Below, in pieces: positions 1 to 64,000 of a DNA stretch of 64,000 bases (positions are counted from its first letter, which is position 1; each line of letters begins with the position of its first letter). Below the pieces are notes generated by a model. That model was not told where the DNA came from. It made no database searches and saw only the letters and a list, made by a program, of their open reading frames with translations. Both the position numbers and the translations under genes were made by a program. Source of the DNA: Strigops habroptila (lineage: Eukaryota; Chordata; Aves; Psittaciformes; Psittacidae); contig NC_044298.2 in NCBI RefSeq assembly GCF_004027225.2, positions 1,055,922 to 1,119,921 on the forward strand, read 5' to 3'.

Positions 1-175
1 ACACCAACAGAAGGAAACGTGGGGCTCAAGAAGTGGGGGATCAGCGATTCCCACTGGGAACTGGGCTTACAGGTTGTGTGGGATCCTCCTCCCGAAGGGA
101 AGGTGCCAGCAGGTCACTGGGGACATGGGGACACACGATGCGGAGGCGATGCAGGAGGACATGAGCTCTCCTCAC

Positions 176-3100
176 CTTTGTTGTTCAGATCTTCTTCATC
201 GTCACTGAAGGCTGCCTCAGCGTTGTCATAGCAACTGTCATCCTTCTCTGACATGTGGTTCTCCATCTCCATGGAAACAGGCTCCTCAATTTTGACTGGA
301 AAAGGGTCAGGAAGTGGAGGTTACAGCATCACCAGCGGAGGATGCCCACCCATCAGGGCCCAGCAAGGAGAGAACAGCGCTTTAAACCAGGGAATAAGGA
401 GTCTGGGCAAGTGATGGAGCCTGGAAAAGCCACCCTGGGAAAGGGCATTCCCAGTGATCCCACTGGACCAGCCCTGGCACAGGGTGCCCAGAGAAGCTGT
501 GGCTGCCCCAGCCCTGGCAGTGTTCAAGGCCAGGTTGGACACAGGGGCTTGGAGCAACCTGCTCCAGTGGGAGGTGTCCCTGCCCGGGGACCTGGATGTG
601 CTTTAAGGTGCCTTCAACCCAACCCACCCGTAAGGTTTGGGTGCTGCAGAGATGAAGGGAGCCACAAGCAACCACAAACCCCAGCACCCAGAGCCCTCCC
701 CGCTGTCCTGCTCCAACCCTCCAAAGGGCCACTGCAGGAGAGGCAGGGAATGTCCCACCTTTGGGAAGCCCCCCTCCAGCACCCATCCTGCTCCTCACCT
801 TCAATGGGGGGTGAGGGGGAACTGCAGAACTCCGGGAACTTCTCCCTCAGCATGGCACGGAGCTCCTTGTCCAGCTTGGGATTGTCAAAGAGAGGGGCCA
901 GATGTCTGTGGTGGAGGGAAAGGGATGAGGAAGAGGCTTTGGTTTGTTATGGACCACAAGCTCCAAGGTTCCTGCAGCTCACTTGGGCTTCCCTCGCTTC
1001 TCCAATGGGACTGGGGCCACCAGGAGATGGATGGCAAGGGCTGAACAAGGGGATGTTTCTACTGCTTTCTGAAGCCACCCATCCCCTTGCTCCAAGGAAC
1101 AGGTCTCAGGACAAGGCTCAGCACCAGGAAGACCCAGCTTATGGCTTCTCCCATGGTTCCTAAGAGCAGAGGTTGAAGTCTCTCTTACGCAAGGACTCGC
1201 TTCTCCACGATGTGGGTCAGGAGTTGAACACTCCTTGCGGACGTGAGCCTCCAGAGGGGGTAGAAGTTTGGGATGATCTGAAAGCAGGAGAACAACCACG
1301 TCAGTGCATGAATCCTTCTGCCTTCAGGACCCTTGTGTCAGCCAGGAGCAGCCAAAGCCACTGCTTGGGGTCACCCTCGAGTATCTGGACCACGGGGCTC
1401 CCCCTGAGCGGCATCGTGGGGCTTGGTGCCAAAGGGTTCCAGCCCTTTCCTACGTTCCTTTCCCCTTTCCAAGGGCCACCCAAGTGCATCTCCCAGGATG
1501 AGGAACACACGTGGGATGCTGTGAGGAGCCCTGGGGCCATGCTCCAGCAGCAGCAACCACTGCAGGAGAGGGGAGCCCCCTGAACAACATCCAGCTCTGC
1601 CCTTTGCTCCTGGAGGGAGGAAACGGGCTCTTCCCTGACATCTGGGTCATCCCAGGGACCAGCAGCTCCCATCCCTGCTTCCCCCAGGATGCAGGGGCAG
1701 GCCCAGCTCTGCTCCCTGCCCTTTGAAAGGGAGATGATGGCTCTGGCTTGTCCCCTCTGCAGTGACATTCTGCTTGCCCTCAGGGGATGACACCGGTTCT
1801 AAAGGGAACAGTTCCAAAGCCTTTTCCCTGCTAGCGCTCATCCTCCTGGAAGGATTTATGTGCAGGGTTGGGAAGTCTGGAATGCCTTCCCCCAGTGGCA
1901 TTCCCATGACACGTGGGCCCAACGCTCTGCTCCGAGCTCCAGGAATGGTCCTGGATGTACCAGGAGCCTCAGCAGTTGCGCTTGCACAGCCCTCACCACT
2001 CATCCCCCAAGTCCTTTGGAAATCCAGGCAGAATTCCCTGGGGATCCCGGGGCAGCTCACCCGGCACATGAAATCCAGCAGCGTGGCGGTGATGGCAGGA
2101 TGAGGCTTCATGGAGTGGTGCATCACCAGGATGGCAGGCTCTGCAAGGAGACAGCAGGGAGCTGAGCTCAGCACCCAGAGATGCTCATAGCCGCTGTGCA
2201 CCCCAATCCTGCACACCCACAGCAGCTCCAGCGCCTAAAGGGGCTACGAGAGACCTGGAGAGGGGCTTTGGGCAAGGGATGGAGAGATGGGATGAGGAGG
2301 AACGGCTTCCAACTGGAAGAGGGAAGAGTTAGATGGGATTTTGGGAAGAAGCTCTTCCCTGTGAGGGTGGTGGGACACTGGGATGGGTTGGATGGAGAAG
2401 CTAGGGCTGCCCTATCCCTGGCAGTGTTGGACACAGGGGCTTGGAGCAACCTGCTCCGGTGGAAGGTGTCCCTGCCCGTGGCTTTAGATGAGCTTTAAGC
2501 TCTCTTCCAACCCAACCCATTCCCTGGTTCCATGATCCAGACCCAAGCTCCCTGCAGGCAGGAGCTCAGGGCAGGGCATGGAAAGGATGCCCTTTGGTGA
2601 TCATCTATTGGGCTTTCCCCACCAGATCCCTGTACCTCAACAGCAGCTCTGGAAGACCTTAACCCCTTTCTCCAACCCCTGCGAGCCCAGAGCAAGACTC
2701 CCCATGGATACCTATATTCATGATGCTGTCCTTCTCGGGGTTGAAGAAGAGCCAGTCATAGAATAAGGCCAGTTTGGCATTGGAAGCAGCAACGTTGGAC
2801 TAGAGAAGGGAGAAACCACACAACAGATTGTCTGAGGAAGACAGTGCTGAGCTCCCAAGCCTGATGTGCTGCTCCTGCTGCTGCAAGGCAGGAGGGGGGG
2901 ATGCTCTTCCCACCAGATTGGCCAGAGCTTTTAGGAAGGAGTGGGGAATCCTTGAGCCAAGCTGCTCAAAGCAGCTCCAGGCAGGGCTGGAGCAGAGCAG
3001 CAGAAGCCGAGGTACAAGCCCTCTGCTCCGTGGTCATGCAGACGACACGTGCAGCAGCTTCTGCGGCTTGGGATGGGGTGGGATGGGGTGGGATGGGGAG

Positions 3101-6100
3101 TGGGGAAGCCAAAAGGCTGTAACAAAGCACCTCTCCCACCCATTGGAACAGGAGAGGCCCCACGTGTCCATAAACATGCAACAGCAGAACCAAAAGGCTC
3201 GACAAGCTGGAAGCGAGCTGAGGTTAAGGCAGGGAAAGCACATCCCAAAGGATCCGACGTGCAGCGGCGCACGGAGCGCACATCCTGACCGGCTGCTCTG
3301 CAACAGCCTCCTTCAGGCCAACCTCCTTTCCCCGCGCGGGAAGCCATTCCCGGTGATTCCCGGCCTCATTCCCAGCGTGGCTCTCCCGGCTCACCGTGCA
3401 GGTGGTGAGGAGCCAGCCGATGATGGCCCAGCGCGGGAGGATGTCGGAGCTGAGCACCTCGTTGGAGGGATGCACCACCCCACAGATGTAGCGGATGAGG
3501 TCGCAGCGCAGGGACTGGCTGTCTGGGGTGGACAGGTATTGCCTCTGGAACCAGTCCTGGTACCGCTTCTGCTGCCCAAACCGGACCTGAAGGCAAACAG
3601 GAGACATGTGGGGCCCAAGGAACCACCTGAAGGCAAACAGGAGGCATATGGGGCCCAAGGAACCACCTGAAGGCAAACAGGAGACATATGGGGCCCAAGG
3701 AACCACCTGAAGGCAAAGAGGAGACATGTGGGGCTCAAGGAACCACCTGAAGGCAAACAGGAGACATATGGGGCCCAAGGAACCACCTGAAGGCAAACAG
3801 GAGACATATGGGGCCCAAGGAACCACCTGAAGGCAAACAGGAGACATATGGGGCCCAAGGAACCACCTGAAGGCAAACAGGAGACATGTGGGGCCCAAGG
3901 AACCACCTGAAGGCAAACAGGAGACATATGGGGCTCAAGGAACCACCTGAAGGCAAACAGGAGACATATGGGGCCCAAGGAACCACCTGAAGGCAAACAG
4001 GAGACATATGGGGCCCAAGGAACCACCTGAAGGCAAACAGGAGGCATATGGGGCCCAAGGAACCACCTGAAGGCAAACAGGAGGCATATGGGGCTCAAGG
4101 AACCACCTGAAGGCAAACAGGAGACATATGGGGCCCAAGGAACCACACTTTGCCATCCTTTAAGCTTCGCACCCCGCTCCCCATCAGCCCCGTGCTGGAA
4201 GAGGCTTCAGGGAGGCTGAGGAAGAGGAGAGGCCCCCGTGCTCGTGCAGGGCCTGTCTCCAGCCGAGCTGGTGGGACCACAGAGCCCATCAGCGAGCGGG
4301 GCTGTGAACAGAGATAAGGGTTAACCCCAGCGCTGCGGCTGCAGCCCGGCCTCAAGTGCTGTTGTGAGAGCTCTGATAACCCACCGCAGCGTTCCCGCTC
4401 CCCGGGAAGCGGCCAGCCAGGAGCAACATTCCCTGGCAAAGCTGGATCGTGCCTCTAATGAATCCCAGGGATGCCTCAGGTCCATCTCCTGTCGCTATCA
4501 GACGCCAGAAGCAACAGCTTGCAGCAGTAAAGCTCTGCCCCTTGCCCACGGGGATGCTCCCTGTGCTGGCACGGGAATGGGAATGGGATTGGGATTGACA
4601 CCCCCCTGCCCTGGGCTGGCACAAGGGATTTACCCGCGAGGTCATGAAGAGCAGTTTGGTTTCCATGTCGGGAGTGAGGCGACAGGCCAGGAACTTGCGG
4701 GATGTCCTCGACTGGAGGAGCTGGAGGACACCTGAGGAGAGACAGGAGAGACTCATCGCACTGAGGCACGAGCGGGATCCAGGCTGGGATCTGCCACCAC
4801 CTGCACCGAGCCCAGGTGGGAGCATTGAGCTTCCTTTCCCCAGGGCTACAGGCAGGGGAAAGGGATCAAGATTTGGGCTGGAAAAGGTCTCCTTGTTGGA
4901 ACTCACAATGAGGATGCCAAGAAGGAGTTTGGAGAAAGGGAGAGAGGATGCACAGCAAACAGGGATGGGATGTGGAGGAGAAATGAGGACCTCCAGACAC
5001 CAAGTCCCATGCTGTAACCAACAGAGAACATTCCCCATCTCCCAGCCCTCGGCCTGGGCCCCCAAAAAGCAGGGATGGACAGGGTTTTCCCTGGGAAAAG
5101 GCACCCAGATGGAACACGGAAGACCAGGAACAACTGAAAACGTGTGTGTGTGTGGATGGGAAGGAGAAGGCGGGGGGGGGGGTGTTTGCAAAAGCCACTC
5201 TCATTCCATACAGCTGCAAGGAGGAGGAATTCCTGATGGGAGCAGGGAGAGGCTTTGCTGCTGCTCCACAGGACCGGAAGGATTCAGAGGGCAGGCGGCA
5301 GGATGCTGCACACACGAGCTGTGCTTTGCTCTCTGGCTGCTTGGGATTGAGCCCTGTGCTGGGGAGGGAGCCCAAGGGTCACACCTGAGGGGTGCCCGAA
5401 GCAGAAGGAGCAGTGAAGCTCCTGTGGAGCTCAGGGGAAGGATGGACTTCGGTCCTGAAGAGCTGCTCGGAGGGAGGGATGGATCCTGCTCCCAGAGCCA
5501 ACCCCTGCTGCGGTTCTTCCTTGTGTCCAGAGGTGCTGAGCTCCAGCCCTGCCTGTCACGGAGCTGCTGCGAGGGCTGGAGCAGCTCTGCCATGGAGCCA
5601 GGCTGAGAGAGCTTCAGCCTGGAGAAGAGAAGGCTCCTGAAGGGGAGACCTTAGAGCAGCTCCAGTGCCTAAAGGGGCTCCAGGAAACCTGGAGAGGGGC
5701 TTTGGGCAAGGGATGCAGGGACAGGCCAAGGGGAATGGCTTTAACCTGCCAGAGGGAGGATTGAGATGAGCTCTGAGGCAGAAGCTCTTCCCTGGGAGGG
5801 TGGTGGGACACTGGGATGGGTTGTCCCCTGTGTGCGATGAGCTCGGGATGGAGCCGTTGCCCTCCTTGGCCCCAGCCCTACCTGTGAACTGGGCGCTGAG
5901 GACCTGGGGGTTGTGGATGATGTCCTTCCAGAGCAGCTCGAACTCGGGGATCCTCGCCACGTTCTGCAGCAGCCGCACGAGGTCCCGGCCGATCATGAAG
6001 CAATCCATGAACTGGGGAAGGAGAGGGAAACGCTCAGTCACTGCTCAGTTCCTGAGCAGGAACAGCAGGAGAAGGGAGGAACAGAGAGTCCTTCAACCCC

Positions 6101-9100
6101 ACCACCACCTCCAGATGGTTCACTGGGCATCTACCCCCCTGCCCCTCTTTTGAAGCCGCAGGTTCAGACGCAGGGTGACAGGGGGAAGGTCAGCAGCTAT
6201 TTTAAGCTGTTCCCTCTCTTGTAAAGCAAACAATGAGCCCAGAAATGTGCCATTCTGCTGCCAGGGCTGCAGCCAGCCTCAGACGTTAAGGTTTGGTCCT
6301 TCCTGCCCGGCGAGGGCAAGGGGAGAGCAGGCAGCACCCAGGGCGATGGGCATGGAGATGCAGAACTCTCCCAGCCCATAGGGCAGGATGCTGAAGGCAA
6401 GATTCCTGCCTGCCCTCAGCTGTGGTGGCTTTCCCTGCACGATGCAGACCAGAGCAGGCTGGAGCTGGTGGCTGTGCCCCCTGGATGCCCGCAGGAAGCT
6501 GCCTCCATCCCTGTCCTGGCAGCTCCGGGAAGCACCAAGGTGCCCCAGCAGCAGGAAGAGAATGGGTTCAACCCTTGCGGCCTGAGGAGGGGAGACTGCA
6601 ACGAGGCAGCCCCATCACCACAACTCTCCCCTCTCCTGGAATCCGATGGGAATGGGATATCAATCGATTCCAAAGCTGGGAATAGCCACACACCACCTCT
6701 GGTAGGTGCAAGCTGGGAGGTAACTGGTGTGAAGAACCACTTCCAGCTCCATGAGGAACACGGGCGATGCCACCACAGGCTGCCCAAGGAGGCAGGACCC
6801 TCGTCCCCGTCACCCCCTCGCGCTCACCCGTTCACGGAGCAGGGAGATGCAGAAATCCACCTCCTTCTGGCGCAGCCCCTGCAGCTGGGCCGTGCCGTGG
6901 TGGTCCACGATGAGCCGCAGGTAGGTGTACACGGCCATGGCGATCAGCAGGCTGCTCTTCAGCACCCACTCTCTGCAAACGGGAGTGGAGAACCCAAACC
7001 ACCACCTTCAGCCTCCTCCATGAGGGATCCACAGCCAGGAGGGGTTTAAACATGGGGAAACCGAGGCACGAAGGGAAGGGCAGGGCCTGCAGCCTGTTGC
7101 ACCAGCTCCTCCAGGGAGCGTTCCCTGCTCCATCCTGGTGCCGGCTACTCTGCTCCGACACTTGTGCCAGCACCTCAGCACCCTCATAGGGAAGAGCTTC
7201 TTAAGATCCCATCTCAACCTCCCCTCTTCCTGTTGGCCACCCCGTGTCTGAGAGAAGCCAGGATGCTCTTGGCTTCTCGGACCACGCTGCCGGCTCACAT
7301 CCAGCTGGCTGCTGAGCATCACCCCCAGCTCCTTTTCCGCTGGGCAGCATTCCAGCCGCTCGGAGTGTTCCATGGGGTTGTGGTGACTCAAGTGCAGGAG
7401 CCGGCACGGAGCCTTGTGGAACCTCAGACAACTGGCTCCAGCCCATGGATCCAGCCCGGCCACACCATGGAATGGTTTGGAAGGGATCTTAAAGATCAGC
7501 TAGAAACCTCTGTAGAGCCTTCCCATGCTCAAGCAGATCAACTCCTGACCAGCTTGGGGTTGTCTGAATGAGGATGCACTCGATCCCCTCGTCCAGATCA
7601 TTGCTAAAGGCACTAGAATTAGATTAGAAGCTGTGGCTGCCCCATTCCTGGCAGCGTTCAAGGCCAGGTTGGTGCAACCTGCTCTAGTGGAAGGTGTCCC
7701 TTCCGCTGGGTTGGAACTGGATGAGCTTCAAGCTCCCTTCATCCCAACCCATTCCATGGTTCTGACACTGAGAAAGCCACTTGTTTCTCCACCAAGTGGC
7801 TCCATGTCCTGAGCACAGGCTGCTGCTTCCGTCCCACTTCCTCCGAGCTGCTCCAGTGATTCCATCTTGGAATCTCTCCTCCTGCCCGCCCCAGCTCCCT
7901 GCTGCTGGGTGTGCCACGTTCCCACCCTCCCTTATCTACGCTCCACAATAAATAGCCCTGCTCCATAAAAAGGAGCTCAGTTATTTGTGCTGGATGCCAA
8001 GAAGGAGCCACCTCGGTGCCTCCACCGTGATTGATCACCCCCACGAGCTGTAAATCAAGTGTCCCGGGGCTGTGCCACCCCTGTGGGCAGCAGCTCCAAG
8101 CCACGGCCACCTGAAGGGCCACCAGCCCAGCAGCAAGTGACTCAGGTGCCCTAAAGCATCAGTGTTTGCTTCCCCAGGCTCTTGTCCCTTCATTATCCAG
8201 CAGGAATGGTTGTGTTAGGAAGGAGGTTGTGTTAGGAAGGAGGTTGTGTTAGGAAGGAGGTTGTGTTAGGAAGGAGGTTGTGTTAGGAAGGAGGTTGTGT
8301 TAGGAAGGAGGTTGTGTTAGGAAGGAGGTTGTGTTAGGAAGGAGGTTGTGTTAGGAAGGAGGTTGTGTTAGGAAGGAGGTGGGAATCATAAGGCTGAGAT
8401 GCTGGGGCAGGGACCGGGCCAGCAAATGAAGATGCTGCCAAAGAGGAGGGAGGAAAGAGCCACCCACAGCCCCAGGATTCATTGATCTGCCAGGCAAGGA
8501 ATGGGAACACTCAGGGAAGCAGCAGCAGCAGGATGATGAATTAAGAGCAGTGAGAGGCAGCAGAGTGGCCTCATCTCAGGCTGGAGCAGCAGCTCTGCCG
8601 TGGCTGCCTTTAATTAAAGCTCTCAGCACCCCAAATGTAGCATCAGCTCTTCACATGCGTGGCTTTAATTAAAGCTTGCCCCTAATCAAAGCACGTAAAT
8701 CCCAGCAAAGAGCTGCAGGTTCTCCCCTGGGCTCCCTTCCAAGCCTCAGCTCTCCCCGTGCTCGGTGGCTGGGCTGCTCCATTGGAACTCCAGCAATGCC
8801 TATGGCAGGGGCTGAGCAATTCCCTCCCACATCTGCTCCTGCGACAAGCTCCTCTCCTCGGGTGACAAAGCCCAGCTGTGATCCCGTGCATGGAGCCTCC
8901 TCCTGCAGCCCCACAGCCAGATGTGGCTTCGGAGCCCCACTGGAGCTGCTCCTGTGGCAAGTTGTTGGCTTGCAAAGCAAGAGCTGCCGTGGGGAAGAGG
9001 AGCACTTCCAACACTCTCCAAGGCATGGGATGGCTGCACCAACACCACATCAAGAGCTGGCTTAAACAGCATGGAACGGGTTGAAGGGACCTTGAAGCTC

Positions 9101-12100
9101 ATCCAGTTCCAACCCCTGCCACAGGGACACCTTCCACTAGAGCTCGTTGCTCCAACCTGGCCACCGAGCTCAGCACAAAGGCAGGGAGATGTGGTGAGGA
9201 ACCAAGGCCAGAAGGTCCCAGAGGCTCCCTCCTTGCCCAGCCCAGCACTAGGTGGCACCGGCTCAGCACATCCCTGCACAGCTATTCCTGGAACAAAATT
9301 CACTGGGGCTGTTAAATGCAGCCAAATCAACGCTTTAACAACCCAGTTGTTAAGCACAGGAATAAGTGGTCGGAGGAGAAGCGCTGCTGTTACGGTGCCT
9401 GCTCACAAGCTGGAGGCTGCTGGGAAGCAAGGACTCAGCCCAAGCCTGTTGTTAGGAATTCTGCTCCTCATCCATTGCTGGCTGCTTTGCCAACAAAGGA
9501 CAATGCTGATTCCATAGGACAATACTCCCCAGCTGGCCTGGCCACAACAAATCCCAGTTGCAGCCCTGATGAAGCAGGAGCTGTTTAAACACAGGAAGCT
9601 TTTAGGGCAATTAACTCCGGCCTCCTCCTCCAAAAGGAACCCCCCCCCGCAGCTCGGGAAGGGAATATTCCTGGGCTGCTGCTCCCGAGGCACGTGTGCT
9701 GCAGGAGATGTCACCCCAAGAGGGGGCTGGACACCCACTGGGTGCTGCGTGTCAGGGACATGTGAGGAGAGGCAGCAGGCATCTGAGTTGATGGGACATG
9801 CAGCCCCCCCCAAACCCACATGGAGGGGCTTCAGGACACTCTCCCACACCCAACCTGCAGCCGGATGGGTGGACTTGGTGATCCTCAAGGTCTTTTCCAA
9901 CCTAGTTGATACTATCCCAAAGGATAGTCCTCTGATCATCCAAAATAGGCCGGGTAACACCGAGGTGCAGGGAACCCCATCACCACACTCCCATATGTGC
10001 TGTCACCACCCCAAAACCTGCCTGTACCACAGGGAGGACAAGCACCCTCTCAAGAGGCAGATGGGGAGGTCTCTCCCTTCATCCTGGACCTTCTCCAGTG
10101 CCTCCCACCAGCCCTACCTCTGCTCAGTGAGGATCTCCAGCACGTTCTCAGCCAGCCAGATGTTCTTTGCTGTCACATCCCCACCTGAAAGCAAAAGAGC
10201 AAGAGGGAAAAGCCACTCATGACCCAGTGGGGATCTGCTGCCAGGCTCAACCCCACCATGATCCACCTCCATCCCCGGACCCCAGGAAGGAAAAGCTCAT
10301 GAAGGGGTTCACTTGTGTGTGGAGCACCCCCTGCCTGGTCCCACTGTGCCTGCAGCATGTCGAGCACATGTCTTTGTGGCAGGGGATTGAGGGGGGCTTT
10401 GCTGCCACAGCACTCAGGCGAAAGGACTGTGATGATATGGAGCCAGTGGTTATCCTGCTGGAAAGCAAAGGAGATGGGATTCCGTAGCTGGAAAAGAGAT
10501 AATACTCCATAGAACCTGGGCTGGGTTGAGGGGACCTTGAAGCTCCTCCAGTTCCAACCCCCTGCCACGGGCAGGGACACCTTCCACTAGAGCAGGTTGC
10601 TCCAACGTGGCTTTGAACACTGCCAGGGATGGTTCATCCAACCCTTCTCCATCCAACCCATTCCAGTGTCCCACCACCCTCAGAGGGAAGAACTCCTCAT
10701 CTCCACCTCCCCTGCGTCAGGTTAAACCTCTGCAGAGCCTACAAAGGGGAAAGAGCATCTGGAAAGAACCCTCCAGCAAAGAGCAGGTGCCCAAGTGGTG
10801 TCACCCCCCCTTGAGCATGGACCTTCCGCACGGAGCCGGAGCCCTTGGCTGGGAGCAGAGCAGGATCCCTGCTCCCGGGGCAGGGAAATGCCTAAAGCAG
10901 AGAGCCAAAACAATGCCTGGGGACAATGAGAGCAGCAGAACCACGGTGAGGAGGGAGCCAGCACCATCCTGCCGGCACCGCAGGGGCCCTGCACGGGGAG
11001 GTGTGACCCAGGGGAAGCACGAGATGCCTTCAGCCGTGCTCTGCGTGTGCGCTGGGCCAGCTTGGCTCCCGCTCAGCTCCCTGTCCCCTCCCTCTCTGCT
11101 CTTCCTCCGCTGAAGAGCAGCCCCAGCAGCTCCCAGCCCGGGTCCCGGGCACACACAATGCAAACACAAGGTCAGGTTTTATGGGGGGGACGGGAGTTCC
11201 TCCTCCGGGGACGTCAGGGGCCAACGCCGAGCGCTGCGGAGGGAACACGGAAGAGGCACCATTCCTGTGAAGCCGGAAAGGCGTGTGCATGTGCGTGCTC
11301 ACCCCCAGGCCTTCGGGGACACGCGTTGGGCGACCAGGAGGCCAGCTCCCTGGAGGAGCCACCGGGAAGCAGCTCCCGGTGTCCCTGGAGGAGCTGCACA
11401 CGCAGCTCCGGCTATCGGAGCGGGGACTAAGGGTGATCCCAGCGCTGCGGGGTGAAAGCTGGCAGCAAGAGGAACCAAGACGCTTCGTGGCTGTTCCAGC
11501 ACTTGCCAGAAGCCTCCTGGCTCTCTCTGTGATTCACCCTTCATGGAGGTTGTTGGGAGCAACAGGCAGGGGAAGGTTTATGCTCTGTTGCACCCTCCCT
11601 GCAGAGCTTTCCTCGGCAGACAGGTTGGGGCAGGCTCGGTGCCTGGCTGCTGCCGACACACACGCTCGGGAAGCCTGTCTGGCCCTGGCTGCAGAGCAGC
11701 AGGGCTCTGGCTGTGGCACACCACGAACCAGCCCTGGTACAGCGCTCACAGCGCCCGTCCTGCAGGAGCAGGATGCTGCAAGCAGCCGGCACCTCACCCC
11801 GTGGCACAACTCACCTGCAATCTGCTTCATGAAGGTCATGCAGACACCATCTGCGCCCAGCACCCCGCTCTTCACCAGCTCCCGCAGCAGCCACACGAGC
11901 TGGGCACAGGGAGAGATCACTGCAGCTTCCCCACAGCACCCCCAGTGCCCTCCCCAGCCACCCTTCCCTTCCCAGGGCGAGTCCTTACCATGGAGCAAAG
12001 CAGCTCCACTGGTGCCAACTGCCCCCCAGATCCTATGCTCATCCCCTGCTGGATGGGGTGAAAGGGGCAGTTTTGGGGAGAAGCCCCATCTCCTCACCTG

Positions 12101-15100
12101 GGTGCGACAGGTATCCTGCAGCTTCAAGTACTTCTCCATGAGGATGTGGTTGATCTTGTTGAGGACAATGTTCATCCCATCTCGGCTCACCAGGGCCAAG
12201 TCCCGGTAGCACTGCAGAGGGGGAGAAGAGCAGGAGCTGGTTATGGGTGAAGGACCATCATGGACAACATACAATGGCTTTATCACAGCCGACCAGATCA
12301 CAGCAAGGAGATGATCCTCAGGGAAAGGACGGAAGCAGACCTGAATCAGCACCCCTGAGCCAGGCAGGGAGAGCTGTTAATCCTATGGGATGTTGTAAAT
12401 GGATTCACTGGATGTAGCCCCAGGAGCCAAAGCACGAACACCACCGGGTGTCCCTGTCCCCTGCAGAGACCACCACTAGCGAGGAGAGATCCTTCAGGAA
12501 GGATGGGTTCACACACAGCCACATCCACGCTGCTCCAATCCCCCTGGCTCCAGCAACAACGGGAACGCTCTGCTATGGGAAGAGGGAACCACCATAGGGA
12601 AAGGAAGGACTTTCTCCATGCTCATCCGCACCAGCAGCCAGACAGAGAGCTGGCCGGGGAGCAAAGGTGCTGGCTCTGCCTTCGCCTCTGGGCAGGACAA
12701 CAGGGGGTGGAGGGGGAGAGGAAGTCATTTGCTAAGTGCTTCTGCATCAATGTTAATGTGTGCCAGTAAATGTCACGATATTCCAGAGAGCAGAGGTCCG
12801 GGCTCTGCAGCCTCCTCTGGAGAGATAACGAGGCCTCCGAAGGTGTCTTTGATCAGACTCCCTGTGCTCAGGCTTTCTCCATCCCTCTTCCACACAGCGC
12901 TGTGGAAAACCAGAGAGAGACAGATCCATGTCTATCAAATCCCAACCAAGCACCAGAAGCCCAGAGGTGCAGACTCTGTGGGGCCTTGGATTGCTTCTGA
13001 GCTGCTAAATGAATGGCCACAAACCATTGAGCCAGACTCAAAGTCTCCACACAGACCTGGCCAGGAACACGCAGCATCTCCCTCCCTGTGGCAGCTCGGA
13101 GAGAGAAACCCAGACATCATTCCAATGGGAAAATGCAGGGATAAAGCCATTCCCCTCGTCCTGTCCCTGCATCCCTTGCCCAAAGCCCCTCTCCAGGTTT
13201 CCTGGAGCCCCTTTAGGCACTGGAGCTGCTCTAAGGTCTCCCCTTCAGGAGCCTTCTCTTCTCCAGCTGCCCCAGCCCAGCTCTCTCAGCCTGGCTCCAG
13301 AGCTGAGTCCTTCTCCTCAGGCTGCTCCATCCCATCTCCCCCAGCCTGTGTTTGTGCTTTGGGATTGCCCCAACCCAGATGCAGGACTTGGCATCCTCAC
13401 CCATCCTTCTAGTTGAGTACTGGGGTCCCAGCAGGAAGGACCCCCCCAGTCCTATTTCCCAGGGAAGCTCAGCACTTACTGCAGCTTCTTCACACCCCAT
13501 CAGCAAACCCTTCAGAACACCAGAGCTCAACCAAATCCCTCATCCTTGACCCAAAACACAAGCGACCAGAGGAGAACAACTCCCATTCCACCACGGTCAT
13601 GGCAATACAACATGGCTTGTGCTTAACTGGATCCTGCCGCCCAGGATGGCAGCAGGAATCCAAAGGGAGATGCTTGGAGAAGCTCTTCAGGGCTCCGACA
13701 GCTACAGGGGTGGGGAGAGAACCTGAATGTCTTCATTCTGGCTGCAAAGAGCCCATCGCCTCCTCCCTGCTCCCACTCCCACCGCACTGCACTAACAGCA
13801 AGGAATGATGGATGTCCACTTGAAGTGAGGGGAGAAGAAGGGAAAGAGCCGTGGAGCGGAGGAGAGAGGCCTCCTCCCGGCCAGCACGTGATGGGCAGAT
13901 CCTGGAGGAGGTGCTGGGCTCGGTGCACTCTGCTCCCGGAGCACTGTGGTAATTACAGCACGAGGAGGAGGGAGACGGGACACGTCAGCTCCTGTCACTT
14001 GGGTAATGAAGGGGTCAAGTGTCCGTCCCCGCAGCTGGAGCTGCAGGGAGCTCATCCCTCCTGCCTGCGGGGCCAGGGCAGCGCGAGGGAGGAGCAGAGG
14101 GTGGGCTTCAGCGCCGGGGGAGGCTGCGCCACCGCTGCTTTCATTGAGCAGGGGATGGGCTGGAGGGAGCTTAAAGCTCATCTAAAGCCACGGGCAAGGA
14201 CACCTTCCACTTGAGCAGGTTGCTCCAAGCCCCGTCCTTGAACACTGCCAGGGATGGGGCAGCCACAGCTTCTCCATCCAAGCCATTCCAGTGTCCCAAC
14301 ACCCTCGCTTCTGCCTTACATCCAACGCAAATCTCCCCTGGTTCAGTTGGAACCCATCACCCCTTGTCCTGTCACCACAGTCCCTGATGAAGGTCCCTCT
14401 GGAGCATCCTTGTAGCCCCCTTCAGGCGCTGAAGCTGCTCTGAGGTCTCCACGCAGCTCCTCTTCTCCAGGCTGAGCATCCCCAATGTTCTCAGCTTGGC
14501 TCCTATGGGAGCTGCTCCAGCCCCTGCTCATCCTCATCCTGGCCTTGCTGCGTTGACCCACAAGCAGGGAGCAGATGCACGAAGGAACCGAGCCCCAAAG
14601 CCTGGCTGCAAATCACCCCCTGGCTTCCTGCCCTCGCTGCCTGGACACGAGTGGCAGCAGCAGATGACACCAGGGCCCAGCAGCCTGACAGACCCAATTA
14701 CTCCCTAAGGAAAGGAACTGCTCCGAAGAGCAGATGTGGCAGGAGCAGAGGACCAGGCACCTCCGATGGCTGTGCCATGAGCAGCAAAGCTCGACCCCAG
14801 CCTGCTGGCTCCGAGAGACAGAGCCACAACGCTCCCCCCTGGATCCCCCTTGGCCAGAGGGGAATGAAGGGGGATGGCCAGGGAGTGCTGCAGATGGGAA
14901 GCTGGAGCAAGCTGGACTCATCAACCTGTGCTTCCATCAGAGCAGGTTGCCCCAAGCCCCTGTGTCCAACACTGCCAGGGATGGTTCATCCAACCCATCC
15001 CGGTGTCCCACCACCCTCCCAGGGAGGAACTTCTGCCTCAGAGCTCATCTCAATCTCCCCTCTGGCAGGTTCAAGCCATTCCCCTTGTCCTGTCCCTTGT

Positions 15101-18100
15101 CCAAAGCCCCTCTCCAGGTTTCCTGGAGCCCCTTTAGGCACTGGAGTTGCTCTAAGGTGTCCCCTGAAGGAGCCTTCTCTTCTCCAGGCTGAAGCTCTCT
15201 CAGCCTGGCTCCATGGCAGAGCTGCTCCAGCCCTCGCAGCAGCTCCGGGGCCCCCAACAGCTCCACGTCCCTCTTACGCCGTTGCCCCAGAGCTGGGTGC
15301 AGGATGCGGGGCTGGCGACTCCATGGACAAGGGCTGTCCCACAGCAACACCAACACCAAGCTCCCGAAGCTCCAGCTTTGGTGGAGAGAGCTCTGCCCTC
15401 ACAGCAGTGATTAAATCAAGACAGAACATTGCATGAATCACCTGCAGGCCAACACAGCACCAGGATTTACGGAGCATCCTTAAGACCACGCACTCAGGAC
15501 CCTGCTGGCTTCAAGAGGCCACCTCAACCCTTTCAAAGCCAGCGCAGCTCCAACGCATCCCAACGAGGAGCCCTGGTAGTGCTCGTTCCAACAGGGCTTT
15601 GGGTTTTCCTTGGAGCTGCTCCAAGCAGGTCTGGTTTCTCTAACACCTCCGGTCTGGAGCAACAGCTCCAAACCCACCCCCAAGAGCCTTCACATACAAA
15701 ACATTCATCTTCCTGTAGGTGAATAACTGCAATTTCAAAAATCACACTTGATGGCATCATTATGAAGGGATTTAAGGATTAAATTCAGGCTGGAATCAAT
15801 AAAGGGGGGCTGCTAAAAAGCAATTTTCCTCTAGGAATTGCTCGTGTTCCTCCTGTAGAGTCGAGGGGATTATTCCTATAGGTATCTACAGCTGGCTTCC
15901 AGCAGCAAATCCGTGCTGGACCTCTAAAGACAAGGCAGAACCATAGACTCACAGAGTGGGCTGGGTTGGAAAGGACCTTCCGACCACCTAGTTCCAGGCA
16001 GGAATAGCTTCCAGCTTGTTCCCAGGCCCTGTCCAACCCTTACAGCTCCTTTAGAACCAGCGCTCACCTCCCTCAGTGAAACCCAATTGATGCCCAGGCT
16101 GTGCAGGGAGCCAGGCAAGCCCCTTCCCTTGGTGGTGGCAGCATCTGCCCCCGCTTTGGCAGCCCCCCCGGGCCACGTGGCTGCAGCAGAGGCAGGAGCA
16201 GCCCAAGCCAAGTCATTGCCCTGCTACAATAAACACTGCTGAGCACTGGGGATTCCAGGCAGGCGAGCCCCAGCGCTTCCACATTCCCAAAGGAAAAGCA
16301 GCCGTGGACCAAGCTCCTGCGCTCAGCACGGGTCTTACCTTCTGTGCCTGAGCAGGTTCAGTGAGGACCAGAGTGAAGAGCCCCAGGCAGATCTCCTCGT
16401 GCTGGGGGGTTCCTTTGCATATCTAAGGGAGAAGAAGGCAAGTGCCAGCAGTGAGATGGGGCATCCGTGAAGGGAGAGGAGGAGGAAACCCCTCTCAAGC
16501 TCCCCGTGTGGGTGGTCAATGGAGCATCCAGCAAGGATCAAAAAGGGAATACAGAAAACATACAGGCTCTCCCTAACGTCTGTGGCCTGCTGCAGAGGGA
16601 ATGCTGGTGCAAAGCCCTCGGTGCTGAAAGCTTGGAGTGAGTCCAGTTGGACTTCGGGATATCTGAGGGGCAACATCTCCTGACACGACCAGCAGCAGAT
16701 CATGGAATGGGTTGGAAAGGAGCTTAAAGCTCCTCCAGCTCCCCACGGGCAGGGACACCTTCCACTAGAGCAGGTTGCTCCAAGCCCCTGTGTCCAACCT
16801 GGCCAGGGATGGGGCAGCCCCAGCTTCTCTGGGCACCAGAGAGGACCCGATGGATAAGACCTGCCCACTCTCTTCCAGCCTTTCCTACAAGCTGTGTCTC
16901 CGAGTGGGAACACATCCCAGGAGCTCCAGAGCCCCAGAACCCAGCCGTGGCTCGCCAAGCTTTCCCCAGGAAGGGAAGGCAACGCTGTACCACGGCCTCC
17001 AACGGGCCAAGGTGTGCTGGGGAGCTCAAAACGCACCCAGGATAGCAGAGAGCCCATAACATGGCACACACCAGTTTGCCTTATAGGGTAACATCTGCAG
17101 CTCGCTGGCACGACTATGCAGAGGTCGAAATGAATGCTCCAGCCCCTCAAAAGCATGAACGTGCCCTTTCCAGTGGGCTGGAATCTGGTTGTTTGGAAGC
17201 CAGGCAAAAGCCGAGTCCAAAAATACACAAGGAACTCGGGCAGCAGCAGCACACGTGCAGCGAGAGGCTCCTGTGTGTGTGTGTTCACGTGGATGGAGCT
17301 GGGAGAGGGGCAGGATCCACCTGATCCCAGCAAGGAATTGCACTGGTCTGAGGAAGAAACCAGCTTCCAAATGGATCACCGTTTGGAAGCTGGGTGGATT
17401 GAAGCCACAATCCACAAGGTGAGGATTGAAGCCCCAGAGTTGGGTTAAGTGTGGGATCCTTGACAGGGGGAGAGTGGGGAGGGCGCATCCCCCCTCCTTC
17501 CACAGTATTGCAGGAGTTCTCTGGTCCGGGCAGGATTTCTCACGTCTCAAGGGCAGGACACTTACGTGAGCGTTGAGAGCATCGTTGGCTTCCCTCTCTG
17601 AGAGCCCGTTGGTGAGCGAAGTCACGATGCCCACACACCTCTCCAGCCTCTGAAACAGAGAAGAGCCGCACATCACAAACCCGACCGAACGAGTGCACGC
17701 CAGCACAGCTTCACCGAGACAAGAGGCTGCTTCAAACCCCCCCAAAACACCCCCAGGGACACGAAACCAGCTTCATGTCGAGGCTCCTGCCAGCTGGAGA
17801 AGCCACCGCTTCATCCGTGTTCATCTCTTCGCAGCTTTGGGGGTTAAATCCTCTGCTGAGAGCCCCAAGATGTGAACCCTGATGTCACATTGATGCCAGG
17901 CTAAGAGGCAGGGCTGCCAATCCTGCGCCCCAGCATCCAGAGCAGGATGGGCTCCCATCCGTGTGGGACCAGCATGGAGCAGCAGAAGGAAACCTTCTGC
18001 TCTCCTCACTTCCCATCGGAGCAACTTCTGGCTGAGAACAGACAGCAGGGGCAGATGTTTGCATCTGGAGGGATGAAGAGATGGGAAGAGCCATGAAGCC

Positions 18101-20681
18101 AGGACCATCAAGTTCAACGAGCACAGGCATGAAAATACTGGAGAAGTGAATCATAGAATCATGGGATGGGTTGGAGGGAGCTTAAAGCTCCTCCAGCTCC
18201 AACCCCCTGCCACGGGCAGGGACACCTTCCACGAGAGCAGGTTGCTCCAAGCCCCTGTGTCCAACCTGGCCTTGCACACTGCCAGGGATGGGGCAGCCAC
18301 AGCTTCTCCATCCAACCCATTCCAGTGTCCCAACACCCTCACTTCTGCCTTACATCCAACGCAAATCTCGCCTGGTTCAGTTTGAACCCATCACCCCTTG
18401 TCCTATCGCTCCAGGCCCTGATGAAGGTCCCTCTCCAGCATCCTTGTAGCCCCCTTCAGGCACTGGGAGCTGCTCTGAGGTCTCCAGGCAGCTTCTCTTC
18501 TCCAGCCCCAATGTTCTCAGCCCGTCTCCTGTGGGACCTGCTCCATCATCCTCGTGGCCTCCTCCTCCATCAGCTCCATGTCCTTACGCTGGGGACACCA
18601 GAACTGCGCACAGTGAAAGGTCTCCTCCACGAACAGCCCTGATGCCACGCGAGGGAGATGGGCTCTGCCTTCTTTGCTGGTGCCACCACTTCCACATGGA
18701 CCTGGCTGGACCGTTTGGGCCCTGACGGTGACTCAACAGGCGCCAGCTTGGGGCAAGATGAGTTTCCTGGAGCTTCCTTGGAGCCTGGGCCCTTGTTTGC
18801 ACCAGGGAAAAGCAGCGACCAGGCAAGAAGGGAGTTACAAGAAGGTTATTTCACTTCTGGATTAGAGTGCAAACACACCACAGAGATGCTGGAGCTGATC
18901 GGTGCCTCCTTTGCATATCAAAGGGGGCTGCAGTGAAGAAGCTATTGAGAAAGGGGTCAACAGTTCTCCAAGATGAAAGCAGCCAGCCTGGGCATTAAAG
19001 CAGAGATGATGCCTGTGAGAAGCAGGCTTTGTTCTGGGGGCTTTATGCAGGAGCAATGGGGCAAAGCCCATGAAAATCTCTGCTCTAAAGCAGCCGAACG
19101 ACGTGAAAGGGAGGACAAGACCCAGCGGCTGAAAATCAGAGGGAGAAACCCCCCAGCGAGGAATAAGACAACTTGTTGGCAGCGAATGCGCCCAATGAAC
19201 CACCAGAAGAGCTCGGTGGGGGCGTTCGGTGGCAAAGAAAGGCTTTGATCCGAGAGCTGCTCGTGGGCTTGGAGGCTCAGGGCCGGGTTTTCCTTCCTGG
19301 GATAATGAGGAGATGCTCCAACATCCTACCTCGGAGCGAGCGGAATGGGTCCCGCTCCTGTACCGAGCTCTGCTGCCTCTTCACAACCCACAGCACAAGA
19401 GGACCTGGAATGAGCTGTGTTTCCATGAGCTCCAGCCCTTCCCATCACCTCCTTCTCCCCAAACTAGAGTATAACTGAGGTATATATTAACAGTATATAT
19501 TAATATTGTTATTAAACTAATGCCTGAACCAGTTTCTCCCAACTGGGATTTGCTCACTGGTGCTGTTGCCAGCAGTGGAAGAGGACAGGAGGATGGATAA
19601 GGAACAGCTTCTCTCTGGGAAGTCGTCTTCTGCTCCCCCTGCATCCACACAGATCCATCAGCATCACCAAACCGAGCTCCTCCGGTGGCTCATGGCGGTT
19701 CCTTCCCAGGCCGGATCCGGGTGGGAGCATCCCGCACCCCAGGACACCCACTTCAGGAGCCTGGAGCTGGATTTCCAGCCCACCCGAAGCTCCCAGCCGG
19801 AGCTGGGAACGTTCTGTGCAGACCTGGACAGGCCCCAAAACACACACGGGGCGCACTGACTGCTCTGAAGGAATATAAATACACTCCAAGGGCACTTTCC
19901 AGACTTCGGGATGTCGTTATTCCCGTTACCACCCTGTTTGTCTCCTGCAACTCAAAGCCAACGTGATGTTTTTCCTCCTCTGGACCATTTCGGGAGCCTC
20001 AAATACACCCGTTTCCATCACACACTAAATAACCAGGCTCTCCCCTGAGAGCACCGCACTGGGCACACGGGCCCTGCACCAGCGTTGGGAAGATTCCTGA
20101 ACCTGGGAGTCTGCGGGATAAGCGTCAACCAGTGTTAGAGAAGGGCCTGAGCAACGGGGTCACCTCCCTTGGGTCCTGATGCCGCCGGGTCTTGCGTGGA
20201 AGAACCCAATTCCCAAACCTGTAACACGCAAAGCTCACCGGGAATCCCGGGATGGGATGAAGGGAGCTTAAAGCTCATCCAGGTCCATGGGTTGGGACAG
20301 CTTCCATAGAGCAGGGTGCTCCAACCTGAACGCTGCAGGGATGGGGCATCCAACCCGTCTCCACGCACCCATCCCGGTGTCCCAGCACCCTCCCAGGGAA
20401 CAGCTTCTGCCTCAGATCCCAGGTTAAAGCCATTCCCCTTTTATCCCTCCATCCAAAGCCCCTCTCCCGCTCTCCTGGAGCCCCTTTAGGCCTCCTGGAG
20501 CCCCTTCAGAGCTGCTTTAAGGTGTCCCCTCAAGGAGCCTCCTCTCCTCCGGCCTCACCCCCCGGCCCCCCCGGCCCCCCGCACCTACCTCCTCCAACTC
20601 ATCCTTGGCATCCAGAAGGGTGGAAACCAGCAACTTCCCTCCTCCTGCTGCTGCTCCCCCCTTCCCCTTCTGCATCTCCAT
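176..20681 (-). CDS. INTS3: Integrator complex subunit 3, 5' half (15 exons, open at left edge)
   Basis: INTS3 belongs to the Integrator complex (snRNA and promoter-proximal RNA processing) and scaffolds the SOSS single-strand-DNA damage complex. Its N-terminal helical-repeat half, the part encoded here, is the known SOSSB/SOSSC-binding region. Exons, 5' to 3': 20589-20681, 17566-17649, 16339-16422, 12098-12211, 11815-11899, 10118-10184, 6828-6972, 5882-6011, 4634-4731, 3395-3586, 2712-2799, 2061-2140, 1189-1277, 799-905, 176-295 (1,576 nt, 525 codons). All have GT-AG borders and consistent phases. The protein starts MEMQKGKGG and contains [35 protein letters not shown] and [20 protein letters not shown], near-identical to mammalian INTS3. 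The last exon here ends in an acidic stretch ([13 protein letters not shown]). The C-terminal half lies beyond base 1. Oddity: exon 1189-1277 lacks three single bases relative to the expected coding sequence (see findings). Confidence 0.97.
470..628 (+). mobile_element. CR1 LINE 3' fragment
   Basis: Truncated avian CR1, sense on plus: cagagaagctgtggctgccc through ggagcaacctgctccagtgg to a ccttcaacccaaccca end. It lies in an INTS3 intron. Confidence 0.85.
2222..2536 (+). mobile_element. CR1 LINE 3' fragment
   Basis: The CR1 3' region from cctaaaggggct...gagacctggagaggggcttt to the end phrase ccaacccaacccattccctg. INTS3 intron, antisense to the gene. Confidence 0.88.
3587..4146 (-). repeat. 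14 x 40 bp minisatellite ending at an INTS3 3' splice site
   Basis: Fourteen uninterrupted 40 bp units of a ctgaaggcaaacaggagaca/tatggggcccaaggaaccac type differ by only one or two bases each. The first unit includes the real acceptor of the exon starting at 3586. On the transcribed strand each unit repeats CTGTTTGCCTTCAG|GT. Confidence 0.97.
5562..5823 (+). mobile_element. CR1 LINE fragment lacking its 3' end
   Basis: Runs from gagggctggagcagctctgc to gtgggacactgggatgggtt and then breaks into unique sequence 60 bp before an INTS3 exon. Confidence 0.85.
7138..7612 (-). mobile_element. Old CR1-derived composite
   Basis: Antisense CR1-like pieces (cttttccgctgggcagcatt, catggaatggtttggaaggg, gatgcactcgatcccctcgt) sit side by side, apparently one CR1 fragment interrupted by or joined to another. 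Family assignment is from memory of avian CR1. Confidence 0.6.
7622..7762 (+). mobile_element. CR1 LINE 3' fragment
   Basis: gaagctgtggctgccccatt ... ggtgcaacctgctctagtgg ... ccaacccattccatggttct. Confidence 0.85.
8208..8380. repeat. 10 x 17 bp perfect tandem repeat in an INTS3 intron
   Basis: Ten essentially identical copies of ggttgtgttaggaagga. Their homogeneity suggests recent expansion and likely length polymorphism. Confidence 0.95.
9069..9162 (-). mobile_element. CR1 LINE 3' end fragment
   Basis: catggaacgggttgaaggga ... cagttccaacccctgccaca ... gttgctccaacctgg, in an INTS3 intron. Confidence 0.8.
9850..9930 (+). mobile_element. CR1 LINE 3' tip
   Basis: The phrase ttggtgatcctcaaggtctt followed by ttccaacctagttgatacta is the 3' end of a CR1 subfamily. 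Confidence 0.6.
10512..10740 (-). mobile_element. CR1 LINE 3' fragment
   Basis: ctgggttgaggggaccttga ... ccaccctcagagggaagaac ... gttaaacctctgcagagcct, antisense on plus. Confidence 0.85.
10745..11810. other. INTS3 intron 5 sequence, nothing recognised
   Basis: GC-rich unique intron sequence between exons 11815-11899 and 10118-10184. No repeat family or second gene was identified. Confidence 0.5.
13128..13345 (-). mobile_element. CR1 LINE internal fragment
   Basis: aaagccattcccctcgtcct ... ctctccaggtttcctggagc ... ctctctcagcctggctccag; the 3' tip is missing. Confidence 0.85.
14155..14535 (-). mobile_element. CR1 LINE 3' fragment
   Basis: tggagggagcttaaagctca through gggatggggcagccacagct to ctcagcttggctcctatggg. 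Confidence 0.87.
14938..15245 (-). mobile_element. CR1 LINE fragment
   Basis: gagcaggttgccccaagccc ... ctcatctcaatctcccctct ... ctggctccatggcagagctg. Confidence 0.88.
15940..16040 (-). mobile_element. CR1 LINE 3' tip
   Basis: ccatagactcacagagtggg followed by ctgggttggaaaggaccttc, the 3' end of another CR1 subfamily. Confidence 0.7.
16702..16838 (-). mobile_element. CR1 LINE 3' fragment
   Basis: catggaatgggttggaaagg ... agagcaggttgctccaagcc ... gccccagcttctctgggcac. Confidence 0.87.
18148..18600 (-). mobile_element. CR1 LINE 3' fragment with intact 3' tip
   Basis: Starts with the reversed terminal repeat tcatagaatcatgggatggg and continues through gcttaaagctcctccagctc to about 18600. INTS3 intron 1. 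Confidence 0.9.
18605..20245. other. INTS3 intron 1 sequence, nothing recognised
   Basis: Mostly unique sequence. A small AT-rich patch (tatatattaacagtatatat) stands at 19480-19520. No feature is supported. Confidence 0.5.
20250..20545 (-). mobile_element. CR1 LINE 3' fragment next to INTS3 exon 1
   Basis: gatgggatgaagggagctta ... ctcctggagcccctttaggc ... ggtgtcccctcaaggagcct. It ends about 40 bp from the exon 1 donor (20588), so the start of intron 1 is built mostly of CR1. Confidence 0.87.
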
Positions 20682-21200
20682 GGCTTTGGGGGGGGGGGGA
20701 TCCTCACAGGGGCCCCCCCTTTTCACTTCGCGATCCCCCCCCACCCAGCTCCTCCTCGGGTGAGGATGAGGAGGGCGGGGGGTCCTTATGGGCGATACCC
20801 CCCCCCAACCCCTCCCCGCCTGCTCCTTTGGGGGGGGGCTGCTCTTTGACCGGGGGGGGGGCCCTATAGAGGGGCCCTATAGGGGGGCCCTATGGGGCGG
20901 GGGGGGCACAGCCCCTATGGCGGCGCAATGGGGGGGGGGCACCGGGGGGCGCAGCGGCGGCTCCGACCCCCCCGCCCCGGCCGGAAGTCACCGGGAGAGG
21001 GACGGCAGGGCCCGGCGGGAAGAGGAAGAGCGGGGAGGCCGGAAGAGCCCGCCCCTCTGCCGCCGAGCTGACCAATGGTGGCAGGGATCGGGCCCGGAGT
21101 GACAAGGTGAGTGGCTGGGATGAAAGGGGCGGGGATGAGGTGGGGGGGTGATGCAGCCAATGGGGTGGGAGGGGCGGAGCCTCCCCCTTGCACCAAGCCA
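20682..21200 (-). promoter_or_regulatory. INTS3 CpG-island promoter region
   Basis: This very GC-rich stretch lies directly upstream of the INTS3 start codon (minus strand, read towards lower coordinates). It holds ETS-like ccggaagt near 20981-20988, CCAAT boxes near 21071 and 21157, and a GC box (ggggcgg) near 21172, with no TATA box. The layout suits a dispersed housekeeping promoter. The transcription start cannot be placed from sequence alone. Long G and C homopolymers around 20690-20950 may be unreliable in the assembly. Confidence 0.55.
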
Positions 21201-21745
21201 CGCCCCTCCCGAGGGTTGGGGGCGACGAGGGCGGGAGGGACCCGGCGGGACCCACTGCGATGGGAATGGACCGGGACCCCCCTCCCCGGCACCCACCGGG
21301 ACCGGGACCCCCCCCCGGCACCCACCGGGACCCCCCCCGGCACCCATCGGGACCGGGACCCCGCCCCCCGGCACCCACCGGGACTGGGACCCCCCCCCCG
21401 GCACCCATCGGTACCGGGACCCCCCCTTCCACCCGCACGTGCACTATGAGGGGTCCCCACTTGGGACCCCGCTCGGGACCCCCGCCCGCCCCGTCCCGGC
21501 TCCTCTGGCACCATAGAGCCCCCTGAAAGGACACCCGCACCCCCTGCAGAGCCAGCCGGTGCGCCCCCCCCCCCATTGGGACCAGGGTCTATGGGGACCC
21601 CGATGTGGGGTGAAGGTGTGGGGTGCAGGAGGGGACCCCGATGTGGGGCGCAGGGATGCGGGGCGCAGGGAGGGGACCCCGATGTCGGGCGCAGGGATGC
21701 GGGGCGCAGGGAGGGGACCCCAGAGCGCCCCATGTACACATCAGC
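21201..21745. other. INTS3-NPR1 spacer with short G/C-rich tandem repeats
   Basis: Bases about 21270-21430 repeat a cggcacccaccgggacc unit, and 21600-21720 repeat a ggggaccccgatgt(c/g)gggcgcaggg unit. No gene is visible. The stretch separates the INTS3 promoter from the NPR1 poly(A) signal. Confidence 0.6.
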
Positions 21746-21751
21746 TTTATT
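21746..21751 (-). terminator. NPR1 poly(A) signal AATAAA
   Basis: Plus-strand tttatt reads AATAAA on the minus strand, about 260 nt downstream of the NPR1 stop codon. It lies in the only AT-rich island of this GC-rich stretch. Confidence 0.8.
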
Positions 21752-22009
21752 ATAAAATTAGAGCTCTAGTGACCCCCCCCCGGGGTCGGGGCCGTGCCCG
21801 GACCCCCAACCCCACCCCGAGCCCTTGCCCCCCCCCACTCCGGTGCCCGGGTCAGCCCATGGGGCCCCCCCGGCGCAGTCGGGGTTCAGGTCGGTGCATT
21901 GAGGGGCAGGAACGGCCCCGGCTGCTGCCGGGGGGGGGGGGGGGCTCGGAGGTGGTGCCCCGAGCAGCGCCCCCCCCCCGCCCCGGGCTCTGGGTGCTGC
22001 CGGGGGGGG

Positions 22010-33092
<11,083 letters not shown>

Positions 33093-33720
33093 CGCCCCAC
33101 GGAGAGTGAGTTTGTGTGTCCCCCCCGCCTCAAGCACGGCGGGGCTGAGCCCTTCCTTTCCCCCCCCCCTCCTGTGTGACACAACGGGCCGTTATCATCC
33201 ACACCGAGCTTAACTCCTTCCTGCCCGCCCCCAGCGAGGGCTGCGGGATGGGGCCGCCCGGTGGTGGGTGCGGGAAGTCCCACCCGTGGGAAGTCAAAGG
33301 GGGAAAAGTGGAGTTTAGGGATTGGGGGTGCGTGTGTGTCGCGATACCCGCGATATGGGACACTCTGGGACCACCCTGGAACGGTCACTCGCGGAAGGGG
33401 GGTGCTGAGACCTGACAAACTCATCACCGCGCGGCCCCAAACCGCGTCCTCTCCCCATGGAGCTGCCCCAGCACCGCCCCGTCGAGTTTCATGGGGGTCG
33501 GGCACCCCTAATCCCCCTTCGTAGGGGTGCCCCACGGGGAGGTGACCGCGGCGCGGTGCTGCTCCGGCCTCCCGGGACACGAGTGGGTTTGGGGGCACGG
33601 GGCAGTGTGACCGCGGCCGCCTCGGGACGCTCCCAATACACCGTGCCCCATTAGGCTGCGAAGGGTAGGGTTGAGCGGAGCGGCGGGAGCATTAGGGAGC
33701 GCCAGAGGCGGCGGTAAAAA
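33093..33720 (-). promoter_or_regulatory. NPR1 upstream region
   Basis: This stretch lies between the NPR1 start codon and the initiator tRNA gene. It is GC-rich with scattered C/G homopolymers, has no TATA box, and no convincing gene is visible in either strand. NPR1 5' UTR and promoter must lie here, but the start site cannot be fixed from sequence. Confidence 0.45.
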
Positions 33721-33769
33721 TTAATGTAATTAATTAAGGTGTTAATGAAGGGAAAAATATGAGGGAAGG

Positions 33770-33773
33770 AAAA
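33770..33773 (-). terminator. RNA polymerase III terminator of the initiator tRNA gene
   Basis: Plus-strand aaaa gives a minus-strand TTTT run 7 nt downstream of the mature tRNA 3' end, the minimal Pol III stop signal. Confidence 0.85.
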
Positions 33774-33780
33774 TTGGGGC

Positions 33781-33852
33781 TAGCAGAGGATGGTTTCGAT
33801 CCATCGACCTCTGGGTTATGGGCCCAGCACGCTTCCGCTGCGCCACTCTGCT
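33781..33852 (-). tRNA. Initiator tRNA-Met (CAT)
   Basis: The minus-strand 72 nt reads from AGCAGAGTGGCGCAGCGGAA to a CTCTGCT acceptor arm ending A. It closes into a full cloverleaf with anticodon CAT in the loop GGCCCATAACCC. The T-loop is GATCGAAAC, with A in place of the T of TTCG, the signature of eukaryotic initiator rather than elongator tRNA-Met. The acceptor stem starts with A and pairs with T, the eukaryotic initiator hallmark. There is no intron and no encoded CCA. A- and B-box internal promoters are intact and a T4 terminator follows, so it looks functional. Confidence 0.96.
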
Positions 33853-33899
33853 GCTGGCCGTAGGGTTTTCGAATAGCACTATAAGTACTTATTCCTCCT

Positions 33900-34122
33900 C
33901 TGCGCATGCGCACGGAGCCGGTCTCCATTCACCCCGTCTCCCTCCTCCAGCGTCCTCCTCCACCCTCCCCTTTGATTGACGTCCTCTTCAACCAATAGCA
34001 TGCCATCATCGCGCCGGCAGCGGGAGGGGCATATCACCCTGGAGCCAATCGCCGCGCGGGTTGTTGCTGGGTGCTGCGAGCGCGGTTCAGCAGGGGTCTC
34101 ATTGTGCGGCGCGGCGGGGACC
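33900..34122 (+). promoter_or_regulatory. ILF2 TATA-less promoter (NRF1, CRE, CCAAT motifs)
   Basis: Upstream of the ILF2 start codon are a palindromic NRF1-type site (tgcgcatgcgca, 33901-33912), a CRE-like tgacgtc (33977-33983) and CCAAT boxes at about 33992 and 34043 (accaatag and agccaatc). No TATA box is seen. This is a typical housekeeping promoter. The tRNA gene lies only about 50 bp upstream of the NRF1 site, on the opposite strand. Confidence 0.7.
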
Positions 34123-37957
<3,835 letters not shown>

Positions 37958-38080
37958 GCTGCCCTGGGGGGCTGCCTGCGCTGCCCTGCAGGAGGACCCC
38001 AACCAGAGCAGATGTGGTAGAACCAGAGCAGAGGAACGAGCCCCCGACCTGCCCCTTGTCTGTGTTTTTATAAGTTGCAC

Positions 38081-38086
38081 ATTAAA
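38081..38086 (+). terminator. ILF2 poly(A) signal ATTAAA
   Basis: The variant hexamer attaaa lies 124 nt downstream of the ILF2 stop codon, followed by a T/G-rich stretch near 38107-38125. It lies about 100 bp from the oppositely oriented SNAPIN signal, so the two 3' ends converge. Confidence 0.75.
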
Positions 38087-38185
38087 ACGTTTCTCCCCCC
38101 ACTTTCAAGCATGTCCTGGTTGGTCAAGTACAAGCCACAGGATGGAAAAGGGCCAGAAAATAGGCACCAGCCCATCAGCAACACC

Positions 38186-38191
38186 TTTATT
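38186..38191 (-). terminator. SNAPIN poly(A) signal AATAAA
   Basis: Plus-strand tttatt gives minus-strand AATAAA about 180 nt downstream of the SNAPIN stop codon. Confidence 0.8.
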
Positions 38192-38371
38192 CCAGCACCT
38201 CCAGCTCTGGGAATCCAACTTGGGGTCTCCCCTGGTCCTCATTGGGGAGGACACCTCGCTCCCTCCCATGCCACAACCAGGGGGTACCTGCTCCCCTCCT
38301 GGCCCCTTCCCATCGCTGTCCTTTTGGGCTCCTCATGGCCCAGCCCAGCTCCCGGCGCTGGCGGCAGCCCC

Positions 38372-39491
38372 TCACTTGCCCGGTAGCCCCTGGGGGTAGC
38401 CCCCGGCCGCCTCCAGCATGGCTCTCCTCCGCACTGTCTCCTTGGCCACGCTGTGGTTCAGCCTCCGCAGCCGTTCCTGTGCCAGGGGGAGCAGCAGCCA
38501 TCAGGATGGGGGGGATTGGAACCCCCAAACCGCTCTGCCCCCAATCCCCCCCCCTCCCAGTGGGGGGGCATGTGCTGACCTGTGCATTCTGCAGGATGTT
38601 GTTGACCAGCACCACCCTGCGCCGGGCGTTCAGCAGCTTCTTCACGTAGGGGTCGAGGTCCAGGGCCACCTTCTGGTCCTCATTGATGCGGCAGAGCTCT
38701 GGGGAGAAGGGGGCAGAGGGTGGGGGGGAGCCTCGGGGCCTGCAGCCCCCCAGGGTTCCAGAAGTGCCCCCCCACATGTCCCGGAGGTGCCCCCCATGTC
38801 TCAGAGGTGATGCCCCCGTATCTTGGAGATGTTCCCCCCATGTCTCGGAGGTGTCCCCCACATCCCAGAGGTGCTCCCCATGTCCCGGTGGTGCCCCCCA
38901 CGTCCCGGAGGTGCCCCCCCATGTCCCGGACGTGATGCCCCCATGTCCCGGAGGTGTCCCCCACATCCGAGAGGTGCCCCCCCATGTCCCGGAGGTGCCC
39001 CCCACGTCCCGGAGGTGCCCCCCATGTCTCGGAGGTGCCCCCCACGTCCCGGAGGTGCCCCCGCCTCACCGGTGGCCAGGCTGTCGATGTGCTCCCGCAG
39101 CTCCACCTGGCTCTCCCTGCGGAGGGGACAGCTCCGAGCTCCAGGGCCGGGGCACCCCAAACCCCTCCCTCCTCCCTCCAGCAAGGGCCCAGCGCCCCGC
39201 TAACACCCTCCCGGCCACCTCCAGCCTCCCCGGCCCAGCTCCCTGCTCCCTCCGCTCCCAACAGCCCGGCCACGACCCCCCCCATCTCCCCACCGAGGAG
39301 GCCCCAGGCTCCCGTCAAGGGGCTCCCAAACCCGTTTCCACCCGGCCCTGCCCCGCGGGCCCCGGCCTCCCCCCGCCGGACCTGACGGCGTGGACGTGCC
39401 CGTCGAGCTGCCGCACCGCCGGGCGCAGGAACTGCAGCAGCCCCTCCGCGAACAGCTCCCGCGCCGCGGGGCCGCCGCTGCCCGCCGCCAT
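38372..39491 (-). CDS. SNAPIN: SNAP-associated protein (BLOC-1/BORC subunit), complete
   Basis: Snapin is a small coiled-coil subunit of the BLOC-1 and BORC complexes. It binds SNAP25/SNARE proteins and works in lysosome positioning and synaptic vesicle priming. Exons: 39382-39491, 39070-39116, 38580-38698, 38372-38476; 381 nt, 126 codons plus stop (human 136; the difference is a shorter N-terminal leader). It starts MAAGSGGPAARELFAEGLL and contains RPAVRQLDGHVHAVRESQVE and INEDQKVALDLDPYVKKLLN, ending GLPGK like mammalian snapin. The start ATGGCGGC overlaps a YY1-type AAGATGGCGGC element. Intron 2 is almost wholly a 19-20 bp minisatellite. The gene is tail-to-tail with ILF2 and has an eight-copy ZNF143-type array just upstream. 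Confidence 0.96.
38765..39062 (-). repeat. Minisatellite in SNAPIN intron 2 (about 19-20 bp unit)
   Basis: About 15 diverged copies of ggtgccccccatgtcccgga fill the intron between exons 2 and 3. The array begins about 7 nt inside the exon 2 donor, with the same GGGGGCACCTCCGGGAC phrase on the transcribed strand. Confidence 0.85.
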
Positions 39492-39547
39492 CTTGCCCGG
39501 CGGAAGGAGTCCTCCCCCGGGGCGGGAGGGAAAAGCCGCTGCCGAGG

Positions 39548-40012
39548 GGGATGATGGGAAATGTAGTCCGCAAGGAGGGTCGGAGAAGCCGCTTAAGGTC
39601 GGCGTCGCGGGGGATGTTGGGTAATGTAGTCCCGAAGGGGGGTCCGGAAGCGGCTTCTGCTTCGAGCCGCGGGGGATGATGGGTAATGTAGTCCACAAAG
39701 GGTTGGTCAGGGAAGTGGGTTTTGGTCCCCGTCGCAGGGGATGCTGGGTAATGTAGTCCTGAGGGGGGTCGGGGAAGCGGGTTCTGGTTCAAGCAGCGGG
39801 GGATGATGGGAAATGTAGTCCTGAAGGGGGTCAGCGAGGGCTGCTTCTGCTCCACGACGCGGGGGATGACGGGAGATGTAGTCAGCGAGGAGGGTCGGGG
39901 AAGCGGCTTATGGTCCCCGTCGCGGGGGATGATGGGTAATGTAGTCCGGAGGGGTGTCGGGGAAGTGGGTTCTGCTTCGAACCGCGGGGGATGCTGGGAG
40001 ATGTAGTCCGCA
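39548..40012 (-). promoter_or_regulatory. Eight tandem ZNF143/THAP11-type (SBS) sites upstream of SNAPIN
   Basis: An imperfect tandem repeat of about 63 bp carries, once per unit, a gatgatgggtaatgtagtcc-like phrase starting at 39550, 39613, 39675, 39740, 39802, 39865, 39928 and 39990. On the minus strand this reads GGACTACATTTCCCATCATC followed by CCCCGCG. That matches the established ZNF143/Staf and THAP11 element ACTACAnTTCCCAgnATGC with its GCG tail. All eight copies keep ACTACAT or a one-base variant; the copy at 39865 is the weakest (gtagtcag). The array starts about 60 bp upstream of the SNAPIN start codon and points in its direction. It overlaps the 3' flank of the SMAD4-like gene. Confidence 0.85.
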
Positions 40013-40137
40013 AGGGGACGCCGGACGGAGCCCGTCGGGGAACCGCGAACGCGTTCGCGCAATAACGGCTCCGGCGCTGACGGCGTTTGGGGTTGGTTTT
40101 TTTTTTTATCGTTTTCGGCGTTTTTTGCGCACAAAGC

Positions 40138-43100
40138 TCAGCGCGGGGGCCCGGCGGCGGGGGGGGGCGGCATGGCGTGCAGCACCTCGTCCAGCAGCTG
40201 CAGGGCGCGGTGGAGCAGCACCTCGACCCAGCACGGCGTGTGCGTGATGCTCCGGCGCGGGTAGTCGGGCCCCCAGCCCTTGACGAAGCTCAGGCGCAGG
40301 ATGCACAAGCGCCGCAGGTCGTCCACGCCGAGCGCCGCCGCCGCCGCCAGCCCTGCGCGGGGCGGGGGGGGACCGCGGTGTCACACCCGCAATGGGGGGG
40401 GGGGCCCGGGTCTCAGCATCAGCTCCGGTGATGGGGATATGGGGGCGGGTTGTAACTCACCCATGGCCGGTGCGATGCCGCCCACAGAACCGGGCCCCGG
40501 GATGGCACCGACCACGGCGGCGGCTTGAGCGGCGGCGGCGGCGCGGGCGGTGGCGGCGTGCTGCTGCAGCTGGCGGTGGCACTGCCGCAGGTCGAACACC
40601 TGCGGGACCCCCTTCGCATGGGCATGGGGCTCCTCCATCCCTGGGACCTCCTTTAACACGGACATGGGGCTCCCCCCATTGCCCAGGACCCCCTTCACAT
40701 GGGCATGGGGCTCCCTCCAACCCTGGGACCCCCCTTCACATGGGCATGGGGCTCCTCCATCCCTGGGACCCCTTTAACACGGGCATGGGGCTCCTCCATC
40801 CCTCGGACTCCCTTTATCATGGACATGGGGCTCCCTCCATCCCTGGGACCCCCTTTAACATAGACATGGGGCTCCTCCATCCCTCGGACTCCCTTTATCA
40901 TGGACATGGGGCTCCCTCCATCCCTGCGACCCCCCTTAACACGGACATGGGGATCGTCCATCCCTGTGACCCCTTTTAACATGGACGTGGAGCTCCCCCC
41001 ATTGCCTAGGACCCCCTTTTACACGGACATGGGGCTCCCCCCGTTGCCCAGGACCCCCTTTAACGCGGGCAGAGGGGTCCCGGCCCCCCCACCTTGATGT
41101 AGGCGCCGGGGTAGATCTTGTGCACGGCGTCGCCGGGGGCCCTCCCCGCCTCCCGGTCCAGGTAGTAGCTCTGCACGAAGACCGCGTGGTGGCCGCGGCA
41201 CCGCAGCCACACGTCCCCCTCGCCGCGGCGCTCCAGCCGCACGCCCTTTCCGATGTGCAGCCTGGGCACGGCACCGTCACACCCCCAGAGCCCCCCATCT
41301 CCCCATGGAAACGGCCCTGTGCCCCCTATATCCCCCAGTTACCCCTACTTGCCCCCAGCAGCCCTGTATATCCCCCAGATGCCCCCTACCCCCCCATTTA
41401 TCCCCTATACCCCCCTCACTTGCCCCCTATATCCCTCAATTGCCTCATATATCCCCCACTTATCCCTTAAATCCCCCCACCAGCCCCCTATACCCCCTTC
41501 CCCCCCCATATCCCCCCATACCCCCCATATCCCTCAATTGACTCAAATATCCCCCAGTTGCCTCTTAAAGCCCCCCCCAGCCCCCTACATCCTCCCATTT
41601 GCCCCCTCTACCCCTCATCAGCCCCCTCTACCCCCCATTTGCCCCCCACATCCCCCCACCAGTCCCCTCTACCCCCATCTGCCTCCTACATCCCCCCATC
41701 AGCCCCCTATATCCACCAGCTGCCCCTACATCAGCCCCATATACCCCCCCTTTGCCCCCTCTATCCCCCCATCAGCCCCCTATACCCCTCATTTGCCCCC
41801 TACATCCTGCATCAGCCCCCTCTACCCCCATTTGCCCCTTACTTGCCCCCATCGGCCCCCTATATTCCTCAATTGCCTCATATATGCCCTACTTGCCCCT
41901 TAAATCTCCCACCAGCCCTTTATGTCCCCCATCTACCCCCTACTTGCCCTCAGCAGCCCCCTATACCCCTCATCTGCCCCTTACTTGCCCCCAGCAGCCC
42001 CGTATATCACCCAGATGCCTCCTACTTGCCCCCCCCACCCCCTCTACCCCCATTTGCCCCCTACATCTACCATTTCGCCCCTATACCCCCCTTCTCCCCC
42101 CCCCATCAGCCCCGTGCTGCCCCACGCCTCCCCCCCCACTGCCCCATTCACTCCATCCCTCCCTTTCCCCCCATTCCCCCCCGCATCCCCCTCTCCCCCC
42201 ATCCCCATAACCCCCCATCCCCCCCGCATCCCCCTCTCCCCCTCTCCCCCCATCCCCCCCCGCATCCCCCCCACATCCCCTTCTCCCCCCATCCCCATCC
42301 CCTCCCGCATCCCCCCCCGCATCGCCCTCTCCCCCCATCCCCATCCCCCCCCGCATCGCCCTCTCCCCCCATCCCCATCCCCCCGCATCCCCCTCTCCCC
42401 CATCCCATCCCCCCATCCCCCCCCGCATCCGCTTCTCCCCCCATCCCCATCCCCCCCGCATCCCCCTCTCCCCATCCCCATCCCCATCCCCCCCGCAACC
42501 CCTTCTCCCCCCATCCCCATCCCTCCCCATCCACCCCCGCATCCCCCTCTCCCCCCATCCCCCCCTGCCCCCCGTGCCCCCCCGCGCACCGTGCCCGCTC
42601 GCTGGCCGCGGTGCGCCGCACGTTGGAGAGCCGCCCCAGGCAGAAGCGCTGCCCGCCCGCCGGGTCCATGTAGCCGTCGACGACCACGGCGGGGCAGCGC
42701 GACGGCACCTTGAAGGGCTCCCCCACCGGCACGTCCAGCTCGAAGTACGCGATGGAGCACCAGAACTCGGGCCCTGGGGGGGGGGACACACGCACAGATG
42801 GGGGGGGCAGAGCACCCGCTGCTCACATAATGGGTGCTAATGGCGGGGGGGGGGGCACTTACCTGGATGGGTGGACACTGGGTGCTGGTGTGAGCCCGAG
42901 TTATGGTGGGAGGGCCCTGGAGGGGGGGCAGAGAAGGGGTTGGGTTATAGATGACCCCCCCCCCCATCCCAGCCTCTGTAGGGGGGTAGAGATGGGGTTG
43001 GGTTATAGATGAACCCCCCCCCATCGCAGTTCCCATGGGGGGGTGTAAAGAACGGGTTGGGTTATAGATGACCCCCCCATCGCAGTCCCCATGGAGGTGG

Positions 43101-45793
43101 AGAGGTGGGGTTGGGTTATAGATGACCCCCCCCAATCCCAGTACCCCCAAACCTACAGTAGTGATGCTGGGGGGGCTGCGGGTGGCTGTGGGGCTGTGCC
43201 CCCCCCCAGGCTCACTGCATACACAGGGGTCCAGCTTGATGGTGAACCTGGGGCAGAAGAGAGGGTGGCCATGGGGGGGATTGTTGTGTGTGCCCCCCAC
43301 CACATGGGGTGACCCCAATACTCACTGTGGTTGGGCGGTTTGGGGTACCCCTTCTGCGGGGGGGCTGTGGGGCTGGAGAGCTGCAGCAGCCCCTCGCTAT
43401 GGGGCAGCAAGAGCAGGGAGGCACCAGGGGGGGCCACTGCTGGGGGGGGGAAATTATATGATATGAGATATGATATATGATATGATATGGGGGGGAGAAA
43501 TGATATAGGGGGGCTTAGGAGGATACCCCAAACCCTTCTGAGGGGATGGGGATCAATGGGGTCTTACCTGGGGGTGTCCTGCGGCCGTGGGGGGGCTGCT
43601 GGGGGGGCTCAGTGTGGGGCACCTGCTTGACCCCCTGCTTGCGGCCGGGGGGCAGCTCCATCCGCACACAGTCATGGACAAGCTCCTCCTTCACCAGTGG
43701 GGGGGGGCACTGGGGACACACACACACACTATGGAGGGGGGGCTTTGGGGGTGCTCCCGGCTGGCTCCATGTTGGGGTCTCACCGCTGGATGTTCAGACT
43801 AGGGAGGGAGGTGTTATGGGTGGTGTTGAGGTGCTATGGGTGGCGTTGGGGGTTTATGGGTGGCGTTATGGGGTGTTATGGATGGTGTTGGGGGGGTTAT
43901 GGGTGCTGTTGGGGTGTTATGGGCAGTGTTGGGGTGTGATGGGTGCTGTTGGGGTGTTATGGGTGGCGTTATGGGGGGTTATGGGTGCTGTTGGGGTGTT
44001 ATGGGCAGTGTTGGGGTGTGATGGGTGCTGTTGGGGTGTGTTATGGCTGGCGTTGGGGGCTTATAGGTGGCGTTAATGGGGTGTTAAGGGTATTATGGAG
44101 GGGGTTATGGGTGGTGTTGGGGAGGTGGTATGGGTGCTGTTGGTAGTGTTACGGGTGCTGTTGGGGTGTGACGGGTGCTGTTGGGGGTGTGATGGGTGGT
44201 CATGGGCAGTGTTGGGGTGTGATGGGTGCTGTTGGGGGTGTGACAGGTGCTGTTGGGGGTGTGATGGGTGGTCATGGGCAGTGTTGGGGTGTGATGGGTG
44301 CTGTTGGGGGTGTGACGGGTGCTGTTGGGGGGGTTATGGGTGGTTATGGGTGTGTTGGGGTGTGATGGGTGCTGTTGGGGGGGTTATGGGTGGTTATGGG
44401 CGGTGTTGGGGTGTGATGGGTGCTGTTGGGGGGGTTATGGGTGGTGTTGGGGTGTGATGGGTGCTGCTGGGGGGGTTATGGGCGGTGTTGGGGTGTGATG
44501 GGCGGTGTTGGGGGAGTTATGGGTGGTTATGGGCAGTGTTGGGGTGTGATGGGTGCTGCTGGGGGGGTTATGGGTGGTTATGGGCAGTGCTGGGGTGTGA
44601 TGGGTGCTGCTGGGGGGGGTTATGGGCGGTGTTGGGGGGGGTTACGGGTGTCATGGGGGGCGCTCACCGCTGGGGGGGGCCACGACGCGCTCGTAGTGGT
44701 AGGGGTTGACGCAGACGCCGTCGCGCTTGAGGGCAAAGGCGAAGCGGCAGAACGTGGCGTGCTGGAGCTCGTTCTTGTGCAGGTCGGGCCAGCGCCAGAG
44801 CCGGGCGTAGATGACGTGCGGGAGCCCCTTCCTGCCCGCCACCTGGGGGGGCACAGTGAGGAGCCCCCCCCATTGCCAGGGCTGCTGCAGCCAGCCTGGA
44901 CCCCGGCCCCCCCCCCCCCCCAGCATCCCCCTGGTTCCGGCGCTGGCGCCAGGACCTCCCCCCCCCGGCTCCAGACATAACAACCCCCCCCGGCTGCAGA
45001 CAGTGAGTCACTGGGAAGGGGGGGCACAGGCGCCGGGGGGCTGTGGGCAGGGGGTCCCTGTGCACCCCCCATCCATGGGGCAGCCCTGGCTGTGGGCTCG
45101 GGGGGGGGTGTGTCCTCTACACCGGGCCCAATGCTGGGGTACTCCCAGCTTGGGAATTGCTTAGGGACGCTTGGGGTACCCCGATATCCAGGTTCCCCAA
45201 GCTTGGGGAGGGCTGTGGGGTGTCATGGGGTATTTTGGTCCCCTAACCCAGCTCAGGCAGGGCTTGCGGGGCATGGGGCACTCCAAAACCCAGCTTAGGG
45301 AGGGCGGGGGGAGGTCTCTGGGGACATGGGGGTGCCCCAAAACCTGGGTCCCCCCAGCTTTGGAAAGGCTTAAAGGTATCTTGGCATACTCCAACACCCA
45401 GGTCTTTCAAGCCTGGGGAGGGCTTGTATGGGGTATCATGGGGTGCTTGGGTGTCCCCCCCCAGCTAAAGGAGGGCTTGGAGGATCACGGTGCACTCCCA
45501 ACGCCAGGTCTCCCAGCTCAGTGGGTGCTGTGGGGTGCACGGGGGGGCTCTCAGGGTGTCAGCGGGGGGGTTACCTGCAGCCGCCCGTCCAGGGTGCGCT
45601 GGATGGTGACGCAGTTGCTGGGGTGGGCGCCGCTGGTGGTGACGGCGGCGAGGAGCGAGTGCAGCTCGTCCTTCCTCTCCTTGAGCTTCCTGACCAGGCT
45701 CTCGATGGCGCGCCGGGCGAAGGCCTCGCTCTCCCCGCCCTGCCGGTGGCACATCAGGCTCTGCACGATGCTGCTGTGCGCGCAGAGGGACAT
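40138..45793 (-). CDS. SMAD4-like co-Smad paralogue (Smad4.2/Smad4-beta type)
   Basis: Co-Smads join receptor-activated Smads to carry TGF-beta/BMP signals to DNA. Exons: 45575-45793, 44668-44842 (MH1); 43568-43709, 43326-43439, 43216-43247, 42863-42916 (linker); 42590-42773, 41093-41261, 40461-40599, 40138-40352 (MH2). About 480 codons against 552 in human SMAD4. MH1 has [43 protein letters not shown] and [14 protein letters not shown], with zinc ligands C61, C105, C117 and H122. MH2 has [57 protein letters not shown], the co-Smad Q/A helix, [13 protein letters not shown] and [10 protein letters not shown]. Exon lengths 175, 184, 169 and 139 equal those I recall for human SMAD4. The linker is short; VKEELVHD and PHSEGLLQ are conserved. 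Phase fails at two linker junctions (44668/43709 and 43216/42916), from either base-call errors in C runs or missed exons. No nuclear-export exon (SGLTLQ type) was found. Confidence 0.88.
40605..41085 (-). repeat. 40 bp minisatellite in SMAD4-like last intron but one
   Basis: About 12 copies of a ccctttaacacggacatggg/gctccctccatccctgggac unit lie between exons 41093-41261 and 40461-40599. On the transcribed strand each unit carries GGGGGTCCCAGGG, which resembles the true acceptor GGGGGTCCCGCAG at 40600; the array runs right up to it. Confidence 0.85.
41300..42580. repeat. C-rich low-complexity tract in SMAD4-like intron
   Basis: About 1.3 kb is almost pure pyrimidine-rich plus strand: ccccctatatcccccag-type units up to about 42100, then cccatccccatccccccccgcatccccctctcc units. 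The pre-mRNA (minus) is therefore G-rich, with dense runs able to form quadruplexes. No exon is seen inside. Confidence 0.85.
42925..43135. repeat. About 60 bp tandem repeat in SMAD4-like linker intron
   Basis: Four diverged copies of gggttgggttatagatgacc + C run + atcgcagtccccatgg lie between exons 43216-43247 and 42863-42916. Confidence 0.75.
43800..44660. repeat. About 20 bp minisatellite in SMAD4-like intron 2
   Basis: Roughly 40 copies of a gttatgggtgctgttggggt / gtgatgggtgctgttggggg family fill the intron between the MH1 exons and the linker, ending about 8 bp from the donor at 44667. The core gatgggtgct also occurs in NPR1 intron arrays. Confidence 0.85.
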
Positions 45794-46510
45794 GGTGCTG
45801 CTGCCCTGCCCGTCCCCCCCGCGGGGACAGGGGTTAAGCACCCAACAGGGTGCTGGTGCCCCGCGGGGCAGGCACAGCGTGGTAGGTGCAAGAGGGACAC
45901 GCTCGAAGGGGGAACCAGCCCGTGCTCCTGAGTTCCGTGGTCCCTGTCCGGGATGGGAAGCAGCAAAGGGGTTAAGGTGATGCTGGGACACTCGGGGTGT
46001 CCCCAGCCCCACCAGAGCTGGGTTAGGGTGTCACGCTGATCCCAGCCGTGTCACACCAACAGCCCGGACACCGGGTGCGTGCGAGCGCTGGCTCGGGGAC
46101 TCGTGCTCCATCGCCCGCGCACAGGGACCAGACTAAACAGAGCCCCAGCGTGGCGCCGCTCCTTAACCCCTCGCTCGCTGCCGGGCTTCTCCCTTCCCCG
46201 CTGCTCTCCGAGCGCCGCCGCCTGCGGACACACACGTGGCCGGGGCCCCGTGAGCATCCCCCTAACCCTGGGCATGGCGGTGCCACCGCAGCCGGCTCCT
46301 GCTTCTGTGTCAGCGCTCCAAGGCCTTCGAGCAACCTTGGGCCGGCGGCAGACACAACAATCCGGCAGCGCCAGCTTATCCGAAGGACGGGAGGCAGCGC
46401 CGCCAGCACCCTGCCAGTGCGGGATCCATGCCCCCCCTAGCTTGAGACACCCCAGATGCCATCGGCCATGGGGACACTGTCTCAAGGCTCAGTTTTGAGG
46501 CCAGAAGAGG
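45794..46510. other. SMAD4-like 5' flank, CpG-rich, promoter not resolved
   Basis: The stretch upstream of the SMAD4-like ATG is GC-rich, with CpG clusters at about 46060-46400. No TATA box and no recognisable coding exon are seen. Noncoding first exons and the promoter may lie here or in 47.0-47.3 kb. The reading frame is open a short way upstream of the ATG at 45793, but that sequence does not resemble SMAD4, so I kept that ATG. Confidence 0.4.
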
Positions 46511-46511
46511 T

Positions 46512-46693
46512 GCTGAGGCGCTGGCACAGGGTGCCCAGAGAAGCTGTGGCTGCCCCGTCCCTGGCAGTGTTCAAGGCCAGGTTGGACACAGGGGCTTGGA
46601 GCAACCTGCTCCAGTGAAGGTGTCCCTGCCCGGGGCAGGGGGTTGGAGCTGGAGGAGCTTTAAGGTCCCTTCAACCTAAACCAGGCTGGGGTC
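46512..46693 (+). mobile_element. CR1 LINE 3' fragment
   Basis: gaggcgctggcacagggtgc ... gtgtccctgcccggggcagg ... ggtcccttcaacctaaacca. Spacer between the SMAD4-like gene and CHTOP. Confidence 0.88.
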
Positions 46694-47660
46694 CAGCTCC
46701 CCTCAGTGATGCGACAGTGGAGCCACATCGCTCCCAGTGGAAAAGTACCTCATTGATCCCGTGGCTGAGTCCCCCCACTCCCGCAGCCTCCACATGGACG
46801 AGGTCCCAGCTCTATCTCCTCAGCTTCAGGGCTGCCAACTTTGCTCCCAGATAATCCCAAGGGTAGGGACAAGCGGCCTGATGGGTGCTGGGGTGGGGGC
46901 TTGGTTCCTGCAGGACCTCCTGCTCCCAGGGACAGGGGACCTTCCCCATGCTTGAAGCTTTGGCTCATGGGGAGAGGATGAGGAGGGGGCAGGACAGATG
47001 CCCATGGGCCATCCCACCACATCCCAGCTCCAGGGGGTGGTGGGGCCGGGGGCTCCCTGGTTTTGGGGATATGGGATGGTGTCGGTAGGAAGCGGGGACA
47101 TGAGTGGGGACACGCAGGGCCGGGCCGGCTACTCACCTCCTCCAGCCAGCTCTGCTCACTCGGGGCCCGGCTCCCGCTGCATCTTCCCCGGCTGCGTGGA
47201 GCCCTGCCTGCAGTCCTGCCCCCTCCCCTGCCTGTAGCCCTGCCCGCTCCGGCCCCAAGCCCTGCCCATAGCCCTGCCCACTGCCCTGCCTGTTCCTGCC
47301 CGCTTCCCGGGACCCCCCCCCCTCCACCTCCAGGCCCAACAATCCCCATTTCCAGGGAAAACAAGCACCAGAGAGTCCACAACCGCTTTGATAATGACTT
47401 CTCCTTTGTTACAACAAACCAGAACTACAAGATTCCATGGAAACTGGAACAGTTCACAGAATGGCTGAATCCCAACGTGGCACAGACCCCATCCCACACG
47501 GGCACAGGGGGGGCTGGGGTGCTTATAGCAGAAGGTAAAGGATGAATGTTGGACCCCGTTTTAGAGAGTTCAACGACACTTCACCCTCCCTGCTGTTGTT
47601 TGAACTTCCTGCTTCCAATTCCAGATACGGAAACCACCGGCTCCAACACAACAAAAAGAA
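46694..47660. other. SMAD4-like to CHTOP spacer, no gene recognised
   Basis: Bases 47190-47310 hold an irregular short repeat (cctgcc(c/t)atagccctgcc). A moderately AT-rich piece at 47350-47500 is open in one frame but resembles nothing I know. I see no supported gene. Confidence 0.5.
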
Positions 47661-47668
47661 ATCCAAAC

Positions 47669-47674
47669 TTTAAT
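47669..47674 (-). terminator. CHTOP poly(A) signal ATTAAA
   Basis: Plus-strand tttaat reads ATTAAA on the minus strand, about 570 nt downstream of the CHTOP stop. It is followed on the minus strand by a U/GU-rich tract (TTTCTTTTTGTTGTGTTGG), a good downstream element. Confidence 0.7.
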
Positions 47675-48244
47675 CTAAAAAAAAAAAAAAACAAACCCAA
47701 AAAAACCATAATAAAACCCAGCTAAAGGAAGTTTTCAACCTGGGCAGTGCCCTGCCCGCAATGCTGGCTACCGACACGAGAGCAAATGGTGGTGTGGAGC
47801 CAAGCCTGGCGTGGGGAGCGCTACAAGGAAACCTGCCCCAAGGGTTTGTCCTGCTGGGAAGGGGGTTTGTTTTTGCTTCGAGATGGGTTAAAATTGAGCC
47901 ATGGGTGTAAGCTCAGCCCTGAGGTGGCGTTTGGGGATGGGGGTGATCCCAAAATGTCACCACGGAGCTTAAAGAGGCACGGAACCGTGGGATCATGTCA
48001 CCAGCACCAACGTCAGAGGGTTCACATTCGTGTCGGGGTGGGGGGAAGAGGAGAAATAAAGATATAAAAACAATCCCAAAAGAAGAGGTTTCATACAACA
48101 GAGAGTATCAAAACGTGAAAGGAACACACTAAAGCCCGGTCTGCTCCCTAAGCCGGCGGCTCCTCCCGGCGGGAATCAGGGTTTTCCATGTTTAGCTTAC
48201 GGGCACCACACACCAACTTCAACAAGGTCTCTGGGAAAGGCCCT

Positions 48245-51200
48245 TCAGTCGTTGGTCTCGGGGTCTGTCTGAGCCATGTAAGCATCCAGCTCGGCGTCGA
48301 GGTGTCCTTTCGTTTTAGACATGTAGGCATCCAACTGGTTGTCCAGCTGCTCCTTGGTCAGCGCCGGCCGTGCCGATCCTCTGCCTCGGCCCCGGCCTCT
48401 GCCGCGGCCTCCGAAGCCGCCCCGGCCCCGGCCAGCCATGCCACGACCTTGTGGTGAGACAAGACAATGGTTACACCGAGCACCGGCTCCGGGCTTGCCA
48501 CGGCAGAGGCTCTGGAAATCCAAATGCCTGATCCCAGCTCCAACACCCACCTCCCCTGCTGGTGCTCCACTGCCACCTCTGCGCTTCTCTCCTGCCCCAC
48601 AGGCCTCTGGCTCAGGCGGAAGCTTTTGGTGGCCAAGCAGCAACAGCATCACCCATGATAAGCCTGTTTTGCCTTGAAATCCAGAGGTTTTCAGCCTACA
48701 GATGTAGGATACCCAGGAGGCCAAACGTGTGAGGCTAAAGCTGCAAGCCAAAGCTGTGCAGGGATCAGCTCCTAGTAACTGTCTGCTCCTGCAGACACGG
48801 AGCCAATCCCAAAGGACCATGAGAGCACATCTGGCTGCTGTTCTACCCAAACATCTGTCTGAAACATGAACCACCGAGCACCAACAGCTGCCTCCTTATC
48901 TCCTCCTGCTTCACGCTTCTCTGTGTGTTGAAGATGAGAGTTCATTTACCCAAATTGATTCAGTTCCAGCTGCTGAATCCGAGTTTATTTTGCAGGGTTC
49001 AGACTTTCTCCTCTGCTCATTCTCCCCTGACGGATGATTTAAGGGTCTCCTGGTCTACACAGGCTCTGTATCATGTCCTTCAGCATGAGGAGACAGCGTA
49101 GTCTTCCTCACTAAGAGTACTTGCTGCCTCCCGCCTGTTCCAACCCATGGGCACAACCTCAGCAGCCACCCCCAGAGCCCCTCTTGGAACACTGGCCCAG
49201 TCAGGGAGCTCCACTGGGTGTTTTGGGAATTGAAGCCTTCATTTAGCACTATGCTGTGCATGGATTCAACAGAGAGGTTTGGGGCTGTACCACTCGTGTG
49301 TTCTAGCCTTAAACAGGAGAAAGAATCACAGCTCCCTGCGTGTTATTACCCCTGTGAGCACTAACCTCTGCCTCCGAGTCCTCCCCGGCCCATCGCGCCT
49401 CGGCCCAGACCTCCTCTTCCAGGGCCACCACGGCCTCGAAGGCCCCCTCTCCTCAGGCCCATCCTGGGGGATATCCCTCGTCCTCCACGAAGCAGGCTCT
49501 GACCTTTGAGAGAGGGAATTCCAAGTGGAACACAATCAGTTTTCAGACAGAATCATGCTGTCAAGAACATCCCTAATGACAGCCCAGCAGCTCCGGTGCC
49601 GCATGGATTGGGATCTGACCTCGGAGCGGGATTCCTCCTCGCAGCAGAGCTCTGGCTCCCCGGCCTCCACGCATGGCTCCCCGTGGCAAACCCCTCTGCC
49701 CCATGGCCAATCCTCTTCCCCCCATGGCTCCACGAGCGAGGGGCCCCGCTGGTCGGCCCAACCGAGCCTGGATGTTGCTTTTCCCGAGGCGTTGCTTCAA
49801 GCTCTTCTGGAATAAAAGATGTGTAAGAAAGGGGGGGGGGGAAAAGTCATGCAGCAATCTAGGACTTGCCCCACAAACAGCAGAGTCATCACCCATCAGT
49901 ACAACGGGGGTGTTGCTCTGGGGTATTTTACTGCAAGGAAACCAGAGGGTTACCAGCTCTCTGCAATATATAATCAAGTGTCAAAGGCAGACAATCAAAT
50001 TTGGTCTGGGAGGGAGAAGTGGTGAAGGGCAGAGAGCAAAGACCTGTGTCTGTCCAGAGACAACGTTTGCAAGGAAGCATTTTACTCTCTGGTTTTAGCA
50101 GTGCTGCTCAGTCCCAAGCCAGGCAGCTCCTTCACCCACAGGCAGCCCCCTGCTCCCTTCTGCTGCAAGGAGACAGTCCAAGCAGATCCCTGCTGCACAG
50201 ACCCAGCCTCCCTCCATGGAGTGAGGGACATCTGTGCAGCCACACACCGTGGGTATCATTGCCAGTGGCCTATGCCCCCATCCTGGCTTCCATCCAAAGG
50301 CAACAGCTAGGAAAAGCATCCACTTTTCCATGTATACCACAAGAAGAAAACTATACCGAAGAGATTTACCCTCACCAGAACAGCAGCAGAACAGTCATCA
50401 CTGCGTATATGGCTTTTGAAGTGGGTTCTTCACCAGAATCCATTGCACGGAGCTCCTGCTCCCAAATGCTCACACAGAAGGGCTGCAGACACGGCTCAAC
50501 TCCTCACCAAGCTGGGCTTTACATCCCACTTTAGATAGTCATTCATTTTCCCAGCAGCCTAAACCAGGAGCCTCTCTCCTGTGCCCAGCCTCACCAGCAG
50601 AAAGGAAAGAGAAAGCATATGGGTATGTTCCACATCCAACTACTCCTCGATGTCACTTACCATCAGAGCTTAAAGTTAAGCTGCTGGACTTTGGGCTGAA
50701 ACAGCCCCAAGAGGGTTGGCCCTTCTGCTCTGCCCCACAGCACCTTGGTCTGCTCCAGCTACTAAGTAAAGGCACGTCCAGCAGCAGTCAGTATAAATGG
50801 GTTTGCATTAAAAACACAACACAGGAGGTTTAGTTAAACACTTCTGCACTCAGCTGCAAGCCACAAACCCAGGAATCTCACACAAGCAGTGCTCCGCGGA
50901 AGTCCTTGGACCCTTAGAATGGTCCCGTCCAAGAGGACCCACATCCCAAAGGATCAGAAAAGCTCCTGGTGATACCCTGCCCAGCACTTGTGAAAATCCA
51001 ATCGCCACATCAACTTCCAGAGCCCAACTTCAAAGAGCAAGACAACAGAATCCAGGTTCCCAAATCCCCCCATGGCCCTCCCTTTAATTCCAGAAACCCA
51101 CGGAAGTACATCTCTGCTGAACATAGGAATCAAACGGGTTTAGGACCTAAGCCAAAGGATCAATTCTTCCCTGATCCACTTCAGCACAAACTTCACCCTT

Positions 51201-54200
51201 TCAATCCAGTTTCACTTATCACTTGTGAGATTCTGAACTTTCCAAACACGCTAGTTTTTCCTGCAGCCCTTTCCAGAGCTGCTGTTTCCAGGCTCTGCGA
51301 GGCTGCCTGGCACCACAGCCTGTCCTGACAACAGGAGCCTCAAGAGATCTTAAGTAGCAGCTGCATTCCTCTTTATCAGAGCGAGCCCTGAATGTGGCAG
51401 GTTGAAGAATTCCAGCTATGTGGGGAGGCAGCTCAGCTGAGACATTTCCAAGGCTTCTTCCTCATGTGGGAGAGAACACACAGAATTCTGTGGAACTGAT
51501 TCTGCAGTCCAGCCATGCAGTGCTGCTGTTTGAGCTCGCTGCAGAGCTGAGGCACTACCCCACAGGCCTCAATGTCACAGAATTACACTGGTTTGGGTTG
51601 AAGGGAGCTTAAAGCTCCTCCAGCTCCCCACGGGCAGGGACATCCTCCACGAGAGCAGGTTGCTCCAAGCCCCTGTGTCCAACCTGGCCTTGAACACTGC
51701 CAGGGATGGGGCAGCCACAGCTTCTCTGGGCACCCTGTGCCAGCACCTCAGCACCCTCACAGGGAAGAGCTTCTGCCTCAGAGCTCATCTCAATCTCCCC
51801 TCTGGCAGGTTAAAGCCATTCCCCTTGGCCTGTCCCTACAGGCCCTTGTCCAAAGCCCCTCTCCAGGTTTCCTGGAGCCCCTTCAGGCACTGGAGCTGCT
51901 CTAAGGTGTCCCCTTCAGGAGCCTTCTCTTCTCCAGGCTGCCCCAGCCCAGCTCTCTCAGCCTGGCTCCAGAGCAGAGCTGCTCCAGCCCTCGCAGCAGC
52001 TCCGGGGCCTCCTCTGCCGTGTTCCAACAGCCCCACATCCTTCAGTGTTGTGCCCTACACATCCTCTTTACGCTTCTCTTCCCAGCCACCCCCTTTGCAC
52101 AAGCTTTAACACTTGCCAAACCCCTACAAGGAGCAAGCCCTGCACAAACAGCTCTTCTGGCTGTTATGGTGGTTTCTGCTGTAGGGAGATCTTGCCCCCC
52201 TGCCCCTTCTCTACATCCAGAGTTAGGGAAAAGGGCACTGACTGCACAGAGAAATGAGGATATAGCAAGCGTGCTCAGGTCTTCTGCAGTACTGCCAGAG
52301 GAACATACCATAATGTGTAGTACTCATCACTGAAAAGTGAAATGCTCCTCTTTATCTAAGGAGAATGCACCCCTGTGCCTTAAATCCAGGCCTGCATTCT
52401 AGCACTCATCCCCAAACCAGTTTGTTCCTCTGCTCCTCGCAGCCAGCGCCTATCAAGGGAGTGCACCAGGAGAGGATGGAGCTGGGGATGGGAGCAACCA
52501 GCCTCAACTGGCCAGTAAGAACTGGAAAGGACCCGCAGCAGTTGGAGCTGCAGCTGGATTGTGAGGTGAAGTACTCGCAGATCCAGAAACCCACAATGAG
52601 AACACTGCTCTGAAAAAACAGAGAGGAGACATGAACATCCAGCCCAAAACACCCCCAACACCAAGCAGTGACTTACAAAGCATTACTTATCGCAAGTAAA
52701 AAGTGGAATTTCCTGCAAGTCCCTTCCAGGTCTCCCGGTTGGAACTTCCAGGAGCATTTTCCCCAATCCACCACTATCCTGAAAGCCACGTGCTGGTGCC
52801 AGGCACGAAGAGGCTGCCCCAGGACCCGTCGCTGTCTCTCACCTGTTTGAGCTTCAAAGCAGCCTGCACAGAAGGTCTGTTCTCCATCTGCTGGGCCAGT
52901 CTTCTGTTTCTGGCACTGGCTAGCTGCTGCTGCTGCTGCATGGTAGCCCGAATATTCACTGGCATCGGCTGTTTGTTCTTCAGCATGTTAGTAAAGCTTC
53001 AAGGTCGAATAAAATGGGTGTTTAAAGAAAGCTTTTATTACATACATTTATTGGCATTTCATGGTTCTCAAGATCGGATCTCCAGATCCCATGAACCTTA
53101 TGTAAAGAGTGGTACTTAGGTCACGGCATATGGGATTAGGTATTCCTTGTTTTCCACAAGTGTGCAAGAACTGGAAACTCAGAAATGATGTTGCATATTA
53201 ATTGAGAAGTGAGAAAGCTTTAGGTTACTGAGGTTGGAAATGGCAGAAGGAATGAAAACAAGCAATAAGCAGAGATGGTCGTGACAGATGGGAGAGGACA
53301 TCACAGGAACAGAAAAGCAAAGTGAAATCTGACTGCAAAAGCCAAATTCGCCCTCAAAGAGCTGAGAAAAGGGGTTAAAAACTCAGTGCCAAAAGGCAGC
53401 TTAACAAAAGACATCACCCTGAGGACAGTCTGGTGGCCTCTGGTGCCCCATAGGACAGATGCCACCACCCAAGTGTGTTTGCTTAGAGAAACAGTTCACT
53501 TGGCAATTTCTTTGGTGCACACAGGATCTCCTCTTTATGATGACACAGGAGCAGCAAGATGGCAAGCTTCCTTAGGAGCAGCCCATCTGCATTCTGCTGG
53601 GTCCTGGGGGCTACAAGGCTGTGAAAGAAAACACTGCCAGATGAGGAATATGGACTGACCAAACCAAAACGGGCCAGCGAGGCCTCCCCTGCCCTGCCCC
53701 TCATCTTCCCTAGGGTAACTCTGAGCACCAGTTTGGGCTCCGCATCCAGCTCCCTGCTGCTGGAGCAGGGGCAGCACAAACGTGGCTCTGATTATCCCTG
53801 GCTGCATGATACCAACACAGATAATCCAAGAGTGGTTAGTAAGAAAGTGAAACAGAACTGCATTGCTGTTAGTCACCACCGTAGAACTGCACAAGCTCAA
53901 TGGCATGGAAAAAACCAGAAGAATACTCAACAGAAGAAATAAAGCAATCAAAGAAAAAGAGAGAGAAAGAGATGGAGATGAAGCAAAGCATTTGCCTCTT
54001 ACAAGGCCCAGAACGTTGTTAAAGGGCCTTTGGGCTTGTTCAGTGGCCTGCTGCATGCCTCTTACAGGCGAGACCACATGCATGTGTGTCTGCCTTGGAC
54101 AAAGCAGCAAGCCTCCTGCAGCTTGGGTAACATGCTACCGTGCTGCAGCGCCGACTAGATAAATGTAAAAAACATGTGGAAGAAAAAAAGGGAGGGTGTG

Positions 54201-54535
54201 AGGTTTCTCTCTTGGGTTATAACACATCCCACCAGATTTACGTGTTGCATGGTTTAACGTTAACTGCTATGGATAAAAGTGCTCCAAGACACTTGCCCTT
54301 TTAACCTTGGGTACCACATCTGTTGCAGTTTAAGACAGAGGTGCATAGCCATCTGCTTGCTTTAGTGAGGTTAAAAGAGGGCAGAAACCACGTTGGTTTT
54401 TTGGACACTGGGCAGTGATAACTAAGGAAAACGATTTCTTATGAGCTGAAGCTGCTGTTGGCTTCCTCACCGCTCGTTCAGAGACATCTTGGTGGTGCTC
54501 TTTAGCACAACCTTCGGTGCTGACTGTGCAGCCAT
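48245..54535 (-). CDS. CHTOP: Chromatin target of PRMT1 (FOP/SRAG), complete
   Basis: CHTOP is a nuclear RNA-binding partner of the TREX mRNA-export complex and a substrate and targeting factor for PRMT1 and PRMT5. Coding exons: 54471-54535, 52843-52996, 49620-49803, 49366-49503, 48245-48447; 744 nt, 247 codons plus stop. Exon 2 starts in its 5' UTR at 54552, and a noncoding exon 1 ends at 55641. The N-terminus [20 protein letters not shown] leads to [15 protein letters not shown], then a glutamine run, [11 protein letters not shown], a central Gly/Arg-rich methylation region ([30 protein letters not shown]) and the C-terminal [17 protein letters not shown] and [10 protein letters not shown]. 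The acceptor of the third coding exon is a CAGAAG tandem (starts 49806 or 49803), adding or dropping one Lys; the longer form has the human length, 248. Confidence 0.97.
49830..51580. other. CHTOP intron 3 distal part, nothing recognised
   Basis: Unique sequence, less GC-rich than the flanking genes. No exon with matching CHTOP phase and no repeat family was seen. Confidence 0.5.
51590..52285 (-). mobile_element. CR1 LINE with extra shared flank, copy 1
   Basis: CR1 3' sequence from ggtttgggttgaagggagct to about 52015, followed by about 270 bp (ttccaacagccccacatcct ... gaggatatagcaagcgtgct) that also occurs, nearly identical, after the CR1 at 56 kb. It lies in CHTOP intron 3. Confidence 0.8.
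53000..54465. other. CHTOP intron 2, nothing recognised
   Basis: AT-richer unique intron sequence with an A/G-rich stretch at 53920-53980 (agagagaaagagatggagat). No feature is supported. Confidence 0.5.
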
Positions 54536-55640
54536 CTTCAGCTCAAGAGAATCTGCAAAACAGGAGAACCAGCTTCAACAAACAGCACCGGGATCTCACA
54601 CTGACTCCACATTAAATAGCCACATTCTGGCTGCTTTGGGGCGGGGGGAGAATCAAGAACGGGGAAGGTAACGTATTCTATTAATGCATTTTCTAGTAGT
54701 AAACCCGTGATATAGTGGGTTTAATACATCACTAAGTCAAACTAACTCAAATGGTACCATTGGCAGGGGCAATGCTGCAAAAGTCACCCCCCAGCCATCA
54801 AAACAGCACCTAAATGCCTTGTTTAGTAGAGAATCCAGTGCACTGCCACACTCCCTAAGCTCTTAGTACCAAGATGGAAACCCCAGCTTGTTTTAAGCCA
54901 GGTATCGTATCCTCAGCAATAAAACTCCAATATTACCCCACAGAAGTCCCAAATAGTTTAAAAACCATTAAGGTTCCAGCCTCCCTTTGTGACTGCCGCC
55001 ACTTGGGACAGAGTTAAACTGTAAGTGGGGGGTGTTTTAGTACCTAATGCTGCTCTAATGCGGCTCCCCAACACAAGAGCTGCCCATGAGAGCAGCGAAG
55101 GGATTTAAACGGAGCTCCTGCAGCACAGCTCCAGCCCGAGTGCTTTGCCAGTGATGAATACCCCTGCAACGTGCTAAGCTCAAACCCTACAACTATGCAG
55201 ATGGATTTGCCCTGTTTATTATTAACGATTAGAGTCAAATTTAACTGCGGAAAGCACTCGCCCTCCAAGTACCTTGAACGAAACGCTCTCTTTACCAAGT
55301 TTTAGCGTAGATCAGTTAGAAACGGAGCCAACGGGCAGCCGCAAGCCACTTTTTAATTAAAAGTGGGTTTTAAGAGCATTTTTAAACCCCTGAACAACGC
55401 AGACCAGCTCCCGGGGGCCGGGAGAAAGGCGAGGCCTGGGCTGGGCCGGCAACCGAGCCCTCCAAGCCGGGGGCAGAAAGCCCGGCCCTGCGTGCACACA
55501 GCCGGAGCAAGGGCAACCACCTCCCGCCATGAGGACAAGGACCAACTTCCCCCCCCACCCCGCCGCGGCCTCCCCTGCGGAGCCGGCCTCCCTCCCTCCC
55601 CGCCCCGCCGCAGCCCTCGGGCAGGACCAGGCGCTCTCAC

Positions 55641-55810
55641 CGAAGCAGACGGTCGCCAGGTCCTCGGTAGCGGTGGCTGCGGGTGGCGCGGGGCAGACTC
55701 AGCGCCCTCCGCCCGCTCCCGCCGCACTCGAACGGCCGCGACAAAATGGCGGCGGTACCACAGAGCACCCCCCGCCTCCCTCCACCGGCCAAAATGGCGG
55801 CGGCGCGCAA
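55641..55810 (-). promoter_or_regulatory. CHTOP CpG promoter and noncoding exon 1 with YY1 motifs
   Basis: A CpG-dense stretch holds two aaaatggcgg elements (55743 and 55791), the canonical YY1 core-promoter motif, here on the plus strand. A clean donor (minus TTCG|GTGAGAGC) ends a noncoding exon at 55641. A CCAAT box (tattggttg reversed) occurs farther upstream at about 55890. Confidence 0.7.
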
Positions 55811-55984
55811 AGAGCAGGGGCGGAGCCAGGCGCGTCACTACGGCCTCTGCTATTGGGCGGGGAGCGGTGGCGCAGCGGGTATCCCGCGCGGCTATTGGTT
55901 GCTGCCGGGCGGGGGTCCCTCAGGCGGGCGGTGGCGGCGGGAGCGCGGGTCCCTCCCGTCCTGGGTGATGGGATGGAATGGAAT

Positions 55985-56655
55985 GGGATGGGATGGGGTG
56001 AAATGAGCATAAAGCTCATCCAGTTCCACGGTCAGGGACACCTTCCACTGGAGCAGGTTGCTCCAAGCCCCTGTGTCCAACACTGCGAGGGATGGTTCAT
56101 CCAACCCTTCTCCATTCAACCCATCCCAGTGTCCCACCACCCTCGCAGGGAAGAACTTCTGCCCAAGAGCTCATCTCAATCTCCCCTCTGGCAGCTTAAA
56201 GCCATTCCCCTTGTCCTGTCCCTTGTCCAAAGCCCCTCTCCAGGTTTCCTGGAGCCCCTTTAGGCACTGGAGCTGCTCTAAGGTCTCCCCTTCAGGAGCC
56301 TTCTCTTCTCCAGGCTGCCCCAGCCCAGCTCTCTCAGCCTGGCTCCATGGCAGAGCTGCTCCAGCCCTCGCAGCAGCTCCGGAGCCTCCTCTGCCTTGTT
56401 CCAACAGCCCCACATCCTTCAGTGTTGTGCCCTACACATCCTCTTTACGCTTCTCTTCCCAGCCACCCCCTTTGAACAAGCTTTAACACTTGCCAAACCC
56501 CTACAAGGAGCAAGCCCTGCACAAACAGCTCTTCTGGCTGTTATGGTGGTTTCTGCTGTAGGGAGATCTTGCCGCCCTGCCCCTTCTCTACGTCCAGAGT
56601 TAGGGAGAAGCGCGCTGACTGCAGCAATGAGGATATAGCAAGTGTGCTCTGGATC
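55985..56655 (-). mobile_element. CR1 LINE with extra shared flank, copy 2
   Basis: CR1 from ggggtgaaatgagcataaag to about 56395, then the same roughly 260 bp tail as copy 1 (ttccaacagccccacatcct ... gaggatatagcaagtgtgct). Upstream of the CHTOP promoter. Confidence 0.8.
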
Positions 56656-57133
56656 GTTTCTCCTCCCATCCTACCTCCGGGATTACCCCCGCGCTCAGCC
56701 CGAGCCCCGTGCGCAGCAGCGGGTCCAGCCCCAGCCGCGGCAGACGATGGCGCTGGCGGCCCTGCGCGGGGCTCAGCGCGGGGGCCGCTGGCTGCGGTCC
56801 CGCTGGGCGAGCAGATAAGAACCGGTTCCTCCAGCCCCATGGGGCGCGGTGCCCGCGACCTGCCCCAGCCTGTGGCTGCCCCCCCTCCCCACCCCGGACC
56901 CTCATAGCCCCATAGTGCCCCCCTCCCGGGTCCTGCACCCTGCATGGGTGAGACCCTATGGGGCTGCGACCCAGCTCCGGGGCAGGGTGGGGACCGGGAT
57001 GTTCTCAGGCACAGGGTGGCTTTTCCCTGTGACCCCATAGCTTAGGAAGGGAATGCTCCCGGTATCCCCAAGGGCACCAGGAAGGGGACACCCTGGAAGT
57101 GAAGGAGCTGACAGCACTGGCTGGGTCGGTGCC

Positions 57134-57139
57134 TTTATT
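57134..57139 (-). terminator. S100A1 poly(A) signal AATAAA
   Basis: Plus-strand tttatt gives minus-strand AATAAA 105 nt downstream of the S100A1 stop codon. Confidence 0.8.
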
Positions 57140-57243
57140 ATGGAGCTGGATCCCAGTGGGATGCCCTGTGCTGGGAAGCGGAGGGTGAGCTGAGGGGGGG
57201 GGGGGGGGCTCTGCGCTTTGGGGGTGCTCAGCCGGGATGGGGG

Positions 57244-57621
57244 TCAGGCGTTCTCCCAGAAGAAGGTGTTGCAGGCCACGGTGAGGGCGGCCACCAGGAC
57301 CACGTACTCCTGGAAGTCCACCTCCCCGTCGCCGTTCTCATCCAGGTCCTGCATGATCTTCTCCACGGCACCCGTGTCCTTCTGGGTCTGCGTTTGGGGG
57401 GGCGACAGGGTGAGCGTTGGATGCCCCATAGCACAGAGGGGAAAGAGGGGACCCCCCCTTGCACCCCACCACATCCCTACCTCCAGGAAGCAGCCCAGCT
57501 CGCTCTGCAGCAGCTCCTTCAGCTCCTTCTTGCTCAGCTTGTACTTGTCCCCTTCTTTGCCCGAGTAGTGATGGAAGACATTGATGAGCGTCTCCATGGC
57601 CCCTTCCAGCTGCGATGCCAT
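57244..57621 (-). CDS. S100A1: S100 calcium-binding protein A1
   Basis: A dimeric EF-hand protein of heart and muscle that binds calcium and regulates SERCA and ryanodine receptors. Two coding exons, 57481-57621 and 57244-57387, give 94 codons plus stop, the human length. The first half has the S100 pseudo-EF hand (HHYSGKEGDKYKLSKKELKE) and the second the canonical EF hand DENGDGEVDFQEYVVLVAAL, with the S100A1 C-terminus CNTFFWEN. The intron between the EF hands sits at the family position. A noncoding exon 1 ends at 57848 with a good donor, and a TATA-like box lies upstream. It is divergent from S100A13, as expected for this cluster. Confidence 0.97.
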   Translation of the reverse strand: MASQLEGAMETLINVFHHYSGKEGDKYKLSKKELKELLQSELGCFLEVGMWWGARGGPLFPLCAMGHPTLTLSPPQTQTQKDTGAVEKIMQDLDENGDGEVDFQEYVVLVAALTVACNTFFWENA

Positions 57622-57907
57622 GGCTCCGGCTGCGGGGAGGCACCCACCGTGTTATGGGGGGCACCCACCAGCTCCCCCCTTTACCATGTGGGGCAGCCCC
57701 GACGTCGCATCCACCATCATGTGCCGTGGGCTTCACTACTGGGCAGAGCCGGCTGTGAGGGGCACCCCATGGGGCTGGATATGGGGGGGTCCCCACTTCC
57801 TGCCCCCTCGCAGGGCTCCCATATCCCACCCATGGACCCGGGCTCACCTGAGCTCCGCGCTGCCCGCCCGCTGCTCCGAGTGCACCGGGCTGGGCTAACC
57901 GGGGCCG

Positions 57908-57914
57908 TTAAATA
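57908..57914 (-). promoter_or_regulatory. S100A1 TATA-like box (TATTTAA)
   Basis: Minus strand reads CTTATTTAACGG about 25 nt before the likely start of noncoding exon 1, whose donor (GCTCAG|GTGAGC) is at 57848. Confidence 0.65.
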
Positions 57915-58197
57915 AGCTCCAGGCCCCCTCCCTGCGGGAGGATCCGATACCGGGGCTGGACAGTCCGGCTGGCACCGCCGGGCCCCCCTCGCGGGGGCCG
58001 GGATACGGGGAGCCCGGATCCACAGTGCTCCGGTGGCCTGTTCACCCCACACCGGCCCAGGGTGCTGCAGAGGAGCGCTTCCAGCCCCATTAGTGCTTAT
58101 GGGGTGGTGATGTTGAGTCACTTTGGGGGTGTTTGGGTCTCGCTTCTTGCTTCACCATGGCTGAGGCTGTGCCTTATGGGGCAGCGGGGCCATAGAG

Positions 58198-58310
58198 TCA
58201 TAGAACCATGGAATGGGTTGGAAGGGGCCTTAAAGCTCATCTAAAGCCATGGGAAGAGACACCTTCCATAGACCAGGTTGCTCCAACCTGGCCTTGGATG
58301 CCCCAGCGCT
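58198..58310 (-). mobile_element. CR1 LINE 3' fragment
   Basis: tcatagaaccatggaatggg ... gccttaaagctcatctaaag ... gttgctccaacctggccttg, upstream of S100A1. Confidence 0.88.
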
Positions 58311-58319
58311 GGGTGGGAT

Positions 58320-61020
58320 CCCGGCCCTGCGGCATCACCCTCCGGCATCCCCCATCAGTCAGCACCGGGCTGCCGGCTCCATCCCATCCCTCCTCCCGCA
58401 GCCCCGGCGCTGGGATCCGGTGTCCTCAGCCGTGCAATGGGAGCCAATGGAGCCGGGGGGGAGCCCGTGGGGGCTATCGGGTGACCCGCACACAGAGGAG
58501 CCTCTTGTTGAGTGAACAGAGCTCCCCAATCCCAGCCCGGAGGTTGCTGCAGCAACGGCTCGGCCAAGAAACCAGATTCCCGAGCTTGGCATCGCGGGTG
58601 CTGATAATCCCGGCTCTCGTTACGGCCCCGCATCCGTGAGGCCGCGGCTCCCCCAGTGTCCCTGTGGGAATGTGGAGCCCCCAGCCTTGGGATCATCCCC
58701 CCCTCTTTGGGATGGGATGGCTGGAGCTGCCCGTGTGGCTTTTCGCAAGAGCCGGGTGGTGCCGGGCTCTTTATCCCGGATTCCGGCTCTAATTTGAGGC
58801 TAATTATATCCTGCTCCCTCGTTTGCCAGCTCCTGCACTTCCTGTCCCCATGGTTGGGAAACGCTGTGCCTGTGCCTTGGGACCCCAAAAGAACCCTGGG
58901 GACCCCCTGTGGCACCCTGTGCATGGGGGGCTGGAGGGGTTGGGGTGATGTGTAGGGGCTTGGGGTTCCTTGTCCTGCACATGGAGCAGTTGAGCTGGCT
59001 GGAAAGGGGGGGGCCTCTCTGGTGGTAGTGGGGGATTCTGGATGGAATTGGGGTCCTGGATGGAACTGGGGTCCCAGATGGAAGTGGGGGTCCTGGCTGG
59101 AGGTGGGGTTCTGGATGGAAGAGGGGGTCCTGGCTGTAATTGGGGTCCCAGATGGAAGTGAGGTCCCAAATAGAAGTGGGGGTCCTGGAAGGAATTAGGG
59201 CTCCTGGCTGGAGGTGGGGATCCTGGCTGGAACTGGGGTCCCAGATGGAAGTGGAAGTCCCAGGCAGAGATGGGGGTCCCAGACCAAGGTGGGGGTCCCA
59301 GATGGAAGCTCAGGTCCTGGATGAAAGCTCAAGAGCAGCTTCCCAGCAGGACACAGCTCCCGGTTTGGCATGGGGGGGGGACCCTGGGGCTGGGGATCCC
59401 TACGAAAGACCAGCTCCAGAGCCTGGAAGAGGCTTTCCCGGGGGGAAGCAGGGCAGGACCCGGTGGCACTCACTTGGCCGTGTCCCGTCCCCGGCGCAGC
59501 GGCAGCAGGCAGGATCCGGCCGCCCCTTCCCGGAAGCCTGATCCCATTTGGGCAGCAGCTGCCCGTGACGGGGATGGGCACTGCCATTGGGTCCTGAGCT
59601 TAAATATAGCCCTGGTCCCTGTGTGCGGTGGCACTGGGCCAGTGCCACCATGCACTGGAGTGTCCGACCCCTGCCGAGCTCCCTCTGGCTCCCATCCATC
59701 CCCAAAGCTCCCCGGAGAGCAGGATTGGGCCATGCAATTCCCAAGAGTGGGCCCAAAGGGACACGGCTGGGTGATGGAGGGGCTGTGGTGCTGCTCCCTG
59801 CGGTGCTGGCAGTGGGATGAGCGGAGCCGGCGTGTCCGCACTGGCACATCCCCAGGACAAGCTCTTGCCAAAGCGGGAGCAGCGAGGGACATGCCAGGAG
59901 GTTTACACACATCTTGGAACAGGTTTCAGCCACCGCGACTCCCCACTGCTCCACTTGGACCCAGCTAAACCAGTTGCTCCAGTTGCTGGGGCCGGGGTTG
60001 GGCCGATCTTGGCTTTCCATCCCATTGCTGGAGCAGGGAAGAGGCTTTTCCATGCCTGGGGTTTGGAGCAGGGGGGAGCTGCTGTGGCAGGAATGGGGGG
60101 GGGGGGGATCATGATGGCACCGAGCACCCCTCAAATCAGTCCCATCCAATGATTCCTGATAGCTGGGGGTGACCCACAGTGGTTGGGATCCCAAGACAGG
60201 TTTGGGAAAACAGCAGGACATGGGGACAGGATGCGCCTGCACCCCAAGCTCTCATCACAACACACAGGGTCCTGGGATGCTCTGCCCTCTCCCAGCAGCA
60301 CCAGATCCCTGTGGATGGGTCCCATGCCCTGCCCATGGGGACAGCCCTGAGCAGGGATCCCCACTTCAACCCTGTGACTTGGCCGCATCCTGTTGCGGGG
60401 CTGCTGCAGCTCCTCGCCCCATCCTGGCACCCCGAATTCCAGGGATAGGGAGTCACGGGCCTGCCTGGCTCTTGGGGCTGGTGATTCACCCCAATTGTCC
60501 CCATCCCTGACTCAGCCCAGTGCTTTCCCAAGACACCATCCCTGTCCCCTGACGTGGGGATCAACGGAAGTCCCGTCCCCATGTCCCCCATCATCCCGGG
60601 AAGGGGATGGACCGGATGGGGCTCCAGGAAGCCAATTCCTGCCCCGTGAGCTGGTGTGACGGGTGCGGGGTGGGGACCGGGCTGCCCGGTGCCACCGGGA
60701 GCCTCCCCATCGCTATGGAGAGGTGGAGTGAGTGTGTCAGGACTCAGCGGTGACAGTGACCTCTCTGGGTCCCCAAAACACTGCTGGGGTGGGATCCCAT
60801 TCCCATGTGCTCTCCTGGGGGTGCTGGGAGGGAGATGGGGATATCCCCCTGGACACCGGGATACGCTCCCCATGGCATGCAGGGAATCAGGGATGTCCTT
60901 GCCATGCTCTATGCAGAGATGAGACCCCCCCCATGTTGGTCAGGACCAAGGAGCTGTGCCGGGATATGGGATGTGGCCGTGGGAACCGCGGTGCCACGGT
61001 TCGGAGCTGCTCCGTATCCC
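58320..61020. other. S100A1-S100A13 spacer, no coding gene seen
   Basis: Mixed GC-rich unique sequence. The only clear structure is the minisatellite at 59.0-59.33 kb. Bases near 59598-59608 (gagcttaaatatag) look TATA-like, but no first exon could be tied to them. TGACTCA at 60508-60514 is an AP-1 consensus. Confidence 0.5.
59010..59335. repeat. Minisatellite, about 18-36 bp unit
   Basis: About 15 diverged copies of a gggtcctggctggaactg / gggtcccagatggaagtg family stand in the spacer. Confidence 0.8.
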
Positions 61021-61048
61021 AGGTGGAAGCGTGCCAGAGCTGCCATGT

Positions 61049-61166
61049 TATAAATACCCCGTGATTAAAGGGGAAAGGCTCCATCCAACCCCCTCATTAA
61101 TCTGGATTAATTAATTTCCACAAAGCCCACTATTAATAGGGGTGATGTCAGTGGGTGGCTGAGTCA
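61049..61166 (+). promoter_or_regulatory. Possible S100A13 promoter: TATAAATA and AP-1 site
   Basis: A tataaata box (61049-61056) and a perfect AP-1 site tgagtca (61160-61166) precede a good splice donor (gacgggg|gtaagt, about 61673) that could end a noncoding exon 1 of S100A13. The link is inferred from position; the exon is not proven. Confidence 0.35.
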
Positions 61167-61949
61167 CAACTCTCACTCCGTGCGGGTCCCCACTGCTGGA
61201 TCACAGCCTGGGATGAGCCACCGGGAATGGCAGGACATGAGCAGGGTGCTGGGGGCCTCATCCCCAGTGCAGCCTGCAGGGATATACTCAGGGATGGAAT
61301 CCCTGGGATGCTTAATCCCTATGGGATGCTCGAGCCCAGGGGATGCTGGCGTGAATCTGCTGTGCCCCCCCGTGTCTCTCTGCCCCCTGGTCCCATCCTG
61401 GAGCATCCAGGCAGTGCCATGGAGACCGGGATATGTTTACACCAGCGCTGAGTTTGGTCCATTGCCCACAGTGGGGAGGGAGCAGAGGAGGACGTCGGCG
61501 CGTCCGGGCGGTGTCGGTGCGTCCGTCCATCCGGCTACAACAGGAAACCCTGTTCCTGAGGCACGGAGAGGGGGGGAAACGCGGGTCTAAAACCTCCCAC
61601 AGGGTCTAAAACCTCCCTGGGTGGGTGGGGGGCTGCGACCTGTCTGCAACTTCTCTGCCCGCAGGAGACGGGGGTAAGTAGGGAATTGCTGCCTGCAGGG
61701 AATAGCACCGGCCACTGTGTTTCCAGCAGGAAACCTCTGCTGTATCCCCATCCCTTTCCTGGTGTTCCCCTATCCCGCTGTGCTGGATGGCAGCACCAAA
61801 GGGCTATAGTCCCCCTCCCCATGCTGCAGAGCTGAGCTGAGCCCCTGCTGCGCCCTGGGCTGGGGAAGGGGAGAGGGTCCCCTTCTCCTCGTGCATCACC
61901 TCCCTGCTTCCAACCGGCCCTCAGCTCCTCGCCCCGCGGCCCCGGCGCC

Positions 61950-62867
61950 ATGGCCGCGGCTGAGCTGACCGAGCTGGAGCTGGCCATCGAGAAGCTGGTC
62001 ACCACGTTCCTCAGCCATGCAGGGCAGGAGGGCAGGAAGGGCACCCTGACCGCCAGCGAGTTCAGGGACCTGGTGCAGCTCCAGCTGCCCAACCTGATGA
62101 AGGTGAGGAGAGGGGCAGCATGTGTGGGGCAGCATGTGTGGGGCAGCCGGGGGGGGGGGTGTGGATCCCTGTGGGTGCCCCTGAGCTGGGAGCTGCTCCA
62201 GTACCCTGGGATTTGCGAGCAAGAGCGAGCGGCAGCTCCTTGCTCCCCCCATCCCCATCTACATCCCATCCCATCCCTTTCCCCATCCCCATCCCATTCC
62301 CAACCCCATCCCCATCCCCATCTACATCCCATCCCATCCCTTTCCCCATCCCCATCCCAACTCCATCCCCATCCCATCCCCTTTCCCATCCCCACCCCAT
62401 TCCCATCTCCTTCCCATCCCCATCCGCATCTCTATCCCCATCCTCATCCCATTCCTTTTCTCATCCCCATCCCCTTTCCCATCCCCACCCCATTCCCATC
62501 TCCTTCCCATCCCCATCCGCATCTCTATCCCCATCCTCATCCCATTCCTTTTCTCATCCCCATCCCCTTTCCCATCCCCACCCCATTCCTCATCCCCATC
62601 CCCATTTTCATTCCATCCCTTTCTCCTTCTTTCCCCTTCCCCATTCCTTCCCCTTCCTCATTCCTTCCCCATCCCCATTCCCATCCCACTGGGGGCCAGG
62701 ACATGGCTGAGCCTCCCCTGTCCTCCCCGCAGGATGTCCCCTCCCTGGAGGAGAAGATGCAGGAGCTGGATGTGAACAAGGACGAGGAGCTGAAGTTCAG
62801 CGAGTACTGGCGGCTCATGGGGGAGCTGGCAAAGGCCATAAGGAGGGAGAAAGCTGGGAAGAAGTGA
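61950..62867 (+). CDS. S100A13: S100 calcium-binding protein A13
   Basis: S100A13 is a small dimeric EF-hand protein that supports non-classical secretion of FGF1 and IL-1alpha. Coding exons 61950-62102 and 62733-62867 give 95 codons plus stop (human 98). The start MAAAELTELELAIEKLVTTF is preceded by an acceptor at 61924, so an upstream noncoding exon exists. EF hand 1 carries QEGRKGTLTASEFRDLV and EF hand 2 carries DVNKDEELKFSEYWRLMGEL, the diagnostic S100A13 phrase, followed by a basic tail REKAGKK. The single intron lies at the S100 family position and holds a (catccc)n-like array. The gene is divergent from S100A1. Confidence 0.96.
   Translation: MAAAELTELELAIEKLVTTFLSHAGQEGRKGTLTASEFRDLVQLQLPNLMKVRRGAACVGQHVWGSRGGGCGSLWVPLSWELLQYPGICEQERAAAPCSPHPHLHPIPSLSPSPSHSQPHPHPHLHPIPSLSPSPSQLHPHPIPFPIPTPFPSPSHPHPHLYPHPHPIPFLIPIPFPIPTPFPSPSHPHPHLYPHPHPIPFLIPIPFPIPTPFLIPIPIFIPSLSPSFPFPIPSPSSFLPHPHSHPTGGQDMAEPPLSSPQDVPSLEEKMQELDVNKDEELKFSEYWRLMGELAKAIRREKAGKK
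62240..62700. repeat. (CATCCC)n-like array with 92 bp higher-order repeat in S100A13 intron
   Basis: Pyrimidine-rich catccc/ttcccc units contain two near-identical adjacent copies of a roughly 92 bp block beginning cattcccatctccttcccat at 62398 and 62491. Confidence 0.85.
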
Positions 62868-62901
62868 TGGAGCCGGTGGGAAGCTCCTCCAACACAGGGC
62901 T

Positions 62902-62907
62902 AATAAA
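62902..62907 (+). terminator. S100A13 poly(A) signal AATAAA
   Basis: aataaa stands 35 nt after the S100A13 stop codon, with a GT-containing stretch following. Confidence 0.85.
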
Positions 62908-63554
62908 GGAGGATTCCCTGAGCCTGAGCGTCGCTGCTGTTCTTAGTGAGGGGCTCTGATTTGGCCAGCCCATCTCCTGCATCACCCCATCACCACCACG
63001 CTGCACCCGGGGACCACAAGTGGTGGGTTGGGGCTCACTCTGCTGTTGTGGCGGATGGGGCCCATTCCCAAATCACCCTCTGCGCTGGCCTGGTTTGTGA
63101 GGTGCCACAAACACCTTCCTGCTTAGTGCAACCCCGATGGGTGGTGGGGATGTGGCTGGGACCGGGGTGGAGCTCGGGACCATCTCCAGCAGCGATGCCG
63201 CGGTGGCCGCGGTGGCATTGTCACCTCGCCAGCATCAACGCTCATCATCTTGGGTGACATTGGTGGGGGACGCGTCTACCAGCACCCCAAATCAAGCCGC
63301 CATTCCCAGTGTTCAGCTCCCAAATCCTAGCACTGCTGGGAAATGGTGAAGTCCCCACCGTGGGGTGCCCGGTGGCTGTTCCCACGCGGTGCCGCGCGGC
63401 TCCGGCAGGCCGGGTTTGGCTATGGAACCATCCGTGTGGCCAGGAAAGAGGCGTTTCCCAGCCCCACGCTGGCTCGGGGCCAGGCTCTGGGATGAGACGC
63501 CTTGCACCACACCGCAGCAGGAGCGCAGGGAGCTCCCACTCACACCTCCCGTGG
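62908..63554. other. S100A13 to next gene spacer
   Basis: Unique GC-rich sequence. No exon, repeat family or RNA gene was recognised before the TATA box at 63555. Confidence 0.5.
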
Positions 63555-63609
63555 TATAAAACCCCGGCGCGCCGCAGCCCGCGCACACCCAGCACAGCCC
63601 GTGGAGCAG
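63555..63609 (+). promoter_or_regulatory. TATA box and noncoding exon 1 of a right-edge gene
   Basis: A consensus tataaaa (63555-63561) is followed about 25-30 bp later by a short exon ending in a near-perfect donor gagcag|gtaagt at 63609. The matching acceptor (tttctcctgcag) ends at 63824. A TATA promoter, short noncoding exon 1 and ATG in exon 2 is the plan of S100 and epidermal differentiation genes. Confidence 0.75.
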
Positions 63610-63892
63610 GTAAGTGACCCAGCCGCTGCCATATGGGGTGAGGGGATGTGCTGGGGGGTCCCACCAGGACCCCTCCTGCTCCCATGCTCGGCTCTGCCAT
63701 GATTTGCTGCCGCTGGGACATGTCCCGGCAGCTCACTGCACCCAGGGCTCCTTCCTCGCCCTGTGCTGAAGGAGGGGAAACTTCCCTCCCCGAGCCGATT
63801 GCTGAGCCTGGCTTTCTCCTGCAGCTCCCCATTGGAGAGGACACCCCACCACTGCTGCCACCGAGGACCTCCAGACCCTGTGAGGAGCAGCA

Positions 63893-63985
63893 ATGGGCCA
63901 GTGCAACTGCCGCAAGAAGCGCAAGGTCCATGAGCGACGCTGTTGGCACTGGGAGGGCCGGGACCACCACTGGGATGTGGGGTGA
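63893..63985 (+). CDS. Start of a possible S100A14 orthologue, or a 30-residue Cys/His/Trp-rich peptide
   Basis: The exon starting at 63825 carries an ATG in good context (agcaatgg) and 30 codons before a TGA: MGQCNCRKKRKVHE, then RRCWHWEGRDHHWDVG. Human S100A14 also starts MGQC, an N-myristoylation-type start, and is the neighbour of S100A13. So this may be the first coding exon of S100A14, with splicing before the TGA at a donor such as GTGG|GTGAAT (about 63982), phase 2. The rest of the exon does not resemble human S100A14, and the following exons are outside the window. If unspliced, it is a complete basic, Cys/His/Trp-rich micropeptide. I cannot decide between the two. Confidence 0.4.
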   Translation: MGQCNCRKKRKVHERRCWHWEGRDHHWDVG

Positions 63986-64000
63986 ATGGCCCCATCCCTG

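Follow-up and report, generated by a model that had tools for sequence, protein, structure and literature searches.

A co-Smad gene between SNAPIN and CHTOP

The window, which is the whole stretch of 64,000 nucleotides that was analysed, corresponds to C23:1055922-1119921 of the parrot's own genome (1.149 Gb in 89 contigs), which was searched as well. In the window, the gene order INTS3-NPR1-ILF2-SNAPIN-gene-CHTOP-S100A1 was observed. The central gene is a co-Smad gene of ten coding exons (e1, e2 and e4-e11) with GT/AG splice signals, located on the minus strand at 45793..40138. The features are listed in the direction of transcription. Human exon lengths were used for comparison, and human probes for the two neighbours.

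48248..54535, minus strand: CHTOP, upstream neighbour (span of matched pieces, human probe)
45575..45793, minus strand: exon e1, 219 bp, start codon and first part of MH1; identical to P0001 and P0002
44668..44842, minus strand: exon e2, 175 bp, remainder of MH1, including zinc ligands and the DNA hairpin; same length as human exon 3
43784..43798, minus strand: decayed micro-exon, 15 bp, taken as the equivalent of the SMAD4 NES exon
43568..43709, minus strand: exon e4, 142 bp, linker with VKEE motif
43699..43707, minus strand: C9 run in the first bases of e4, where the frame departs from the P0001 reading
43326..43439, minus strand: exon e5, 114 bp, linker
43157..43247, minus strand: exon e6, 91 bp, linker, with its end defined by P0001
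43199..43207, minus strand: G9 run as read on the minus strand, within e6; the other frame break relative to P0001
42863..42916, minus strand: exon e7, 54 bp, linker
42590..42773, minus strand: exon e8, 184 bp, opening part of MH2; same length as human exon 9
41093..41261, minus strand: exon e9, 169 bp, MH2; same length as human exon 10
40461..40599, minus strand: exon e10, 139 bp, MH2 with Q/A-rich stretch; same length as human exon 11
40138..40352, minus strand: exon e11, 215 bp including the stop, end of MH2
38381..39476, minus strand: SNAPIN, downstream neighbour (span of matched pieces, human probe)

The encoded protein contains an MH1 and an MH2 domain (Pfam, 7.9e-37 and 7.8e-65), and its closest solved structures are SMAD4 chains (best 2.4e-134), which rules out chance open frames. 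In MH1, the zinc ligands C71, C115, C127 and H132 as well as the DNA-hairpin residues R81, Q83 and K88 are all kept. The MH2 domain aligns to SMAD4 through the Q/A-rich insert and keeps the trimer residues D351, R361 and D537. The protein ends in AGPPR and carries no SSXS. An earlier note on this DNA had described ten exons between CHTOP and SNAPIN encoding an MH1 domain with all four zinc ligands and a full co-Smad MH2, and both the position and the domain content were confirmed, the former by the match of both neighbours and the latter by Pfam, the structure matches and the residue check. Its statement that exon lengths match human SMAD4 is correct for the four exons of 175, 184, 169 and 139 bp, which are as long as human coding exons 3, 9, 10 and 11; the first coding exon differs in length, as do those of the linker. 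GC3 is 0.99 in e1 and e2 and 0.92 from e4 on, with e6 left out. G/C-rich minisatellites are dense in the introns and around SNAPIN (38770-39062, 39536-40017, 40604-41038, 41320-42581 and 43810-44637). A structure model of P0001 (31 rows) had a mean pLDDT of 36.8 and was unusable.

Phylogenetic position and Smad genes elsewhere in the genome

A tree was calculated from 56 proteins and 528 columns with an insect outgroup. It separates a SMAD4B-type clade of 34 rows (support 100/99) from a canonical SMAD4 clade of 21 rows (97/95), and the same split was obtained with the MH1 and MH2 columns alone (99/96 and 95/91). The window protein groups with P0001 and P0002 at 100/100, within the birds of the SMAD4B-type clade. 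Both clades contain cartilaginous fishes, bony fishes, amphibians, reptiles and birds. Since cartilaginous fishes occur in both, the split between SMAD4 and SMAD4B predates the jawed-vertebrate radiation, and SMAD4B most likely arose in the 2R genome duplications. The tree, the synteny and the separate canonical SMAD4 of this genome together support the proposal of the earlier note that the window gene is a Smad4.2-type ohnologue (SMAD4B, Smad4-beta). The note had spoken of retention in this bird lineage; the gene is not restricted to it, as sharks, bony fishes, amphibians, reptiles and other birds are in the clade. Its claim that the gene was lost in mammals agrees with our search, where no mammalian SMAD4B was observed among the best 120 of 2361 matches. 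The three named mammals among these (P0079, P0086 and P0095) reach 94-96% identity with duck SMAD4 and score as canonical. Mammals thus appear to be without SMAD4B.

We considered whether the gene could be a young duplicate or a retrocopy of bird SMAD4, as parrot MH1 and MH2 are identical to a parrot's canonical SMAD4 at 283/345 positions, nearly as close as the 294/345 shared with penguin SMAD4B. This near-equal likeness results from the large amount of change in the parrot copy. The gene is multi-exonic, lies in the SNAPIN-CHTOP locus and falls outside canonical SMAD4 (100/99). On the rows used, both trees refute a recent copy, and we regard this origin as next to impossible.

Besides Aix P0120, the best 120 matches include 29 named bird rows, 12 of which are in the tree. 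Judged by the best BLAST piece, 26 of these 29 lie nearer to SMAD4B references. P0002 ties at 587 to 587 (best single piece), and its clade therefore rests on the tree. The remaining two, P0030 and P0052, are nearer to canonical references, although P0030 still carries GLSIQ. DLSGL was found in none of the 29 bird rows among the matches listed, and, judged by names, no passerine is among them. The NCBI name in many birds is SMAD4-like. P0056 (Gallus gallus), named SMAD4 by NCBI, falls in the SMAD4B clade. Rows in both clades were obtained for the lizard Pogona, and a galliform canonical SMAD4 is present in the 56-protein tree (P0260, grouse).

In the own genome, canonical SMAD4 was found exon by exon on C26 (101.9 Mb), with exons in order, and as a second set on C25 (37.4 Mb); the separate SMAD4 that the earlier reading implied is thus present. 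Both copies have the LSGLTLQ micro-exon, and no stop was observed in their aligned exon pieces (L009-L014). Among 46 own-genome matches, the window, C26 and C25 are the only co-Smad places. SMAD2/3-type exons show the same pattern on C26 and C25, so that these contigs look like Z and W. On C9, an MH2-profile match at G000:C9:1715219-1715368 lies on the strand opposite to nearby SMAD2/3-type exons and contains one stop; it is possibly a partial copy. A SMAD6-like I-Smad is located on C23 about 0.3 Mb from the window (L003 = G000:C23:780128-780616, C23:781469-781786). Its MH2 is 64% identical to the I-Smad copy on C9, which we take to be SMAD6, and 46-49% to the copy on C26, presumably SMAD7. 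The co-Smad/I-Smad pair on C23 parallels C26 and supports block duplication, and the C23 I-Smad is a candidate bird SMAD6B. According to PMC5979292, coelacanth, Xenopus, python and gecko have a SMAD6B, and SNAPIN is one of the conserved neighbours of SMAD4 regions. In flycatcher, SMAD4 transcripts were assigned to a W scaffold, according to an excerpt of PMC4468903.

The SMAD4B gene and its reading as an ohnologue are already published. In 2017, the chicken gene was reported, with a locus unchanged in all birds and mammals excepted (PMC5327424). A 2018 paper, in the part available, proposed the 2R origin and the names SMAD4A and SMAD4B, and stated that human and lizard retain A and chicken B (PMC5979292). 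With Pogona in both clades and the grouse SMAD4, this account of retention is incomplete. The grouse protein agrees with the salvaged, fast-evolving SMAD4 of Galliformes described in the accessible portion of PMC5327406. A 2009 survey, in the section available, gave one co-Smad for most species with Xenopus laevis as the exception (PMC2657120). Unlike this statement, both of our trees place a second co-Smad in several jawed-vertebrate classes. The chicken SMAD4-like gene on chromosome 25 (PMC5327424, PMC5979292) has clade and domains in common with the parrot copy. In MH1 and MH2, the parrot is identical to chicken SMAD4B at 294/345 positions, compared to 341/349 between penguin and chicken; the parrot also differs in that its micro-exon is unused.

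Frame breaks and the export-signal region

The coding sequence of the window is interrupted twice. Exons e1 and e2 finish in phase 1, and e4-e11 without e6 stay open throughout when read in phase 0; both alternative frames of e4 contain stops. P0001, a 494-aa protein from a 1682-base contig of a near-identical source that may be closely related, is open across both breaks. It joins e2 directly to e4, without using the micro-exon, and has a longer e6. A 32-base version of e6 broke the frame and was rejected, as P0001 shows an exon ending at 43157. The intron-containing gene of 5.6 kb would not fit on the P0001 contig, and P0001 is therefore most probably an mRNA, less likely a retrocopy in its source. 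No retrocopy was found among the 46 matches in the own genome. P0002, the UniProt kakapo model, has 42 residues encoded by an intronic tandem repeat (window 44371-44246), an artefact of automatic annotation bypassing the broken linker. In MH1 and MH2, the window is identical to P0001 at 340/340 columns and to P0002 at 345/345. The agreement with P0002, in these columns and in the repeat-derived residues, marks the parrot almost certainly as the kakapo (Strigops habroptila).

If SMAD4B were becoming a pseudogene in the parrot, the frame breaks would be real, constraint relaxed and the sequence changes decay. The two breaks and the decayed micro-exon are consistent with this, and the changes at 30 of 295 near-invariant sites described below could mean relaxed constraint; the two canonical SMAD4 copies could cover a loss. 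On the other hand, both breaks coincide with G/C runs of 9, and the gene span holds 30 G/C runs of at least 8 within 5.7 kb. Apart from the breaks, all ten exons have splice signals and no internal stop, and the identity of the window with P0001 and P0002 in both domains also speaks against decay. For VGP CLR assemblies, the available part of PMC8081667 names short indels leading to frameshifts as the commonest errors before polishing. If the sequence is the VGP kakapo assembly, it would be prone to such errors; polishing, which reached about one error in 10 kb in the same source, weakens this point. Decay of the gene is, in our view, quite improbable. As the breaks lie at G/C homopolymers and P0001 reads through both, we infer that assembly errors are the likelier cause.

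DLSGL follows MH1 in 19 of the 21 canonical rows and in the outgroup (of the other two canonical rows, one is truncated at this point and one departs from the motif) and in 0/34 SMAD4B-type rows. At this place, 28 SMAD4B-type rows carry a short GLSIQ-like piece, one has an odd insert and five have nothing: the window, P0001, P0002 (where the model is wrong), one hummingbird isoform and the gharial. We take DLSGLTLQ to be the exact export-signal residues of SMAD4, a signal reportedly described by Watanabe and by Pierreux in 2000. Canonical SMAD4 shares MH1, MH2, the Q/A-rich stretch, four exon lengths and the zinc and trimer residues with the parrot gene, which differs in its locus and in the lack of DLSGLTLQ. 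Xenopus Smad4-beta is known for its nuclear location. According to a review, the linker of SMAD4 contains an export signal (PMC1459162). For Xenopus Smad4.2/Smad4-beta (accessible parts of PMC1459162 and PMC2657120), P0138, presumably the published protein, falls in the clade of the parrot gene and has GLSI in place of DLSGLTL. It is identical to the parrot protein at 288/345 positions of MH1 and MH2; the GLSI piece is missing in the parrot. The 15-base remnant at 43784-43798, which we regard as the counterpart of exon 4 in human SMAD4 (the NES exon), encodes LNIQ in one frame, comparable to GLNIQ in lizards, and leads to a stop if spliced in. Its inclusion would end the protein after MH1, making it a candidate for a possible role as a poison exon.

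By analogy to SMAD4, the MH2 domain would join receptor-phosphorylated R-Smads in trimers and the MH1 domain would bind Smad-box DNA. Because the export signal is absent, SMAD4B would be expected to reside mainly in the nucleus and could form a nuclear co-Smad pool alongside SMAD4. In zebrafish, smad4b is hardly expressed up to 4 dpf and does not compensate for smad4a, and injection of smad4b mRNA rescued a smad4a mutant, as reported in the available text of PMC8569018; this smad4b may belong to the SMAD4B clade.

Accelerated change in the parrot copy

To quantify change, we defined near-invariant sites as MH1 and MH2 columns at least 95% constant across all other rows; this cut removes parrot-changed sites from the counts of the other rows. 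At 295 such sites, 30 changes are common to all three parrot rows. The next most changed SMAD4B row, barbet, has 8/272, and no more than 2 changes were counted in 24 of the 31 SMAD4B rows from outside the parrots. With a 90% cut, 38/317 were counted for the parrot versus 18/314, and 1/314 for a parrot's canonical SMAD4. In the MH1 and MH2 tree, the parrot stem branch has 0.187 changes per column, with next to none between the parrot rows, which come from two or three sources only. The window and penguin are identical at 294/345 positions, compared to 339/349 between penguin and shark. K113, which we presume to be a SUMO site, is lost in parrot SMAD4B and in 2/31 other SMAD4B rows. When each ancestral residue is assigned its nearest codon, 23 of the 30 changes raise GC, one lowers it and six are neutral or ambiguous.

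One could suppose that the parrot gene gained a new role under selection. An adaptive burst is consistent with change confined to one stem branch and with the loss of K113 while trimer, zinc and DNA residues were kept. The direction of change, in contrast, with 23 GC-raising and one GC-lowering change and GC3 values as given above, is that of unselected GC-biased conversion, and adaptation therefore seems unlikely to us. The same 23-to-1 bias points to GC-biased gene conversion rather than to a new kind of co-Smad, and the fast change is best explained by such conversion on a GC-rich microchromosome. In line with this, the accessible text of PMC8449477 describes GC-rich, refractory bird genes as fast-evolving and proposes GC-biased conversion; SMAD4 is absent from its main text, and the parrot SMAD4B burst was not found in print among the matches listed in a targeted literature search. 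Our data make it highly probable that the window holds a parrot SMAD4B that split from SMAD4 before the sharks, would supply a nuclear co-Smad pool without an export signal, and owes its fast GC-raising change to GC-biased conversion. More tentatively, GC-biased conversion may have remade the parrot co-Smad, with a single branch exceeding the whole shark-penguin distance in change, loss of the export-exon remnant and the presumed SUMO lysine, and core contacts kept. A female would in that case have three co-Smad genes (SMAD4 on Z, SMAD4 on W and a nuclear SMAD4B).

The acceleration in the parrot merits further study. Parrot SMAD4B offers a test case of GC-biased conversion overriding strong constraint. 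The assignment of P0056 to SMAD4B is relevant to SMAD4 knockdown in chick. If C26 and C25 are Z and W, a female parrot may have three co-Smad genes. With two co-Smads in the birds, reptiles, frogs and fishes of the tree, results on SMAD4 dosage from mouse and human may not transfer to these animals.
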